Part shown: positions 1 to 64,000 of the stretch, in pieces | Layout: every line of letters begins with the position of its first letter | Numbering within the stretch: the first letter of the stretch is position 1 | Assembly: GCF_900104895.1 (NCBI RefSeq) | Contig: NZ_LT629742.1 | Location: 248,001-312,000, forward strand | Direction: 5' to 3' | Origin: Microterricola viridarii | GTDB lineage: Bacteria > Actinomycetota > Actinomycetes > Actinomycetales > Microbacteriaceae | Length of the DNA: 64,000 bases | Position numbers and translations under genes: made by a program | The notes under the pieces: model-generated | What the model saw: only the letters and a program-made list of their open reading frames with translations | The model's database searches: none | What the model was told of the DNA's origin: nothing

Positions 1-95
1 TGGGAGCCGTCCCACCAGCGCAGTTGCGCGGCGTCCTGCGGGTCTGCGTACCAGCCGGCGGCCGGCAGCGTGGCGTTCGGGGAGCTCAAGGTCAT
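1..95 (-). CDS. N-terminal part of a DUF2510-domain protein (runs off the window)
   Basis: Only the first 31 codons are present, read leftwards from the ATG at 93-95. The start overlaps the stop of the HAD hydrolase gene (ATGA overlap), so the two are probably translationally coupled. The peptide has the pattern AGWYADP...LRWWDGS, which is the signature of the short DUF2510 domain found at the N-terminus of many actinobacterial membrane proteins. The rest of the protein, and so its function, lies outside the window. Confidence 0.7.
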   Translation of the reverse strand, partial: MTLSSPNATLPAAGWYADPQDAAQLRWWDGS

Positions 96-991
96 CGCAC
101 ATCTCCATCCTGGGCGGCCGTGCCGCGCACCATTTCAACCCAGCGGGCGAGGAAAGCCGCCCCCGCCTCGTCGTGAATCAGATTCCCGGCGGTCAGCACG
201 GGGTAGGGCTTCTCCGGCACGCCATCGGCGGGCCGCACATCCACGTGCGCCACCGTGTAGCCCTGCTCGTTCAGCCAGTCGGCCATGGCGTAGTCGGTGC
301 GTGAGTCACCGACGGTGCGCCACTGCAGCGGCAGCGGCCCGTTCGGTCGCAGCATCTCGAGCGCGCGCATCGCGCCGAGGTCCTTGCCGAGCTGGACCGA
401 TTCAATGTCCGTGGAGATGATCGTCGTGTCGACCCGGTAGGCCACCTCGCCGTCGGATGCCGCGGCGCTCACCCCGTCGTGCTCGACGCCGAAGTCGTGG
501 CGCCCCATCTCGGCGAAGGCCGCGGCGTCGAACGCCGCCTGTTGCGCCCGGTAGTCGGCGCTCTCGACGTGCTTGTGCTGCTCCACCGAGACCATGGCGC
601 GCTTGGTCTGGTCGAAGAACATGTGCTCGGAGAAGCGCTCCGCGACGAGCTGCTCGATCGCTGCGCCGTAGGCGGCCGGAACGGCCAGCTCACTGGACAC
701 GTGAATCTCGCCTGCACCCTCCGGGGTGATCGCGAACCAGACGGCGCCCTTCTCGCAGACCGCGAAGACGCGGGCGTGCTCCGGCAGGCCGGCCGCGACG
801 AGCGGGGCGACGACCTCCTCGCGCAGGAAGGCGTCGGAGCGCCCCGTGTTGAACACGATGGGGATTCCGGCATCCGCCAGCGTCACCAGGTCGCTGATGA
901 TCGATTCGATCGCGATCGTGCGCGTCACGGGACTGGCGATCGGGCCGTCGACGTCCAGGAGCAGGCCGAGCGGTGGTACGGAAACACTCAT
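92..991 (-). CDS. HAD-superfamily hydrolase, 299 aa
   Basis: Probable cytosolic phosphatase-like HAD enzyme. Motif I is DVDGP with Asp13 and Asp15 as candidate nucleophile and acid/base. NTGRSD fits motif II, and GDSRTDYAMADWL near residue 250 fits the acidic metal-binding motif IV. The length of about 300 residues with a large middle insertion resembles the Cof or sucrose-phosphatase type subfamilies, but the substrate cannot be told. It is the first gene before a DUF2510 protein, with a 4-nt overlap. The ATG at 989-991 starts directly at the conserved motif I region, which supports the start. Family assignment is firm; the specific reaction is unknown. Confidence 0.8.
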   Translation of the reverse strand: MSVSVPPLGLLLDVDGPIASPVTRTIAIESIISDLVTLADAGIPIVFNTGRSDAFLREEVVAPLVAAGLPEHARVFAVCEKGAVWFAITPEGAGEIHVSSELAVPAAYGAAIEQLVAERFSEHMFFDQTKRAMVSVEQHKHVESADYRAQQAAFDAAAFAEMGRHDFGVEHDGVSAAASDGEVAYRVDTTIISTDIESVQLGKDLGAMRALEMLRPNGPLPLQWRTVGDSRTDYAMADWLNEQGYTVAHVDVRPADGVPEKPYPVLTAGNLIHDEAGAAFLARWVEMVRGTAAQDGDVR

Positions 992-1072
992 ACTCCGACG
1001 CTACCGGGCGCGGCGGCCACTCCGTGACAGCGCCCCGGCGCAACTTGCGCTTTCCGTCGTGGCCCCGCCGGC

Positions 1073-1690
1073 TCAGAGCGCGGCGAAGCGCCGCCGCACA
1101 CCGGCGAGTGCCCGCGCCCGGCTGGCCGCGCCGCGCTGGGTGGAGCGGCCGATCGAGATGTGCCGGAAGCGGCGGATGCCGATCAGGCGGAAGGTGCCGC
1201 GGCCCAGGATGGCGGCGGCCGGCCGGCCGAACCACCAGCGGTAGAGCGTGTCATCCGTCGTCATCACCGAGACGACGCTCACCCCGCGCAGCCGCGGCAG
1301 CCTGCTGCGCAGGGCGCCGCCGATCCGCGGCTCGTCGAAGGCGAAGCCCTTGGCCAGCACCCGGTCGAGGAACCCCTTCGTGCCGGCCGGCATCGCCATC
1401 CACCAGACGGGGAACACGAAGACCAGGTGGTCGGCCGCGGAGAGCCGGCGCTGCAGGGCGCCGGCATCCTCCCGCATCGGCCCTCCGGTGCGCCAGGCGC
1501 GCAACTCGGCCGCGCTCATCACCGGGTCGAACCCCTCCGCGGCGAGGTCGGCGATGTCGACGCTGTGCCCGGCGGCCGCGAGCCCGCCCCGCACCGCGTC
1601 CAGCGCTGCGGCGGCCAGGCTGCGGTTGTGCGGCACGTTCTCGTGCGCCTCCGCACCGTAGGGGTGGTCGAAAACGACGAGAACATGCAT
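1073..1690 (-). CDS. NAD(P)H dehydrogenase (quinone)/flavodoxin-like oxidoreductase
   Basis: The protein of 205 aa begins with a beta strand and loop (MHVLVVFDHPY) typical of the flavodoxin-fold quinone reductases (KefF, MdaB and NQO1 family), which bind FMN or FAD and reduce quinones by two electrons with NAD(P)H. The central stretch with FVFPVWWMAMPAGTKGFLDRV is the conserved flavin-contact block of this family. It is divergent from a marR-type gene, and two palindromes lie in the gap, so control by that MarR regulator is likely. This arrangement is common for quinone or electrophile stress responses, but the inducer is inference. Confidence 0.82.
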   Translation of the reverse strand: MHVLVVFDHPYGAEAHENVPHNRSLAAAALDAVRGGLAAAGHSVDIADLAAEGFDPVMSAAELRAWRTGGPMREDAGALQRRLSAADHLVFVFPVWWMAMPAGTKGFLDRVLAKGFAFDEPRIGGALRSRLPRLRGVSVVSVMTTDDTLYRWWFGRPAAAILGRGTFRLIGIRRFRHISIGRSTQRGAASRARALAGVRRRFAAL

Positions 1691-1756
1691 GACGGCCTCT
1701 CACTCGGGTGGACGGACGCCGAGCCGGTGCCGGGCGGCCGGATGCCACGCGTAACA

Positions 1757-1785
1757 GTTTCACCTGAAACAGTTGCTTGCGCAAC
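1757..1785. promoter_or_regulatory. Two adjacent palindromes between quinone reductase and marR
   Basis: GTTTCACCTGAAAC (1757-1770, 6-bp arms) is followed directly by GTTGCTTGCGCAAC (1772-1785, 5-bp arms). The second overlaps the presumed -35 region of marR and both lie in the divergent promoter gap, as expected for MarR operators. The first differs from the parS core by one central base, so an occasional ParB contact cannot be excluded. Confidence 0.6.
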
Positions 1786-1800
1786 CGTGTTGGCTAGACT
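1773..1800 (+). promoter_or_regulatory. Probable leaderless promoter of marR
   Basis: TTGCTT (1773-1778), a 16-nt spacer and TAGACT (1795-1800) form a plausible sigma-70 type promoter. Only six bases separate the -10 box from the ATG at 1807, so transcription should start at or next to the start codon. Confidence 0.5.
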
Positions 1801-1806
1801 GGGGCC

Positions 1807-2274
1807 ATGGCAGACACCCCCGGCGCCGCCGGCAGACCCCCGGCCCCCCTCGACGCGGAGGAGCAGCTCATCGCGCTCTGGCTGCAGGCCCGGCACACGG
1901 CGGCGGCGATGGAAGCGGCGCTCGACGCACGACTGCAGCGCGAGCTCGGCGTGCCGCTGGCCCGCTACGCACTGCTCTGCACGCTCGACGACCCCGACTG
2001 CGCGCTCAATCAGCAGGTGATCGCGGCGCTGCTCGGCATGAACAAGAGCAGCGTCAGCCGGCACGTCGACGCCGCAGCGCAAGCCGGGCTCGTCGCGGCC
2101 GCGGTGTCGGCGGAGTCCCGGCGCGACAAGACGGTGCGCCTGACGGAATCCGGCCGCAGCCTGCTCGAGCGGGGGCGTGCGATCGTCGCGGGCTACGCGC
2201 CGCAGCTGCCGCAGCAGCAGCTCGACCAGGCCATCGCGACGCTGGCCCATTTCACCCCGCCGGCCGCGGCATAA
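1807..2274 (+). CDS. MarR-family transcriptional regulator, 155 aa
   Basis: Winged-helix repressor-type regulator. Residues about 25-145 match the MarR fold: a helix-turn-helix with NQQVIAALLGMNKSSVSRHVDAA, then the wing with SRRDKTVRLTESGRSLL, which is the usual D-R/K-R-...-LT-G signature. It is divergent from the quinone reductase and presumably controls both by binding the palindromes in between. No Shine-Dalgarno sequence precedes the ATG; the -10 box six bases upstream instead suggests leaderless translation. The ligand is unknown. Confidence 0.87.
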   Translation: MADTPGAAGRPPAPLDAEEQLIALWLQARHTAAAMEAALDARLQRELGVPLARYALLCTLDDPDCALNQQVIAALLGMNKSSVSRHVDAAAQAGLVAAAVSAESRRDKTVRLTESGRSLLERGRAIVAGYAPQLPQQQLDQAIATLAHFTPPAAA

Positions 2275-2324
2275 CCACACAATCTCCGGGAGCGGCAGGG
2301 CGCCGGGGGGCGCACAATAGGCAG

Positions 2325-3056
2325 ATGACCATTCGGCGGTGGGAGCGGCCATTCTGGTGGTGGCTCGACTACGTCTATGCGGGCTGGCAGCAGGCCAGGT
2401 CGCTGCTCAAGCGGCGCCGACCGGGCTCCTTCGCCGAGGGCAGCCCCGAGCTGCCCGCCGTCATCCTGCTGCCCGGCGTCTACGAGACGTGGCTGTTCCT
2501 GGAACCGCTCGCCCAGCGGCTGAACGCCAGGGGGCATCGCGTGTTCGCCGTGCCGGAGCTCGGCCTGAACCGGATGCCGATCACCCGCTCAGCCGAGGTG
2601 GTGGCGGTCGCCCTCGCCCGCCTGCGCGCGGAGCACGGCCTCGACCGCGTCATCCTGCTCGCCCACAGCAAGGGCGGGCTGATCGGCAAGCAGCTGATGG
2701 CGACGGATGACGCCGCCCCACTCGGGCTCGGGATCGTCGGCATGGTCGCGGTCTCCACGCCGTTCTCCGGCTCCAGCTATGCCCGTTTCCTGCCCACGTC
2801 GACGCTGCGCGCCTTCTCGCCGCAGGACGAGGTGCTGCAGTGGCTCGCCGGTCAGCGCAACCCGAACGGCAAGATCGTCTCGGTGTACGCCGAGTTCGAC
2901 CCGCACATCCCCGACAAGAGCGCCCTCGACGGGGCCCTGAACATCGAGATGCCGATCGCCGGCCACTTCCTCCCGCTCGGCAACAGGCTGCTCGGCGAGA
3001 CCGTGGAGCGCGCCGTGGGCGGCCTGCTGCGCGCACCGCAGCCGCCGGTGCCCTGA
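2325..3056 (+). CDS. Alpha/beta hydrolase (triacylglycerol-lipase-like), 243 aa
   Basis: The fold is recognised from VILLPGVYETW (oxyanion loop after strand 3), the nucleophile elbow AHSKG with Ser near residue 110, an acidic residue in the YAEFDPHIPD stretch, and the late histidine in IAGHFLPLG. This is the Ser-Asp-His order of esterases and lipases. There is no signal peptide, but residues 8-30 are aromatic-rich (FWWWLDYVYAGW) and may touch the membrane. I use the ATG at 2325. An in-frame open stretch continues far upstream, but it overlaps marR in another frame and has no start signal. A CACAAT hexamer ending six bases before the ATG suggests a leaderless transcript. The substrate is unknown. 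Confidence 0.75.
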   Translation: MTIRRWERPFWWWLDYVYAGWQQARSLLKRRRPGSFAEGSPELPAVILLPGVYETWLFLEPLAQRLNARGHRVFAVPELGLNRMPITRSAEVVAVALARLRAEHGLDRVILLAHSKGGLIGKQLMATDDAAPLGLGIVGMVAVSTPFSGSSYARFLPTSTLRAFSPQDEVLQWLAGQRNPNGKIVSVYAEFDPHIPDKSALDGALNIEMPIAGHFLPLGNRLLGETVERAVGGLLRAPQPPVP

Positions 3057-3062
3057 GACAGG

Positions 3063-3141
3063 CCCGCCGAGACCGACGCGGGCCGAGGCCGACCCTGGCC
3101 GAGACCGACTCTGTCCGAGACCGGTCCCGCCCGAGGCCGCC
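3063..3141. repeat. 16-bp tandem repeat, five imperfect copies
   Basis: Five consecutive 16-bp units (starts at 3063, 3079, 3095, 3111 and 3127) share the pattern CYGNCCGAGRCCGACN. They fill the gap between the convergent hydrolase and small membrane-protein genes and end at the latter's stop codon. No function is evident. Confidence 0.6.
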
Positions 3142-3440
3142 TATGCCCTGAGTGCGCTGAGGGCGGCCAGCAGGAACGGCAGCAGCAGGAGCAGCGCGCC
3201 GAAAGCCAGCACGGTCGCGCCGAGCAGGAATCCGGCGAGCGAGATCCGGGAGCCGCGCACGGCCTCGTTGCGCCGGAGTTCCCGGCGCGCGAGCAGCCCG
3301 CTCACCACGGCCACGGCGCCCAGCGGGGCACCGATCAGCGGCAGCGCGACGAAGCACAGCGCCGCGAGCCCGACCACGAGTGCGCCGACCGCGCTGCCCA
3401 ACACGGGCCGCACGCCGACGGGATCCGTCTGCGCGTCCAT
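3141..3440 (-). CDS. Small two-helix membrane protein, DUF4190-like
   Basis: This 99-aa protein has two strongly hydrophobic segments (about residues 15-47 and 68-97) joined by a charged loop with ARRELRRNEAVRG. The arrangement matches the DUF4190 family of small actinobacterial membrane proteins, in which the loop contains a similar L-G-x-x-A-R-R-E-L motif. The biochemical role of the family is not known. It is transcribed towards the alpha/beta hydrolase and does not form an obvious operon. Confidence 0.65.
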   Translation of the reverse strand: MDAQTDPVGVRPVLGSAVGALVVGLAALCFVALPLIGAPLGAVAVVSGLLARRELRRNEAVRGSRISLAGFLLGATVLAFGALLLLLPFLLAALSALRA

Positions 3441-3570
3441 CCACCCCCTTGGTCGTGGGCCCGAGTGTAGCGAGGGTGCCCCGCGCGGGCAACGGATGCC
3501 GCGGCACCCACCCGGGCCCTCGCCTCGGGCCGAGCGCCCGGCCCGTGCACTCGACCCGAGCGCCCGGCCC

Positions 3571-4215
3571 CTATGCGGAGGTCATCCCGGAGGTGTCCGG
3601 TGCGCTGACCAGGCCGGCGGCGGCATCCGTCAGGAAGCGGCCGGTTGCCGACCAGTCCGCCTGCTCCGGGTGCTCGCTGATGCGCTCCTCGTAGGTGGCG
3701 CAGGCCGCGGTGATCATGTGCGCCATCAGCGTGAAGCGGCCGTTGATGACGTCCGGGTGGATGTGGCTGAGGCGGGTGTGCAGGATCCGCGCAACCCGGC
3801 GCAGGCTCGGGGCGAGCAGCGGGTCCTCGTCGAACAGGTGCCCGATCGCGGGATCGGCCAGCGCCTGCCGGATGAAGCGCGCGCGCCAGCTCGGCTGCGG
3901 CAGCGCACCGAGCGATTCCGTCATCGGCAGCACGGTCGCCCGCACGTAGTCGATGATCTCGCCGTCGTCGCCGAGGGCATCGATCATGGCGGCCCGCCGG
4001 GGCTCCAGCTCGGAGACCTGGCGCTCGACCATCTGCTGCAGCAGGCCCTCGCGGCTGCCGAAGTGGTAGGCGACGGCCGAGTGGTTCGTGTTGCCGGCCT
4101 CCTCGGCGATCCGGCGGCTGGACACCTGCGCGATGCCGTGCTGGGCGATCAGCCGCTCGGCCGCGTTCATCAGGGCGTCCTTGGCAGGCGCGCTGGGTCT
4201 GGCCACGTTCTCCAC
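3571..4215 (-). CDS. TetR-family transcriptional regulator, 214 aa
   Basis: The N-terminal helix-turn-helix (residues about 12-58) reads LMNAAERLIAQHGIAQVSSRR followed by AVAYHFGSREGLLQ, which is the canonical TetR DNA-binding domain ending in the YxxFxS(R/K)exLL motif. The C-terminal ligand domain is not assignable. The GTG start at 4213-4215 places the HTH at the usual distance from the N-terminus. The gene is divergent from the large duplicated membrane protein at 4464, and a 9-bp-arm palindrome lies between them, so it most likely represses that exporter-like gene and itself. Confidence 0.87.
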   Translation of the reverse strand: MENVARPSAPAKDALMNAAERLIAQHGIAQVSSRRIAEEAGNTNHSAVAYHFGSREGLLQQMVERQVSELEPRRAAMIDALGDDGEIIDYVRATVLPMTESLGALPQPSWRARFIRQALADPAIGHLFDEDPLLAPSLRRVARILHTRLSHIHPDVINGRFTLMAHMITAACATYEERISEHPEQADWSATGRFLTDAAAGLVSAPDTSGMTSA

Positions 4216-4298
4216 CGATCATCACTCGTCGACATCTCGCCCGTCGGACGGGCCGAGGCCCGGGGCGATCACCCCGATTCTACCCGCCAATTTCCCTT

Positions 4299-4318
4299 TA
4301 TAAGTCACATGACTTATA
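4299..4318. promoter_or_regulatory. TetR-type operator, perfect inverted repeat
   Basis: TATAAGTCA and TGACTTATA form perfect 9-bp arms around a 2-bp centre. The palindrome is AT-rich in a GC-rich setting and lies between the tetR gene and the divergent membrane protein, the expected place and size for a TetR dimer site. Confidence 0.75.
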
Positions 4319-4463
4319 TTGGTTTATCCGGGTCCCCATCGCCGCCCCCTGGAAACGCACCGGCGCGTCGTCCGGGTCTGCGTCGAATCCAGGAGGCCAC
4401 ACCCCTCCGCGCCGCACCGACGGCGCGCACTCGATCGCGGCCGCGTGCCGGCCAGGAAGACAG

Positions 4464-6653
4464 ATGCCTCAGAAACCCTCCCCCGTCCATCTCGACGGCC
4501 AGCCCGACCTCGACGCGACCGCCGCGCTTGCCGCGAAGAAGGAGCGCAAGACCGCCATCGCCACGGTGATTGGATCGCTCGTCTTCGCCTTCCTCATGGT
4601 GATCATGACCACGAGCGTGTACCTCGCCACCATGCACGCTCCCTCCCCGCACGACATGCCGGTCGCCGTCATCGGCAGCGGTGAGCTCGCACAGGACGTC
4701 GTCTTCGGGCTGGAGCGCGCCGAGAACTCCCCCGCCTCCATCCGCATCGTCGACACCACCGACGAGGCGCTCCAGCTGCTGCACGACCGCGAGATCGCCG
4801 GCGCCATCGAGCTGCCGGGCAACGACTCGGCCGACACCACGGCCGTGATCCACACGGCATCCGCGGCCGGCGCCTCGCAGGCCTCCGTCGTGCAGCAGAT
4901 CCTCGCGCCCGTCGCGATCGATGCCGGGATGGACATCCAGGTCGACGAGCTCACCCCGCTGCCGGCCGGAGACAGCGCCGGAATCGCGGCGATGTTCATG
5001 GCGATGGCGCTCATGCTGGCCGGCTACATGCCCATCGGCCTCGTGCTCACGGGCGCCCCAGAACTCCTCAAGCTGCGCCGCTTCGTGCCCGTCTGGGTCG
5101 GCTGGTCCGCGCTCATCAGCGCGCTCGTCTGGTTCATCGCCGGCCCCGTGATCGGCTCGTTCAGCGGTCACACGGCGGCGATCCTCGGCATCGGCTGGCT
5201 CACCGTCTTCAGCATCGGCCTCGTCCAGCTCTTCCTCTCCCGCATCCTTGGCGCGGCAGCGGTGCTCGTCGGCATGCTGCTGGTGGTGGTGCTCGGCATG
5301 CCCGCGTCGAACCTGGCCATGTCGGTGCACACCATGCCCGGCTTCTTCGGCTGGCTGCACGGGATCCTGCCGCTGCCGGGAGCGGGCGAGGCGCTGCGCT
5401 CCGTGCTGTACTTCGGCGGCGCCGGTGCGCTCGGCTACCTGGTCCGGTTCGTCGTCGCGATCGTGCTCGCGCTGCTCGCCACGGCCGGCGTCGACGCCCT
5501 CCGCCGGCGCAAGCAGGCCAAGGCGCTGCTCGCCGCGGCATCCGAGACCACGGACGACGCCGGGAACACGGCGATCACGGGCCAGGCGGATGCCGCAGCG
5601 CCCGTCGCTGCCTCCGCTGCCGTCGCCGCGGCGTCGCCGCGCGCCGCGCGCCTCGTGCCGCTGGCTGGCGGCAAGCCGCGCTCCCGGCCGGTGCGCTACC
5701 TGATGCTCGCCGCGTTCCCCTTCTCCATGGTCGCGCTCATGCTCGGCCTCATGCTCACCGCGATGCACAGCCCGACCCCGGTCGGGCTCCCGGTCGCGAT
5801 CGTGAGCAGCACAGAGGGAGCGGCGCAGCAGTTCGCCGACGGACTGGCCGGGGGCACCGGCGACATGCTCGCCCTCAGCACGCAGGACTCGGCACAGGCG
5901 GCCAGCGACCTCGTCTACAGCGGCGAGCTCGTCGGGGCCCTCGTGCTGCCGGATGCCGCCCACCCGAGCGCCACGCTGTACTCCGCCGGCGCAGCGGGCA
6001 CCGGCCAGCAGATGGTGCTGCAGCGCGTCTTCCAGCAGGCGGCGCAGCAGGCCGGCGTTGAGCTCGAGCAGGTCGACGTCGCGCCGCTGACCGCGAGCGA
6101 CACCGGCGGCTCCGTCAGCCTGTACATCAGCATGGGCTGGGTGATGGCCGGGTTCCTCGGGATCACGGTGCTGACCGGCGGCGCCCCGTGGGCGCTGCGC
6201 CTGCGCAAGCAGCTGCCGACGCTGCTCGGCTGGTCGGCGTTCATGTCAGTGACCATCTGGCTGATCGCCGGGCCCCTGGTCGGCGCCTATCACGGGCCCG
6301 TCTGGTCGCTGCTCGGCATCGGCGTGCTGACGATCGCCAGCCTCGGGCTGGTCACGGCGGCGATCTCGCGGGTGATGGGCCTGCTCGCGGTCGTGCCGGT
6401 CGTGACGGTGTTCATGTTCGTCGGGGTGCCGGCATCCGGCGGCGGCCTCTCCACTTATATGCAGCCCGGTTTGTTCCAGACGCTGCACGACGTGCTGCCG
6501 CTGCCGGCTGCCCTGGACGCCGTCCGCGGGATCACCTACTACGGCGGCGCGGGCGTCGGCCCGGCCCTGCTGACCCTCGTGGCCTGGGGCATGTGCGGCC
6601 TGGCCGCGAACCTCGTGATCAGCGCCGTGCAGAAGCGGCGCGCTCAGCGGTGA
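4464..6653 (+). CDS. YhgE/Pip-like ABC-2-type membrane protein with internal duplication, 729 aa
   Basis: The protein consists of two homologous halves (about residues 1-350 and 395-729). Each half has one N-terminal transmembrane helix, an extracytoplasmic domain of about 110 residues starting with MPVAVIGS or LPVAIVSS, and a block of about five or six C-terminal helices. This topology is that of the YhgE/Pip and DUF3533 proteins related to ABC-2 exporters. The two halves are joined by an Ala-rich linker (about 350-390), so one polypeptide may form what is usually a dimer. An AGGAAGA ribosome site precedes the ATG. It is divergent from a TetR gene with a strong operator, which suggests inducible efflux or a stress role. 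The substrate is unknown and no ATPase gene is adjacent. Confidence 0.72.
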   Translation: MPQKPSPVHLDGQPDLDATAALAAKKERKTAIATVIGSLVFAFLMVIMTTSVYLATMHAPSPHDMPVAVIGSGELAQDVVFGLERAENSPASIRIVDTTDEALQLLHDREIAGAIELPGNDSADTTAVIHTASAAGASQASVVQQILAPVAIDAGMDIQVDELTPLPAGDSAGIAAMFMAMALMLAGYMPIGLVLTGAPELLKLRRFVPVWVGWSALISALVWFIAGPVIGSFSGHTAAILGIGWLTVFSIGLVQLFLSRILGAAAVLVGMLLVVVLGMPASNLAMSVHTMPGFFGWLHGILPLPGAGEALRSVLYFGGAGALGYLVRFVVAIVLALLATAGVDALRRRKQAKALLAAASETTDDAGNTAITGQADAAAPVAASAAVAAASPRAARLVPLAGGKPRSRPVRYLMLAAFPFSMVALMLGLMLTAMHSPTPVGLPVAIVSSTEGAAQQFADGLAGGTGDMLALSTQDSAQAASDLVYSGELVGALVLPDAAHPSATLYSAGAAGTGQQMVLQRVFQQAAQQAGVELEQVDVAPLTASDTGGSVSLYISMGWVMAGFLGITVLTGGAPWALRLRKQLPTLLGWSAFMSVTIWLIAGPLVGAYHGPVWSLLGIGVLTIASLGLVTAAISRVMGLLAVVPVVTVFMFVGVPASGGGLSTYMQPGLFQTLHDVLPLPAALDAVRGITYYGGAGVGPALLTLVAWGMCGLAANLVISAVQKRRAQR

Positions 6654-6660
6654 GGCCGCC

Positions 6661-6730
6661 CGCTCTGCGCCACTTTCGCGCCCTCTGCGCCACCTGAAAT
6701 GGCGTAGAGGGCACGAAGTGGCGCGGAGCG
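6661..6730. terminator. Long imperfect hairpin between convergent genes
   Basis: Arms of about 30 nt (6661-6692 and 6700-6730) pair almost completely around a 7-nt loop, with a few mismatches and one bulge. The arms contain repeated CTCTGCGCCA units. No clear T tract follows, so it could be a terminator, an intergenic REP-like element, or both. Confidence 0.55.
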
Positions 6731-6751
6731 GATGCCGCGCCAGCCGGTGGG

Positions 6752-7933
6752 TCAGGCGCGCCGCGCGCCCTCGCCCAGAGCGGCGAGCTTTGCCCAGGCG
6801 AGGTCGGGGTGGATCCGGCCACCGAGACCGCAGTCGGTCGAGGCGATCACACGGTCCGCGCCGACGATGCCGGCGAAGCGGCGGATGCGCTGGGCGACGA
6901 GCTCCGGGTGCTCCACGACGTTGGTGGCGTGGCCGACGACGCCGGGGACGAGCACGAGGTCGTCGGGCACGGCGGCATCCGCCCACACGCCGAACTCGTG
7001 CTCGTGGCGGGCGTTGGCCGCCTCGAACGAGATCGAGCCGACGTTCGCCTTGAGGATGACCGGGAGGATGTCCTGCAGCTCGATGTCGGTCGTGTGCGGC
7101 CCATGCCAGGAGCCCCAGCACAGGTGCAGCCGGATCTGCTCCTTGGGGAGCCCGTCGATCGCGTGGTTGAGGGCCTCGACACGCAGACGCGTGAACGCCT
7201 GGTACTCCGCGACGGTGGGCGCGGGGTTGATCTGGTCCCAGTTCTCCGCCAGCGACGGATCGTCGAGCTGCAGGATGAGTCCGGCGTCGACGATGGCACG
7301 GTACTCCTCGCGGAGCGCGTCAGCCCACGCGAAGAGGTGCTCCTCATCGGTGGCGTAGTGCTCGTTGCGCACCCGCGAGGCGGAGCCGGGGGCGATCGCG
7401 GTGAGGAAGCCCTGTTCGCCGTCGGCGAGTGCGGACTTCAGGTTGCGGATGTCGGATGCCACGGCATCCTGACCGCGGTAGGCCAGCGGCCCGGTGGTGG
7501 TGGGAAAGGCGGTGGCGTTGCGGCCGACCTCCACGGCTTCCGCGTAGACGGCGGGGAACAGCTGGCGGTCGCGGCGGTCGAGGAAGCTCGTCAGCCGGAC
7601 GGCGCCCGGCTCCGAGCGGACCGGGGCCTCGTTGAACGCGTTGACCTCGGTCAGCGAGAGCCCGCTGACGCGCTGGAAGGAGTATGACCACCAGGCGCCG
7701 TAGTCGACGGGGTTCGACATGGCCTTTCCGAACTCGCCGTCGCCGACGAGCGTGATCCCGGCCGCCCGCTGCTTCTCGACGACATCCGAGACTGCGCGTG
7801 CGGTCAGCTCATCGAGTTCGGTCGTGCTCTGCAGGCTGAAGCCGTCGTCCGCGAGCGCGCGGGCGGCGTTCGCCTCGATGAGGGCCTGCGTGCGCGGCAG
7901 GCTTCCGGAAGTGGTGGTGGCGATGTTCGACAT
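6752..7933 (-). CDS. MetE C-terminal-domain-like methyltransferase (YxjG/YxjH type), 393 aa
   Basis: The protein corresponds to the catalytic half only of cobalamin-independent methionine synthase (full MetE is about 750 aa), as in the YxjG/YxjH group. Candidate zinc ligands are the His and Cys of LHLCWGSWHG, the Glu of the following SFEAAN block and the late Cys of ASTDCGLGGR. This order His-Cys-Glu-Cys is that of MetE. The reaction would be transfer of a methyl group to a thiol such as homocysteine, but the methyl donor of such short forms is not established from sequence. It stands alone, with a hairpin in its leader. Confidence 0.78.
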   Translation of the reverse strand: MSNIATTTSGSLPRTQALIEANAARALADDGFSLQSTTELDELTARAVSDVVEKQRAAGITLVGDGEFGKAMSNPVDYGAWWSYSFQRVSGLSLTEVNAFNEAPVRSEPGAVRLTSFLDRRDRQLFPAVYAEAVEVGRNATAFPTTTGPLAYRGQDAVASDIRNLKSALADGEQGFLTAIAPGSASRVRNEHYATDEEHLFAWADALREEYRAIVDAGLILQLDDPSLAENWDQINPAPTVAEYQAFTRLRVEALNHAIDGLPKEQIRLHLCWGSWHGPHTTDIELQDILPVILKANVGSISFEAANARHEHEFGVWADAAVPDDLVLVPGVVGHATNVVEHPELVAQRIRRFAGIVGADRVIASTDCGLGGRIHPDLAWAKLAALGEGARRA

Positions 7934-7954
7934 GATGCTCCTCGGGGAGTGGCT

Positions 7955-7979
7955 GATCGGCGGACTTCGCGCGCCGATC
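7955..7979 (-). promoter_or_regulatory. Leader hairpin of the MetE-like gene
   Basis: GATCGGCG and CGCCGATC form perfect 8-bp arms around a 9-nt loop, about 22-46 nt upstream of the ATG on the minus strand. It could affect ribosome access. I could not match it to a known SAM or cobalamin riboswitch. Confidence 0.35.
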
Positions 7980-8171
7980 GCCAGGGGTGGCCAAGGCTCT
8001 TGCAGGCCTCAACGACGAGGCCGCTCAAGGCGGAGGCTTCCGGTTTCCGAGCCGCTTTCCACGCTAGCGAACCGCGGGTCTGGTGACGGTGGAGTGTGTC
8101 TCTGCGTGACGGCCCCGCGGTCGCTCCCGGCAGCGGCCCCACCTGCGCGGGCGGCATCCGCGCGTTAAAAG

Positions 8172-8203
8172 CAGAAGGCCCCCGATTCCTCGGGGGCCTT
8201 CTG
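8172..8203 (-). terminator. Terminator of tRNA-Leu
   Basis: A perfect 14-bp stem (8172-8185 with 8190-8203) has a TTCC-type 4-nt loop, and on the minus strand it is followed by CTTTTAA. It ends the tRNA-Leu transcript. Confidence 0.8.
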
Positions 8204-8237
8204 TCTGAGCTGTTTGGCATCCAAACTCATATTCGCG

Positions 8238-8321
8238 TGCGCGAGGGGGGACTTGAACCCCCACGCCCTTTCGAGCACTGGCACCTGAAGCCAGCGCGTC
8301 TGCCAATTCCGCCACTCGCGC
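8238..8321 (-). tRNA. tRNA-Leu (anticodon CAG)
   Basis: The minus strand folds into a class II tRNA with a long variable arm. The acceptor stem GCGCGAG pairs with CTCGCGC, the anticodon loop TTCAGGT sits in a CTGGC/GCCAG stem and gives anticodon CAG, and the T arm contains GTTCAAG. CCA is not encoded. A GATAAT -10-like box lies at 8334-8339 upstream. Confidence 0.95.
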
Positions 8322-8559
8322 GAACTCGTTGAGATTATCACGCCAGCAAGCCGAGCACCATTTGAGGGGTTCGCCCGGAGTGTCGCGACTTCCGGAAAAG
8401 ATGCGCCCGGCCCCAAGACCTGTCATCCTCAAGGGCGAGTTTTGCGGGGGAAGCCCTCCGAATCACCCGGACAACAAGCGGGAAAGTGCGCCACAAAGGC
8501 GGGTTCCCAGCGTGCCCGACTAACATTTGATAGTCATCAGAACTGGAAGCAGGTGAGCT

Positions 8560-9306
8560 GTGGGCTTACTGGACAACTTCGAGAAAGGTCTCGAGCGCGC
8601 CGTGAACGGCGCCTTTGCGAAGACGTTTCGCTCGGGGCTGCAGCCGGTTGAGATCACCGCCGCCCTCCGCAGGGAACTCGACACGCAGGCCGCCGTGGTC
8701 TCCCGCGACCGCGTGCTCGTGCCCAACAGGCTCGCCGTGCGCATGAGCGCCGACGACTACGAGCGCATGCGCTCCCTCGGCCCGGCACTGACCGACGAGC
8801 TTTCCCAACTCGTGCAGCGGCACGCCGCGAGCCAGGGGTTCCAGTTCGCCGGCCCCCTCGAGATCACCCTGCAGAGCGACCCGGGGCTCAGCCTCGGCAT
8901 GGTGCAGGTCGACTCGAGCAACGTCAAGGGCGAGGTCTCCTGGGCGCCCGTCGTCGACATCAACGGCCAGCGGCACCCGCTCACCAAGGCGCGCACCGTG
9001 ATCGGCCGCGGCAGCGACGCCGACATCACCGTCGAAGACACCGGCACCAGCCGGCGCCACGTCGAGATCGTGTGGGACGGGCGGCGAGCCAAGGTGCGCG
9101 ACCTCGGCTCCACCAACGGCTCCAAGCTCAACGGCTCCCCCGTCACGGAGGCCGTGCTCGAGCCCGACTCGGTCATCACCATCGGCCGCACGAACATCAC
9201 CTTCCGTGTGCTGGCCCAGGCCGCGCCCGTCCGCCCGGCCGACGGCCCCGGCGACGCCACCCAGCGCAACAACATGGACGGTTTCTGGGGGCCCCGTGAC
9301 CAGTGA
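8560..9306 (+). CDS. fhaA: FHA-domain protein FhaA with N-terminal DUF3662
   Basis: Phosphothreonine-binding scaffold of the Ser/Thr kinase cluster. Residues 1 to about 115 match DUF3662 (start GLLDNFEKGLERAVNGAFA). Residues about 140-215 form an FHA domain with the key pThr-binding residues GRGSD (149-153), SRRH (164-167) and GSTNG (183-187). In mycobacteria FhaA binds phosphorylated MurJ and restrains wall synthesis; murJ is also present here, 41 kb away. The GTG start follows an AGGTGA ribosome site closely. It is the first gene of the cluster and overlaps the next gene by 11 nt. Confidence 0.93.
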   Translation: MGLLDNFEKGLERAVNGAFAKTFRSGLQPVEITAALRRELDTQAAVVSRDRVLVPNRLAVRMSADDYERMRSLGPALTDELSQLVQRHAASQGFQFAGPLEITLQSDPGLSLGMVQVDSSNVKGEVSWAPVVDINGQRHPLTKARTVIGRGSDADITVEDTGTSRRHVEIVWDGRRAKVRDLGSTNGSKLNGSPVTEAVLEPDSVITIGRTNITFRVLAQAAPVRPADGPGDATQRNNMDGFWGPRDQ

Positions 9307-9895
9307 GCTCACCCTGCTGGTGCTGCGGCTCGGATTCCTGCTGCTGCTCTGGCTCTTCGTCTTCGCCATCGTCTACGCGCTGCGCTCCGATCTGTTCGGC
9401 CAGCGCGTGCGCAAGTTGCAGCCGACGGATGCCGTCGCAACGGCCCCGCCGGCCGGCAACGGCCACAGCTCCCCGCCGAAGCCCGCCGCCGCGGCCCCCG
9501 TCTTCGCCTCCCCGGCCCCGGCCGGGCCCGTCTCGGCCAGTGCGGCCGCCGTCGCCGAACCCGTTCTGACACCCGCCTTCGGGAGGGACGTCGCCAGCGC
9601 GCAGACGGCGCACCGGCTCGTCATCACCTCCGGCGCCAAAGCCGGCGCCGAGTTCCCCCTCGGGCGCGACGAGATCACGATTGGCCGCTCCAGCGACTCG
9701 GCCATCGTCATCCGCGACGACTACACCTCCACCCACCACGCGCGCCTCATGCTGTGGAACGACCAGTGGATGCTGCAAGACCTCGACTCCACCAACGGAA
9801 CCTTCCTCGACGGGGCCAGGGTCACCGTCCCCACCCCGGTCCCACTGAACGCCACGGTGAAGATCGGCTCAACGACCTTCGAGCTGCGACGGTAG
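9296..9895 (+). CDS. fhaB: Membrane-anchored FHA-domain protein FhaB (FipA-like)
   Basis: The 199-aa product has one N-terminal transmembrane helix (about residues 7-29), a Pro/Ala-rich linker (about 50-100) and a C-terminal FHA domain. In the FHA domain GRSSD (130-134), STHHAR (145-150) and DSTNGT (164-169) provide the pThr pocket. Orthologues bridge phosphorylated divisome or elongasome proteins in actinobacteria. The start is a GTG overlapping the fhaA end, giving the hydrophobic helix directly after four residues. Longer in-frame starts would lie inside fhaA. Confidence 0.9.
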   Translation: MTSELTLLVLRLGFLLLLWLFVFAIVYALRSDLFGQRVRKLQPTDAVATAPPAGNGHSSPPKPAAAAPVFASPAPAGPVSASAAAVAEPVLTPAFGRDVASAQTAHRLVITSGAKAGAEFPLGRDEITIGRSSDSAIVIRDDYTSTHHARLMLWNDQWMLQDLDSTNGTFLDGARVTVPTPVPLNATVKIGSTTFELRR

Positions 9896-9899
9896 GCGC

Positions 9900-11135
9900 A
9901 TGGCGAAGGTCTCTGACAGCGCGGCGGTCTCACACGTCGGGCGCATCCGTTCGAACAACCAGGACTCCGGCCTCGCCGGGACCGGGCTGTTCGTGGTCGC
10001 AGACGGCATGGGCGGCCACGCCGGCGGAGATGTGGCATCCGCGATCGCCATCACCCGCATCGCCGAGGCCGACCAGGTCTACACCACCCCACAAGAGGCC
10101 GAGTTCGCGCTGCAGGCCTCCCTCATCGGGGCCAACGCGCTGCTCGCCGAGACGGTGTTCGAGCACACCGAGCTCACCGGAATGGGCACGACGGTCAGCG
10201 CCCTCGCGGTGCTCGGCGACGAGGTGGCGATCGCCCACATCGGCGACTCCCGCATCTACCTCTTCCGCGACGGCGACGTCTCGCAGATCACCGTCGACCA
10301 CACCTTCGTGCAGCGCCTCGTCGACAGCGGGCGCATCACCGAGGAGGAGGCGGCCGTCCACCCGCGGCGCAGCGTGCTCATGCGCGTGCTCGGCGACGTC
10401 GACTCCGCGCCGGAGATCGACACCTCGATCCTGGCCACCCGCACCGGCGACCGCTGGCTGATCTGCTCCGACGGCTTGAGCGGCGTGGTCTCGCTGGACC
10501 AGATCCGCGCCGAGTTCACCCAGGGCGGCCGCGCCCACGACCTCGCCCAGCGCCTGGTCAAGGACGCACTGGATGCCGGGGCGCCCGACAACGTCACCGT
10601 CGTGATCGTCGACATCGGCGAGACCTCGCCGCTCCGCACCGACCCGCTGGTCGTCGGCTCCGCCGCCTCCCCACTCAGCTTCGCGTCGCCGGAGCCGGTT
10701 CGCGCCCGCACCATGCGCCTGCCCCCGTTCCGCCTGCACCCCGTGCGCGAGAGCCACTTCGAGCCGGACTCGCAGGACTACCTGGACGAGCTCATCGAGG
10801 AGGACCGCCGCCGCGTGCGCCGCCGCCGCGCCGTCTGGCTCGGCTCGATCATCGCGATCGCCGCGGCCATCGTGGTCGCCGGCGTGCTCGCCTACCAGTG
10901 GACCCAGACCCGCTATTTCGTCGGCAGCTCCAGCGGCACCGTCGCCATCTACCGCGGCGTGCAGCAGAGCCTCGGCCCGATCGACCTCAACGAGCTGTAC
11001 GTGAAGACCGACATCGCCCTGGCCGACCTGAAGCCATACGACCAGAAGATCGTCGAGGCCACCATCAGCGCCGGATCGCTCACAGAGGCCCGAGAAATCG
11101 TGGCCAGATTGGATGCCAGCCGTGTCCCGGAGTAG
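9900..11135 (+). CDS. pstP: PP2C-type Ser/Thr phosphatase PstP, 411 aa
   Basis: This enzyme reverses phosphorylation by PknA and PknB. The PP2C catalytic domain covers about residues 1-240, with metal ligands in RSNNQD (17-22), DGMGGH (35-40), GDSR, and the late SDGL and APDNVTVV motifs. A cytosolic linker is followed by one transmembrane helix (about 311-333) and an extracytoplasmic domain of about 75 residues. This is the usual architecture of actinobacterial PstP. It lies 4 nt after fhaB and overlaps the next gene, as in the conserved operon. Confidence 0.93.
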   Translation: MAKVSDSAAVSHVGRIRSNNQDSGLAGTGLFVVADGMGGHAGGDVASAIAITRIAEADQVYTTPQEAEFALQASLIGANALLAETVFEHTELTGMGTTVSALAVLGDEVAIAHIGDSRIYLFRDGDVSQITVDHTFVQRLVDSGRITEEEAAVHPRRSVLMRVLGDVDSAPEIDTSILATRTGDRWLICSDGLSGVVSLDQIRAEFTQGGRAHDLAQRLVKDALDAGAPDNVTVVIVDIGETSPLRTDPLVVGSAASPLSFASPEPVRARTMRLPPFRLHPVRESHFEPDSQDYLDELIEEDRRRVRRRRAVWLGSIIAIAAAIVVAGVLAYQWTQTRYFVGSSSGTVAIYRGVQQSLGPIDLNELYVKTDIALADLKPYDQKIVEATISAGSLTEAREIVARLDASRVPE

Positions 11136-12504
11136 CGCGCAGACGGCATCGAACCCCGTGCGCCGCATCCGCATCCCCCAGAAGTTCCGCAACCTCGAGC
11201 TGCTGCTGCTCATCGCCGCCTGCGCGATCAACGCCATCGCCATCGTGCTGGTGCAGCTCGGCGCGCTCGGTCACATCGACACCACGCTCATCGTGCTCGG
11301 CGCCGGCCTCTCGCTCCTCGTCTTCGGCATGCATGTGGCGATGCGCTTCGTCGCCCGCGACGCCGACCCGTTCATCCTGCCGATCGCCACCGTGCTGAAC
11401 GGCATCGGCATCGCCATGATCTACCGCATCGACCTCGCCTACGGCGACGTCGGCTGGGCGAGCGCCGCCGTGCGCCAGATCGTGTGGAGCGCGATGGCGA
11501 TCATCGCGGCGATCGTCGTCATCATCGTCATCCGCAACCACCGGGTGCTGTTCCGCTACACCTACGTCGCCGGCTTCATCGCACTCGCCCTGCTGCTGCT
11601 GCCGCTCGTGCCGGGCCTCGGCCGCGAGGTCAACGGCGCCCGCGTCTGGATCGGCATCGGCGAGTTCGCCACCTTCCAGCCCGGTGAGATCGCCAAGATC
11701 GCCCTCGCCGTGTTCTTCGCCGGCTACCTCGTGCGCAACCGCGACAGTCTCTCCATGGTCGGCACCAAGTTCCTCGGCATGCGGATGCCGCGCATGCGCG
11801 ACCTCGGCCCGCTGCTCGTGGTCTGGGCCTTCTCGATGGCCGTCATCGTGTTCCAGCGCGACCTCGGAACCGCACTGCTCTACTTCGGCCTCTTCATGGT
11901 CATGCTCTACGTCGCCACCGGCCGGCTCAGTTGGGTGCTGCTCGGCTTCAGCCTGTTCCTCGGTGGCGCCCTCGTGGCCAGCCAGACCCTCGACTACGTC
12001 AACGGGCGCTTCACGAACTGGCTCGACGCCTTCAACCCGGCCGTCTACGACGCGCCGGGCGGCAGCTACCAGCTCGTCCAGGGCATCTTCGGCCTGGCCA
12101 ACGGCGGGCTGCTCGGCACTGGCCTCGGCCAGGGCCGCCCCGACCTGACCCCCGTGCCGCAGAGCGACTACATCATCGCCAGCCTCGGCGAGGAGCTCGG
12201 CCTGGCCGGGCTGTTCGCGATCTTCGCGCTCTACCTGCTCTTCATCGCCCGCGGGTTCCGCATCGGCTTCGCCGGCCAGGACGACTTCGGCAAGCTGCTC
12301 GGCGTCGGGCTCGCCTTCGTCGTGGCGCTCCAGTGCTTCATCGTGATCGGCGGCGTCACCCGCGTGATCCCGCTCACCGGCCTGACCACACCGTTCCTGG
12401 CGGCCGGCGGCTCCTCGCTCGTGGCGAACTGGATCGTCGCAGCCCTCCTCCTGCGCCTCTCCGACACGGTGCGCAATCAGCCCCGTCTGGTGGTGAACGA
12501 ATGA
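11113..12504 (+). CDS. rodA: RodA/FtsW-family SEDS glycosyltransferase, 463 aa
   Basis: Polytopic SEDS protein that polymerises peptidoglycan from lipid II, partnering the class B PBP encoded next. About ten or more hydrophobic helices are visible. Family markers include FQPGEIAKIAL, FQRDLGTALLYFG and the C-terminal PLTGLTTPFLAAGGSS. The position between pstP and pbpA is that of rodA in the actinobacterial pkn operon. The ATG at 11113 gives a 23-nt overlap with pstP; a GTG at 11122 is an alternative. The assignment to RodA rather than FtsW rests on context. Confidence 0.92.
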   Translation: MPAVSRSSAQTASNPVRRIRIPQKFRNLELLLLIAACAINAIAIVLVQLGALGHIDTTLIVLGAGLSLLVFGMHVAMRFVARDADPFILPIATVLNGIGIAMIYRIDLAYGDVGWASAAVRQIVWSAMAIIAAIVVIIVIRNHRVLFRYTYVAGFIALALLLLPLVPGLGREVNGARVWIGIGEFATFQPGEIAKIALAVFFAGYLVRNRDSLSMVGTKFLGMRMPRMRDLGPLLVVWAFSMAVIVFQRDLGTALLYFGLFMVMLYVATGRLSWVLLGFSLFLGGALVASQTLDYVNGRFTNWLDAFNPAVYDAPGGSYQLVQGIFGLANGGLLGTGLGQGRPDLTPVPQSDYIIASLGEELGLAGLFAIFALYLLFIARGFRIGFAGQDDFGKLLGVGLAFVVALQCFIVIGGVTRVIPLTGLTTPFLAAGGSSLVANWIVAALLLRLSDTVRNQPRLVVNE

Positions 12505-13955
12505 ACCGCGAACTCAAGCGTGTGAGCGTCGTCGTCTTCCTGATGTTCCTGACCCTGTTCAGCTCGGCCACGGTCATCCAGGTGTTGCAGTCCGACAACC
12601 TCCGCAACGACGCGCGCAACCAGCGCACGCTCTACGACAGCTACAAGGTGGAGCGCGGCCCGATCCTGGTCGGCGGCTCCCCGGTGGCGGAGTCGGTGCC
12701 GTCCGACGACAACTACATGTTCCAGCGCCTCTACAGCAACGGAACGCTGTACGCCCCGATCACGGGCTTCTTCCCTGTCAACGGCGAGCCGACCGGCCTG
12801 GAGGGCGCGCTCAACAGCTACCTGAGCGGCACCGCCAACTCGCAGTTCCTGGACTCGCTGGAGCGCCTGTTCACCGGACAGGAGCGCAAGGGCGCCGCGG
12901 TGAGCACGACCATCGACCCTGTCGCCCAGCAGGCCGCCTGGGACGCCCTCGGCGACTACACCGGCGCCGTCGTCGTGACCCAGCCGAAGACGGGCCGCGT
13001 CCTCGCCATGGTCTCCAAGCCCGACTTCGACCCCAACGCACTCGCCGTGCACGACGGAGAGATCGTCGACGAGACCTATGCCGCGCTGCTCGCCGACCCC
13101 GGCGACCCCCTCATCAACCGCGCCATCGGCGGCGACATGAACCCTCCCGGGTCCGTCTTCAAGCTCGTCGTGGTGGCCGCGGCCCTCGAGTCGGGCAAGT
13201 ACACGCCGGACAGCGAGTTCCCGAACCCGCTGACCTTCCAGCTCCCCGGCACCGACACCGTCATCCGCAACAGCGGCGGCGACGACTGCGGCGGCGGCGA
13301 GACCGTCACCATCGCGACCGCTCTGCGCCTGAGCTGCAACGTGCCGATGGCCGAGCTCGGCATCGCGCTCGGCGACACCGCCATCCGCGAGCAGGCCGAG
13401 CGCTTCGGCTTCAACACCGAGTTCGACATCCCGCTCGCGGTCGAGGCCAGCACCTACCCGCGCGGGCTCGATGACGCCCAGACGGCGATGAGCGCATACG
13501 GCCAGTTCGATGTCCGCGCGACCCCCATGCAGATGGCGATGGTCTCCGCCGCGATCGCCAATGGCGGCATGGTGATGAACCCGAATCTCGTCGAGCTGAT
13601 CACCGCTCCGAACCTCAGCCCGCTGCAGACCTTCGAGGCCAGCGAGTTCCAGCGCGCGATCAGCCCGGAAACCGCCGCGACGATGACCGAAATGATGGTC
13701 AACGGAGTCGAGAACGGGGCCGCGAGTAATGCAAGAATAGACGGGGTTAGTGTCGCCGGTAAAACAGGCACAGCAGAGAACGGCGGAGACCTTCCGTACA
13801 CTCTCTGGTTTACCGGTTTCGCTCCCGCAAATGATCCAGAGTTTGCGATAACCGTCCTCATCGAGGACGGCGGGGGATTGGGCCAAACGGGGTACGGCAA
13901 CCTTCTTGCCGCACCGGTCGCACAACAGGTACTAGAGGCGGTGCTGAATAAATGA
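12501..13955 (+). CDS. pbpA: Class B penicillin-binding protein PbpA, 484 aa
   Basis: Membrane-anchored peptidoglycan transpeptidase working with RodA. An N-terminal signal anchor (about residues 8-28) is followed by a dimerisation domain and the transpeptidase domain. The catalytic motifs are SVFK (Ser218, Lys221), SCN (278-280) and KTG (421-423). The ATG overlaps the rodA stop by 4 nt (ATGA), and its own stop overlaps pknA in the same way, so the three are translationally coupled. The usual PbpA length is about 480-490 aa. Confidence 0.95.
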
Positions 13956-15715
13956 GACCTACAACAGGGCTCACCTTCGGGGGACGATACGAGCTCCTTT
14001 CGCGGATCGCGATCGGCGGCATGGGCGAGGTGTGGCAGGCCACAGACCTCGTCATCGGCCGCCAGGTTGCCATCAAGATCCTGAAGGACGAATATCTCGG
14101 CGACCCGGGGTTCCTCGAGCGCTTCCGTGCCGAGGCCCGCCACGCCGCACTGGTCAACCACGAGGGCATCGCCAACGTCTTCGACTACGGCGAGGAAGAA
14201 GGCAGCGCCTTCCTCGTGATGGAGCTCGTGCCCGGTGAGGCGCTCTCCACGATCCTCGAGCGCGAACACGTGCTTCCCACCGACAAGGTGCTCGACATCG
14301 TCGCGCAGACCGCGTCTGCCCTGCACGCCGCGCACGCGGCCGGCCTGGTGCACCGCGACATCAAGCCGGGCAACCTCCTCATCACGCCCGACGGCCGCGT
14401 CAAGATCACCGACTTCGGCATCGCCCGCATCGCCGACCAGGTGCCGCTGACCGCCACCGGCCAGGTCATGGGAACGGTGCAGTACCTCTCCCCCGAGCAG
14501 GCCTCCGGCCACCCGGCCTCCCCCACGACCGACATCTACTCCCTGGGCATCGTCGCCTACGAGGCCCTCGCCGGCCGACGGCCGTTCACGGGCGAGTCGC
14601 AGGTCGCCATCGCGATGGCCCAGATCAACGAGGCCCCGCCGGAGCTGCCGCTCACCGTCTCCGAGCCGGTGCGCAACCTCGTCTTCGCCTGCATCGCCAA
14701 GAACCCGGCCGAACGGCCCGCCTCCGCCGCGCACCTCGCGCGGGCGGCGACGGCGCTGCGCCGCGGCGACGTGCAGGCGGCCGCCGCCTCCGTGCCGGCC
14801 ATCGCCGGGCTCACCGCGGCGGGCGACGACCTCACCGCGCTCTTCCCGACCCAGCAGGGCGCGCCGACGGCCGCCACGACGATCCTGCCCGCCACGAGCG
14901 GAATCGCCGGCTCGATGACGGCGGCCGACACCACCGTCACCGAGAAGCCGAAGAAGAAGCGCAGCCCGTGGACCTGGCCGCTCATCGCGCTGATCGCGCT
15001 CCTCGCGATCGTGCTGATCGGCGCCATCGTGGCCCTCGCGACGCAGAACAACGAACCGAAGACGCCGCCCACCACTCCGTCGACCGTGGCCTCGACCCCG
15101 CCGACGACCCCGTCGGTCAAGCCGAGTACGCCTCCTCCGGCCCCGACCACGGCCGCGATCGTCGAGTCCGACTTCATCGGCCTCACCGCCGACGAGGCCC
15201 GCGGCAAGCTCGGCGAGCTCGGCATGACGGCCGACGTCAAGACCGGCAACGCCGCGACCTCGCAGGACGACGTGAACCGGGTCTACGCGGTCAACCCCAC
15301 CGGCAAGAACGTCGCCATCGGCACGACCATCACGGTCACCGTCTGGGGCGATGTGGTCATGCCGAGCGCCCCGAGCTCCGCGCCCTCGTTGGCCGGAGGC
15401 TCCGAGCCGTTCGAACCGGGCAGCGACGTCACCATCTCGTGGCCGGCGCAGAGCTGCCCCAGCGGCCAGGAGCTGAGCGGATACGGCGTCAGCGTGTCCG
15501 GCGGCGACGCAACCGTCAAGGTGCAGGACCAGAGCCCCGGCGGATCGCGCACCGCGGTCATCACCGCGGGCAACGAACCGTTCTCGGTCACCTTCACGTA
15601 CTTCTGCGGCCCGTTCGAATCGCCGAGCTCGCCGGCGCTGACCGTCGACGTTTCCGAGGCCACGCCCGAGGCAGTGGCACCAACGCCGACCCCGGGATCG
15701 AGCACGAAGCCCTAG
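13952..15715 (+). CDS. pknA: Receptor-type Ser/Thr protein kinase PknA with PASTA and extra C-terminal domain
   Basis: Kinase domain (about residues 10-275) with Gly-rich loop IGGMGEV, catalytic Lys42, HRD Asp136 and DFG Asp154. One transmembrane helix spans about 342-364. The outside part has a Pro/Thr linker, one PASTA domain (about 405-472), a beta-rich domain of about 90 residues with two cysteines, and a low-complexity tail. Mycobacterial PknA lacks such an ectodomain, so this form is longer (587 aa against about 430). It phosphorylates growth and division proteins. The ATG overlaps the pbpA stop. Confidence 0.93.
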
Positions 15716-15784
15716 TAGCACCGGCACGACACCCATCCGAGGGTAATATCACGTAAGTGCGCCGAGCTATGAGGGAGATTTGTT

Positions 15785-17482
15785 TTGTCTGAGGAAGGTC
15801 GCCTGATCGCTGGGCGCTACCGTGTGGGCGAGCTCATTGGGCGCGGCGGGATGTCGGATGTGCACCGCGGCACCGACTCGCGTCTGGGGCGCACAGTGGC
15901 CATCAAGCTGCTGAAGCCGTCGCTGGCCAGCGACCCGGCCTTCCGTACCCGCTTCCGCCAGGAAGCCCAGGCGGCCGCTCGCATGGCGCACCCCACGATC
16001 GTGCGCGTCTTCGACGCCGGCGAGGAGACGGTCACCGACCCCAGCGGGCACGAGACCCAGCTCCCCTTCATCGTGATGGAATACGTCGACGGCACACTGC
16101 TGAAGGACATCATCCGGCAGGGCCCGCTCGACTCAACGGAGGCCGTGCGCATCCTCGAGGGCGTGCTCACCGCTCTCGAGTACTCCCACCGAGCCGGCGT
16201 CGTGCACCGCGACATCAAGCCGGGCAACATCATGATCACCCGCAACGGCCAGGTCAAGGTCATGGACTTCGGCATCGCCCGCGCGATCTCGGACTCCTCG
16301 ACCACGGTCGCGCAGACCACCGCCATCCTCGGCACCGCCTCCTACTTCTCGCCGGAGCAGGCCAAGGGCGAGATCGTCGATGCCCGCACCGACCTCTACT
16401 CGACCGGTGTCGTGCTGTTCGAGATGCTCACCGCGCGTCCCCCCTTCCGCGGCGACACCCCGGTGGCCGTCGCCTACCAGCACGTCTCGGAGGCTGCCCC
16501 CAAGCCGAGCAGCTTCAACCCGAAGGTCTCCCCCGCGCTCGACGCCGTTGTCGCCCGCGCGATGACGAAGGACAGGGATCAGCGCTACCAGAGCGCCGCG
16601 GAGTTCCGCTCGGAGCTGGAGATGGCCGCCGCCGGCCACGTGCCGATCCACCCGGCACCCGAGTCCGCGGCAACCGCGCTGTTCAGCCAGAACCCGAACG
16701 CCGTTTCCGCGTCAGAACTGGCGCTCAAACAGCTCTCCGAAGACACCAACATGGTGCGCACCCAGCGCCGCCCACCCGCTCTCTGGATCTGGGCCGGCGT
16801 GATGAGCGTCATCGTCATCGTCATCACGGTGATGCTCTGGGCGATGAACCTGAGCCCCAGCACCGAGCTGCCGCCCTCCTCCCGCGAGGTGCCTGCCCTC
16901 ACCGGGCAGAGCTTCGCCCAGGCGCAGGAGGCCCTGGCCGCGCAGGAGCTGCAGGCCACCGAGATGCGCGAGGCCAGTTCCACGGTGCCCGCCGACCAGG
17001 TGGTTCGCACCGATCCCGTCGCCGGAACCATCGTCACCCCCAACACGACGATCAAGGTCTACGTGTCCACCGGCAAGACGGCGGTCGCCATCCCGGATGT
17101 CAGCAACATCAGCCTCGCCGACGCCGAGGCGAAGCTCACGGCTGCCGGCTTCCAGCTCGGCCTCACGACCAAGCAGAACTCGCCGACCATCGCCGCGGAC
17201 ACCGTGCTCAGCACCATGCCCGCAGCCGGCACGGAGGGCCACGAGGGCGACACCGTCGACGTGACGATCTCCAGCGGGCTCGTGGCGCTGCCCGACCTGA
17301 CGGGCCAGACGCTCAGCGCGGCGACGTCCATCCTGCAGGGCCCCGACCTGCAGCTCACCGCGACACCGGTTCCCGACGACAGCTGCGACGCACAGCCGAA
17401 CGACCCGATCGTGCGCCAGTCGCTCGCGCCCGGCGACGTGCCGCAGCGCTCAGAGGTCAAGCTCAGCTACTGCGCCGACTGA
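15785..17482 (+). CDS. pknB: Ser/Thr protein kinase PknB with PASTA repeats, 565 aa
   Basis: The kinase domain (about residues 10-280) has GRGGMSDV, Lys41, HRD Asp143 and DFG Asp161. One transmembrane helix lies at about 331-357. Three extracytoplasmic PASTA domains follow (about 368-431, 432-500 and 501-565), which bind peptidoglycan fragments or lipid II. The last contains a Cys pair. The start is a TTG after a strong GAGGGAG site. Starting there gives the conserved N-terminal order and no better codon is near. It lies 69 nt after pknA. Confidence 0.94.
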   Translation: MSEEGRLIAGRYRVGELIGRGGMSDVHRGTDSRLGRTVAIKLLKPSLASDPAFRTRFRQEAQAAARMAHPTIVRVFDAGEETVTDPSGHETQLPFIVMEYVDGTLLKDIIRQGPLDSTEAVRILEGVLTALEYSHRAGVVHRDIKPGNIMITRNGQVKVMDFGIARAISDSSTTVAQTTAILGTASYFSPEQAKGEIVDARTDLYSTGVVLFEMLTARPPFRGDTPVAVAYQHVSEAAPKPSSFNPKVSPALDAVVARAMTKDRDQRYQSAAEFRSELEMAAAGHVPIHPAPESAATALFSQNPNAVSASELALKQLSEDTNMVRTQRRPPALWIWAGVMSVIVIVITVMLWAMNLSPSTELPPSSREVPALTGQSFAQAQEALAAQELQATEMREASSTVPADQVVRTDPVAGTIVTPNTTIKVYVSTGKTAVAIPDVSNISLADAEAKLTAAGFQLGLTTKQNSPTIAADTVLSTMPAAGTEGHEGDTVDVTISSGLVALPDLTGQTLSAATSILQGPDLQLTATPVPDDSCDAQPNDPIVRQSLAPGDVPQRSEVKLSYCAD

Positions 17483-17578
17483 CCCGGCGCCGACTGACCC
17501 GCGCCGATCGACCCTGGACCGGTGCGCCCGCCCGTCCCGCCCGCTGGGCAGGGGCGGCCAAGGGCCCTGCGACCGGGC

Positions 17579-18217
17579 TCAGCCCAGTCGCACCAGCGGG
17601 TTGAGGTCGAGCGCGCGCGCCGCGGCCCCGGCCAGCCCGGCGCCCTCCAGCCAGTTTCCGAGCATCCGGTACCCGCCCTCCGTCAACACGGACTCCGGGT
17701 GGAACTGCACACCGTAGAGCGGCGCTGAGGCGTGCCTGAGGCCCATGATGACCCCACCCTGCGTGCGCGAGGTGATCACCAGCTCGGCCGGGACCGTCTC
17801 CTCGACGACGGCGAGCGAGTGGTAGCGGGTGGCCGTGAACGGCTGCGGCACGCCGGCGTAGAACGCGCTGTCGTCGTGGGCGACCAACGAGGTCTTTCCG
17901 TGCATGAGCTCCTCGGCGTTGGTCACGGTGGCGCCGAACGCCTCCGCGATGGCCTGGTGGCCCAGGCAGACGCCGAGCAGCGGCTGGCCGGCGGCGTAGG
18001 CGGCACGCACCGTCGCGATCGAGACGCCAGCGTCGGCGGGCTTGCCCGGGCCGGGCGAGACCAGCACAGCGTCGTACTCGGCCGCGCGGGTCGCGGCATC
18101 CGCCACCGGGTAGTCGTCGTTGCGCACGACGGTGGTCTCGGCGCCGAGCTCCTGCAGGTAGCCGTTCAGCGTGTAGACGAAGCTGTCATAGTTGTCGATG
18201 ACGAGTACGCGAGTCAT
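17579..18217 (-). CDS. pabA: Glutamine amidotransferase of aminodeoxychorismate/anthranilate synthase (PabA/TrpG)
   Basis: Class I glutamine amidotransferase of 212 aa that supplies ammonia for p-aminobenzoate (folate) or anthranilate (tryptophan) synthesis. The catalytic triad is Cys84 in GVCLGHQ, with His173 and Glu175 in QFHPES. Its place beside pknB, away from trp genes, is the same as in many actinobacteria, where it is named trpG or pabA. One subunit may serve both pathways. The start overlaps the stop of the small membrane peptide gene by 4 nt. No synthase partner is encoded in the window. Confidence 0.9.
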   Translation of the reverse strand: MTRVLVIDNYDSFVYTLNGYLQELGAETTVVRNDDYPVADAATRAAEYDAVLVSPGPGKPADAGVSIATVRAAYAAGQPLLGVCLGHQAIAEAFGATVTNAEELMHGKTSLVAHDDSAFYAGVPQPFTATRYHSLAVVEETVPAELVITSRTQGGVIMGLRHASAPLYGVQFHPESVLTEGGYRMLGNWLEGAGLAGAAARALDLNPLVRLG

Positions 18218-18372
18218 GTGCCGACCGTCGCTTCCTGGTTGTTGATGAGCGTCTCCACCCAGGGGAAGACCCAGGTGGCAAGTGAGTAGATAGCCGCGGT
18301 CAGGAGCACCAGCAGCAGCAGGATGCGCAGCCAGACCGGGCCCGGGAGGACCCGCCATAAAGCACCGTACAT
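18214..18372 (-). CDS. 52-aa single-helix membrane peptide between sortase and pabA
   Basis: Small gene read leftwards from the ATG at 18370-18372. The peptide starts MYGALWRVLPGPVWLR, continues with a Leu/Ala-rich transmembrane helix (about residues 17-38, with ILLLLVLLTAA) and ends in a short tail with WVFPWVETLINN. Its stop overlaps the pabA start (ATGA) and it begins 3 nt after the sortase stop, so all three are probably one operon. Its function is unknown. The tight packing and the clean helix argue that it is a real gene. Confidence 0.72.
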   Translation of the reverse strand: MYGALWRVLPGPVWLRILLLLVLLTAAIYSLATWVFPWVETLINNQEATVGT

Positions 18373-18375
18373 CGA

Positions 18376-19188
18376 TCAGCCTTCCTGCACCTGAGCGGCG
18401 ACTTGAGCGGCGATCTCCGCCGGCGGGCCTGCACTGAGCGGCTGCCAGCTCTCGAACACGCCATACGAGATGATGCGCTCGTCGGTCGAATACAGCGGGT
18501 TGCAGGTGGTGAGCGTGATGATCGCCTCGACCGGGGCGGCCTCCGGCAGGCGCGGGACCGGCGCGAGAACGTCGCCCGCGCTCGGCTGCACGTACTCGTG
18601 GTTGCGGAAGCGGTAGGTGTAGTAGCCGTCGGCGGTCTGCACGTAGATGGCGTCGCCGAGCTGCAGCTCGTTCACGAGGTGCATGCCGCCGCCCCAGGCG
18701 CTGCGGTGGGCGGCCACCGCAAAGTTGCCCGGCTCGCCCGGCATCTGGGTGTTGTCGTAGCGGCCGACGCCGAGGTACATGCTGTTCAGGACGTCCAGCG
18801 TGGTGCCCTCTGCGATGTTGCGGGCATACTCCGGGCCGAAGCGGGGAACGTAGAGAACGCCGAGGATCTGGCCGTGCTCCGGGGCCTCGGCAACCGGCGT
18901 CGGTCCGAAGTCGACAGGCACCGCGGGGTCGGCGGCGTCCGGCTGCGGCGTGAGCGGCGCACCGGCCTTGGCGATCCATTCCTGGCTTTGGGATGCCGCG
19001 GAGCTCTTCTGCTGGTTTGCCATGATGGCGTCGTTCCACCACAGCTGCCAGGCGAGGAACAACAGCACCAGCACGCCGGCGGTGACCAGCAGCTCGCCGA
19101 GCACTCCCACGACGCTGACCCGGGGGCGAGCGCGGCCTCGATCCCGGCCCGGGCGCCGAGTCCTGGGCGTCTCGGCGGCCTCACTCAT
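18376..19188 (-). CDS. srtE: Class E-like sortase, 270 aa
   Basis: Membrane-bound transpeptidase that cuts a sorting signal and joins surface proteins to the wall. It has a cytosolic Arg-rich start, one transmembrane helix (about residues 28-50) and a catalytic beta-barrel with His161 (AVAAHRS), Cys229 (TLTTCNP) and Arg238 (DERII). The TLTTCNP motif and the location near crgA, pabA and pknB are typical of class E sortases of actinobacteria. An LPATG-bearing protein is encoded 3 kb away at 22.4-24.7 kb and is a possible substrate, although class E enzymes usually prefer LAXTG. Confidence 0.88.
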   Translation of the reverse strand: MSEAAETPRTRRPGRDRGRARPRVSVVGVLGELLVTAGVLVLLFLAWQLWWNDAIMANQQKSSAASQSQEWIAKAGAPLTPQPDAADPAVPVDFGPTPVAEAPEHGQILGVLYVPRFGPEYARNIAEGTTLDVLNSMYLGVGRYDNTQMPGEPGNFAVAAHRSAWGGGMHLVNELQLGDAIYVQTADGYYTYRFRNHEYVQPSAGDVLAPVPRLPEAAPVEAIITLTTCNPLYSTDERIISYGVFESWQPLSAGPPAEIAAQVAAQVQEG

Positions 19189-19254
19189 GCTGCAATCCTA
19201 TGGGAGCTGGGCGACCGGCCAAGGCGGTGCTCGGTATCCCCATGGTGTTCAGGA

Positions 19255-19260
19255 TAGAAT
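19255..19260 (+). promoter_or_regulatory. -10 box of crgA
   Basis: TAGAAT lies seven bases before the crgA ATG. There is no ribosome site, so crgA is probably leaderless. No clear -35 is seen. Confidence 0.45.
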
Positions 19261-19267
19261 CGCACGC

Positions 19268-19510
19268 ATGGCACGCACGAAATCATCGAAGCCCGCACCA
19301 GTGGTCGAGAACCGCTCTGGTGAAGACGCCCCGAACGCGGTGTGGTTCAAGCCCGTCATGTTCGGCTTCATGCTGCTCGGACTGGTGTGGATCATCGTGT
19401 TCTACGTGAGCCAGGGAGCCTGGCCCGTCGCCGCGCTCGGCTCGTGGAACATCCTCGTCGGGTTCGGAATCGCCTTCATCGGCTTCCTCATGACCACCCG
19501 CTGGCGCTGA
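19268..19510 (+). CDS. crgA: Cell division protein CrgA, 80 aa
   Basis: Small actinobacterial membrane protein that helps place the divisome and recruits PBPs to the septum. It has a Lys-rich cytosolic start, then two transmembrane helices (about residues 28-47 and 57-75). The markers WFKPVMFGFMLLGLVWIIVFY and NILVGFGIAFIGFLMTTRWR match the family closely. The start at 19268 gives the conserved MARTKSSK N-terminus. It ends just before a good terminator, so it is monocistronic. Confidence 0.93.
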   Translation: MARTKSSKPAPVVENRSGEDAPNAVWFKPVMFGFMLLGLVWIIVFYVSQGAWPVAALGSWNILVGFGIAFIGFLMTTRWR

Positions 19511-19530
19511 CTCAGCGCTCCGCGTGATTC

Positions 19531-19559
19531 GGCCGTCACCCTCGGGTGGCGGCCTTTTT
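19531..19559 (+). terminator. Terminator of crgA
   Basis: GGCCGTCACCC pairs with GGGTGGCGGCC (one G-T pair) around a 2-nt apex and is followed by TTTTT, 20 nt after the crgA stop. Confidence 0.85.
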
Positions 19560-19639
19560 CATGCCCGCTGCGCCCGCCGGTCTGCGCCCGCCGGTCTGCG
19601 ACCGGCGTCCACAGCCCGTGCTGTAACCCCATAAGAAAG

Positions 19640-19739
19640 TTATCCACAGGGGTTTACCCGTGTGGAAAGTTACATCCGTGTAATTATCCCCAGTGTTAAT
19701 AACCCTGTGGATAGATTCTGGGGATAACTCTGTGGAGAG
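19640..19739. other. Cluster of DnaA boxes in the crgA-rhomboid gap
   Basis: Six DnaA-box-like 9-mers fall in 100 bp: TTATCCACA (19640-19648, exact), TGTGGAAAG (19661-19669), TTATCCCCA (19684-19692), TGTGGATAG (19706-19714, reverse of CTATCCACA), TGGGGATAA (19719-19727, reverse of TTATCCCCA) and TGTGGAGAG (19731-19739). They occur in both orientations around an AT-rich GTTAATAACC. The density is at least that of the dnaA-dnaN gap. No gene fits here. It may titrate DnaA, regulate neighbours or act as an origin element. Confidence 0.7.
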
Positions 19740-19756
19740 TCCGGGATGCCGTCGGC

Positions 19757-20605
19757 TCAGACCAGTGGGAAGAACACGTAGCGCAGGCTGAGCAGCAGCA
19801 ACACCAGCGTGAGGGCGCTGAGCAGCACGATCTGGAGGGCCTTCTGGTCCCGCTTGCGGGTCTCCATGTAGATCAGCCCGACGAGCGCGCCGCCGACCAG
19901 GCCGCCGAGGTGGGCCTGCCAGGCGATGTTCAGGTTGGGGATGAACCCGATCACGAGGTTGATGCCGAGCAGCACGAGCAGCTGTCTGGCGTCGCCGCCC
20001 ATCCGGCGTTGGATCACCAGGAAGGCACCCATCAGTCCGAAGATGGCGCCCGAGGCGCCGACGACCTGCGTCGTCGGCGAGCTGAGCAGCACGACCCCGG
20101 CCGAGCCGGCCAGCGCGCTGATCAGGTAGAGGGCGAGAAAGCGGGCGCGGCCGAGCATCCGCTCGAGCAGCTGCCCGAAGATCCACAGCGTGTACATGTT
20201 CAGCGCCACGTGGAGGATGAAGCCGGTGGAGTGCACGAGCGCAGCGGTGAGCAGACGCCACGGCTCGAAGATGTGCGTCGACACCGCGATCGGTGTGAAG
20301 AACAGCGCGTTCGTCACTCCGAGCCCGGGGATCCACTGCAAGACGAAGACGAGCAGGGTGAGCCCGATGATGCTGTACGTCACCACGGGGGCGCCCTGCC
20401 CCGTCATCCGGGTCAGGATGGCGGGTTTGGTGCGCGGCGCGGATGCCCGCTGCTCGCGCATGCACTCAGGGCAGGTAACACCAACTGCCCCGACTGTCTG
20501 GCAGTCGGGGCAGATGGTACGGCCACAACGCTGGCAGAGGATGTAGCTCCGCCGCGAGGGGTGCCGGTAGCAAAAGTCTGCCGCCGAGTCCGGCACCGAG
20601 GTCAT
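19757..20605 (-). CDS. Rhomboid-family intramembrane serine protease, 282 aa
   Basis: An N-terminal zinc-ribbon-like part has Cys pairs at 24/27, 32/35 and 45/48. It is followed by a six- or seven-helix rhomboid domain with the catalytic Ser185 in GASGAIFG and catalytic His232 in the WQAHLGG helix. The conserved HxxxN in HVALNMYTLW stabilises the oxyanion. The enzyme cleaves transmembrane substrates, which are unknown here. The place between crgA and a cyclophilin gene is a common actinobacterial order. The DnaA-box cluster lies directly downstream of its stop. Confidence 0.92.
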   Translation of the reverse strand: MTSVPDSAADFCYRHPSRRSYILCQRCGRTICPDCQTVGAVGVTCPECMREQRASAPRTKPAILTRMTGQGAPVVTYSIIGLTLLVFVLQWIPGLGVTNALFFTPIAVSTHIFEPWRLLTAALVHSTGFILHVALNMYTLWIFGQLLERMLGRARFLALYLISALAGSAGVVLLSSPTTQVVGASGAIFGLMGAFLVIQRRMGGDARQLLVLLGINLVIGFIPNLNIAWQAHLGGLVGGALVGLIYMETRKRDQKALQIVLLSALTLVLLLLSLRYVFFPLV

Positions 20606-20614
20606 AGATGCAGC

Positions 20615-21154
20615 CTAGAGCTGCTCGATGGTGATGCTCTCGATGACGACGTCGTCGAGCGGGCGGTCGCGGCCGTCGGTCGGGACCGAGCCGAGCTTGT
20701 CGACGATGGCGCGGGAATCCGCGTCCTCGACGGCACCGAAGATCGAGTGCTTGCCCTGCAGCCACGTGGTCGGGGCGGTGGTGATGAAGAACTGCGAACC
20801 GTTGGTTCCGCGGCCACCCTGGATGCCGGCGTTGGCCATGGCCAGCATGTACGGCTCGGTGAAGTCGAGGTCGGGGCTGATCTCGTCGTCGAACTGGTAG
20901 CCGGGGCCGCCGATGCCCTGGCCAAGGGGGTCGCCGCCCTGGATCATGAATCCGGGGATGATGCGGTGGAACACGACGCCGTTGTACAACGGGGTGTTGC
21001 TCTTCACGCCGGTGGCCGGGTGGGTCCATTCCTGCTCACCGGTGGCGAGCCCGACAAAGTTGCGGACGGTCTTCGGGGCATGGTTGCCGAACAGGTTCAC
21101 CTTGATCGGGCCGTAGTTGGTGTTGAGCGTTGCGACAGCGGTGTGCTTGGACAT
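20615..21154 (-). CDS. ppiA: Cyclophilin-type peptidyl-prolyl cis-trans isomerase, 179 aa
   Basis: Cytosolic protein-folding enzyme that isomerises X-Pro bonds. The active-site signature FHRIIPGFMIQGGDP includes the catalytic Arg. GTNGSQFFITT and KHSIFG are the other cyclophilin blocks. The length is standard for a bacterial cyclophilin. It lies 9 nt upstream of the rhomboid gene on the same strand and probably shares its transcript. A GAGAAT box six bases before the ATG may give a leaderless message. Confidence 0.93.
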   Translation of the reverse strand: MSKHTAVATLNTNYGPIKVNLFGNHAPKTVRNFVGLATGEQEWTHPATGVKSNTPLYNGVVFHRIIPGFMIQGGDPLGQGIGGPGYQFDDEISPDLDFTEPYMLAMANAGIQGGRGTNGSQFFITTAPTTWLQGKHSIFGAVEDADSRAIVDKLGSVPTDGRDRPLDDVVIESITIEQL

Positions 21155-21301
21155 AGCAACATTCTCTCACAGGCATTTGTGGCGTCCGGCGTTGTTCGCG
21201 CGCAACGAAATACACAGGGCGATCTGCAAACTCTCGCCCCGCACTCAGCCAATTCGGTGGCAAGATGGTAGCTGTTCGCCAGAGACACGATGGAGGGTCC
21301 G

Positions 21302-21826
21302 ATGAGCCTGTCACGAAAGCGTCGCAAAGAACTCGATCACCTGCGCAGCAGCGCCGAGGAATTGTGGGAACAGCAGCAGGCGGTGTTGAACCACGCCAAC
21401 GATGTCGCTCGGGAGGCCAGCCGCCAGCTCAGCCACCTCACCCGCGAGGAGGTCGCGCCACGCGTGCGTGACAGCTACGCGCAGTACGTCCGTCCCGGCG
21501 TCGACCAGGCGCGTGAGCTTGCACGGGGAACGGGCGCGACCATCGAGCGCACCGTCGTTCCCGCACTGGGCAGCGCCATCGGCACCGTGCTGAGCGTCGG
21601 TGATGTGGCCAGGGACGCCCGCGTGCGCGCCGCGTTCAACCGCGCCATCCCGCAGAAGACCGTGGTTCCCGAGAAGAAGAGCTCCGGCATCGGCGGCACC
21701 ATCGCCCTCGCCGCGGCCGTTCTGGTGGCCGCCGGCGTCGCCTATGCCGTCTGGCAGACCTTCCGCGCCGACGACGAGCTCTGGGTCGCCGACGACGAGT
21801 CCCCTCTGGACGGCACCCGTCCGTAA
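21302..21826 (+). CDS. Uncharacterised coiled-coil membrane protein, 174 aa
   Basis: I cannot assign a function. The first 70 residues are charged and probably helical (MSLSRKRRKELDHLRSSAEE and a Q/R/E-rich continuation), followed by an Ala/Val-rich middle and one transmembrane helix (about residues 125-150, with GGTIALAAAVLVAAGVAYAVW). A short acidic C-terminal tail with ADDELWVADDE follows. I prefer the ATG at 21302, which has a GGAGG site at the right distance, over the ATG at 21290, which overlaps that site. Small proteins of this build are frequent beside ppiA in Microbacteriaceae. Confidence 0.75.
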   Translation: MSLSRKRRKELDHLRSSAEELWEQQQAVLNHANDVAREASRQLSHLTREEVAPRVRDSYAQYVRPGVDQARELARGTGATIERTVVPALGSAIGTVLSVGDVARDARVRAAFNRAIPQKTVVPEKKSSGIGGTIALAAAVLVAAGVAYAVWQTFRADDELWVADDESPLDGTRP

Positions 21827-21845
21827 GGCTCCCCCGCACGAGTAA

Positions 21846-21875
21846 AGGCCGCCATCCCTCGGGATGGCGGCCTTT
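21846..21875. terminator. Bidirectional terminator
   Basis: A 13-bp perfect stem (AGGCCGCCATCCC with its complement) has a 2-nt apex, A's on the left and TTTT on the right. It serves the coiled-coil protein gene on the plus strand and the NUDIX gene on the minus strand. Confidence 0.85.
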
Positions 21876-21917
21876 TCTGTGCGCCCTGGCTCTGTGTGCT
21901 CTGGCGCGCGGCGGCGA

Positions 21918-22367
21918 TCAGCGCTCGATCAAGATGCCGTTGGCCGGCTGCGCCTCGTTCAACGCGAGCCCGGTGCGCACCAGCTCGACGGTCTTCAACC
22001 CCGCCAGCTCGGCGAGCGGCACCCACCGCGCCTCATCGCTGGAGCCGCCCCGCTCGTGGGCGAGCTCGCCCGAGATGATGTGCGCCCGGTAGACGATGCG
22101 GATCGTGTTCAGCGGGCGCGCGACGGCGCCGGGCAGCCGGCTGTGCGAGCCGATGATGTGATTGTCGATGCCGAGCAGCACGTCGAGTGCGGCGTGGTAC
22201 CCGGTCTCCTCGAAGATCTCGCGGATGGCGGTCTGAGCCGGGTTCTCGTCGCCCTCGAGCCCGCCCCCCGGCAATGCCCAGGCGTTGCGCCCGTGCTCGT
22301 TCCAGTGCGAGAGCAGGATGTGCCCATCCCTGATGATCACCCCGTAGGCAGCAACCCTGATGTCCAT
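21918..22367 (-). CDS. NUDIX hydrolase, 149 aa
   Basis: Hydrolyses a nucleoside diphosphate linked to another moiety; the true substrate is unknown. The complete Nudix box runs from Gly35 to Tyr57 with Glu41, REIFEE (49-54) and Gly56, so magnesium binding and catalysis should be intact. The protein is of standard length for a single-domain NUDIX enzyme. It lies on the minus strand after the LPXTG-protein gene but is separated from it by a strong hairpin, so it may be transcribed alone. Confidence 0.9.
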   Translation of the reverse strand: MDIRVAAYGVIIRDGHILLSHWNEHGRNAWALPGGGLEGDENPAQTAIREIFEETGYHAALDVLLGIDNHIIGSHSRLPGAVARPLNTIRIVYRAHIISGELAHERGGSSDEARWVPLAELAGLKTVELVRTGLALNEAQPANGILIER

Positions 22368-22388
22368 TCCGCAACACTACGCCGGAAT

Positions 22389-22422
22389 GCTCGGAGGGCC
22401 GCGGCGGACCGGCCCTCCGAGC
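22389..22422 (-). terminator. Hairpin between LPXTG-protein gene and NUDIX gene
   Basis: GCTCGGAGGGCC and its exact complement form a 12-bp stem around a 10-nt loop, just after the stop of the surface-protein gene. No T tract follows. Confidence 0.6.
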
Positions 22423-22430
22423 GTGCGTGT

Positions 22431-24695
22431 CTAGCGGTGCGCGCTGCGTCGGCGTGCCACCAGAACAATGCCGACCGCGGCCACCAACAGGGCCGCGAGG
22501 GCGGCGCCACTCGCTGACCCCGCGTCGAATCCGGTCGCGGGCAGCGCGGCGGTGGGTGCCGGGGTGTGGGCGGGAGAGGGCGTCTGAGTCGGCTCGGGAG
22601 TGGACTCGGGGCTCGGCTCCGGCGTGGGCTCCGGCGTGGGCTCAGGCTGTGGCGCCGCCGCAACCGTCAGGGTGCCGCCGACCGCCAGCTCGGCGGCCCG
22701 AATGCTGTCCCCGTCCGGGGTGAAGCGGGCACCGACGGTGCGTGATCCGGCAGAACCGGTCGGCACGGTGAGCGACGCCCGCCCGTCGACGAGTGCGACC
22801 GGGTCGCCGGCGGGGTCGCCATCGATCAGCAGCACGACGGTCCCCGTTGCGAGCGGCGCGCCCGCGCCTGCGGCTGCGCCCAGCGCGGTGGAGCGGCCAG
22901 CGGCGCCGACGGAGACAGCGACGTCAAACCGCACAGCGTCGCCGATGAACGCGTTCCCGCTGCTGAGCGAGCCGTTGAGCACCGTCGCCCACGGTGTGAC
23001 GCTCAGCGCTTCGGAACCGGTGAGCGCCGCAGCGGAGTCGGCGAACGGTCCACTCGCGCGGAAGTGCGCAGTGATCTCATGCGCGCCGACGCCACCGGCC
23101 GTCACGGTGGTCTCGAAGCCCAGGCAGGTTCCCCTGGCCGTCGCGTGGGCGGTGGCCAGCGAGGAATCGACGCTGGCCACGATGTCACCGGCCAGCAGGA
23201 GGTCGAGCGTGCCGGTGAGCGGCTCCCCGGCCGTCGACGCGGCACAGACCGTCGCCTGCAGCACCACGCCCTGCCCCGGGTGCACCTGTGCGGGCGCGGG
23301 CACGAGCTCGGTCGTGGTCGGCAGCGCGGTGACGTCGACCGCTGCGGCCGGCGCCGGCGAGGGTGCGGAGGTGGCGTCACCGGAGAACGTCGCGGTCACG
23401 GTGTGGCCGCCGACGCTCACGCCGGTCATCGTGACCGTCGCAGAGCCACTCACGACCGGGTGTGACCCCATGCTCCGCCCGTCCAGGAAGAACTCGACCG
23501 ATCCCGAGTCGGGGGTCTCGGCGCCGGTGACGTTTGCTGTGGCGATGAGGTCAGTGCCGAACGGCACCGCGGCCGGCACGGTGAGCTCTGTCGCGGTCGC
23601 GTGCGCCTGCCAATCCAGCGTGATCGCCCCGGGCTCGACGCTGATCGGAGGCAGGAAACCCACTGGGCGGTAGGCGAAGTCCAACTCGTCGAGCCCCATC
23701 GTGCCGGGCCATGCCACGTCGATCGTCGCGGCAAGGCCGGCCGGGGTCGCCGCGATCAACGCCGTGCCAACGGTCGTTCCCGCGCGCGCGATGTCGAAGC
23801 TGCCTCCGATCGCCTGGGTGGGGGTGTCCGGCCCCAACACCAGCGTGACGGGCACGCGCTGCCCCGCGGTCGGCGACGCCGTGTAGTCGAGTGTGACCGC
23901 GGCCGGGTATGGGCCCACGTTCAGCTGCTTGATATCCGACGTCGACGAGAAGATCGGCTGAGCCGGGGTCGGGTCGAACTTCGCGCTCACCATCATGGGC
24001 AGGATGCTTGGCGCCCCCGTGGGCAGGGTGAGTTCGGCGACACCGTTCGCATCTGTGTAGGCGGTTCCCAACGGGTTGCTTCCCGGAGGAAAGATTCGCA
24101 CGCTCAGGAAGCGCACCGGAATCCCCGCGACGGCCGGTGTCACCGTCGCGGTGTACGTGGTCGGCGTGTGCGCCCACATCGTCGCGCCGTCGGTGAGCGG
24201 TGAGACGTCCAGCGTGGTCGTGGAGACGATGTTCGTGACCACAGTGGCAGCACTCGTCTGGAATGTCGATGAAATGCCCGCTGGCTCGAAGAGAATGATC
24301 AGCCCGAGCGTCATCGAGTCGACGAACCTCCCCGGGATCGTGAACGCCTGGGAAACGCCGTTCACGAAGGTTTCATTCGACTGCAGGATTGTCCGCCCTG
24401 TGGTGGAGTCATAAATGCTGACGACCCCGGTCACCGTTGCGCCCGTGCCACCGTCGTTGGAGACCTCGGCCGTCACCTCAAAGTCGGTGTAACCCGGCGT
24501 GGATGGCGGGGGCGTGAGGAACAGCCCCGTCACTGTGACGGGCGCCGCGGATGCCGCGAGCGGAGCGGCCCCCATGCTGAGAGCGGAGAGCGCGACGATG
24601 GCGAGGGTGGCCAGGCCCGCGCGCAGGCGGGAACGGGTGCGAGACAATCGGGAAATTGTGGACTCCATCCTGGCCACGACAGGGCGGACCAGCAT
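22431..24695 (-). CDS. LPXTG-anchored surface protein with Ig-like repeats, 754 aa
   Basis: A secreted protein. The signal peptide (hydrophobic run LAIVALSALSMGAAPLAASAA) ends with an AxA site. Several beta-rich Ig-like domains follow, including bacterial Ig-like (Big_3/5-type) blocks with SVEFFLDG and VTATFSGDAT. A Pro/Glu/Thr-Pro spacer comes next. The C-terminus has the sorting signal LPATG, a hydrophobic helix and RRRSAHR. It should be joined to the wall by a sortase, perhaps the one at 18.4 kb. The start is uncertain: ATG at 24693-24695 or the in-frame ATG at 24666-24668, which gives a more usual signal peptide. Role unknown; adhesion is a guess. Confidence 0.82.
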   Translation of the reverse strand: MLVRPVVARMESTISRLSRTRSRLRAGLATLAIVALSALSMGAAPLAASAAPVTVTGLFLTPPPSTPGYTDFEVTAEVSNDGGTGATVTGVVSIYDSTTGRTILQSNETFVNGVSQAFTIPGRFVDSMTLGLIILFEPAGISSTFQTSAATVVTNIVSTTTLDVSPLTDGATMWAHTPTTYTATVTPAVAGIPVRFLSVRIFPPGSNPLGTAYTDANGVAELTLPTGAPSILPMMVSAKFDPTPAQPIFSSTSDIKQLNVGPYPAAVTLDYTASPTAGQRVPVTLVLGPDTPTQAIGGSFDIARAGTTVGTALIAATPAGLAATIDVAWPGTMGLDELDFAYRPVGFLPPISVEPGAITLDWQAHATATELTVPAAVPFGTDLIATANVTGAETPDSGSVEFFLDGRSMGSHPVVSGSATVTMTGVSVGGHTVTATFSGDATSAPSPAPAAAVDVTALPTTTELVPAPAQVHPGQGVVLQATVCAASTAGEPLTGTLDLLLAGDIVASVDSSLATAHATARGTCLGFETTVTAGGVGAHEITAHFRASGPFADSAAALTGSEALSVTPWATVLNGSLSSGNAFIGDAVRFDVAVSVGAAGRSTALGAAAGAGAPLATGTVVLLIDGDPAGDPVALVDGRASLTVPTGSAGSRTVGARFTPDGDSIRAAELAVGGTLTVAAAPQPEPTPEPTPEPSPESTPEPTQTPSPAHTPAPTAALPATGFDAGSASGAALAALLVAAVGIVLVARRRSAHR

Positions 24696-24785
24696 CGAGA
24701 GTACAAATAGGGCCGCGCGAGCACATCCGTATTAACTACTGAATTCACTCTGGATGGGCCGCGAGCCGGCATGCGGAAAACAAAA

Positions 24786-24807
24786 AATCCCCGGCGAACC
24801 GGGGATT
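24786..24807 (-). terminator. Terminator of the tRNA-Ile/tRNA-Ala transcript
   Basis: AATCCCCGG and CCGGGGATT form a 9-bp stem with loop CGAA, followed on the minus strand by a run of six T's. Confidence 0.88.
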
Positions 24808-24812
24808 ATCTG

Positions 24813-24885
24813 TGGAGCCTGGGAGAATCGAACTCCCGACATCCTGCTTGCAAAGCAGGCGCTCTACCAACTGAGCTAAGGCCCC
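24813..24885 (-). tRNA. tRNA-Ala (anticodon TGC)
   Basis: This 73-nt cloverleaf is read on the minus strand. The acceptor stem GGGGCCT pairs with AGGCTCC (one G-T pair), the D arm has AGCTCAGTTGGTAGAGC, the anticodon loop TTGCAAG sits in a CTGCT/GCAGG-type stem, and the T loop is GTTCGAT. CCA is not encoded. Confidence 0.95.
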
Positions 24886-24953
24886 TCGAGAGGCGATCTG
24901 CGAAGGCTTCTCGAGATGAATGGCTGGGTCGATTTCTCGATCCGGCCTATTCG

Positions 24954-25027
24954 TGGGGATACCAGGACTTGAACCTGGGACCTCTTCGTTATCAGCGAAG
25001 CGCTCTAACCGCCTGAGCTATATCCCC
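24954..25027 (-). tRNA. tRNA-Ile (anticodon GAT)
   Basis: This 74-nt cloverleaf on the minus strand has acceptor GGGGATA, anticodon stem CTTCG/CGAAG with loop CTGATAA giving GAT, and T loop GTTCAAG. It lies 68 nt upstream of tRNA-Ala and likely shares its transcript. The Ile-Ala pair downstream of gyrA is the usual actinobacterial arrangement. Confidence 0.95.
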
Positions 25028-25097
25028 GGAATGGGCAGGTATGACACTACCTGACCAAAACCGAAATGGCGAAATCGGGCGTGAAGCCCGCGCGCGT

Positions 25098-25502
25098 CTA
25101 ATTGTTGGTGAAGCCGACGAGGATGCCGCCGGTGACCTTCACGCTGAAGTTGTACAGCACCGCCATGATCGCCCCGAGCGCCGTGACGACGACGAGGTCG
25201 AGCAGCGCGACGACCGTGGTGAATCCCATCACCTGCGGCAGCGAGATGAAGCTGGTGAGCGTTGCAGAGCCGCCGGTGACATCCTTGAACAGCCTGTCAG
25301 CCTCGTCGAAGATCTGGGTCTGGTCCAGCACCGTGTAGATCAGGAAGGTTCCCACGATCGTGACGATCGCGAGGCAGACCGCGATGAGGAACGACAGCTT
25401 GACGGCCGACCAGAAGTCGACGTAGACCAGCTTGAGGCGCACCTGCTTGGCCGCCGGGCGACGGTTCGCCTTCTTCGCGAATTTGTCTGCGGTACTAGTC
25501 AT
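25098..25502 (-). CDS. DUF3566 membrane protein, 134 aa
   Basis: Conserved actinobacterial membrane protein downstream of gyrA. Function is unknown. After a basic N-terminus with [20 protein letters not shown], which is the signature of DUF3566, come two transmembrane helices (about residues 35-60 and 95-125) separated by an extracytoplasmic loop. The start overlaps the gyrA stop by 8 nt, so it is translationally coupled to gyrA and belongs to the same operon. Confidence 0.88.
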
Positions 25503-28077
25503 TTACGGAATCTTCCTTCCCGGGTTCGCCCTCCGTGGCGGCCGACTCCTCGTCAGCCTGCTCCAGATTGCGCTCGGTGTTCTTCGCGATCGCGATAATG
25601 CGGTCATCATCCGCAAACTTCGCGAAGACGACGCCCATGGTGTCGCGCCCCTTGGCAGGGACTTCGGCGACGTCAGAGCGTACCACCTTGCCGCTGGCAA
25701 GAACCACAAGGACCTCGTCCTGCTCCTCGACGATGATCGCACCGGCCAGGTCGCCCCGATCCTCGCTCAGCTTGGCCACCTTGATGCCCAAACCGTTGCG
25801 GTTCTGCAGGCGGTACTGGTCCACCGAGGTGCGCTTGGCGTAGCCGCCCTCCGTCACGACGAAGACGAAGCCCTCGTCGCTGACCACGGATGCGTCCAGC
25901 AACTCGTCGTCGCCACGGAAGTGCATTCCGCCGACGCCGGAGGTGCTGCGGCCCATCGGGCGCAGTGCCTCGTCGCTGGCGCGGAAGCGGATCGACATGC
26001 CCTTGCGCGAGACGAGCAGCACGTCGTCGTCCTCGTTCAGCAGCATGGCCGAGACGAGCTCGTCGCCTTCGCGCAGCTTGATCGCGATGATGCCGCGCGA
26101 GCGGTTGGTGTCGTACTCCGAGAGCGCCGTCTTCTTGATCAGGCCCTCACGGGTGGCCAGCACCAGGTATTTGGCGACCTCGTAGTCGCGGATGTCGAGG
26201 ATCTGCGTGATCTCCTCGTCCGGCTGCATCTCGAGCAGGTTCGCGACGTGCTGGCCCTTCGCGTCGCGGCCGGCCTCCTGGATCTCGTACGCCTTGGCGC
26301 GGTAGACCCGTCCGGCGTTCGTGAAGAACAGCAGCCAGTGGTGCGTGGTGGTGACGAAGAAGTGCTCGACGACGTCATCCGCGCGCAGCTGGGCGCCCTT
26401 GACGCCCTTGCCGCCGCGGTGCTGGCTGCGGTAGTTGTCGCTGCGGGTGCGCTTGACGTAGCCGCCGCGGGTCACCGTGACGACCATCTCCTCCTCCGGG
26501 ATCAGGTCTTCGACGCTCATGTCGCCGTCGTAGCCGTACATGATCTCGGTGCGGCGGTCATCGCCGAACTTTGCCGTGACCTCGGCGAGTTCCTCGATGA
26601 TGATCTCGCGCTGGCGCACCTCGGAGGCGAGGATCGCGTGGAACTCTGCGATCGCCAGTTCCAGCTCGTTCAGGCGGTCGATGATCTTCTGGCGCTCGAG
26701 GGCGGCCAGGCGGCGCAGCTGCATGGCGAGGATCGCGTCGGCCTGCAACTGGTCGACGCCGAGCAGCTCCATCAGGCCGGTGCGCGCCTTCTCGACGTCC
26801 GGCGAGCGGCGGATCAGGGCGATGACCTCGTCGAGGGCGTCGAGGGCCAGGACGTAGCCGCGCTGGATGTGCGCCTCCGCCTCGGCCTTCTTCAGGCGGA
26901 ACTGGGTGCGGCGCACGATGACCTCGACCTGGTGCATCACCCAGGCGTGGATGAAGCCGTCGATCGAGAGCGTGCGCGGCACGCCGTCGACGATCGCGAG
27001 CATGTTCGCGCCGAAGTTCTCCTGCAGCTGCGTGTGCTTGTACAGGTTGTTCAGCACGACCTTGGCGACGGCATCGCGCTTGAGCACGATGACGAGGCGC
27101 TGGCCGGTGCGGCCGGAGGTCTCGTCGCGGATGTCGGCGATGCCGGTGACCTTGCCGTCCTTGACCAGGTCGGCGATCTTGATCGCCAGGTTGTCCGGGT
27201 TGACCTGGTAGGGCAGCTCGGTGACGACGAGGCAGGTGCGGCCCTGGATCTCCTCGACCGAGACGACGGCGCGCATCGTGATGGAGCCGCGTCCGGTGCG
27301 CTGGGCGTCGTGGATGCCCTTGGTGCCCAGGATCTGGGCACCGGTCGGGAAGTCCGGTCCCTTGATGCGCTGCATGAGCGCTTCCTGCAGCTCTTCGCGG
27401 GTCGCGTCGGGGTTCTCCAGGTACCAGGTGGCGCCGGCGGCGACCTCGCGCAGGTTGTGCGGCGGGATGTTCGTGGCCATGCCGACCGCGATGCCGACCG
27501 AGCCGTTGACGAGCAGGTTCGGGAAGCGCGCCGGGAGAACGGAGGGCTCCTGGGTGCGGCCGTCGTAGTTGTCCTGGAAGTCGACGGTGTCCTCGTCGAT
27601 GTCGCGCACCATTTCGAGGGCGAGCGGGGCCATCTTGGTCTCGGTGTATCGCGGGGCGGCTGCGCCGTCGTTGCCCGGGGAGCCGAAGTTGCCCTGGCCG
27701 AGCGCGAGCGGGTAGCGCAGGCTCCAGGGCTGGACCAGGCGCACGAGGGCGTCGTAGATCGAGCTGTCACCGTGCGGGTGGAACTGGCCCATGACGTCGC
27801 CGACAACGCGCGAGCACTTGGAGAAGGCCTTGTCCGGGCGGTATCCGCCGTCGAACATGGCGTAGATCACGCGGCGGTGCACGGGCTTCAGCCCGTCGCG
27901 CACGTCGGGCAGCGCGCGCCCGACGATCACGCTCATGGCGTAGTCGAGGTAGGAGCGCTGCATCTCGAGCTGCAGGTCGACCTGGTCGATCTTGCCGTGT
28001 GCCGCGAAGTGGGCAGCGCTCTGCTGCTCGTCGGCGCTCAGCTGCTCGCCACCGGTGGTGTTGTCTTCGTCTGCCAT
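25495..28077 (-). CDS. gyrA: DNA gyrase subunit A, 860 aa
   Basis: Breaks and rejoins DNA in the gyrase A2B2 complex that introduces negative supercoils. The winged-helix breakage domain has the catalytic Tyr144 in PRYTETK, and six beta-propeller blades fill the C-terminal third. The GyrA box QRGGKG appears as [10 protein letters not shown]. The quinolone-determining stretch reads [10 protein letters not shown], with Ser105 and Asp109 corresponding to E. coli Ser83 and Asp87, so the residues are those of sensitive enzymes. No intein is present. It lies 134 nt after gyrB and overlaps the DUF3566 gene. Confidence 0.98.
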
Positions 28078-28143
28078 TTGCCTTCTCGTCTACTTCTACT
28101 ACTCAAGTTTTCCGTGCGTTCCACAGGCCTGCCCTGAGGGCTT

Positions 28144-28172
28144 CGCCAACCGGCCGGAGGGGCCGGTTGGCG
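28144..28172. other. Perfect 12-bp-arm hairpin in the gyrB-gyrA gap
   Basis: CGCCAACCGGCC and its exact complement surround a 5-nt loop. There is no T tract on either side. It may modulate read-through or stabilise mRNA ends between the two gyrase genes. Confidence 0.5.
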
Positions 28173-28211
28173 CGGGCCGTGATCGAGGTGCCGCCTGCGC
28201 GGCAGCGTCGA

Positions 28212-30227
<2,016 letters not shown>

Positions 30228-30312
30228 TCAATGCTATCAAAGAGGGCGCTCAAGCCGGGGAGATTTCGCGATCTGACGGCCTCAATTTGCGCAGGTGACC
30301 TAATTTGTTTGC

Positions 30313-30834
30313 TTAGCCGTAGGTATCGCGCGGACCGCGCCCTGGAATCGATCTGGGGCCCTTTTTCCACGACGGGGCGTTCGGCCCCTGAAAGCGGATC
30401 GAAACGACGCCCGCTTCCTTGAACTCGGTGATGATGCGCGTCATGATCTCGACCCGCATCAACCGCAATTGTGTTGCCCAGGCCGTCGATTCGCACTGAA
30501 CGGTGAGTACACCCTCGTCGATGCCGAGCGGCGTCGAGTGTTTCGCGGTCTCCGCGCCGGCGATCGCCGCCCACGAATTCAGCAGTTCGGCCTGGGTGAG
30601 CGGTGCGCGCCAGCCGAGCTGGTTCGTCAGCATCTCGAGGGACGCGCCGAGCCCCTTCGGGTCGCGGCCGACGCCGAAGGCCTGACTCTCGGTCGGGTCG
30701 TGGCGCTTCTTGCGTTTGAGGCGCGGCCCGCGCGGCATCCCGCCGAACACGTCCTTGAGGTGCAGATAGACGCGGCTGGCCTCGGTCTCGCCTGCCTCGT
30801 TCCGCTCGTTCGTCCCGATCGGCTGGTCAACCAT
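30313..30834 (-). CDS. dciA: DciA (DUF721) replicative helicase-associated protein, 173 aa
   Basis: DciA is the ancestral helicase operator, which helps load DnaB at the origin in bacteria without DnaC or DnaI. The C-terminal part contains the DUF721 core: a helix with LLNSWAAIAGAETAKHSTPL, then GVLTVQCESTAWATQLRLM. The N-terminal half is charged and probably disordered. Its place between recF and gyrB is the conserved actinobacterial one, and its ATG overlaps the recF stop by 8 nt. Family recognition is firm; the helicase role rests on work with relatives. Confidence 0.88.
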   Translation of the reverse strand: MVDQPIGTNERNEAGETEASRVYLHLKDVFGGMPRGPRLKRKKRHDPTESQAFGVGRDPKGLGASLEMLTNQLGWRAPLTQAELLNSWAAIAGAETAKHSTPLGIDEGVLTVQCESTAWATQLRLMRVEIMTRIITEFKEAGVVSIRFQGPNAPSWKKGPRSIPGRGPRDTYG

Positions 30835-32011
30835 CGACGACCTCCCCGGCGCGGATGTGGATGGTGTGGGCGGTCAGCGCGGGGGGAATGTCCTCGAGCA
30901 CCGCTGCCGTGATGAGCACCTGCTCGTAGCCGGTCACCGCCTCGGCCAACCGGCTGCGGCGCTGTTGGTCCAGCTCGGCGAAGACATCGTCCAGGATCAG
31001 CACGGGGTCGCCGGATGCCGACTCGTGGCGCAGGATCTCTGCGGCGGCCAGCTTGAGGGCGAGCGCGAACGACCACGACTCGCCGTGGCTGGCGTAACCC
31101 TTGGTCGGGAGCGCGTTCAGCATGAACACGAGGTCGTCGCGATGCGGCCCGATCAGCGTGATCGCACGGTCGAGCTCCTTGCCGCGCACCTCGCGAAGCG
31201 AGTCGCGAAATTTTTCTGCGGTGCTCTCGCCGTCGGTCCACCCGTCGCCGCTGACTGAGCCCGTCGAACCCGGCCCTCCGAAGCCCTCGTCCTCGGCGTC
31301 GGCGGCCGCACCGCCGTAAATACTGAGCAGCGGGCGGAGTTCTGGCCCGTGGTCGTCGCCGGCGACGGAGTGGTAGGCGCGGCTCAGCGGATCCCGCAGA
31401 GCGCGGGTCAGCTGCATCCGCTCGTCGATGATCTCGGAGCCGAGCGCGACGAGGCGCTCGTCCCAGATGTCGAGGGTGGAGAGCGCGTCGCCGCGCACGC
31501 CGCGGGCCCTGGCCGATTTCAGCAGGGTGTTGCGTTGTTTCAGCACGCGGTCGTAGTCGGCCAGCACCCCGGCCAGGCGCGGGGAGCGCAGCACCAGGAG
31601 CTGGTCGAGGAAGCGCCGGCGCCCGGACGGGTCACCGCGCACGAGCGAGAGGTCCTCCGGTGCGAAGAGGACACTGGAGAAATAGCGCGGCAGCTCCCGC
31701 GGCTTGATCGCCGAGCGGTTGATCTGCGCGCGATTGGCGCTGGCCCGGTTCAGCTGGACCTCGGCCAGGATCGAGCGCTGTGCGTGTTCGAGCCGGGCCC
31801 GGATGATCGCGGCATCTTGGCCGGCGCGGATCATGGCCTGGTCGCTGGACACCCGGTGCGAGCCGAGGGTGCTGAGGTAGCCCAACGCCTCGACGAGATT
31901 CGTCTTGCCCTGGCCGTTGCGGCCGACGATCAGATTCGGCCCCGGGCGCAGTTCGACCTCGGCGACCGCGTAATTGCGGAAGTCGGCGAGGCTCAGATGG
32001 GAAACGAACAC
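30827..32011 (-). CDS. recF: RecF recombination/replication repair ATPase, 394 aa
   Basis: An SMC-like ATPase that helps load RecA at gapped DNA. Walker A is GRNGQGKTN (about residues 30-38), followed by the family block PEDLSLVRGDPSGRRRFLD. Near the C-terminus PVLILDDVFAELD is the Walker B with the D-loop. A Gly/Asp/Ser-rich insertion (around residues 230-262) is longer than usual. The GTG at 32009-32011 gives the conserved N-terminus. It lies in the order dnaN-gnd-recF-dciA. Confidence 0.95.
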   Translation of the reverse strand: MFVSHLSLADFRNYAVAEVELRPGPNLIVGRNGQGKTNLVEALGYLSTLGSHRVSSDQAMIRAGQDAAIIRARLEHAQRSILAEVQLNRASANRAQINRSAIKPRELPRYFSSVLFAPEDLSLVRGDPSGRRRFLDQLLVLRSPRLAGVLADYDRVLKQRNTLLKSARARGVRGDALSTLDIWDERLVALGSEIIDERMQLTRALRDPLSRAYHSVAGDDHGPELRPLLSIYGGAAADAEDEGFGGPGSTGSVSGDGWTDGESTAEKFRDSLREVRGKELDRAITLIGPHRDDLVFMLNALPTKGYASHGESWSFALALKLAAAEILRHESASGDPVLILDDVFAELDQQRRSRLAEAVTGYEQVLITAAVLEDIPPALTAHTIHIRAGEVVDG

Positions 32012-32071
32012 GGCCTCAACCCTAGCCGGGGCCCTCTGACAGAGTGCTCTGCACTCCGCTTCGCTGGCCCG

Positions 32072-32962
32072 CTAACCGTCGGCTTTCTTCACCTCGTGGC
32101 CGCCGAACTGGTTCCGGAGCGCCGCGACGGCCTTCATCGCGGGCGAGTCCTCCTGGCGGGAGACGAAGCGGGCGAAGATGGAAGCGCTGATCGTGGGGAC
32201 GGGTACGGCGTTGGCGATGGCCTCCTCGACGGTCCACCGGCCCTCGCCGGAATCGTCGACGTATCCCTCGATGTCGCTGAGGTCGGCGTCCTCGTCGAGG
32301 GCCCGCACGAGCAGCTCGAGCAGCCAGGACCGCACGACGGTTCCGCGCTGCCACGCCTTGAACGTTCCGGGAACGTCCTTGATCAGGTCGGTGCGCGCGT
32401 CGAGCAGTTCATAGCCCTCGGCGTATGCCTGCATCAGCGCATATTCGATGCCGTTGTGCACCATCTTGGCGTAATGCCCGGCGCCGACCTCGCCCACGTG
32501 CACGAAGCCCTCCTCGCGCGGGCCCTCCGGGCGCAGCGCATCGAAGACGGGCATGACCCGCTCCACCTGCGCAGCGCTGCCACCGACCATCAGGCCGTAG
32601 CCGTTCTCCCGGCCCCACACCCCGCCGGAGACGCCGGCGTCGATGTAGTCGATGCCGTGCGCTCCGAGCAGTTCTGCGTGCTTGAAGTCCTCGGTGAAGC
32701 GCGAGTTCCCGCCATCGATCACCAGGTCGCCGGCCTCCAACAAGCCGTCCAGCTCCTCGATCACCGCGTCGGTGATGGATCCGGCCGGAACCATGACCCA
32801 GACGGTGCGCGGCGCCGGCAGCGCGGCGACCAGATCGGCCATGCTCGCGACATCCGTGACCGCCGGGTTGCGGTCGAACCCGGTGACCTCGATGCCGTTG
32901 GCGCGCAAGCGGGCACGCATGTTGTCGCCCATTTTGCCGAGGCCGACGAGACCGATGTGCAT
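32072..32962 (-). CDS. gnd: 6-phosphogluconate dehydrogenase (decarboxylating), short form, 296 aa
   Basis: Oxidises 6-phosphogluconate to ribulose 5-phosphate and carbon dioxide in the pentose phosphate pathway. An N-terminal Rossmann motif GLGKMGDNM is followed by the substrate-binding DGGNSRF and the catalytic block GVSGGVWGRENGYGLMVGG with the later lysine in HYAKMVHNGIEY. About 300 residues is the short GntZ/YqeC type, often NAD-dependent, against about 470 for the classical enzyme. Its position between dnaN and recF is the usual one in actinobacteria. Confidence 0.94.
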   Translation of the reverse strand: MHIGLVGLGKMGDNMRARLRANGIEVTGFDRNPAVTDVASMADLVAALPAPRTVWVMVPAGSITDAVIEELDGLLEAGDLVIDGGNSRFTEDFKHAELLGAHGIDYIDAGVSGGVWGRENGYGLMVGGSAAQVERVMPVFDALRPEGPREEGFVHVGEVGAGHYAKMVHNGIEYALMQAYAEGYELLDARTDLIKDVPGTFKAWQRGTVVRSWLLELLVRALDEDADLSDIEGYVDDSGEGRWTVEEAIANAVPVPTISASIFARFVSRQEDSPAMKAVAALRNQFGGHEVKKADG

Positions 32963-32976
32963 GGGGAACTCCTTTG

Positions 32977-34125
32977 TCAGCGGAGGAGCAGGTTCGGCTG
33001 CAGCAGGTACTTGTAGCTGTCGGCGCCCGGCTGCTCCTTCGAGCTCTGGCTGGTGATCAGCACCGGACCCGGCTTGTTCGGGTTCTCGGTGCGGGTGAAC
33101 GAGATGCGCACGAACTCGGAGTGCACGGCGCCCAGTCCGTCGAGAAGGAACTGGGGCTTCAGCGACACAACGATCTCGTCTCCGGTAAGCACGGCGTCGA
33201 TGGTCTCGGAGGCCTGAGCCTGCTCGGAGCCAATCGCCTCCAGCGTGAGCCCGTCGGGCGAGAAGCTGTAGCGCAGCGCGGCTTCGCGCTCCAGGACGAG
33301 TGCGACGCGGCGGGTCGCCTCGATGAGCTCGGCGGTGTTCATCACCGCGTAGTTCTCGATCGTGTCGGGGAACAGGCGGCGGACCGGCGGGAAGTTGCCC
33401 TTGATGAGCAGGCTGGTGACCGTCTTCTTGTTCGCGGTGAACGCGATCAGTTCGCGGTCATCCGTGTTCGTGATGGCGACGGAGATGTTGCCGGCGTTGC
33501 CGAACGTCTTGCCGACCTCCTGCAGGGTGCGGGCCGGAACCAGCGCGGTGATGGGCTCGGAGCTGGTGTTGCTGCCGCCGTCCCAGTTGATCTCGCGCAC
33601 CGCGACGCGGTAGCGGTCGGTGGCGACGAGGCCGAGGCTGTTCTCGCTCACCTCAAGCTGGACGCCCGTGATGACGGGGGTGACATCGTCGCGGGAGGCG
33701 GCGACGGCGACCTGGGCCACAGCTGCGGCGAATTCCTCGGCGGGGACGAGCCCCGACTCGGAGCTGATCTGCGGGATGCTCGGGTATTCCTCGACCGGCA
33801 TGGAGAGCAGGGTGAAGCTGGCGGAGCCGCTGCTGACGACAATGCGGCTTTCCTCCGTGCTGAAGCGCACGGGAGCGTTCGGGAGTCGGCTGGCGATCTC
33901 GGCCAGGAGGCGGCCGGAGACCAGGACGGTCCCCGTCTCCTCGACGTCGGCCGCAATCTCGGTCTGGGCCGACACCTCGTAGTCGAACGAGGACAGGATC
34001 AGCCCGGTCTCGGTGGCCTGAATGAGCACGCCGCTCAGGATGGGCAGCGTTGTGCGCTGCGGGAGGAGTTTGACGGCGAAGGAAACCGCCTCGCTGAACA
34101 CATCCCGGTTGGCCTGAAACTTCAC
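32977..34125 (-). CDS. dnaN: DNA polymerase III beta sliding clamp, 382 aa
   Basis: Forms the ring-shaped dimer that keeps the polymerase on DNA. Three clamp folds are spread over the chain. Recognised by MKFQANRDVFSEAVSFAVKLLPQRTTLPILSGVLI at the start region and the C-terminal region ending PGADSYKYLLQPNLLLR-type sequence, which is close to other actinobacterial clamps. The GTG at 34123-34125 gives the conserved start. It lies 437 nt after dnaA, with the presumed oriC in between. Confidence 0.97.
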   Translation of the reverse strand: MKFQANRDVFSEAVSFAVKLLPQRTTLPILSGVLIQATETGLILSSFDYEVSAQTEIAADVEETGTVLVSGRLLAEIASRLPNAPVRFSTEESRIVVSSGSASFTLLSMPVEEYPSIPQISSESGLVPAEEFAAAVAQVAVAASRDDVTPVITGVQLEVSENSLGLVATDRYRVAVREINWDGGSNTSSEPITALVPARTLQEVGKTFGNAGNISVAITNTDDRELIAFTANKKTVTSLLIKGNFPPVRRLFPDTIENYAVMNTAELIEATRRVALVLEREAALRYSFSPDGLTLEAIGSEQAQASETIDAVLTGDEIVVSLKPQFLLDGLGAVHSEFVRISFTRTENPNKPGPVLITSQSSKEQPGADSYKYLLQPNLLLR

Positions 34126-34562
34126 GAAGGCGCTCCTGTTCGCTGCTGGTCGTCTACGTCTGACAGCGGGGCTGTCGGACTGGGCTCCATGCTAACCCCT
34201 GCCATTACGGCGTGGGTTTCTTGTCATTCGTTTGGACACCTGGGCGGCCTGTCCGTCCACAAGGTTGTCGCATCAGAGATCTCTTTAAGAATTCTTTAAC
34301 GGTCTTAACGGCTGTGGAAACTGTGGATAACTATGTTAATTCGATGTATACACAGCGAACTAGGCGGGTCCCGCCTGTTGAACTTGTGTGAGCGTTAACG
34401 ACCTTGTGGATGCTCTGCGCCGAGTGCCACGAGGCCCAAACCCACAAGAACACGGCATTCTTCAACAGCTTCTCGGGAGTTGCTCATTAACTATCCACAA
34501 GTTATCCCCAACATGTGAGTAGTGGAATATTCTGGCGGCCCGGGCGTGGCGAGCGCAAGACC
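34126..34562. other. oriC: Probable chromosomal origin oriC (dnaA-dnaN gap)
   Basis: This gene-free 437-bp gap contains DnaA boxes: TGTGGAAAC (34313-34321), TGTGGATAA (34322-34330, reverse of the perfect TTATCCACA), TGTGGATGC (34405-34413), CTATCCACA (34491-34499) and TTATCCCCA (34502-34510). An AT-rich stretch with TTTAAGAATTC and TTTAACGG (about 34281-34310) is a candidate unwinding element. Genes diverge outward from this region on a large scale, and oriC lies in this same gap in mycobacteria and Streptomyces. Confidence 0.85.
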
Positions 34563-36047
34563 CTACTTGTAGCGGTGGTTCTGCTTGATTCGGTTGGTGA
34601 GCTCGGTGACCTGGTTGTAGATCGAGCGACGCTCCTTCATGAGCTCGCTGATCTTCTTGTTCGCGTACATCACCGTGGTGTGGTCGCGGTTGCCGAAGAG
34701 CTGGCCGATCTTGGGCAGGGAGAGGTTCGTCAGCTCACGGCAGAGGTACATGGCGATCTGCCGGGCCGTGGCGACGGCCTGTGAGCGGCTCGAGCCGTAG
34801 AGGTCGTCGACGGTGAGCTTGAAGTAGTCGGCCGTGTTCGTGATGATGTCGGCCGGCGCGATGACGTTGTCCTCGTCGAGCGTGATCAGGTCCTTGAGCA
34901 CCGTCTGCACCAGGTTCATGTCGACGGGCGTGCGGTTGAGGCTGGCGAACGCGGTCACGCGGATCAGCGTTCCCTCCAGCTCACGGATGTTCGAGGAGAC
35001 CTTGGTCGCGATGAACTCGAGGATGTCGTCGGGCGCCTGCATCCGCTCGGACTGCGCCTTCTTGCGCAGAATGGCGATGCGCGTCTCCAGGTCGGGCACC
35101 TGGACGTCGGTGATGAGGCCCCACTCGAAGCGGCTGCGCATGCGGTCCTCGAAGCCGGTGAGCGCCTTGGGCGGCAGGTCGCTGGTGATGACCACCTGCT
35201 TGTTGTGGTCGTGCAGTGTGTTGAAGGTGTGGAAGAAGGCCTCCTGGGTCTCGGCCTTCCCCTGCAGGAACTGGATGTCGTCGATCAGCAGGATGTCGAT
35301 GTTGCGGTAGCGGGACTGGAAGACGGCGCCGCGGTTGTTGGCGATCGAGTTGATGAAGTCGTTCGTGAACTCCTCGGAGCTGACGTAGCGCACGCGCACA
35401 CCCGGGTACAGGCTCATCGCGTAGTGGCCGATGGCGTGCAGGAGGTGGGTCTTGCCCAGCCCGGAGTCCCCATAGATGAAGAGCGGGTTGTACGCCTTCG
35501 CGGGAGCCTCGGCGACGGCGACGGCCGCGGCGTGGGCGAAACGGTTGGACTGCCCGATGACGAAGTTGTCGAAGCTGTACTTCGGGTTCAGCCGGGTGTC
35601 ATTGGACTGCTCCGGCGAGCTGTGTTCGAACACGGACTGCGGCGCCGCCGGCGTCTCGACGACATTCGCCTGCGGCTGCACCAGCGGAGGTGCGGCCAGG
35701 TGGGCCGGCATCGCGGCCGCGGCGAGGGTTCCTGCCTCCTGCGTCTCGAAAGCCTGCTGGGTAGCCACCTCGCTCTCGAGCTCGGGGTTGACGACCACGT
35801 AGAAGTTGGCGATCGCCGGCGTGCCGATGGCGCTCATCGCGGCGAGCAACGAGGTGCGCATGCGCTGGTTCAGCATGCTCGCGGTGAAGTCGTTGGGCAC
35901 CTCCAGATAGAAGGTGCCCGCGGCGATGCCCTTGGGCTCGACCAGATTGAGGAATCCGTAGAGCATGGGCGTGATTGTGCTGTCGGCGGAGAGACCCGCG
36001 AGTACCGCGGCCCAGGTGTTCTCGATCGGCTGTTCGACGTCGGCCAT
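34563..36047 (-). CDS. dnaA: Chromosomal replication initiator DnaA, 494 aa
   Basis: An AAA+ initiator that binds 9-bp boxes, melts oriC and loads helicase. Domain I covers about residues 1-95, a Pro/Ala-rich domain II about 95-165, the AAA+ domain has Walker A GDSGLGKTHLL and Walker B LLIDDIQFL, and the C-terminal domain has the DnaA signature RDHTTVMYANKKI. The start is the ATG at 36045-36047 (MADVEQPIENTW). The open frame upstream has no suitable start and falls in the DnaA-box promoter region. Confidence 0.98.
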   Translation of the reverse strand: MADVEQPIENTWAAVLAGLSADSTITPMLYGFLNLVEPKGIAAGTFYLEVPNDFTASMLNQRMRTSLLAAMSAIGTPAIANFYVVVNPELESEVATQQAFETQEAGTLAAAAMPAHLAAPPLVQPQANVVETPAAPQSVFEHSSPEQSNDTRLNPKYSFDNFVIGQSNRFAHAAAVAVAEAPAKAYNPLFIYGDSGLGKTHLLHAIGHYAMSLYPGVRVRYVSSEEFTNDFINSIANNRGAVFQSRYRNIDILLIDDIQFLQGKAETQEAFFHTFNTLHDHNKQVVITSDLPPKALTGFEDRMRSRFEWGLITDVQVPDLETRIAILRKKAQSERMQAPDDILEFIATKVSSNIRELEGTLIRVTAFASLNRTPVDMNLVQTVLKDLITLDEDNVIAPADIITNTADYFKLTVDDLYGSSRSQAVATARQIAMYLCRELTNLSLPKIGQLFGNRDHTTVMYANKKISELMKERRSIYNQVTELTNRIKQNHRYK

Positions 36048-36473
36048 TGTTTCTCCACACTTGCTCGGTGACTCTTCGGCGCTAGATGCCCCTCTCGGTG
36101 TCGCAGTGCAGTGGTGCACTGCGGGATGCCGCAGGCGGCGCATCCGAGAAAGTGAAAAGTACTCACAGAGTTATCCACCCCTGTGTGTAACCCCGACAAA
36201 ACTACCGGAATTACGCGCATCTTGTTGGGGATAACTCGGTGCTTTACGCTAATCTCTTGGACGACTTGCTCCAAATCGTCCACCGAGCGGCGCTCCCAGG
36301 CGCTCCCGCAAGCTGGGAATACCGTAGAGAATCCGGCGTCGGACGGGCTTCCGGTTTGACCACAGCCTGCGCAGGCCGTAGTTTTAATAGGTTGACCCCA
36401 GCCTTCTGGCTGCCCAAATTTCTTTCCCGGCCACTCCAAGGCTCGTGGAGATCCAACACGTGGAGTACACACA
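36048..36473. promoter_or_regulatory. dnaA-rpmH divergent promoter region with DnaA boxes
   Basis: This 426-bp gene-free region holds the divergent dnaA and rpmH promoters. DnaA boxes TTATCCACC (36171-36179) and TGGGGATAA (36226-36234, reverse of TTATCCCCA) lie upstream of dnaA, so dnaA is probably self-regulated. For rpmH, AT-rich TTTAAT (36383-36388) is a candidate -10 with TTGACC (36356-36361) upstream at a longer than ideal spacing. A further TAATCT lies at 36250-36255. No other gene is seen. Confidence 0.6.
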
Positions 36474-36611
36474 ATGAGCAAGAGAACGTTCCAGCCGAAC
36501 AACCGTCGTCGCGCCAAGGTGCACGGTTTCCGCCTGCGCATGCGTACCCGCGCCGGCCGCGCCATCCTGGGCGCTCGTCGCCGCAAGGGTCGCGTCGAGC
36601 TTTCCGCTTAA
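36474..36611 (+). CDS. rpmH: 50S ribosomal protein L34, 45 aa
   Basis: The short, very basic protein [19 protein letters not shown] with a following [19 protein letters not shown] is L34, complete. It belongs to the large ribosomal subunit. It is first in the rpmH-rnpA-yidD-yidC-jag-rsmG series that runs away from dnaA. Confidence 0.98.
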
Positions 36612-36635
36612 GCACCCAGGCTTCATTCAAGCCCA

Positions 36636-37019
36636 GTGCTTGCCAAGGCGAACCGCATCACAACGGCCGACGACTATAAAGGCGTCGTTCGGAGGGGGCG
36701 GAGATACGTCACACCTCATCTTGTGACGTACGTGCGTTCCGGCTCCGAAGTGCAGACTTCTGGCGCCCGGGGCGCTCGTTTTGGCTTTATCGTCGCCAAG
36801 ACAGTCGGCGGGGCCGTGCAGCGTAACCGCGTGCGGCGCCGACTGAAGGCGGCGAGCTTTGAGCTGCTTGACCAGGTTCACCCAGGCATCGACGTCGTCA
36901 TTCGCGCCCTGCCTGGGAGTTCCGACGCTTCCTGGGAGACCATGAGAAGCGAACTTGCCACCTCGCTGGCGCGTTCGGCGAACCCTGGCGCCGCGCGGCG
37001 CCGAGAAAACGTATCGTGA
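36636..37019 (+). CDS. rnpA: Ribonuclease P protein component, 127 aa
   Basis: The protein subunit of RNase P, which together with the catalytic RNA matures tRNA 5' ends. The RNR signature appears as GGAVQRNRVRRRLKAA, and FGFIVAKTVG is the conserved preceding strand. The start is GTG at 36636, 24 nt after rpmH. The stop overlaps the yidD start (GTGA). Confidence 0.95.
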   Translation: MLAKANRITTADDYKGVVRRGRRYVTPHLVTYVRSGSEVQTSGARGARFGFIVAKTVGGAVQRNRVRRRLKAASFELLDQVHPGIDVVIRALPGSSDASWETMRSELATSLARSANPGAARRRENVS

Positions 37020-37324
37020 ACAGATTTCTGGCCACGATCCTTCTCGTCCCGCGCAACATCGCATTTTTGTTGCTGCGCGGCTATCGCGCGGTGATTTCTC
37101 CGCTGTACGGGGATGTCTGTCGCTATTACCCCTCGTGTTCGCACTACGCGCTCACGGCGGTGCAGGATCGCGGCGTCATCGTGGGCGGGGCCCTTGCGGT
37201 CAGACGCCTGGTGCGTTGCCACCCCTGGGCAGAGGGCGGGATCGATGATGTTCCCCTCAAGCGCGTTCAGCGTTATCGCGTGAATGCATTCGGCTTTGTC
37301 GTTGCAGGCCAAGGAAAGGGCTAA
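37016..37324 (+). CDS. yidD: Membrane protein insertion efficiency factor YidD, 102 aa
   Basis: Small membrane-associated protein that helps YidC insert membrane proteins. The family signature YRAVISPLYGDVCRYYPSCSHYA, with its conserved Cys residues, and VRCHPWAEGGIDDVP are both present. The GTG start overlaps the rnpA stop by 4 nt, and yidC begins 8 nt after its end. Confidence 0.94.
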   Translation: MNRFLATILLVPRNIAFLLLRGYRAVISPLYGDVCRYYPSCSHYALTAVQDRGVIVGGALAVRRLVRCHPWAEGGIDDVPLKRVQRYRVNAFGFVVAGQGKG

Positions 37325-37332
37325 CCCCAACA

Positions 37333-38316
37333 ATGGACTTGATCTCGATCATTCTCTGGCCTCTGAAGTGGGCCGTTGAGCTCCTTCTGGTCGGCTGGCA
37401 CTGGGTGTTGGGCGTCGCCGGAATGGACCCGGCAGCCGGTCTCACCTGGGTGCTCTCCATCGTGGGCCTCGTGCTCGTCGTGCGCGCCGCCCTGATCCCG
37501 ATCTTCGTCAAGCAGATCAAGAACCAGCGCCGCATGCTGGAGGTTGCCCCGCAGCTGAAGAAGATCCAGGAGAAGTACAAGGGCAAGAAGGACCAGTTCT
37601 CTCGCGAGGCGATGTCTCGCGAGACGATGGAGCTCTACAAGAAGACGGGCACCAACCCGCTGAGCTCGTGCCTGCCGCTGCTGCTGCAGATGCCGATCTT
37701 CTTCGCCCTGTTCTCCGTGCTCAACGACGCACAGCACGGCAAGTCCGGCGTCGGCCCTCTCAACGAGACGCTCGCGAAGCAGTTCGGTGACGCCTCGCTC
37801 TTCGGCGTCGCCCCGCTGCACAGCTCGTTCGCCTCGCAGTGGACCCTCATGATCGCCGGCCAGCCGTTCGACGCGGCCGTCATGGTCATCGCAGCCATCA
37901 TGGTCATCCTGATGACCGCCTCGCAGTTCATCACGCAACTCCAGATCGTCTCCAAGAACATGTCGCCGGAGACCAAGGCGAGCCCGATGTTCAAGCAGCA
38001 GCGCATCATGCTCTACCTGCTCCCCCTGGTGTTCGCCTTCTCCGGTGTCGCGTTCCCGCTCGGCGTCATGTTCTACTGGCTCACCTCGAACGTCTGGACG
38101 ATGGTCCAGCAGTTCATCGTCATCCGGAACATGCCCACCCCCGGCAGCGAGGCCGCCAAGGCCCGCGAGGAGCGTCTCGCCCGCAAGGGAAAGCTCATCG
38201 CCACCGACGGAACCGTTATCGTCGTAGACGAAGAAGCGGCCAAGAAGACCCAGCGGCAGCAGCCGATCAGCAAGAACCGGGCCAAGAAGCAAATCAAGCC
38301 CGGCGAACAGAAGTAG
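37333..38316 (+). CDS. yidC: Membrane protein insertase YidC, 327 aa
   Basis: An Oxa1-type insertase for inner-membrane proteins. Five transmembrane segments are visible, with the conserved cytosolic loop QIKNQRRMLEVAPQLKKIQEKYKGKK and the PLLLQMPIFFALFSVL helix. There is no signal peptide and no large periplasmic domain, as usual in Gram-positive bacteria. The basic C-terminal tail probably contacts ribosomes. Confidence 0.95.
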   Translation: MDLISIILWPLKWAVELLLVGWHWVLGVAGMDPAAGLTWVLSIVGLVLVVRAALIPIFVKQIKNQRRMLEVAPQLKKIQEKYKGKKDQFSREAMSRETMELYKKTGTNPLSSCLPLLLQMPIFFALFSVLNDAQHGKSGVGPLNETLAKQFGDASLFGVAPLHSSFASQWTLMIAGQPFDAAVMVIAAIMVILMTASQFITQLQIVSKNMSPETKASPMFKQQRIMLYLLPLVFAFSGVAFPLGVMFYWLTSNVWTMVQQFIVIRNMPTPGSEAAKAREERLARKGKLIATDGTVIVVDEEAAKKTQRQQPISKNRAKKQIKPGEQK

Positions 38317-38323
38317 GACGAAG

Positions 38324-38902
38324 ATGACCGACGTTCAGAACATCCCGACCGCTGATGACGCGGTCGTCGAGGCACCGGCCACCGCAGCATTCGACGCCGG
38401 CTTCGAGTCGGCCGCTCCGGAGCGCTCGGCTGCGCCCTCCCAGGCCCAGCTCGAGCAGGAGGGCGACATCGCCGCGGACTACATCGAGGAGTTCCTCGAC
38501 ATCTGCGATCTCGATGGCGACATCGACATCGATGCCCGCAACGGCCGCGCCTACCTCTCGGTGAACGCCGGCGAGGGCGCGAACATCTCGGTGCTCTCCC
38601 GCCCCGACACCGTGAACGCCCTGCAGGAGCTGACCCGCCTGGCCGTGCAGAGCAAGACCGGCGTGTTCTCCCGCCTGATCCTCGACATCGGGGGCTCGCG
38701 TGAGGCCCGTGAGGAAGAGCTCACCGCCCTCGTCACCCGCGCCATCGAGCGCATCGAGGCCGGCGCCTCGTCCGCGGCACTTCCCGCCATGTCGTCCTAC
38801 GAGCGCAAGCTCGTGCACGACATCGTGGGCGAGCGCGGCTACACCTCGGAATCCGACGGTGAGGGCCGCGACCGCCACACCGTGATCAGCCGCCGCGCCT
38901 AG
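38324..38902 (+). CDS. jag: Jag/KhpB-type RNA-binding protein (KH and R3H), 192 aa
   Basis: RNA-binding protein linked to cell elongation and division in Gram-positives. After an acidic Ala-rich start comes a KH-like domain (about residues 45-125, with DIDIDARNGRAYLSV) and a C-terminal R3H domain with MSSYERKLVHDIVGERGYTS, which has the Arg-x-x-x-His pattern. The last base of its TAG stop is the first base of a parS site. Confidence 0.92.
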   Translation: MTDVQNIPTADDAVVEAPATAAFDAGFESAAPERSAAPSQAQLEQEGDIAADYIEEFLDICDLDGDIDIDARNGRAYLSVNAGEGANISVLSRPDTVNALQELTRLAVQSKTGVFSRLILDIGGSREAREEELTALVTRAIERIEAGASSAALPAMSSYERKLVHDIVGERGYTSESDGEGRDRHTVISRRA

Positions 38903-38915
38903 TTTCACGTGAAAC
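38902..38915. promoter_or_regulatory. parS: parS site 1 (jag-rsmG junction)
   Basis: Exact palindrome GTTTCACGTGAAAC, the conserved ParB-binding core. It fills nearly the whole gap between the jag stop and the rsmG ATG, leaving one base. Confidence 0.95.
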
Positions 38916-38916
38916 G

Positions 38917-39546
38917 ATGATCGACACGCTCGAAGAAGAACCCTCGGCCGCCGCAACGGTGTTCGGGGAGCAGCTGGAACTGGGCCGCGCGTTCACCACC
39001 AACCTGGCGACACACGGCGAGGAGCTCGGCCTGATCGGGCCGCTGGAACTCCCCCGGCTGTGGACCAGGCACGTGTTGAACTGCGCGATCGTCGCCCCGC
39101 TGCTCCGCCCCGGGCTCGTCGGCGATGTGGGCAGCGGTGCTGGCCTGCCCGGACTGGTGCTCGCCATCGCCCGTCCCGACGTCAACTTCGTGTTGATCGA
39201 GCCGATGGAGCGACGCGTCGCCTGGCTGAACTCCCAGGTGCAGGAGCTCGGCCTGCAGAACGTCGAGGTTCTGCGCTCGCGCGCCGAGGAGACTAAGCGT
39301 GAGGGCTCCTTCGACCAGGTGACGGCCCGTGCGGTGAGCGCCCTGCGCACGCTGTTGCCGTTGACCGCTCCCCTGCTCAAGCAGGGCGGCGAGCTCGTGC
39401 TCATGAAGGGCGCAGGCGCCCCGGCCGAGATCGGCGCGGCCGAGAAGGCCATTCGCAAGTACAAGCTCAGCTCCGTGGAGGTTCTTGTACTTGGCGAGGG
39501 CATCCTGAGCGAAGAAACTCGCGTCATTCGGGCTACAGTGGGTTAG
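38917..39546 (+). CDS. rsmG: 16S rRNA m7G527 methyltransferase RsmG (GidB), 209 aa
   Basis: SAM-dependent methyltransferase modifying 16S rRNA at the 530 loop; loss gives low-level streptomycin resistance in other bacteria. The SAM-binding motif is VGDVGSGAGLPGLVLAIARP, and the family also shows the RHVLNC and VTARAVSALRTLLPL blocks. The ATG is one base after parS site 1 and no ribosome site is free there, so translation probably depends on coupling with jag. Confidence 0.95.
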   Translation: MIDTLEEEPSAAATVFGEQLELGRAFTTNLATHGEELGLIGPLELPRLWTRHVLNCAIVAPLLRPGLVGDVGSGAGLPGLVLAIARPDVNFVLIEPMERRVAWLNSQVQELGLQNVEVLRSRAEETKREGSFDQVTARAVSALRTLLPLTAPLLKQGGELVLMKGAGAPAEIGAAEKAIRKYKLSSVEVLVLGEGILSEETRVIRATVG

Positions 39547-39660
39547 TCGCCGTCTCGGCTTTTCATCTCGTGGTCGGCGTATGCTGTGCTGCTCGCTCAG
39601 TACTGGGCGGGCTCGCATCGGCAAATTCTGAAGACGCCGACCGCAGGGAATGGATTACAG

Positions 39661-41049
39661 ATGGCGAGTGCCGCGAGCCGTGGATGGTTCCACAAGAAGG
39701 GACGTGAGGATTCCGTCTCGGATCCAGCGGTCGGCACCCCTGCGGAGCAGGAATCCCACTCCCCCAGCGTTTCCCTCGCCGCATTCGACGCGATTGTCGA
39801 TGCGCAGCTGAACTCAAGTGCACCGGAGGATCCCTCCCACAGCACTGAAAATGACCCACCCACAACGACGCCGAGCGTTGACGAGACCGACGACCTCGGT
39901 TTCACTGACGCTGACTCGGGCGACGACCAGGAAGAAGCACCGTTTCACGTGAAACAATCCATCGAGAATCCCGTTCCTGCGGACGCTCACGGCCCCGAGT
40001 CCGCGCCCGCCGCGCCCGAGGCCACCTCCCCCGCCCGCGCCTCGGCCCGCGTCTCGGTGCCCGCCGTCAGCGCCGCCATCGATTGGGATGCCGCCACGCA
40101 CGCGGCCATGGCCGAGGATGCGGCGTCCGCCACGGTGGGCGCCCCCTCCCCCAGCGCCAAGGCACCGCTCGCCGAGGAGGTCGCGAGCCTCACCCGCCGC
40201 CGGCAGGCAATCGCCGAGCTCGTGCTGCCGCTCCCCGAGAAGACGCGCGTCCTGACGATCTCGAACCAGAAGGGCGGCGTCGGAAAGACGACCACCGCCG
40301 TGAACCTCGCCGCCGCTCTCGCGCGCCTCGGCGCCAAGGTGCTCGTCATCGACCTCGACCCGCAGGGCAACGCCTCGACCGCGTTGGGCGTGGAGCACCG
40401 CGCAGACGTTCCGAGCATCTACAACGTCATCATCGAGGACCTCCCGCTCGAATCGGTGGTTCAGAAGAGCCCCGAAGAGGGCGAGCTGTACTGCGTTCCT
40501 GCAAATATTCACCTGGCTGGAGCGGAAATCGAGCTGGTTTCCCTTGTTGCCCGTGAGCAGCGCCTGCGGCGAGCACTCGACGTGCACCTCGGTGAGATGG
40601 ACGAGCCGTACCACTACGTGTTCATTGACTGCCCTCCTTCCCTCGGCCTCCTGACGATCAACGCCTTCGTCGCGGCCAGCGAGGTGCTCATCCCCATCCA
40701 GTGCGAGTACTACGCGCTCGAGGGGCTCAGCCAGCTGCTGAAGAACATCGAGATGATCGAGAAGCACCTCAACCCCGTGCTGAGGGTCTCGACCATTCTG
40801 CTCACGATGTACGACGCCCGGACCAACCTGGCCAACCAGGTGGCACAGGACGTTCGGGACCACTTCCCCCAGCAGGTTTTGAGCACGATCATCCCCCGCT
40901 CCGTGCGCGTCTCCGAGGCGCCCAGCTACGGCCAGAGCGTGGTGAGCTACGACACGAACTCGTCGGGATCGCTGTCGTACCAAGAAGCGGCCGCCGAGAT
41001 GGCGCGTCGTGGAGCACCTCAGGTTTCAGCACGCACTGGAGGGAAGTAA
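39661..41049 (+). CDS. parA: Chromosome partitioning ATPase ParA with long N-terminal extension, 462 aa
   Basis: Walker-type ATPase whose nucleoid gradient moves ParB-parS complexes. The deviant Walker A KGGVGKTT has signature Lys204 and Lys209, and FIDCPPSLGLLTINA is the Walker B region. The catalytic part starts only near residue 195. Before it lies a disordered Ser/Ala/Pro/Asp-rich extension, while typical ParA has about 260-320 residues. The extension carries parS site 2 in frame (encoding FHVKQ). I use the ATG at 39661 with AGGGAA upstream. A later start would shorten the extension, so the exact N-terminus is open. Confidence 0.92.
   Translation: MASAASRGWFHKKGREDSVSDPAVGTPAEQESHSPSVSLAAFDAIVDAQLNSSAPEDPSHSTENDPPTTTPSVDETDDLGFTDADSGDDQEEAPFHVKQSIENPVPADAHGPESAPAAPEATSPARASARVSVPAVSAAIDWDAATHAAMAEDAASATVGAPSPSAKAPLAEEVASLTRRRQAIAELVLPLPEKTRVLTISNQKGGVGKTTTAVNLAAALARLGAKVLVIDLDPQGNASTALGVEHRADVPSIYNVIIEDLPLESVVQKSPEEGELYCVPANIHLAGAEIELVSLVAREQRLRRALDVHLGEMDEPYHYVFIDCPPSLGLLTINAFVAASEVLIPIQCEYYALEGLSQLLKNIEMIEKHLNPVLRVSTILLTMYDARTNLANQVAQDVRDHFPQQVLSTIIPRSVRVSEAPSYGQSVVSYDTNSSGSLSYQEAAAEMARRGAPQVSARTGGK
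39942..39955. promoter_or_regulatory. parS: parS site 2, inside parA
   Basis: Exact GTTTCACGTGAAAC within the coding sequence of the disordered ParA extension, about 280 nt after the presumed start. Confidence 0.93.
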
Positions 41050-41051
41050 GT

Positions 41052-42008
41052 ATGGCAAAGCGAACCGGCCTCGGCCGCGGTATCGGCGCACTCATCCCCA
41101 TGGTTGACGAGGTGAGAGAGCGTCCCGTCGACGTCTTCTTCCCCGACACCGTCGGCGCGGCGAGGACGGTCGAGGTGAGCCGCGAGGAGCTGGTCGTCGT
41201 TCCGGGTGCGCGTCTGGCGCATCTGAACCCCGCCGACATCGTGCCCAACGCCGTGCAGCCCCGCACGGTCTTCAACGAGCAGGACCTCGCTGAGCTCGTG
41301 CACAGCGTCCGCGAGATTGGCGTACTGCAGCCAATCGTCGTCCGCCCGCACGCGACGCTGCCCGGCAAGTATGAACTCGTCATGGGCGAGCGCCGTCTGC
41401 GCGCGACGCGTGAGGTCGGCCTGGACACGATCCCGGCCGTCATCCGTGACACAGCCGACAACGACATGCTGCGCGACGCCCTGCTCGAGAACCTGCACCG
41501 CTCGGAGCTCAACCCGCTCGAGGAGGCCTCGGCCTACCAGCAGCTGCTCAGCGACTTCGGGATCACCCAGGAGGAGCTCGGAAACCGCATCGGCCGTTCG
41601 CGTCCGCAGATCAGCAACACGCTCCGCCTCCTGAAGCTCCCCTCCCCCGTGCAGATGCGCGTGGCTGCCGGCGTGCTCTCTGCCGGTCACGCGCGAGCCA
41701 TCCTCTCGATGGGCGAGCCCGAGGCCATGCAGCGCCTCGCAGACAAGATCGTCAACGAAGACCTTTCAGTGCGGAGCGCCGAGGCTGTCGCCAGCAAGGC
41801 ACCGAAGCCCGCCCCGGCGGTCAAGCCCAACGCCGGAAAGAAGCAGGCCCACCTCGATGAGATCGCCGAGCGCCTGGGTGACCGTCTGAACACCCGAGTG
41901 AAGATGCACCTGGGTGCCCGCAAGGGTCAGATCACGATCGACTTCGCGACGGTTGGCGACCTCAACCGCATCCTCGGCGAGATCGGCGAGCCGGGCTTCA
42001 CCAAGTAA
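41052..42008 (+). CDS. parB: Chromosome partitioning CTPase/DNA-binding protein ParB, 318 aa
   Basis: Binds parS, loads as a CTP-dependent clamp and spreads along DNA. An N-terminal ParA-contact stretch (MAKRTGLGRGIGALIP) is followed by the CTP-binding ParB/Srx domain with GERRLRATRE, a helix-turn-helix with QEELGNRIGRSRPQISNTLRLL, and the C-terminal dimerisation domain. It lies 2 nt after parA and ends just before a long palindrome containing parS site 3. Confidence 0.97.
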   Translation: MAKRTGLGRGIGALIPMVDEVRERPVDVFFPDTVGAARTVEVSREELVVVPGARLAHLNPADIVPNAVQPRTVFNEQDLAELVHSVREIGVLQPIVVRPHATLPGKYELVMGERRLRATREVGLDTIPAVIRDTADNDMLRDALLENLHRSELNPLEEASAYQQLLSDFGITQEELGNRIGRSRPQISNTLRLLKLPSPVQMRVAAGVLSAGHARAILSMGEPEAMQRLADKIVNEDLSVRSAEAVASKAPKPAPAVKPNAGKKQAHLDEIAERLGDRLNTRVKMHLGARKGQITIDFATVGDLNRILGEIGEPGFTK

Positions 42009-42022
42009 CGCCAGTGCCTTCT

Positions 42023-42060
42023 CGAGTGCCCCATGTTTCACGTGAAACATGGGGCACTCG
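42023..42060. terminator. parS: 38-bp perfect palindrome with parS site 3 at its centre, after parB
   Basis: Two perfect 19-nt arms meet at the middle of GTTTCACGTGAAAC (42035-42048), 15 nt after the parB stop. The arms beyond the parS core (CGAGTGCCCCAT and complement) make an RNA hairpin, followed by CGTTTG, so the same bases may serve as parB terminator and ParB-binding site. Confidence 0.85.
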
Positions 42061-42084
42061 CGTTTGCACGCGTCGCGCACCCGC

Positions 42085-42108
42085 GCGATGTTTCACGTGA
42101 AACATCGC
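42085..42108. promoter_or_regulatory. parS: parS site 4 within a 24-bp palindrome
   Basis: GTTTCACGTGAAAC at 42090-42103, extended to perfect 12-nt arms (GCGAT added on each side). It lies 55 bp from site 3. Confidence 0.95.
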
Positions 42109-42645
42109 TGGCCTCGGGTGCTCGGCACCCCGTCCCTGCGGTCGGCTCGGCGTCAGGAGGGACCGCTGCCGCCGCGCCCCGCGAGCAGCTCGCCTGCGTG
42201 CCCGCTGCCCGTCTCCGGCGTCCGCGCTCGCGCCCTCGCAGGCGCCCCCCTCCCGGTGTCTGGCTCCGCTCTGTCCCGGTGGTTCGAGGGAGCTTGCGAC
42301 CGAAGCCACCCCGCCCCCGCACGCGCGCAGAACGACACTCGGGCCGCCACGGTTCACTCGGCTGGCACTCCGTACTGGAGGGAGTCTCGAGCGTAGCTCT
42401 GTGCGCTCCCTGGAGACCGCGCCCGGTGTCTGGCGCCGCTCCCCTCCCGGTGGCTCGAGGGAGCTTGCGACCGAAGCCACCTCTCCTCCATGGAGCAACT
42501 CTCGCCTGGCCCGCCTCCCGCCGCCACGCTGCGTGCAGTCGGCATTCCAACTAGCGCCTCGAGCGCATCTCTCCGCGCGCACTGGACGCTGCGCACGGTG
42601 TCTGGCGCCGCCCCCTCCCGTTGACTCAAGGGAGCGTGCAACCGA

Positions 42646-42921
42646 AGCCGCCTCCCCCGCAGAACGACGCTCCCCCGGCCACCGTCGCGCCTCCACGGCA
42701 CGCGCCGTCGGCGCCTTCGTCTGCTGCCTCGGGCACAGCCCTCCCCGCTCGTCTGGAGACCGCGCACGGTGTCTGGCGCCGCTCCGTCCCGGTGGCTCGA
42801 GGGAGCGTGCGACCGGAGCCGCCTCCCCCGCAGAACGACGCTCCCCCGGCCACCGTCGCGCCTCCACGGCACGCGCCGTCGGCGCCTTCGTCTGCTGCCT
42901 CGGGCACAGCCCTCCCCGCTC
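42646..42921. repeat. Perfect 105-bp direct repeat inside the array
   Basis: Bases 42646-42750 are identical to 42817-42921, offset by exactly one 171-bp unit. This indicates a recent duplication or gene conversion of one unit. Confidence 0.85.
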
Positions 42922-43509
42922 TGCTGGAGACTGCTCACTGAGTCCGGAGTGACTCCCTCCCGGTGGCTCGAGGGAGCTTGCGACCGAAGCCACAGGTCTA
43001 CGCCAAGACGACGCTCCTGCCCCCGCCGAGCTTCACTCTGTCAGCGCTCCATCTGGCCGCCTCCAGCGCATCTCTCCGCCCGGCCCGGACACCGCTCACT
43101 GTGCCCGGAGTCGCTCCCTCCCGGTGGGCTAGAGGGAACACACGACCGAAGCCACCTCCCCACAGCGCGACGCTCCTGTGGCCATCCCTTGCGCCTCCAC
43201 GCTGCGTGGAGCGAGTGCTTCGTATGCTGCATCGCACACCGCCTTCGCCGCTCTGCTGGAGACCTGCTCGCTGCGTCTGGCGCCACTCCCCTCCCGGTGG
43301 CTTGAGGGAGCTTGCGACCGAAGCCACCTTCCCACAGCGCGACGCTCTCCGGGCCACTGCTGCCGGTCGCGGCCTGCGCGCAGCTCGAAGGCAGCTGGCG
43401 CTCTTCGCGGGGCCGCGTCACCCGTCGCGGCCGACCTCCAACCCGCCGTTGAGAGCTGCCCTCATGCTGCTCGACGGGTGCTCTCACCGCTTTGGCCAGT
43501 GCTCTTCCC

Positions 43510-43713
43510 GGTGGCTCGAAGGAGCTTGCGACCGAAGCCACCTCCGCGCCATGGCGACGCTCCCCTCCCCCCTCCGCACCTCCACGCTTCGCGCGGCCGG
43601 CGCTCCGTCCCGGTGGCTCGAGGGAGCTTGCGACCGAAGCCACCTCCGCGCCATGGCGACGCTCCCCTCCCCCCTCCGCACCTCCAAGCTTCGCGCAGCC
43701 GGTGCTCCGTCCC
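43510..43713. repeat. 102-bp tandem duplication inside the array
   Basis: Units 43510-43611 and 43612-43713 are both 102 bp and differ at only four positions by my comparison. They are shortened forms of the 171-bp unit. Confidence 0.88.
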
Positions 43714-44640
43714 GGTGGCTCGAGGGAGCTTGCGACCGAAGCCACTACCCCACAGCGGCACTCCAACACAGGCCTTCCCACTGCCCAAAAGAAGGTCCGC
43801 GGTGTCCGTCAGATCCGTCTCCCCGCAGTTCGAGGACGCCCGCGGCCGGAGTCGCCTCCGCGGCAGAGCGACGCCCCTGCCGCCATCTCTAGCGCGCGCA
43901 GTCGGCACTCCCACTGGCTGCTTTCAGCGCAGCTCTCCGCGCTCCCCGGACACCGCTCACTGCGTCCGGAGTCGCTCCCTCCCGGTGGCTCGAGGGAGCG
44001 TGCGACCGAAGCCACCACCCGCGCCAGAACGACGCTCCCCTGGCCACCTCGCGCCTCCAGGTTGCGCGCAGCCGGCAGTCCGCCTGCTGCCACGGATACA
44101 GCCTTCCCCTCTCTACTGGCGACCGCTCACTGTGTCCGGAGTTGCTCCCTCCCGGTGGCTCGAGGGAGCATGCGACCAAAGCCACACGCCTGCGCCAACA
44201 CAAAGCTCTTGCCGCAATCTCTCCCGCCGCCACGCTTCACTCTGCCAGCACTCCAATTGGTTGAGTCGAGCGCAGCTCTCCGTGGTCCCAGGAGATCGCG
44301 CACGGTGTCCGGAGTCACTCCCTCCCGGTGGCTCGAGGGAGCGTGCGACGGAAGCCACCTCCCCCACTTCGAGACCTCCTGTGGCCACCCCTCGCGCATC
44401 CACGCGTCACACAATCGGCGCCTCCAGCGGGCGCCTCGGGCGCAGCTCTCCACGCACCACGAGACGGCGCACCTGTCTACTGGCGCTCCCTCTCGGTGGC
44501 TCGAGGGAGCGTGCGACCGAAGCCACCTCCGTCGCCCAATTGGGTCGCCCGAGCGCTTCTCTCGGGCCACACACCATGTGGGTCGACCGCGACTGGTGCG
44601 CCTCGCAAGTGACAACTCATCTCGATGCTGGCGCCCCGCC

Positions 44641-45179
44641 TACAGCGTTGGGCTGTCCTCCGGATGCCCGATAGTTTCGAGCGAGTTGGGCGAGCGCTGG
44701 CCGAGCGTTGGCCGAGCCCGACCCACATCGCGAGCGAGCAACTCGATCACGCTGGATGCCGGGCTTCGGGAGCTGCGCTGCTCCTTCGTCGCGGCGCGGC
44801 TCCCTCGAGCCGACGCAGAGTGACGTGGGCAGACGCGGGCAGACTTCGGCTAGATCGGTCTGCTCTCCCCTGCGTGGCGGTGCGCTGGCGCCGCAGACGA
44901 AGCCTGCGGGGAGTGAAATGTCTGCCTGCTCGAACCAGACAATGTGGTGATCTCGACAGCCGCAATCAACGGGAGCAATAGCCACTCCCCTGGGTCGCGG
45001 CAGGCTCGCTGCCGAAGCCGTCATGGGCGGGGAGCCGCCGCCGCATCACGCAGGCTCGCGCGGCTCGGGAGCCGCATCGCGCCTTCGCCTTGGCGCGGCT
45101 CCCTCGAGCCGGCGGGACCGACAAGCTCAGCGCAGCGTGGGGTTCGCCAGGGGCATGCAGCGGGTGGGGCGGCTCGAGC
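44641..45179. other. Gene-free stretch between repeat array and parS site 5
   Basis: I see no convincing gene here. Open frames exist on both strands but are GC-driven and resemble no family. GCGCGGCTCCCTCGAGCC occurs at about 44794-44811 and again at 45093-45110. Its reverse contains GGCTCGAGGGAGC, a part of the array core, so these may be decayed inverted copies. Confidence 0.5.
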
Positions 45180-45193
45180 GTTTCACGTGAAAC
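45180..45193. promoter_or_regulatory. parS: parS site 5, right of the repeat array
   Basis: Exact GTTTCACGTGAAAC, about 3.1 kb from site 4, on the far side of the array and just downstream of the ddl gene end. Confidence 0.95.
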
Positions 45194-45209
45194 ATTTGGG
45201 CGGAGACAG

Positions 45210-45238
45210 CGAAAGGGCGCCCATCGGGCGCCCTTTCG
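45210..45238. terminator. Terminator hairpin downstream of ddl
   Basis: CGAAAGGGCGCCC and its exact complement form a 13-bp stem with a 3-nt loop, 25 nt after the ddl stop on the minus strand. The T tract is part of the stem (CTTTCG). Confidence 0.7.
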
Positions 45239-45263
45239 TGTGTGTCCTGTGTCGACTGCGGCG

Positions 45264-46262
45264 CTAGTGCCGCGCAGCGGCCGCCAGAGCCCCGTAGACG
45301 GCTCCAAGCTCCTGGCCCGAGGCCTCGATCGCCTGGGGCAGCAACGACGTCTCTGTGAGGCCGGGGAGGACGTTTGCCTCCAGGAACCAGAGAGTTCCGT
45401 CCGCGTCGAGGATGAAGTCGATGCGGGAGACGTGGCGCAGGCCGAGCAGCTCGTGCACGGCGACGGCGGTCTCGGCGACCAACTCGGCGGCCTCCTCCGA
45501 GATCCGCGCGGGGGCGAAGAAGGTGGTCTCCCCCGCGTTGTAGCGAGCGTCGAAGCTGTAGACGCCGCTGCTGGCCTGGATCTCGACGGCGGGAAGGGCC
45601 TCCGGCCCGTCGCCGGTGTCGATGACGCCGACAGCCAACTCGACGCCACTGACGCGCTGCTCGATGAGGGCGACATCCGAGTAGGTGTACGCCTCGACGA
45701 CGGCGCGGGGAAGCTCGGCAGCCTCCGAGACGATCGAGACGCCCTGCGCCGATCCCCCGGCGGACGGCTTCACGACGAGGTCGGTGCCGAGGCGCTCGAT
45801 GACGCGGCTCAGCACGTTGGCGGCGCCGAGGTCGCGGAACGTCTCCTTGGCCAGCGTGATGGAGGCCGGGGTCGCGATGCCCGCGCGGGCGACGAGAGTC
45901 TTCGCGGTGGGCTTGGACCAGGCCAGTGCCGCGTCGTCGCCGCGGGACCCGACGAAGGACAGGCCGGCTGCCTCGAGCAGGCTGAGCAGCGCGCCGTCCT
46001 CTCCGCTGGCTCCGTGCAGTGCCGGCCAGACGACGTCCGGCTTGTGCGCCGCGAGGGCGTCGAGCAGGCCGGCGTCGGGGTCGAGCACGGTCACGCGGTG
46101 CCCGGCACCGGTGAGCGCGTCGGCCACGCGGCGACCCGAGCGCAGCGAAACATCGCGCTCGTGCGAAATTCCACCGGCGAGGACGACGATGTCCAGCGGG
46201 GCCACCGTTGTGGCGGCATCCGTGGCTGCAGGCGTGTTCTCTGCTGCAATGTTTTCAGTCAT
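45264..46262 (-). CDS. ddl: D-alanine--D-alanine ligase family ATP-grasp protein, 332 aa
   Basis: ATP-grasp ligase resembling Ddl, which makes the D-Ala-D-Ala dipeptide for peptidoglycan. LAGGISHERDVSLRSG is the N-terminal Ddl block, WPALHGASGEDGALLSLLEAAGLSFVGS is the substrate and omega-loop region, and RIDFILDADGTLWFLEANVLPGLTETSLLPQ holds the metal-binding Asp, Glu and Asn. The position beside parB is common in Microbacteriaceae. Whether it is the only Ddl of the cell, or a paralogue with another D-amino acid preference, cannot be told. Confidence 0.85.
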   Translation of the reverse strand: MTENIAAENTPAATDAATTVAPLDIVVLAGGISHERDVSLRSGRRVADALTGAGHRVTVLDPDAGLLDALAAHKPDVVWPALHGASGEDGALLSLLEAAGLSFVGSRGDDAALAWSKPTAKTLVARAGIATPASITLAKETFRDLGAANVLSRVIERLGTDLVVKPSAGGSAQGVSIVSEAAELPRAVVEAYTYSDVALIEQRVSGVELAVGVIDTGDGPEALPAVEIQASSGVYSFDARYNAGETTFFAPARISEEAAELVAETAVAVHELLGLRHVSRIDFILDADGTLWFLEANVLPGLTETSLLPQAIEASGQELGAVYGALAAAARH

Positions 46263-46335
46263 TATCAGGACTTTCTTAGATTTCAGTTGTGCAGAACGCG
46301 TTCTCTGATGGGTGTTGGTTCAGAGTGACTGGACA

Positions 46336-47649
46336 CTACGAAACATTGGGCGGCGGCGAGGTGAATTGCGTCGTTCCGAGAGCTGCCCCGAGCTTGCCGG
46401 TGCCGGCGAAGGTCTCGAGCAGGTCGAGCTCCCCGTCGATGACGGTTGCGAGCCGGCGGATGCCGAGGCGAATCTGGTCCGGCGTCGGATAGCAGAAAGA
46501 CAGCCGAATGTTCTGGCGCCCGTTGCCGTCACCGTAGAACGCGGTGCCGGGGGTGTACGCGACGAGCTCCTTGACGGCGCGCGGGAGCATCGCCTTCGAG
46601 TCGAGCGGTTCGGGCAGGGTGACCCAGACGTAGAAGCCGCCGTTCGGGTTCGTCCACTCGAGCTGGGGCAGGTGCTCCCCCAGTGCTGAGAGCATCGCCT
46701 CTTTGCGCTCCCGGTAGACGCCGCGGAAGGTGTTGATCTGTTCCTTCCAATCGGCGGTCGCCAGGTACTCGGAGATGACCAGCTGGCTGAAGGAACTCGG
46801 CGAGAGCACGGCAGCCTCGTTGGCCAGCACGAGCTTCTCGCGGATCGCGTGCGGGGCGAGCGCCCAGCCGGTGCGGAACCCGGGGGCGAGGGTCTTGGAA
46901 AAGGTGCCCAGGTAGATGACGCCGTCCTCCTCGACCGAGCGCATGGCATCCGGTGCCGGCTTGTCGAAGTAGAGCAGCCCGTAGGGGTTGTCCTCGAGGA
47001 CGAGGATGTCGTGCTCCTTGGCGATCGCCAGGATCTCGAGCCGGCGCTCCCAGCTCAGCGTGACGCCGGCCGGGTTGTGGAAGCTCGGGATCGTGTAGAG
47101 CAGCTTGATGGTGCGCCCGGCGGCCTTCAGGCGGGTGATGTGCTCGCGCAGCGCCTCGGGGATCATGCCGTGCTCGTCCATCGGCACGTGGTCGACGTCT
47201 GCCTGGTAGGAGCGGAAGATCACCATGGCCGTGACGTAGCTCGGGCCCTCGGAGATGACGACATCACCCGGGTCGAGGAAGAGCTTGCTGACCAGCTCAA
47301 GGGCGTGCTGGGAGCCGGTCGTGACGACGACGTCGTCGGCGTTGGCCTGGATTCCCTCCAGTGCCATGACCTCGAGAATCTGCTCGCGGAGCGCAGGAAC
47401 ACCCTGACCAGAGCCGTATTGCAGAGCCGTGGGGCCCTGCTTGACCATGACCTGGTCCATGGCGTTGATCACCAGATCCTGCGGCAGGGCCGACACGAAT
47501 GGCATACCGCCGGCGAGGCTGACCACCTCCGGTCGGGAGGCCACCGCGAACAGCGCGCGCACCTCGGAGGCTCGGAGGCCCGCGGCTCGCTCGGCATAGT
47601 GCGAGTACCACGGGTCGAGGTTGTTGCCGGGCTGGTTATTTTCAGTCAC
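46336..47649 (-). CDS. PLP-dependent class I/II aminotransferase, 437 aa
   Basis: Fold-type I aminotransferase similar to 2-aminoadipate (LysN-like) and valine-pyruvate type enzymes. The PLP-binding lysine lies in GTFSKTLAPGFRTGW. EDNPYGLLYF is the cofactor-ring Asp block and GSQHALELVSKLF the phosphate-binding part. There is no MocR-type DNA-binding domain at the N-terminus. The start is a GTG at 47647-47649. The amino acid specificity is unknown. It is preceded by trxA on the same strand but separated by a hairpin. Confidence 0.88.
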   Translation of the reverse strand: MTENNQPGNNLDPWYSHYAERAAGLRASEVRALFAVASRPEVVSLAGGMPFVSALPQDLVINAMDQVMVKQGPTALQYGSGQGVPALREQILEVMALEGIQANADDVVVTTGSQHALELVSKLFLDPGDVVISEGPSYVTAMVIFRSYQADVDHVPMDEHGMIPEALREHITRLKAAGRTIKLLYTIPSFHNPAGVTLSWERRLEILAIAKEHDILVLEDNPYGLLYFDKPAPDAMRSVEEDGVIYLGTFSKTLAPGFRTGWALAPHAIREKLVLANEAAVLSPSSFSQLVISEYLATADWKEQINTFRGVYRERKEAMLSALGEHLPQLEWTNPNGGFYVWVTLPEPLDSKAMLPRAVKELVAYTPGTAFYGDGNGRQNIRLSFCYPTPDQIRLGIRRLATVIDGELDLLETFAGTGKLGAALGTTQFTSPPPNVS

Positions 47650-47721
47650 TCGTCATCCATTCTCGTGCGCTTCAATGCTATCGAATTGGGGTATCGCGAA
47701 TTTCGGCCCGTTAATGCACGA

Positions 47722-47747
47722 AACCCCCGGCCAGAAGGCCGAGGGTT
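47722..47747 (-). terminator. Terminator of trxA
   Basis: AACCCCCGGCC and GGCCGAGGGTT pair with one mismatch around loop AGAA, 18 nt after the trxA stop. GTTTC follows on the minus strand. Confidence 0.7.
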
Positions 47748-47765
47748 CAGTGGAGGACCGGTCGG

Positions 47766-48089
47766 CTACGCGAGGTAGGCGGCCAGGTCGGCTTCGAGGG
47801 CGGGCTTCGGCTTGGCGCCGATGACGGTCTTGACGACCTCTCCGCCCTGGTACACCTTCATCGCCGGGATGCTGGTGATCTGGTACTTCATCGCCAGCTG
47901 CGGGTTCTCGTCGACGTTCACCTTGACGATGTCCAGCTTCTCGGAGTGCTCGGTGGCGATCTGGTCGAGGATGGGGCTGACGGCACGGCAGGGGCCACAC
48001 CATTCGGCCCAGAAGTCGACCAGAACGGTCTTCTCGTTGTTGAGAACCTCAGCTTCAAAGGTGGCTTCGGTCACTGCACGTGCGGTCAT
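47766..48089 (-). CDS. trxA: Thioredoxin, 107 aa
   Basis: Small redox protein reducing disulfides in the cytosol. The active site is WCGPC (FWAEWCGPCRAVSP), with the conserved cis-Pro in SIPAMKVY. The ATG at 48087-48089 follows a clear GAAGGAGAA site; an upstream in-frame ATG would add 20 atypical residues. It lies 78 nt after trxB, its reductase, on the same strand and is probably co-transcribed. Confidence 0.96.
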   Translation of the reverse strand: MTARAVTEATFEAEVLNNEKTVLVDFWAEWCGPCRAVSPILDQIATEHSEKLDIVKVNVDENPQLAMKYQITSIPAMKVYQGGEVVKTVIGAKPKPALEADLAAYLA

Positions 48090-48167
48090 TGCGTTCTCCT
48101 TCGGTGAAAGCGGTCTGTGGTGGGGTGCGGATGCCGGCGCTGCCGGCATCCGCGAGCCAGCCGGCCC

Positions 48168-49139
48168 TTAGACGGACGCCGTGGCGGGCTCACCGGCGGC
48201 TGCGGCGGCCAGGTCGGCCGGCAGCGAGGCCAGGTAGTGCTCGGCGTCCAGCGCGGCGACGCAGCCGGAACCGGCGGCCGTGATGGCCTGGCGGTAGCTC
48301 GGGTCGATGACGTCGCCCGCGGCGAAGACACCGGTCTGGGACGTCTTGGAGGAGCGGCCGGCGACGGCGATGGTGCCCTCGGAGGTCAGGTCCAGCTGGC
48401 CGTGGATGAGGTGGGTGCGCGGGTCGTTGCCGATCGCGATGAACAGGCCGTCGAGGGCGAGCTCAGAGGCCTCACCGGTGACGGTGTCGCGCAGGCTCAC
48501 GCCGGCCAGGGCGCTCTCGCCGTTGATCGCGGTGACCTCGGAGTTCCAGATGAACTCGATCTTCGGGTCGTTGAACGCGCGCTCCTGCATGATCTTGGAG
48601 GCGCGCAGGCTGTCCTTGCGGTGGATGACGTAGACCTTGGAAGCGAAGCGGGTGAGGAAGGTGGCCTCCTCCATGGCGGAGTCGCCACCGCCGACAACGG
48701 CGATCGTCTTCTCGCGGAAGAAGAAGCCGTCGCAGGTCGCGCACCAAGAGACGCCGTGGCCGGAGAGCTTCTCCTCGCCCTCGACGCCCAGCTTGCGGTA
48801 GGCGGAGCCCGTCGCGAAGATCACGGAGAGGGCCTCGTGGGTCTCACCGGAGCCGAGCGTGACGGTCTTGATGTCGCCGCTGAGGTCGAGGCTGGTGACG
48901 TCGTCGTAGACGACCTCGGTGCCGAAGCGCTCGGCCTGCTGCTGCATCTGCGTCATGAGCTCCGGGCCCTGGATGCCCTCGGGGAAGCCGGGGAAGTTCT
49001 CGACATCCGTCGTGTTCATCAGCTCGCCGCCGGCCTCGACGGAGCTGGCGATCAGCAGCGGCTGGAGGTTGGCGCGGGCGGCGTAGATGGCAGCGGTGTA
49101 GCCCGAGGGGCCGGAGCCGATGATGATGACCTGACGCAC
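48168..49139 (-). CDS. trxB: Thioredoxin-disulfide reductase, 323 aa
   Basis: Flavoprotein using NADPH to reduce TrxA. The FAD site GSGPSGYTAAIYAARA is followed by the redox pair WCATCDG (CATC), the NADPH site VVGGGDSAMEEA and the C-terminal FAD contact GVFAAGDVIDPSYRQAITAAGSGC. The start is GTG at 49137-49139 with AGGGAG upstream. A TAGACT -10 candidate lies at 49217-49222 on the minus strand. The pair trxB-trxA next to ddl and parB is common among relatives. Confidence 0.96.
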   Translation of the reverse strand: MRQVIIIGSGPSGYTAAIYAARANLQPLLIASSVEAGGELMNTTDVENFPGFPEGIQGPELMTQMQQQAERFGTEVVYDDVTSLDLSGDIKTVTLGSGETHEALSVIFATGSAYRKLGVEGEEKLSGHGVSWCATCDGFFFREKTIAVVGGGDSAMEEATFLTRFASKVYVIHRKDSLRASKIMQERAFNDPKIEFIWNSEVTAINGESALAGVSLRDTVTGEASELALDGLFIAIGNDPRTHLIHGQLDLTSEGTIAVAGRSSKTSQTGVFAAGDVIDPSYRQAITAAGSGCVAALDAEHYLASLPADLAAAAAGEPATASV

Positions 49140-49305
49140 GAATACTCCCTGAATGGTGTGGCGGTTGTGGTGCCTGAGTGTTGAGGCCCTGTGGGGCCTG
49201 CTCAGTGTGAAACACAGTCTAGGTGAGGAGTATTCCGAGGCAGCTGGGCACGCAGTAACCGGTCAGACAGGTTAGCGCCTCGGGCGGCGCAGCGGAGGCG
49301 CCCTC

Positions 49306-49848
49306 TCACCCGCCGGTCGTGGCGAAGACGTAGATCTCCGAGCCGTTCTCCTCGCAGGCCAGCCGGATCGGCTCGAGGAGCGCGCGGAACTCCGCCGAGT
49401 TCGGATCGAACGGGGCGAGCGAGTCGGTCGGCGTCGCCGCGTCGAGGTAGCTCGCGACCGCGTTGATCTCCGATCGGAGCCCGCGCTGGCTGGCCGGAAC
49501 GACCTGCAGGGACCGATACGTGACGACGACCGAGTCGAGGAGCGCGTTGTGCTGCTCGCTCGTGATGCTGCCGAGTTCGAGGTCGGTTCGAGCGTTGTGC
49601 AGCAGTGTGCCGGTGGTCGCGACGGCGGCGCAGCTCGCTGCGATCGCCGCGTCGATGGGGCTGCCCTCGGGTGCGGCCTCCGGCTTCGCTGTGCTTGCCT
49701 GGCTCTCCGCGGGGCCGGGCGGTGGCGCAGAGGCCGCCGTGCAGCCGCTCAATGCGACCGCGGCCAGACTGGTCGCGAGCAACGCGGCCCCGAGCCGCCT
49801 GATCGCGGCGGGTGAGCCCACTGCTCTGTACCGTCCAGAAACCCTCAT
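49306..49848 (-). CDS. Predicted lipoprotein, 180 aa
   Basis: Secreted lipid-anchored protein of unknown function. A twin-basic start is followed by the hydrophobic LLATSLAAVALSGC; the lipobox is LSGC with the modified Cys near residue 36. After a Pro/Ser/Glu linker comes an alpha-helical domain of about 120 residues with one further Cys pair. No family is recognised. It lies downstream of murJ (74 nt) on the same strand. Confidence 0.72.
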   Translation of the reverse strand: MRVSGRYRAVGSPAAIRRLGAALLATSLAAVALSGCTAASAPPPGPAESQASTAKPEAAPEGSPIDAAIAASCAAVATTGTLLHNARTDLELGSITSEQHNALLDSVVVTYRSLQVVPASQRGLRSEINAVASYLDAATPTDSLAPFDPNSAEFRALLEPIRLACEENGSEIYVFATTGG

Positions 49849-49922
49849 GCGTATCCCCCGTCCCAGCCGTGCGCCCCCTGCGCCGCCCTCATTGGCTTGG
49901 CCACAGCATAGGGCGCGCGGGG

Positions 49923-51569
49923 CTAGCGGCGACGGATGCGGGCCACGAACGGGTCGAGCACGACCTTCAGTTCGGGGGTGCGCAGCAGGGCGAGCACGCC
50001 GACGTAGGTGAGTGCCATGACGGTGCCGATGATGGCCATCGAGATCATGGCGCTCCACTTGTCCGCAACCGCGAAGCCACCCTCGTCGACGCCGCCCAGC
50101 AGCATCAGCACGGCGTATCCCAGCGCGGCTGCCGGGATGACGGCGACCGCGTAGCGCAGCTGGCTCGCCAGTACCCGGAGGCCGTCGATGCGCCCGAGCT
50201 TGTGCCGGAGCAGCACGGCCGCGAGGACGGTCTGCGCGATTCCGGCAACTGTGACGATGAGTGCGACAGCCGGGGCGAGCCACTCCAGCGGCACACCGGC
50301 GATGGACAGTACGCCAGCGATCACGAGGGACACCTGGAACAGCGTGAAGAAGAAGGGTGTGCGGGTGTCTCCGAGCGCGTAGAAGGTGCGCTGGAGGACG
50401 AACAGGATGCAGAACGCGACGAGCCCGAGCGCGTACGCGATGATCACATTGCCGGTGCCCTGGATCTGCACCGGCGAGTCCACGAAGACGGCGGCGAAGG
50501 GGTAGGCACAGATGATGAGCACGGCCGTGGCGAGCACGATGAGCAGGGTTGTTCCGCGCATGGCGGATGACGCGTCATCCCGCACCTTGTCGAGGTCGTC
50601 GATCGCGGCATGCTCGCTCATCCGGGTGAAGTAGGCCGTGGCGATCGACACGGTGATCACCGAGTGCGGCAGCATGAAGATCAGCCAGGCGGTGTTGAGC
50701 ACCTGAATGGAGGGGGCGTCATCGCTGCCGGCCGCCTGGGTCACGACCTGCGATTCGACGATGCCGGCGATCGTGGTCAGGAGCAGCATGCCGAATGTCC
50801 AGCTGGCCATCCGTCCGGCCGCGCCGAGGCCCACGCCGCGCCAGCGGAAGTCGGGGCGGTAGCGCAGCCCGATTCGGCGCCAGGAGACGAAGAGGATGAG
50901 CGCCTGCATGGCGACGCCGAGCGTGGCCGTGCCGGCGAGCACGGCGATCATCGCGGGCGTGAAGTCCGAGGCAACCCGCATGCCGCCGCTCGGGTCCGCC
51001 CCGAACTGGGCGGCGAAGAACAGGAGGCCGGCGATGGCGACGACGTTGTTGACCACCGGCGCCCAGGTGAACGGGCCGAAGACCTTGCGGGCGTTCAGCA
51101 CTTCGCCGAGAACCGTGTACAGGCCGTAGAAGAAGATCTGCGGCAGGCACCAGTAGGCGAAGGCGATGGCGAGGGCCATCGTGTCCGGGTCCAGCTTCGG
51201 CCCCCAGATGGGCACGATGAGCGGCGCGAGCAAAGTCGCCGCCACGGTCGAGACGCCCAGGATGACGAGTGCGAGGGTGAGGAGCTTGTTGATGTAGCCC
51301 GAGCCGCCGTCGGCGTGCAGTGCGGAGCGGACGATCTGCGGCACGAGTACCGCGCTCAGGACGCCGCCGGCGATGATCACGTAGATGGTGTTCGGCAGCT
51401 GGTTGGCCAGCGCGAACGCGTTGGTGCTCTGCCCGAAGAGGCCGATGACCTGGGCGAGGACCCACAGCTTCACGAAGCCGAGGATGCGCGAAACGATGGT
51501 GCCGGACGCCAGCAGAGCGCTGGCCCGGCCAATTCCGCTAGCCACGCGGCTGCTCGCCCTCGCCGGCAT
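49923..51569 (-). CDS. murJ: Lipid II flippase MurJ (MviN), 548 aa
   Basis: Polytopic MOP-superfamily protein that flips lipid II to the outer leaflet. About fourteen helices can be counted. The N-terminus has ASGTIVSRILGFVKLWVLAQ, the usual MurJ first helix, and later PQIFFYGLYTVLGEVLNARKVFGPFTWAPVVNN, the family's most conserved stretch. There is no long cytosolic kinase-like tail as in mycobacterial MviN, so FhaA binding, if any, would use another site. It begins inside the end of the DUF6049 gene (32-nt overlap). Confidence 0.94.
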   Translation of the reverse strand: MPARASSRVASGIGRASALLASGTIVSRILGFVKLWVLAQVIGLFGQSTNAFALANQLPNTIYVIIAGGVLSAVLVPQIVRSALHADGGSGYINKLLTLALVILGVSTVAATLLAPLIVPIWGPKLDPDTMALAIAFAYWCLPQIFFYGLYTVLGEVLNARKVFGPFTWAPVVNNVVAIAGLLFFAAQFGADPSGGMRVASDFTPAMIAVLAGTATLGVAMQALILFVSWRRIGLRYRPDFRWRGVGLGAAGRMASWTFGMLLLTTIAGIVESQVVTQAAGSDDAPSIQVLNTAWLIFMLPHSVITVSIATAYFTRMSEHAAIDDLDKVRDDASSAMRGTTLLIVLATAVLIICAYPFAAVFVDSPVQIQGTGNVIIAYALGLVAFCILFVLQRTFYALGDTRTPFFFTLFQVSLVIAGVLSIAGVPLEWLAPAVALIVTVAGIAQTVLAAVLLRHKLGRIDGLRVLASQLRYAVAVIPAAALGYAVLMLLGGVDEGGFAVADKWSAMISMAIIGTVMALTYVGVLALLRTPELKVVLDPFVARIRRR

Positions 51570-53952
51570 CCGTCGCCGTAACCTCTTGTTCAGGTTTCAC
51601 GGTGTCGTCACTCCCCTGTTCAGCGGCGGACCGCTCGCCCTCGGCCCGCTCGCGCCGCCGACGGCGGATGTTGCGGAACACGCCGAAGCCGAAGAATAGC
51701 AAGATCGCGCCGCCGAGCAAGGCTGCGCCGAGGCCCTCCCAGTCGGCCTGCACGTTGACCGGGATGGTCACGCTGGTGCCGAGCTGCACGCCGGCCGCCG
51801 TGGTGAGGGTGACCGTCACGTTGACCGGTCCGTTGCCGACGTGCGCGCTCACGGGCACCAGCACGGTGCTGCTCGAGCCGGCGTTGATCGTGACCTCGGC
51901 GGACTCGTCGACGACGAGGCGGCCGTTGGAGGGAAGCAGGTTGACCCGAAGCGTGACGGGCTCGGTGAAGGCGTTCTGCACCGTCACGGGGAACTGGGCG
52001 CTGCCGCCGACCACGAGAACGGACGGGCTCTGCACGACGCTGACGGATTCGAGGATCTGGCTGGTGCGGAGTCGATCCTCGCTGACGGCGTCGCGCCAGG
52101 CGCTGTCGTCGGCGATCCAGCCGACGCCGAGGAGGGACATCAGCGTCGCGCGCTCCGGCCCGGTGATGGTGGCCGGGTCCGCGACGGCGGTGCTGAAACC
52201 AGTCAAGGCGGTTTCACGTTCGAGCAGGCTGGAGATCGTCTCGAGCCGCTCGGGCGACGACGCGCCCTCGCTGAGTGCGACCTCGCCGGCGGGCGTGGCG
52301 CGAAGCGTGCTCAACGGGGTAATCGCGGCGATGGGCATCTGCTCCAGTGCGAGCAGGGTCGCGTTGACGTAGCCGGGGTTGCTGGGCCAGTCGCGGGGAA
52401 GTGCGGCCAGCAGGGGGCGGGGCGAGGCCTCCCCCGCGGCGACGGCGACGGCCGCGGCGGCGCGAGCCATGGCTGCCTGCCAGTCGATCTCGCGGTCGGC
52501 GGTCAGTGCCTCCTGCAGTGCGGTGTTCAACGCGGTGTCCGCCACCAGCAGCGTGGTGTCCCCGGCGCGGGTGGATGCCGGCGGCTGCACCGAGTCTTCG
52601 GAGAGGACGTCGGTGTTCGAGATGTTGGAGCCGCCCACGATCAGAGTGTCGAAGCCGTTGGCCGTGAAGGCAGGAAGCATGGCCGCGTTCGCGGCTCCCG
52701 GCGCGGGCCAGGCGATCCCGTCCATCGCGTACGGCCAGGCCAGCAATTGCTCCATGGTGGGAACCCCGGTGCCCGGAACGGCGTCGATGGGCGGCAGCGT
52801 GCTGGGCTGGGTGCTCGTGTCGGGGTCGGCGGGCACGACGCCCTCGGCCCCACCCTCGGTCCCGCCCGGGGTGGCCTGGTCGCTGGGGGACTCGGTGGGG
52901 CCAGGAGTCTCGGTGGGACCAGGCGTCTCGGTGGAGAAGTTGTTCGCGTCGATCGCGTAGTCGAAGGAGAGCGGCGCCAGGAACGGCTCGACGGCGAGCT
53001 GGGCCTGGGCGGCCAGATCGGCGTCGGCGTAGGGCAGTGCGAACACCTCGTTGGGGGCGGCGTCGAGGCGGGTCAGCCAGTCCACCGCGCTGCGCGGCGC
53101 ACTGGACCCCAGCACTCGGATCGACACAAGGATCTTGGGGTCGAGCGCGATCGCCGCGGTGTGGTCCACGGCGACATCCAGGCTGCGGGTGAGCAAGCCG
53201 CCCGGTGCCGTGTACGCGGCGAGGAGGTCGCTCGGGATCAGCCCGAGGGAGTCCACCGGGGCGGTGATCGGCGTGGCGACGCTCAGCGGGCTGCGCGGCA
53301 CGTCTCCGGCAAGCAACACGGTGGTGCTGCGCGAAGCCGCGATCACCACGTCATCGGCCAGGAGGCTGCCGACGATTCCCTGGGCGCCCCAGTCCGTGCC
53401 CTCGAGCTCCAGCGAGGCGGCGGGCACCGTGACCAGGATCGAGGCACTCGCGCCACCGGCAACGGACGGGCCGTCAACCAGGGCGACGAGGTGGCCGTCA
53501 TCCGGAACGCCCGAGTTCAGCGAATCGGAATCGGCTGCCTCCTCGGCACCGGGCTGGAGCCAGGACGCGAGCTCGGCGGGCTCGCTCAGGGTGTCGTCGC
53601 TCAGGCCGATGGCGATCCGGGTCGTGCTGAGCGCCTCCCTGGTGCCGTTGCTCACCGTGACGGAGAGCTGCAGGTCCTCCCCCGGCCGCAGCACGGCGCC
53701 ATGCGCCGGGGCGACGACGATGTCGACGACGTCGGACTGCGGAACGGCCTGCGTGACCGTGCCGGGCTGCACCGGTGCGGCGGACGCGGCCGAGACGGCG
53801 GCTTGACCGAGCAACGCCGGCGCGAGGAGAGCGGCGGCGAGGAGGGCAAGCGGGCGTTTCGGTGATCGTCGACGGGGTGCGCCGCCATGCATGCGGGCGC
53901 GGAAACCCTCGAAGAATGCAGGCCGACGCGTGTGCAAAGACTCGGCCACCAT
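51538..53952 (-). CDS. DUF6049 secreted membrane-anchored protein, 804 aa
   Basis: Actinobacterial protein found beside murJ and pcnB. Its function is unknown. It has a basic start, a signal anchor (LALLAAALLAPALLGQAAVSAASA), a large extracellular part with beta-rich and Ala-rich regions, a Thr-Pro-Gly-Glu repeat (about residues 345-385, TETPGPTETPGPTE), a C-terminal CARDB-like beta domain, and a final transmembrane helix before an acidic cytosolic tail. The ATG at 53950-53952 is supported by TAGAAT six bases upstream (leaderless). Overlap with murJ suggests coupling and a shared role in wall export, which is inference. Confidence 0.85.
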   Translation of the reverse strand: MVAESLHTRRPAFFEGFRARMHGGAPRRRSPKRPLALLAAALLAPALLGQAAVSAASAAPVQPGTVTQAVPQSDVVDIVVAPAHGAVLRPGEDLQLSVTVSNGTREALSTTRIAIGLSDDTLSEPAELASWLQPGAEEAADSDSLNSGVPDDGHLVALVDGPSVAGGASASILVTVPAASLELEGTDWGAQGIVGSLLADDVVIAASRSTTVLLAGDVPRSPLSVATPITAPVDSLGLIPSDLLAAYTAPGGLLTRSLDVAVDHTAAIALDPKILVSIRVLGSSAPRSAVDWLTRLDAAPNEVFALPYADADLAAQAQLAVEPFLAPLSFDYAIDANNFSTETPGPTETPGPTESPSDQATPGGTEGGAEGVVPADPDTSTQPSTLPPIDAVPGTGVPTMEQLLAWPYAMDGIAWPAPGAANAAMLPAFTANGFDTLIVGGSNISNTDVLSEDSVQPPASTRAGDTTLLVADTALNTALQEALTADREIDWQAAMARAAAAVAVAAGEASPRPLLAALPRDWPSNPGYVNATLLALEQMPIAAITPLSTLRATPAGEVALSEGASSPERLETISSLLERETALTGFSTAVADPATITGPERATLMSLLGVGWIADDSAWRDAVSEDRLRTSQILESVSVVQSPSVLVVGGSAQFPVTVQNAFTEPVTLRVNLLPSNGRLVVDESAEVTINAGSSSTVLVPVSAHVGNGPVNVTVTLTTAAGVQLGTSVTIPVNVQADWEGLGAALLGGAILLFFGFGVFRNIRRRRRERAEGERSAAEQGSDDTVKPEQEVTATDAGEGEQPRG

Positions 53953-53958
53953 CCCCAG

Positions 53959-53964
53959 ATTCTA
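53959..53964 (-). promoter_or_regulatory. -10 box of the DUF6049-murJ operon
   Basis: TAGAAT on the minus strand ends six bases before the ATG, which implies a leaderless transcript. Confidence 0.5.
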
Positions 53965-54020
53965 TGCTGGCGCCCTGTGTGGCCGCTGCACCGGGCCGCG
54001 CACCCTTTAATATGGTGTTC

Positions 54021-55448
54021 ATGCAGAGTGTCGCGGCGGCCCTTGCCCGGCTGGGCGATCTTGCGGCGACGACCGCAGTTTCACGCCTGGCCTCGGCCTT
54101 CGAGAAGGCGGGCCACGAGCTCGCCCTGGTCGGCGGGCCGGTGCGCGACGCCTTCCTGGACCGGGGCACCAACGACCTCGACTTCACCACCAACGCCTCC
54201 CCCGACGAGATCCTGGCGATCGTGACGCCGATCAGCGAGGCGCAGTGGGACATCGGCCGCCAGTTCGGCACCATCGCAGCCAAGATCGCCGGTGAGACGG
54301 TCGAGATCACCACCTACCGCGCCGACAGCTACGTCGACGGCACCCGCAAGCCGGAGGTCGTCTTCGGAGACTCCCTCGACGACGACCTGCTGCGCCGCGA
54401 CTTCACGGTCAACTCGATCGCGCTCCGGCTGCCGCAGATGACGCTGGTCGACCCGTCCGGCGGCATCGAGGACATGCTCGACGGCCGGCTGCGCACGCCG
54501 GCGGCCCCGGAGCAGTCCTTCGGCGACGACCCGCTGCGCATGATGCGCGCCGCCCGCTTCGCCTCCCAGCTCGGCTTCGACCTCGACGACGCGGCGTTCA
54601 CGGCGATGAAGGCCGGGGCAGAGAGCATCCGCCGCATCTCGATCGAGCGCGTCAACGACGAGCTCTCCAAGCTGTTGAAGACGGATGCCCCGCGCGCCGG
54701 CCTCGAGCTGCTCGTCGATTCCGGCATCGCCGCCATCGTGCTGCCAGAGCTTCCCGCGCTGCGCCTGGAAATCGACGAGCACCATCACCACAAGGACGTC
54801 TACCAGCACAGCCTCACGGTGCTGGAGCAGGCCATCGGCTACGAGAAGTCCCGCGGCAATCTGGAGAGCCCCGACCTCGTGCTGCGCCTGGCCGCCCTGC
54901 TGCACGACATCGGCAAGCCGGCCACCCGACGGCTCGAGGCCGGCGGCGTGGTCAGCTTCCACCACCACGACCTCGTCGGGGCGAAGCTCGCCAAGAAGCG
55001 GCTGCGCGAGCTCCGCTACGACAACGACACGATCGCCGCCGTCGGCAAGCTGATCGAACTGCACCTCCGCTTCTTCGGCTACACCGAGGGCGCCTGGAGC
55101 GACTCGGCGGTGCGCCGCTACGCCCGCGACGCCGGCGACCAGCTGGAGCGCCTGCACATCCTCACCCGCGCCGACGTGACGACGCGCAACCGGCGCAAGG
55201 CCGACCGCCTGGGATTCGCCTACGACGACATCGAGGAGCGCATCGCCCAGCTGGCCGAGGAGGAGGAGCTGAACGCCGTCAGGCCGGAGCTCGACGGCGA
55301 GCAGATCATGCGCCTGCTCGGCATCCGCCCCGGCCGCGAGGTCGGCGAGGCGTACAAGTTCCTGCTCGAGCTGCGGCTGGACGAGGGCAAGATCGGCGAG
55401 GAGGCCGCCACCGAGCGGCTGCTCGCCTGGTGGGCCGCCCGCGCCTGA
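54021..55448 (+). CDS. pcnB: CCA tRNA nucleotidyltransferase (class II pol-beta fold), 475 aa
   Basis: Adds or repairs the 3' CCA of tRNAs, needed here because the three tRNA genes in the window lack CCA. The nucleotidyltransferase site is LVGGPVRDAFL with NDLDFTT carrying the metal-binding Asp pair. RRDFTVNSIA and GDDPLRMMRAARFASQL are the next conserved blocks. A C-terminal HD domain has LLHDIGKP and FHHHDLVG. The gene is often called pcnB in actinobacteria. I chose the ATG at 54021 (MQSVAAALARL); the ATG at 54012 adds three residues. Confidence 0.93.
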   Translation: MQSVAAALARLGDLAATTAVSRLASAFEKAGHELALVGGPVRDAFLDRGTNDLDFTTNASPDEILAIVTPISEAQWDIGRQFGTIAAKIAGETVEITTYRADSYVDGTRKPEVVFGDSLDDDLLRRDFTVNSIALRLPQMTLVDPSGGIEDMLDGRLRTPAAPEQSFGDDPLRMMRAARFASQLGFDLDDAAFTAMKAGAESIRRISIERVNDELSKLLKTDAPRAGLELLVDSGIAAIVLPELPALRLEIDEHHHHKDVYQHSLTVLEQAIGYEKSRGNLESPDLVLRLAALLHDIGKPATRRLEAGGVVSFHHHDLVGAKLAKKRLRELRYDNDTIAAVGKLIELHLRFFGYTEGAWSDSAVRRYARDAGDQLERLHILTRADVTTRNRRKADRLGFAYDDIEERIAQLAEEEELNAVRPELDGEQIMRLLGIRPGREVGEAYKFLLELRLDEGKIGEEAATERLLAWWAARA

Positions 55449-55546
55449 GCTGCACCGATTCGACCCGCGCCATGCCGAAATGCACCCGGATGGGGGCCGG
55501 ACGCGGGGTGAGCGCCCACTGATAGCGTTCGACGCGGAGGTTTTCA

Positions 55547-56893
55547 GTGAAGAGTCTGCGCAGCAACACGCTCATGACCGTGGCGCTCGGCGCCCTCGTC
55601 ACCGTGCTCGCCCTCGGTGGAGGCGTGCTGGCCGCGGGCGCGATCGCAGGCTCCGGCAAGACGATCGTCACCGTGCGCCTCTGGGACGACCGGGTCGCGG
55701 CAGCGTACAAATCCTCCTTCGCGGCGTTCGAGGCTGAGAACCCCGGCATCTCCGTCGATGTCACCGTCATCCCGTGGTCGCAGTACTGGGGCCAGCTCGA
55801 CGCCGACGTGGCCAGCGGCCGGGCCGACGACATCTTCTGGGTGAACAACTCCTACCTCACCGATCTGGCCGACGGCGGCAAGCTGATGGACATCGATGCG
55901 GCTCTGGGCACGCGCGCGAAGAACGACTGGGACCGCGCGGTGGTGCGCGAGTTCACCAAGGACGGCACCCTCTGGGGCGTCCCCCAGCTCTCGGATGCCG
56001 GCATCGGCGTCTACTACAACAAGGCGATGCTGGCCGCGGCCGGCATTGACCCGGCGGCTCTCGAGGACGTGGCCTGGAGCACGGACCCGGCCGCGGACAC
56101 CCTGCTGCCGGTGTTGCAGGCGCTGACCAGGGACAGCCGCGGCAAGGCCGTCACCGACCCGGAGTTCGACCGGTCGACGGTGGTCCAGTACGGCTACAAC
56201 GCCGGAAACGACCTGCAGGCCATCCTGCTGCCGACGATCGGCTCCAACGGCGGGGCTTTCGACACCGATGGCGTCTTCACCTTCGCCGAGGAGTTGGCCG
56301 CGCAGGCGATCGGCTACCAGGTCGACCTCATCAACACACACAAGGTCGCGCCCCCCGCCGTCGGCAACACCGACCCCGACTCCGCCCGCGATGCCTTCGT
56401 CGAGGGCAAGCTGGCCCTGTTCCAGTCCGGGCTGTACAACCTCCCCTACGTGTTCGACGGCGCCGAGTTCGAGTGGGGCGCCGCCTCGATGCCGGCCGGC
56501 CCGGCCGGGCGGGTCTCGGTGACCAACGGCATCGTCGCCGCGGGCAACGCGCGCACCGCGCACCCGGAGGCGACGACGGCCGTGCTCAAGTGGCTCGGCT
56601 CGGCAGAGGGCAACCACTTCGTCGGCGCCAGCGGCGCTGCGGTGCCCGGCGTAGTCGCGGCCCAGCAGGCCTACTTCGACTTCTGGGGCGCCAAGGACGT
56701 CGACGTCAAGAAGTTCTTCGAGGTGCTCGCGAACGATGCGCCAACCGTGACGCCGCCGACGTCGGTGAACTTCGGCGAGGTCGAGGCCGCCTACTCCCCC
56801 ATCCTCGACCAGGTGTTCTCCGCAGAGCTGCCCCTCGGCAGCGGCCTGCAGCAGGCACAGGATGCCGCCAACGCCGTGCTGGCGGGCGACTAG
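55547..56893 (+). CDS. Orphan extracellular solute-binding protein, family 1 (sugar type), 448 aa
   Basis: Resembles sugar-binding proteins of ABC importers: after the N-terminus comes VTVRLWDDRVAAAYKSSFAAF, then GRADDIFWVNNSYLTDLADGG and DGTLWGVPQLSDAGIGVYYNKAML, the usual SBP_bac_1 order. It differs from normal partners in two ways. It has no lipobox Cys; instead a hydrophobic helix (about residues 10-34) should anchor it. And no permease or ATPase gene is near. The GTG start has GGAGG at a good distance. It may be a sensor or use a distant transporter. Confidence 0.85.
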   Translation: MKSLRSNTLMTVALGALVTVLALGGGVLAAGAIAGSGKTIVTVRLWDDRVAAAYKSSFAAFEAENPGISVDVTVIPWSQYWGQLDADVASGRADDIFWVNNSYLTDLADGGKLMDIDAALGTRAKNDWDRAVVREFTKDGTLWGVPQLSDAGIGVYYNKAMLAAAGIDPAALEDVAWSTDPAADTLLPVLQALTRDSRGKAVTDPEFDRSTVVQYGYNAGNDLQAILLPTIGSNGGAFDTDGVFTFAEELAAQAIGYQVDLINTHKVAPPAVGNTDPDSARDAFVEGKLALFQSGLYNLPYVFDGAEFEWGAASMPAGPAGRVSVTNGIVAAGNARTAHPEATTAVLKWLGSAEGNHFVGASGAAVPGVVAAQQAYFDFWGAKDVDVKKFFEVLANDAPTVTPPTSVNFGEVEAAYSPILDQVFSAELPLGSGLQQAQDAANAVLAGD

Positions 56894-57048
56894 CGCCTCC
56901 GGTGCTGGCTCGCATTTGCCTCCGGCATCCGTTACAATCGGAAGGTTGCTCACGCGCCGGGATCTCTGGCCTCCGTGTCCAACACATGCACAACCCTCCT
57001 GCTGCAGAACGTCTGCAGCCGTTTTAGTCCGAAGGAGGTGGGTTAGTC

Positions 57049-57426
57049 ATGAATCAGTACGAACTGATGGTTATCCTCGATCCCGAGATCGACGAGCGCA
57101 CCGTAGCTCCCAGCCTTGACAAGTTCCTCAACGTTGTTCGCAACGATGGTGGCACGATCGACAAGGTTGACATCTGGGGTCGCCGCCGTCTCGCATACGA
57201 GATCAACAAGAAGACCGAAGGTATCTACGCCGTCGTCGACTTCACCGCAGAGCCCGCAACCACCACGGAGCTTGACCGCCAGCTGAAGCTCAGCGAAGCA
57301 GTCATGCGTACCAAGGTGCTGCGCGCAGAAGAGGGAATCGCTCAGGTTGCCGCTGCACAGAAGCTCGCCGAGGAGAAGGCCGCCCGCAAGGCAGCCGCTC
57401 CGGCCAAGGCTGCGAAGGACGCTTAG
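57049..57426 (+). CDS. rpsF: 30S ribosomal protein S6, 125 aa
   Basis: Small-subunit protein that pairs with S18. The N-terminus [19 protein letters not shown] and the [18 protein letters not shown] block are typical of S6. A Lys/Ala-rich C-terminal tail (from about residue 100) extends the fold. A strong AAGGAGGTG site precedes the ATG. The leader of about 100 nt after a TACAAT -10 candidate (56933-56938) could hold the S6-S18 autoregulatory site, which I could not confirm. Confidence 0.97.
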
Positions 57427-57431
57427 TCCCG

Positions 57432-57944
57432 ATGGCCGGCGAGACCGTAATTACCGTGGTGGGCAACCTCACCTCAGACCCCGAGCTGCGTTACACGCAG
57501 AACGGACTGGCGGTTGCCAACTTCACCATTGCCTCCACTCCGCGCACGTTTGACCGCGCGAAGAACGAGTGGATCGATGGCGAAGCACTGTTCCTGCGCG
57601 CGAGCGTTTGGCGTGAATTCGCCGAGCACGTTGCCGGTTCACTGACCAAGGGTTCCCGCGTTATCGCTTCCGGGCGTCTCAAGCAGCGTTCCTACGAGAC
57701 GAAGGAAGGCGAGAAGCGCACCAGCTATGAGCTGGATGTCGACGAGATCGGCCCCTCGCTTCGTTACGCAACTGCGTCTGTCACGCGTGCCCAGTCTTCT
57801 GGAGCCCCCCGCGGTGCTGCCCCTCAGGGCGGCAACTTCGGTGGAGCCGTCGAAGAGCCGTGGGCTCCCAGCGCCCCTGCCGCCTCCGGCGGCCAGGACG
57901 TCTGGAACACCCCGGGCAGCTACAGCGACGAGACCCCCTTCTAG
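57432..57944 (+). CDS. ssb: Single-stranded DNA-binding protein, 170 aa
   Basis: Coats single-stranded DNA in replication and repair. The OB-fold domain (about residues 1-112) starts [22 protein letters not shown] Gly/Pro/Ala linker follows and the acidic tip ends SDETPF, a variant of the usual DDDIPF that recruits partner proteins. It lies 5 nt after rpsF, in the standard rpsF-ssb-rpsR-rplI operon. Confidence 0.97.
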
Positions 57945-58017
57945 GCCCTTGGGCCGGCTTCCGGATGCCGCATTGCGCGGCGCCCGGGTGTAAATACTTC
58001 AAGACAAAGGAAAGACC

Positions 58018-58281
58018 ATGGCTGGAAAGAGCAGCGGCGACCGCCGCAAGCCACTCCGCGGAGCCAAGGGCGGCAAGAACGCCGCTCCCGCGAAGTCCAT
58101 CCGCGTTGGTGTCATCGACTACAAGGATGTCGCGACGCTTCGCAAGTTCATCTCTGAGCGCGGAAAGATCCGCGCCCGCCGCATCACAGGCGTTTCCGTG
58201 CAGGAGCAGCGTCTGATCGCCCGTGCCGTCAAGAATGCCCGCGAAATGGCCCTGCTGCCATACGCCGGCAGCGGACGCTGA
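58018..58281 (+). CDS. rpsR: 30S ribosomal protein S18, 87 aa
   Basis: Basic small-subunit protein that forms a dimer with S6. The signature is [27 protein letters not shown], with the later [19 protein letters not shown]. No zinc-binding Cys motif is present, so it is the zinc-independent form. It lies third in the operon, 73 nt after ssb. Confidence 0.97.
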
Positions 58282-58292
58282 GGAGCAAAGAC

Positions 58293-58742
58293 ATGAAACT
58301 GATTCTGACGCACGAGGTCACTGGCCTCGGCACCCCCGGCGACGTCGTCGAGGTGAAGAACGGCTACGCCCGTAACTACCTGGTTCCGCAGGGCTTTGCC
58401 GTGCAGTGGAGCCGCGGTGGCGAGAAGCAGGTCGAGCAGATCAAGGCCGCTCGCGCGGCTCGTGAGCTCGCCACGCTCGAAGAGGCACAGGCCCTCAAGG
58501 CAGCCCTCGAGGCCGCCAAGGTCAAGCTGGTCGTCAAGACCGGCGCCGAAGGCCGCCTCTTCGGTTCGGTGAAGACCACCGATATCGCTGACGCTGTTGC
58601 TGCTGCCGGACTCGGCACCATCGACAAGCGCAAGGTCGAGATCCCCAACCCCATCAAGGTCGTTGGCACTCACCAGGTCACCGTTCGTCTCCGCGACGAG
58701 CTGTCGGCTGCGATCACCCTCCAGGTGGTCTCCGCCAAGTAG
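58293..58742 (+). CDS. rplI: 50S ribosomal protein L9, 149 aa
   Basis: Two-domain large-subunit protein joined by a long helix. The N-terminal signature is [26 protein letters not shown]. The connecting helix is rich in Ala, Glu and Lys, and the C-terminal domain has [16 protein letters not shown]. It is last in the operon and is followed by a strong terminator. Confidence 0.97.
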
Positions 58743-58770
58743 GCGTAAAACTCCGGCTGTCAAAGGCTGC

Positions 58771-58810
58771 GTTATGGCGGTGGGCTCAGGCCCACCGCCA
58801 TAACTGTTTT
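58771..58810 (+). terminator. Terminator of the rpsF-ssb-rpsR-rplI operon
   Basis: GTTATGGCGGTGGGC pairs perfectly over 15 bp with 58790-58804 around loop TCAG, followed by TGTTTT. Confidence 0.92.
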
Positions 58811-59237
58811 AACTGGTTTCCGAGAACGCAATACCCCCATTCTGTGCACAGGTGAGTGTGGAAACGGACCCGCGTTAGGCGCTGTGGAAAACTACTTTTT
58901 TCTCACAGTTGTGAGTAGAAAATACCGCAGGTCAACGCATGTTTATGGGCGAAAGAAAGTTTGTTGTCCACAGGAGTTCCCACAGGCTTTGCACAACACT
59001 GGTGGCGTTTCGCGCAGATTATGCACAGCGTTATCCACAGGCTGGGTTGAGTTGCCCTTGTGCTATCCGTATGGTGGCTCCAGCGGTACTCGTCGGCGTG
59101 TTCTGGACTGGGTTTTTCCACCCGGCTAGCCGCACTGTCAGAGGTACCAGCTATCACTGGATATGGGTCCAGCTGTTCCCGTCCCACCCCCATTGACCGG
59201 CTTCGGCCGGTAGTCCAGTCTGCCGAGGAGGCACCGC
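58811..59237. promoter_or_regulatory. dnaB upstream region with DnaA-box-like sites
   Basis: This 427-bp gene-free region contains TTATCCACA (59031-59039, exact), TTATGCACA (59019-59027), TTGTCCACA (58964-58972) and the weaker reversed TGTGGAAAC (58857-58865) and TGTGGAAAA (58883-58891). It suggests DnaA control of dnaB. A GAGGAGG ribosome site (59225-59231) precedes the dnaB GTG. The dnaB promoter itself is not obvious. Confidence 0.6.
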
Positions 59238-60611
59238 GTGTCGATCGCACATCTTGGGCTCTCAGATTCACCAGAGCCCCAGCGCGCCGAGCGCGCCGAC
59301 CGCACCCCGCCGCACGACCTGCTCGCCGAGCAGAGCGCGCTGGGCGGCATGCTGTTGTCCAAGGACGCCGTCGCCGACGTCGTCGAGACCCTCCGCGGCC
59401 CCGACTTCTACATCCCCAAGCACGAGCTGATCTTCGACGCCATCCTCGCGCTCTACTCGCACGGCGAGCCGACCGACGTCATCGCCGTCAGCGATGAGCT
59501 GACCAAGCAGGGCGAGCTGGCCCGCGCCGGCGGAGCCGACTACCTGCACTCGCTGACCAGCATGGTGCCGACCGCCGCCAACGCCGGCTACTACGGCTCC
59601 ATCGTCGCCGAGCGCGCCCTGCTGCGCCGCCTGGTCGAGGCCGGCACCCGCATCGTGCAGATGGGGTACTCCGGTGAGGGCGAGGTGCTCGACCTCGTCA
59701 ACAACGCCCAGGCCGAGATCTACTCCGTCACCGGCAGCACCGAGACCGAGGACTACGTTCCGCTGACCGACGCCGTCACGGCCGCGATGGACGAGATCGA
59801 GGCTGCGTCGCACAAAGACGGTTCGATGACGGGCGTTCCCACCGGTTTCATCGAACTTGACGAACTGACCAACGGTTTTCACCCCGGTCAGATGATCATT
59901 GTTGCGGCGCGACCCGCTGTGGGCAAGTCGACCCTCGCGCTGGACTTCGCCCGCTCCGCGGCGATCACCCACAACATGCCGGCCATCTTCTTCTCCCTCG
60001 AGATGGGGCGGTCCGAGATCGCCATGCGCTTGCTCTCCGCGGAGGCCGCCGTGCCCCTGCAGAGCATGCGAAAGGGCAAAATCGAATCCCGTGACTGGAC
60101 AACAATCGCCCAGGTGCGCGGGCGCATCAACGACGCCCCGCTCTACATCGACGACTCCCCCAACATGACCCTCGTCGAGATCCGCGCCAAGTGCCGCCGG
60201 CTCAAGCAGCGCGTGGGCCTCAAGATGGTCGTCATCGACTACCTGCAGCTGATGACCTCCGGCAAGCGCGTCGAGAGCCGCCAGCAGGAGGTCTCGGAGT
60301 TCTCCCGTGCACTCAAGCTGATGGCCAAGGAGCTCCAGGTTCCGGTCATCGCCCTGTCGCAGCTGAACCGTGGTTCCGAACAGCGTGCGGACAAGATGCC
60401 CGCCATCAGCGACCTCCGCGAGTCGGGCTCGATCGAGCAGGATGCCGACATGGTGATCTTGCTGCACCGTGAAGCCGTCTACGACAAGGAGAGCCCGCGC
60501 GCCGGCGAGGCCGACCTGATCGTCGCCAAGCACCGCAACGGCCCCACGCGTACCGTTCCCGTGGCCTTCCACGGCCACTTCTCGCGCTTCGCGGACCTCG
60601 CCCCGAGCTAA
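59238..60611 (+). CDS. dnaB: Replicative DNA helicase DnaB, 457 aa
   Basis: Hexameric helicase of the replication fork. The N-terminal primase-contact domain has PPHDLLAEQSALGGMLLS and the RecA-like C-terminal domain has Walker A ARPAVGKSTLALDFAR, Walker B VVIDYLQLM and the SDLRESGSIEQDADMVILLHR arginine-finger region. No intein is present, unlike several mycobacterial dnaB genes. The GTG at 59238 has a strong ribosome site. DciA, encoded 28 kb away, is the likely loading partner, since no DnaC or DnaI is seen. Confidence 0.98.
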   Translation: MSIAHLGLSDSPEPQRAERADRTPPHDLLAEQSALGGMLLSKDAVADVVETLRGPDFYIPKHELIFDAILALYSHGEPTDVIAVSDELTKQGELARAGGADYLHSLTSMVPTAANAGYYGSIVAERALLRRLVEAGTRIVQMGYSGEGEVLDLVNNAQAEIYSVTGSTETEDYVPLTDAVTAAMDEIEAASHKDGSMTGVPTGFIELDELTNGFHPGQMIIVAARPAVGKSTLALDFARSAAITHNMPAIFFSLEMGRSEIAMRLLSAEAAVPLQSMRKGKIESRDWTTIAQVRGRINDAPLYIDDSPNMTLVEIRAKCRRLKQRVGLKMVVIDYLQLMTSGKRVESRQQEVSEFSRALKLMAKELQVPVIALSQLNRGSEQRADKMPAISDLRESGSIEQDADMVILLHREAVYDKESPRAGEADLIVAKHRNGPTRTVPVAFHGHFSRFADLAPS

Positions 60612-60645
60612 GCCGGCGCCGCGGCATCCGCACCGGAGGCAGACA

Positions 60646-60690
60646 CGAGCAAGGGAGGCCAGAATCTCAGATTCTGGCCTCCCTTGCTCG
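60646..60690. terminator. Bidirectional terminator between dnaB and hrpB
   Basis: Two 22-nt arms are perfectly complementary around a single central base, so the RNA hairpin would have a small loop at the CTCAG centre. It lies between the convergent dnaB and hrpB genes. No long T tract is present. Confidence 0.8.
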
Positions 60691-60693
60691 CTT

Positions 60694-63294
60694 TCACCTC
60701 CCGTGGGGGGCGTCTCCAGGGTGCTGCAGCGCGGCGCGGCGCGTGGTGTGCCGGGTGGGCGCGGTGGACCACGGGTCCTCTGGCCAGGGGTGCTTCGGGT
60801 AGCGGCCGCGCATCTCCGCGCGCACCTGCGCATACGGGCCGGCCCAGAACGACGCCAGGTCGTCCGTCACGGCGAGGGGGTGGCCGGCGGGCGACAGCAG
60901 GTGGAACAGCACCGGGACCCGCCCGCCGACGAGTCGCGGAGTCTCCGCCCAGCCGAAGCACTCCTGCAGCTTCACCGCCACGACAGGGCGGGCGTCGGTA
61001 TCGTCGACCGGCGGGTAGCTGAGCCGGACGCGGGAGCCGCTGGGCACCTCGAGGCGTTCGGGGGCCAGGGCATCGAGGCCGGCCGCCTCCGGCCACGGCA
61101 GCAAACGCCGCAGCGCCGGGGCCAGGTCGATGCGCGCGGCCGGCGTGCCCGCGGCGAGGTCGGACAGCTCGGGGCCGAGCCAGGAACTGAGGGTGTCGAG
61201 CAGCGCGGCATCCGAGACATCGGGCCAGGGGGCGCCGAGCTCGCGGTGCAGCAGGGCGAGGCGCCGGCGCAGGCCATCGGCGGCCTCCGACCACGTGAAC
61301 ACCCCGAGCCCCTGCGCCTCGAGGGCACGCCGGGCGGCATCCCGCCCGCCCTCGTCGGCCCGGACGCGCACCGGCACGGAGGAGCGGGTGATCGCCCCGA
61401 TCCGCCGCTCGCGGCGCGCGACGACGCGCCCGTCCACGAACTGCGCCTCGACCCGGTCGGTGATCAGGTGGGCCGCCGCCTGCTCGGCGTCACTCTCAGT
61501 GATGACCGCGGCGGAGCGGATGATCGCCCCGGTTCCGGCGGCCGCCCGGCCGTGCGACCGGGTGACGTCTGCCACCGCCAGCCAGTCGGCAGCCGCGAGC
61601 GGGCCGGTGATCCCGGCCCGGGTGCCGGAGGCGAGGAGGAAGGTCGCGCCCTGCGCCGAGTGGTCGACCCGGCGGGCGATCCACTGCGGGAAGGCGAGCG
61701 CGATGACGAGCCCGGTCTGGTCGAGGACTCCCCGTGCCGGGCCCTCCCCGGTCGATCCGGACTGACCGGTGAAACGTTCAAATCGTCGCACCTCCTGCTG
61801 CCAGCGCCGGGCATCCGGGCTGCGGCCGCTGCGGAGCGCGGCGAGCGTGCTCGAGGCGTCCCCGTCGGCCACGCGCAGGTCGCCGCCGATCAGGGCGATG
61901 ACCTCGGCCGCGGTGCGTGCGCCGACGAGGGTGCTGCCGGCGCGCAGCGCGCGAGCGAGGCGGGGATCGGTCGGGATGCGGGCCAGCTGCCGCCCCTCCT
62001 CGGTGGCGCGGCCGTCGGCGTCGATCGCGCCGAGTCCGCGCAGCACGGCGAGGGCATCGCCGAGGCTGCCGGCCGGGAGCGGGTCCACGAGCCGGAGCCC
62101 GGCGCCGCCGGGCGCACCCCAGCAGGCCAGGAGCAGGGCGGCGTCGGTGAGATCCGCCACGGCGATCTCCGGGGCCGGGTGCGTCGGCGCGGCGGCGAAC
62201 GTGCGCTCGTCGACGCAGCGGACGACCACGCCCGGCCCCTGCCGGGTGGCGCGGCCGGCGCGCTGGACGGCGGATGCCCGGGGTGTCGGGCCGGTGACGA
62301 GGCCGCTCATGCCGCGCATCGCGTCGCGCTGCGGCGCGCGGGACAGGCAGCTGTCGACTACGAGGCGCACGCCGGGGACGGTCAGCGAGGATTCGGCGAG
62401 CGATGTCGTGACAATGATCCGCGGCCGACTGTCGGGGCCCCGCCCGCCGATCACGGCATCCTGCTCGGCGGCGGGGACCTGACCGTGCAGCTCGCGGACG
62501 TCGAGCTCCCCGGCGAGCCCGCGGATGCGCCTCGCGATCTCGGAGACCTCCCGCGCACCCGGCGCGAAGACGAGGGCGTCGGCGGCCGGATCGGTGCGCG
62601 CGAGGTCGCGGTGCGCCGCAACCGCGGTGCTCGCGACGTGGTCGAGGAAGGCCCAGGTCACCCCGCGCTCGTCCAGCCGGGGGGTGGGGCAGGGCGCCCA
62701 GCGCACCTCGAGCGGATGGGCGGGGACGGTCTGGGTCACGATCGGAGCCGGGGCGGCATCCGTGCCGAGGATGGCGGCGAACCGCTCGGCGTCGAGGGTG
62801 GCGGACATCGCGACGAGGACGAGGTCGTCCCGCAGCTCGCGGACCTCGCCGAGCAGCCCGATCAACAGGTCAGTCTCCAGGGCGCGCTCGTGCACCTCGT
62901 CGATGATGACCGCGCCGACGCCGTCGAGGCCGGGGTCGGTGAGCAGGCGGCGCAGGAGCACACCGGCGGTGACGAACTCGATGCGGGTGTCTGGGCTCAC
63001 CTGGCGTTCGCCGCGGACCGTGAATCCCACCCGGGAGCCGAGGGGCGAACCGTCCAGGTGCGCGAGCCGTCGGGCGGCGGCGCGGGCGGCGACCCGGCGA
63101 GGCTGCGTGACGATCACCCGGCCCGCGACGCGGTCGGCGACGATCGGCGGGACCAGCGTGGTCTTGCCCGTTCCGGGTGGCGCGCTGACGACGACGGAGG
63201 TGCTGTGGTCGAGTGCGGCGCCCAGATCGGTGATCGCGGCGGCGAACGCGAGTCCGCGACCGAGCTTCGACGGGTCGAACGGCGCAGTGGTCAC
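60694..63294 (-). CDS. hrpB: ATP-dependent helicase HrpB (DEAH-box family), 866 aa
   Basis: DExH-box RNA helicase-like protein. Motif I is SAPPGTGKTTLVPP, motif II IIDEVHERALE (DEVH), motif III SATLDAERF and motif VI VQRAGRATRQGPG. The HrpB-specific C-terminal block appears as RVRLSYPPVDDTDARPVVAVKLQE and LFHLLSPAGHPLAVTDDLASFWAG. The usual length is about 820-870 aa. The cellular role is poorly defined in most bacteria. The GTG at 63292-63294 gives a reasonable N-terminus. Confidence 0.94.
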   Translation of the reverse strand: MTTAPFDPSKLGRGLAFAAAITDLGAALDHSTSVVVSAPPGTGKTTLVPPIVADRVAGRVIVTQPRRVAARAAARRLAHLDGSPLGSRVGFTVRGERQVSPDTRIEFVTAGVLLRRLLTDPGLDGVGAVIIDEVHERALETDLLIGLLGEVRELRDDLVLVAMSATLDAERFAAILGTDAAPAPIVTQTVPAHPLEVRWAPCPTPRLDERGVTWAFLDHVASTAVAAHRDLARTDPAADALVFAPGAREVSEIARRIRGLAGELDVRELHGQVPAAEQDAVIGGRGPDSRPRIIVTTSLAESSLTVPGVRLVVDSCLSRAPQRDAMRGMSGLVTGPTPRASAVQRAGRATRQGPGVVVRCVDERTFAAAPTHPAPEIAVADLTDAALLLACWGAPGGAGLRLVDPLPAGSLGDALAVLRGLGAIDADGRATEEGRQLARIPTDPRLARALRAGSTLVGARTAAEVIALIGGDLRVADGDASSTLAALRSGRSPDARRWQQEVRRFERFTGQSGSTGEGPARGVLDQTGLVIALAFPQWIARRVDHSAQGATFLLASGTRAGITGPLAAADWLAVADVTRSHGRAAAGTGAIIRSAAVITESDAEQAAAHLITDRVEAQFVDGRVVARRERRIGAITRSSVPVRVRADEGGRDAARRALEAQGLGVFTWSEAADGLRRRLALLHRELGAPWPDVSDAALLDTLSSWLGPELSDLAAGTPAARIDLAPALRRLLPWPEAAGLDALAPERLEVPSGSRVRLSYPPVDDTDARPVVAVKLQECFGWAETPRLVGGRVPVLFHLLSPAGHPLAVTDDLASFWAGPYAQVRAEMRGRYPKHPWPEDPWSTAPTRHTTRRAALQHPGDAPHGR

Positions 63295-63392
63295 TCCCCC
63301 AGTCTCTCGCGTTCCACGGGGGTGCGCGCACGGCGCCGACTCGCTAGCCTCGAGCCAGCACGCGCCGGCGCCGCTCAGTCGAGGAGGATGCG

Positions 63393-63940
63393 ATGGGACT
63401 CGTTTCGTATGGAATGCTCGTCTCGATCGACGGGTACATCGCGGATGCGGACGGGGAGATCACGCTCCCCGTGCCGGGACCGGAGCTGCACCGGCACTTC
63501 AACCACCACCAGCGCGAGCTCTCGCTCTCCGTCTACGGCCGCCGGATGTGGCAGATGATGAGCTACTGGGGGAGCCGGATCCGGAGCGCGACGAGGTGGC
63601 GGAGGAATTCGCCCGGGAGTGGAGGCGGACGCCGAAGGTCGTCTTCTCGGCCTCGCTGGGCGAGGTGCCCGACGGCGTCTCACTGATCGCCACCGATGCC
63701 GTGGCCGCGATGCGCCGGATCAAGGCCGACACCGCGGGTGAGATCGAGGTGAGCGGCGCGAGCCTGGCGGCCTCGCTGGGCGCTGCCGGCCTGATCGACG
63801 AGTACCGCCTGTACACGCAGCCGGTCGTGCTCGGCAGCGGGATCCCGTACTTCACGGCCGGCTATCGGCCCACGCTGCGCCTGCTCGGCGCCGAGTCGCT
63901 GCCCGACGACGTGGTGCTCACGCGCTACGTGCCGCGCTGA
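63393..63940 (+). pseudogene. Dihydrofolate-reductase-like (RibD C-terminal family) gene with a frameshift
   Basis: The first 60 codons from ATG 63393 (good GAGGAGG site) read MGLVSYGMLVSIDGYIADAD and on to MMSYWG, the N-terminal half of a DHFR/RibD_C-type reductase. The second half continues in another frame from EPDPERDEVAEEFAREWRR to VVLTRYVPR and the stop at 63938-63940, including KVVFSASL and IEVSGASLAASL blocks of the family. The break is at a run of five G's (63568-63572); one more G would restore a protein of about 183 aa. It is either a recent null allele or a sequencing error. Confidence 0.8.
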
Positions 63941-63960
63941 GCCGCGCGCCGCTCAGGACC

Positions 63961-64000
63961 CTACCCGATGCGCCACTTGGTGCCCCAGCGCACCAGCGGG
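63961..64000 (-). CDS. C-terminal end of an unidentified protein (runs off the window)
   Basis: On the minus strand the last 12 codons before a TAG at 63961-63963 read PLVRWGTKWRIG. That is too little to name the product. It may also be chance. Confidence 0.3.
   Translation of the reverse strand, partial: PLVRWGTKWRIG

Follow-up and report, generated by a model that had tools for sequence, protein, structure and literature searches.

The gap between parB and ddl in Microterricola viridarii contains a satellite-like tandem array of a 33-bp imperfect palindrome, here called REP-A, that is also dispersed through the genome. The array lies at positions 42278..44527 (plus strand) of the window, by which we mean the whole stretch of 64,000 nucleotides that was analysed, and it is flanked by parS sites. 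We think it very likely that the array is REP/BIME-like in identity, and likely that it grew by tandem duplication within a permissive centromeric gap. Our preferred reading as a whole, a BIME-like REP-A array that was tandemly duplicated in a centromeric parS spacer and whose core has a DNA-level role, seems reasonably probable; that the core has been selected for such a role is, by itself, a tentative proposal. The locus joins REP/BIME-type tandem arrays and a chromosomal parS cluster, and our literature searches found no paper that does so, a Thermus megaplasmid paper being the possible exception.

A head-to-tail array of palindromes

A scan for the core (GGTGGCTCGAGGGAGCNTGCGACCGAAGCCACC, at most 7 mismatches) found 14 copies, all in direct orientation on the plus strand, together with one decayed copy. 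The 14 cores begin at 42278, 42449, 42620, 42791, 42962, 43124, 43296, 43510, 43612, 43714, 43984, 44154, 44327 and 44495, and the last one occupies 44495-44527. The intervals from core to core are, in order, 171, 171, 171, 171, 162, 172, 214, 102, 102, 270, 170, 173 and 168 bp. The decayed core (43824..43856, plus strand) lies in the 270-bp interval and belongs to a member of repeat family D1 at 43803-43864, with 65% identity. Tandem Repeats Finder (TRF), which the earlier note on this DNA had proposed to run, recovered a 171-bp period at 42410-43357 (5.6 copies, score 705) and a short 102-bp form at 43506..43745 on the plus strand (2.4 copies, 97% matches), the latter a recent duplication. 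Two neighboring 171-bp units at 42582..42923 (plus strand, family D3) are 93% identical and also represent a recent duplication. Twelve array copies have at most 3 mismatches, and no such copy occurred in 100 dinucleotide shuffles of the window. The parB-ddl gap has 741 repeated 12-mers, compared to 5.1 expected from 50 simulations.

The earlier note had described a regular head-to-tail array of about 15 copies, ending at 44640, in which the first four intervals were exactly 171 bp and most later ones 159-173 bp, with 102-bp short forms. The regular array is borne out by the TRF periods and the core scan, and the scan also gives the four initial intervals of 171 bp. The count holds for 14 good copies, the fifteenth being the decayed copy near 43824. 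Later intervals of 102 and 162-173 bp are indeed present, but there is also one of 214 bp, and the array stops with the last core at 44527 rather than at 44640.

The palindrome has 7-bp arms plus inner pairs, and its folding as DNA has a z-score of -1.2 to -1.6. By eye, the flank GCTCCCTC 5' of the core is complementary to GAGGGAGC within the core (for example, at 43973-44000), so that an alternative hairpin is possible in many units. By its spacers the array is not a CRISPR array: they are at least 69 bp long and are related to each other (0.60 identity versus 0.41 for shuffled sequence). An assembly artefact is unlikely, as the genome of the window (G000) and that of one sister (G004) are single contigs.

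The array lies among the parS sites of the chromosome

The array is located between parB (41052..42008, plus strand; TIGR00180, 188 bits, cut-off 58.45) and the convergent gene ddl, encoding D-alanine--D-alanine ligase (45264..46262, minus strand; NF002378, 255.9 bits, cut-off 243). Upstream of parB is a parA open reading frame (39586..41049, plus strand) that matches TIGR03453 and NF041546, both under the curated cut-offs. dnaA (34563..36143, minus strand; TIGR00362, 531 bits, cut-off 343.9) is approximately 6 kb from the array. Using TGTTTCACGTGAAACA, which we take to be the parS consensus, we found three sites in the gap, all on the plus strand: parS 1 (42034..42049) and parS 2 (42089..42104), which are exact matches, and parS 3 (45179..45194), which has one mismatch. 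The array lies between parS 2 and parS 3, and no parS-like site with at most 2 mismatches was found inside it or elsewhere between 42105 and 45178.

G000 is one contig of 3,837,721 bases, and in all of it only four parS sites were found at up to one mismatch, at C1:287941-293194 (positions 39941, 42034, 42089 and 45179 of the window). Because all four are within 5.3 kb there, the parB-ddl gap is very probably the centromere of the chromosome, as judged from the parS sites, parAB and the position. We compared this genome with those of four sister Microterricola (G001-G004). All five have parS sites with at most one mismatch at the parB-ddl locus, although in G002 these are on two contigs (C8 and C107) that abut when set against the window.

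Several other features are present at or near the locus. parS 1 is inside a bigger palindrome (arms 42014-42041 and 42042-42069, 86% complementary) right behind the parB stop codon, and this palindrome could double as the parB terminator. A GC-rich hairpin near the 3' end of ddl (45211..45238) looks like a terminator by eye. Two further parS-like sites in the window, at 1756 and 38901, have 2 mismatches, and the one at 38901 is directly before rsmG. The parA reading frame has about 217 residues ahead of the ParA domain (39586-40240), which are either a real extension or the product of a wrong start; the one-mismatch site at 39941 is in this N-terminal extension, or upstream of parA if the start is later. 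On the ddl side of the gap there are two copies of a longer palindrome, REP-C (family D11, minus strand), an inverted relative of REP-A that also occurs inside modules at some other loci. Copy 1 (44746..44815) shares GGCTCGAGGGAGC with REP-A and is inverted relative to the array; copy 2 (45045..45114) is 77% identical to copy 1.

REP-A is a dispersed family in Microterricola

The earlier note knew of no named element of this build and proposed that the core be searched for in the rest of the genome. The inner 27 bases of REP-A have 67 copies in G000 at up to 2 mismatches, 12 in the array and 55 outside it, some of them in short tandem clusters. The core is therefore a member of a dispersed REP-like family and not unique to the array. 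At the same threshold there are 59 copies in G002 and 59 in G004, counting their own arrays, and none in G001 or G003. Three of 299 sampled genomes of the family Microbacteriaceae have REP-A at up to one mismatch, and these are G000, G002 and G004. REP-A is thus confined to Microterricola among the genomes searched.

Outside the array, REP-A occurs in approximately 34 clusters in G000, most of them distant from parS. They are found as singles, as direct pairs set close together or, along with other palindromes, in short tandem modules; the intervals inside these G000 clusters are 30-58 and 112-243 bp. Threefold tandem modules of REP-A and other palindromes have units of 177 bp (locus L125), 164 bp (L129) and about 175 bp (L121, in G002). 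We determined the gene context of 32 loci (27 of the about 34 non-array clusters of G000 and five loci of G004) with a crude ORF caller. The flanking genes are codirectional at 22 loci, convergent at eight and divergent at two, and five of the 32 loci are inside or overlap a predicted reading frame. In these respects REP-A fits a broad definition of REPs: imperfect palindromes of 20-40 bp in many dispersed copies that are extragenic and rarely between divergent genes. The strand bias of REP-A relative to replication (22 of 34 clusters, p = 0.12) was not significant, with the terminus assumed to be opposite dnaA.

We considered mobilization by a RAYT/Y1 transposase (PF01797) and dropped it, as none of the five genus genomes has one by a search that was positive in 10 of 14 known genomes used as a control. 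The means by which REP-A has spread is therefore unexplained. CGTC REPs are likewise described as having no dedicated transposase (PMC3733652).

Arrays in sister species indicate age and rapid turnover

The same gap contains REP-A arrays in two sister species. In G004 the gap is 3263 bp long and contains 11 cores, spaced 133-266 bp apart. G002 has seven array cores at intervals of 171-290 bp, a count that assumes nothing is missing between its two contigs. The head-to-tail units and a copy number that changes between relatives (14, 7 and 11 in G000, G002 and G004) make the array satellite-like. The periods differ too, indicating that the 171-bp period is a local property and not a common one. 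We rejected a universal period of about 170 bp for this reason and because of the intervals in the non-array clusters. We also rejected a fixed distance between parS sites. The gap measures 3261 bp in G000 and 3263 bp in G004, but the distance from parB to parS 3 in G002 is about 2.2 kb (over two contigs), so the agreement between G000 and G004 looks like chance.

In G001 the gap is 1326 bp long with five parS-like sites, and in G003 it is 1497 bp long with four; neither contains a REP-A core. A different dispersed palindrome is present in the G001 gap as a single exact copy; at up to one mismatch this palindrome has 92 copies in G001 and 239 in G003. The centromeric gap of G003 (locus L117) has, at 292-394, a 25-bp tandem repeat of 3.4 copies with TTGAGCCACCCCGCT.

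The array cores differ from the dispersed copies in their arms. In all three species with an array, the array cores have the arms GGTGGC..GCCACC, whereas the dispersed copies mostly have GTTGGC..GCCAAC. The pair G2-C32 is present in 12 of 14 array cores in G000, five of seven in G002 and 11 of 11 in G004, compared to 1 of 39, 0 of 37 and 0 of 33 of the copies listed outside the arrays; only copies with at most 3 mismatches to an array-type pattern were listed, which biases against the difference. Since the array-specific arms are found in all three species, the array is most likely older than the split of G000, G002 and G004, and conversion from the dispersed copies is not what keeps the array cores alike. 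The ParB of the window is matched 100% by those of G002 and Microterricola pindariensis PON 10, and fourfold-degenerate sites of parB differ by 10% (G000-G002) to 40% (G000-G004). From the recent duplicates, which are 93% and 97% identical, we infer that tandem duplication in the array is still going on.

The core is the best conserved part of the unit

The earlier note had judged by eye that conservation was far higher in the core than elsewhere in the unit, and measurement agrees. The mean pairwise identity of 11 units, leaving out the decayed unit, is 0.888 for the core versus 0.625 for the rest. Adding the decayed unit gives 0.843 versus 0.613 for 12 units, an alignment without the short units near 43510, 43612 and 43714. 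No other window of the unit is as well conserved: the best 33-column window free of the core has an identity of 0.747. None of 20,000 random sets of columns equaled the identity of the core, with the qualification that columns are not independent. The spacers are also related to each other, with identities of 0.603 in G000, 0.532 in G002 and 0.580 in G004 versus about 0.41 for shuffled sequence.

Comparison between species gives a less decisive picture. In the blocks of G000 and G002 that align one to one, 5 of 63 core positions and 87 of 543 spacer positions differ, which is not significant (Fisher p = 0.097). In a wider alignment of the middle of the arrays, where orthology is unsure, 20 of 187 core positions and 146 of 671 spacer positions differ. 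Selection on the core, as the earlier note had suggested, is consistent with its conservation but is not proven by it: it is supported by the paralogues, with no more than a hint of it from the orthologues. Conversion between units could keep the cores alike without selection. Selection on REP cores is usually masked by recent spread, and the diverged spacers of this array provide a way to ask about it.

Tandem growth has occurred in the same gap in another genus

We also looked at the parB-ddl gaps of other Microbacteriaceae, a comparison that the earlier note had proposed. The survey covered 80 loci, the best among the 271 relatives found. Twenty-two loci with no ddl near parB were excluded from the analysis of gap length (20 from Microbacterium, one from an Actinomycetes MAG and that of M. 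pindariensis PON 10, L032, where the contig stops within the gap). One locus with the sequence of the G003 gap (L031) and the second locus of one organism (L093) were also excluded, leaving 56 gaps of other genera that range from 30 to 2942 bp. The 28 gaps with a parS-like site (at most 2 mismatches) have a median length of 667 bp (range 66-2942 bp) and the 28 without one have a median of 97 bp (range 30-200 bp), in a comparison of related species that are not independent cases. Units were compared within 23 gaps of other genera that are longer than 300 bp. Clear homology between units was found in two of them, both from Cryobacterium: L056, from strain Y11 (in 21 of 28 pairs of segments), and L094, from strain PH31-O1 (in 3 of 6 pairs). 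Two others, L034 and L042, have weaker relations, and 19 have none, three of which offer no pair to compare. Set against these 19, the Cryobacterium cases indicate that tandem growth in the parB-ddl gap is recurrent and not general.

The gap of Cryobacterium sp. Y11 (NZ_PJJO01000059.1) contains a tandem array with a 130-bp unit in 7.2 copies (TRF). Eight successive parS-like sites in this array are spaced exactly 130 bp apart, and 12 of the 15 parS-like sites of the genome (at most 2 mismatches) are within the gap. A palindrome that occurs 47 times in the genome (at most 3 mismatches) contributes seven copies to the array, one in each interval between parS sites. In Cryobacterium sp. PH31-O1, related segments lie between parS sites spaced 172, 158 and 157 bp apart, and this looks like a similar kind of array that is smaller or has decayed. 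The arrays of Microterricola and Cryobacterium are apparently independent, since their palindromes and units are unrelated. Two lineages would thus have built arrays in the same gap from different palindromes.

Explanations for the array

We postulate that a REP-A copy with altered arms settled in the parB-ddl spacer before the three species split. Local tandem duplication and unequal exchange would then have multiplied this copy together with its flank, and may still be doing so. We suspect that the core acts as DNA, in double-stranded or cruciform form, and that it is probably recognized by a topoisomerase or a nucleoid protein. The analogy is to BIME-2 of E. coli, at which gyrase cleaves in vivo; gyrase sites are reported as over-represented there and their cleavage as independent of transcription (PMC6379681). 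The array would have this role in common with the dispersed copies and would not be a dedicated signal for partition.

The most serious alternative is that the array has no function. REP copies would have accumulated in a tolerant gap and been duplicated in tandem, and the cores would be alike through conversion or as sites of recombination. We regard this neutral or selfish origin as somewhat doubtful but well worth weighing; it has the identity and the origin of the array in common with our preferred reading, so the two estimates overlap. The rapid change in copy number, period and spacers, the absence of REP-A (with 2 mismatches allowed) from G001 and G003, whose gaps are filled differently, the wide range of gap lengths in other genera and the lack of significance in the orthologue comparison are all as expected for a neutral repeat. 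Against it are the arms that set the array apart from the dispersed copies in three species, which exclude conversion from those copies as the cause, and the position of the core as the most conserved window of the unit. A dedicated role in partition is improbable. In this case the array, between parS 2 and parS 3, would be a working part of the centromere, either binding ParB, SMC or a nucleoid protein or determining where it sits. Because the array lies in the one parS cluster that the genome has (at most one mismatch), the earlier note's idea of a ParB, condensin or supercoil platform is more worth testing, and the array of Cryobacterium sp. Y11 does combine parS with a palindrome. However, the array itself has no parS-like site, REP-A is missing from two of five members of the genus, and the core occurs at about 34 other places, mostly distant from parS.

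The proposals that the array works as RNA or encodes protein fare worse. A transcribed structured RNA, one of the roles suggested in the earlier note, or a hairpin buffer for transcription between convergent genes is very unlikely. The array does lie between convergent 3' ends, and an RNA of the core by itself has a folding energy of -14.7 kcal/mol (z about -2.0, range -1.6 to -2.2), but in four segments of the array folding was no stronger than in shuffled sequence, whichever strand was used (z from -1.5 to +1.5). The covariation term of the consensus is unfavorable (+1.14), changes on both sides are seen in just two of 18 pairs, and the six Rfam matches in 41900-45300 (E at most 1) include none at the gathering score and none in the array. 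We rejected a repetitive protein-coding gene, which is scarcely conceivable despite long open frames in several frames, with reading frames of up to 498 amino acids across the array. Both strands are open in this GC-rich DNA, two blocks aligned between G000 and G002 have insertions or deletions of 1, 2, 3, 4 and 11 bases, and changes in these blocks show no excess at any codon phase (7/18/14 and 20/16/17). Five of the reading frames had no Pfam match.

The array in its parS setting suggests that satellite-like repeats can grow at bacterial centromeres as well. Satellites of eukaryotic centromeres are tandem units with a short conserved box and a fast turnover of copy number and spacers, and the array resembles them in these traits, with no homology. 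The period of human alpha satellite is also 171 bp, which we take to be a coincidence. We speculate that the parB-ddl gap of Microterricola and Cryobacterium might be a fast-evolving centromere that repeatedly grows satellites from the palindromes of the lineage, as a working part that shapes ParB/SMC loading or supercoiling. This is unlikely, but if the palindromes were a working part, the gap would be a bacterial counterpart to satellite-bearing centromeres. Any effect of the repeats on segregation or topology could be tested here in a small, complete genome, and repeats with no such effect would be a clean example of satellite growth at a bacterial centromere.

Relation to known repeats

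Tandem clusters of REPs organized in head-to-tail modules, the BIMEs, have been described (PMC2817692). Like BIME-2 of E. coli and the BIMEs of Stenotrophomonas in that account, the array consists of regularly spaced head-to-tail modules of a dispersed intergenic REP, in variants that keep the palindrome. BIMEs as described alternate in orientation, whereas 14 of 14 cores here are on the plus strand. The array also differs from them in its mostly long units of about 171 bp, the lack of a RAYT gene and the location in a parS cluster. It is like the parS clusters of bacterial chromosomes in that the gap holds parS sites and is near dnaA, but the repeated core is not a parS site.

REPs are reported to lie mostly between codirectional or convergent genes and rarely between divergent ones (PMC3733652), and the gene context of REP-A follows the pattern given there. 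REP-A also resembles the GTAG and CGTC super-families of that survey, the main text of which does not mention "Actinobacteria", in being a small imperfect palindrome with many copies. Unlike those REPs, REP-A has no unpaired tag by eye; its flanks are mostly CCC-GTTGGC...GCCAAC-NCC at the loci viewed. Copy 1 of REP-C opens with CGTCGGC on the minus strand, a resemblance to CGTC only, and copy 2 opens with CGCCGGC.
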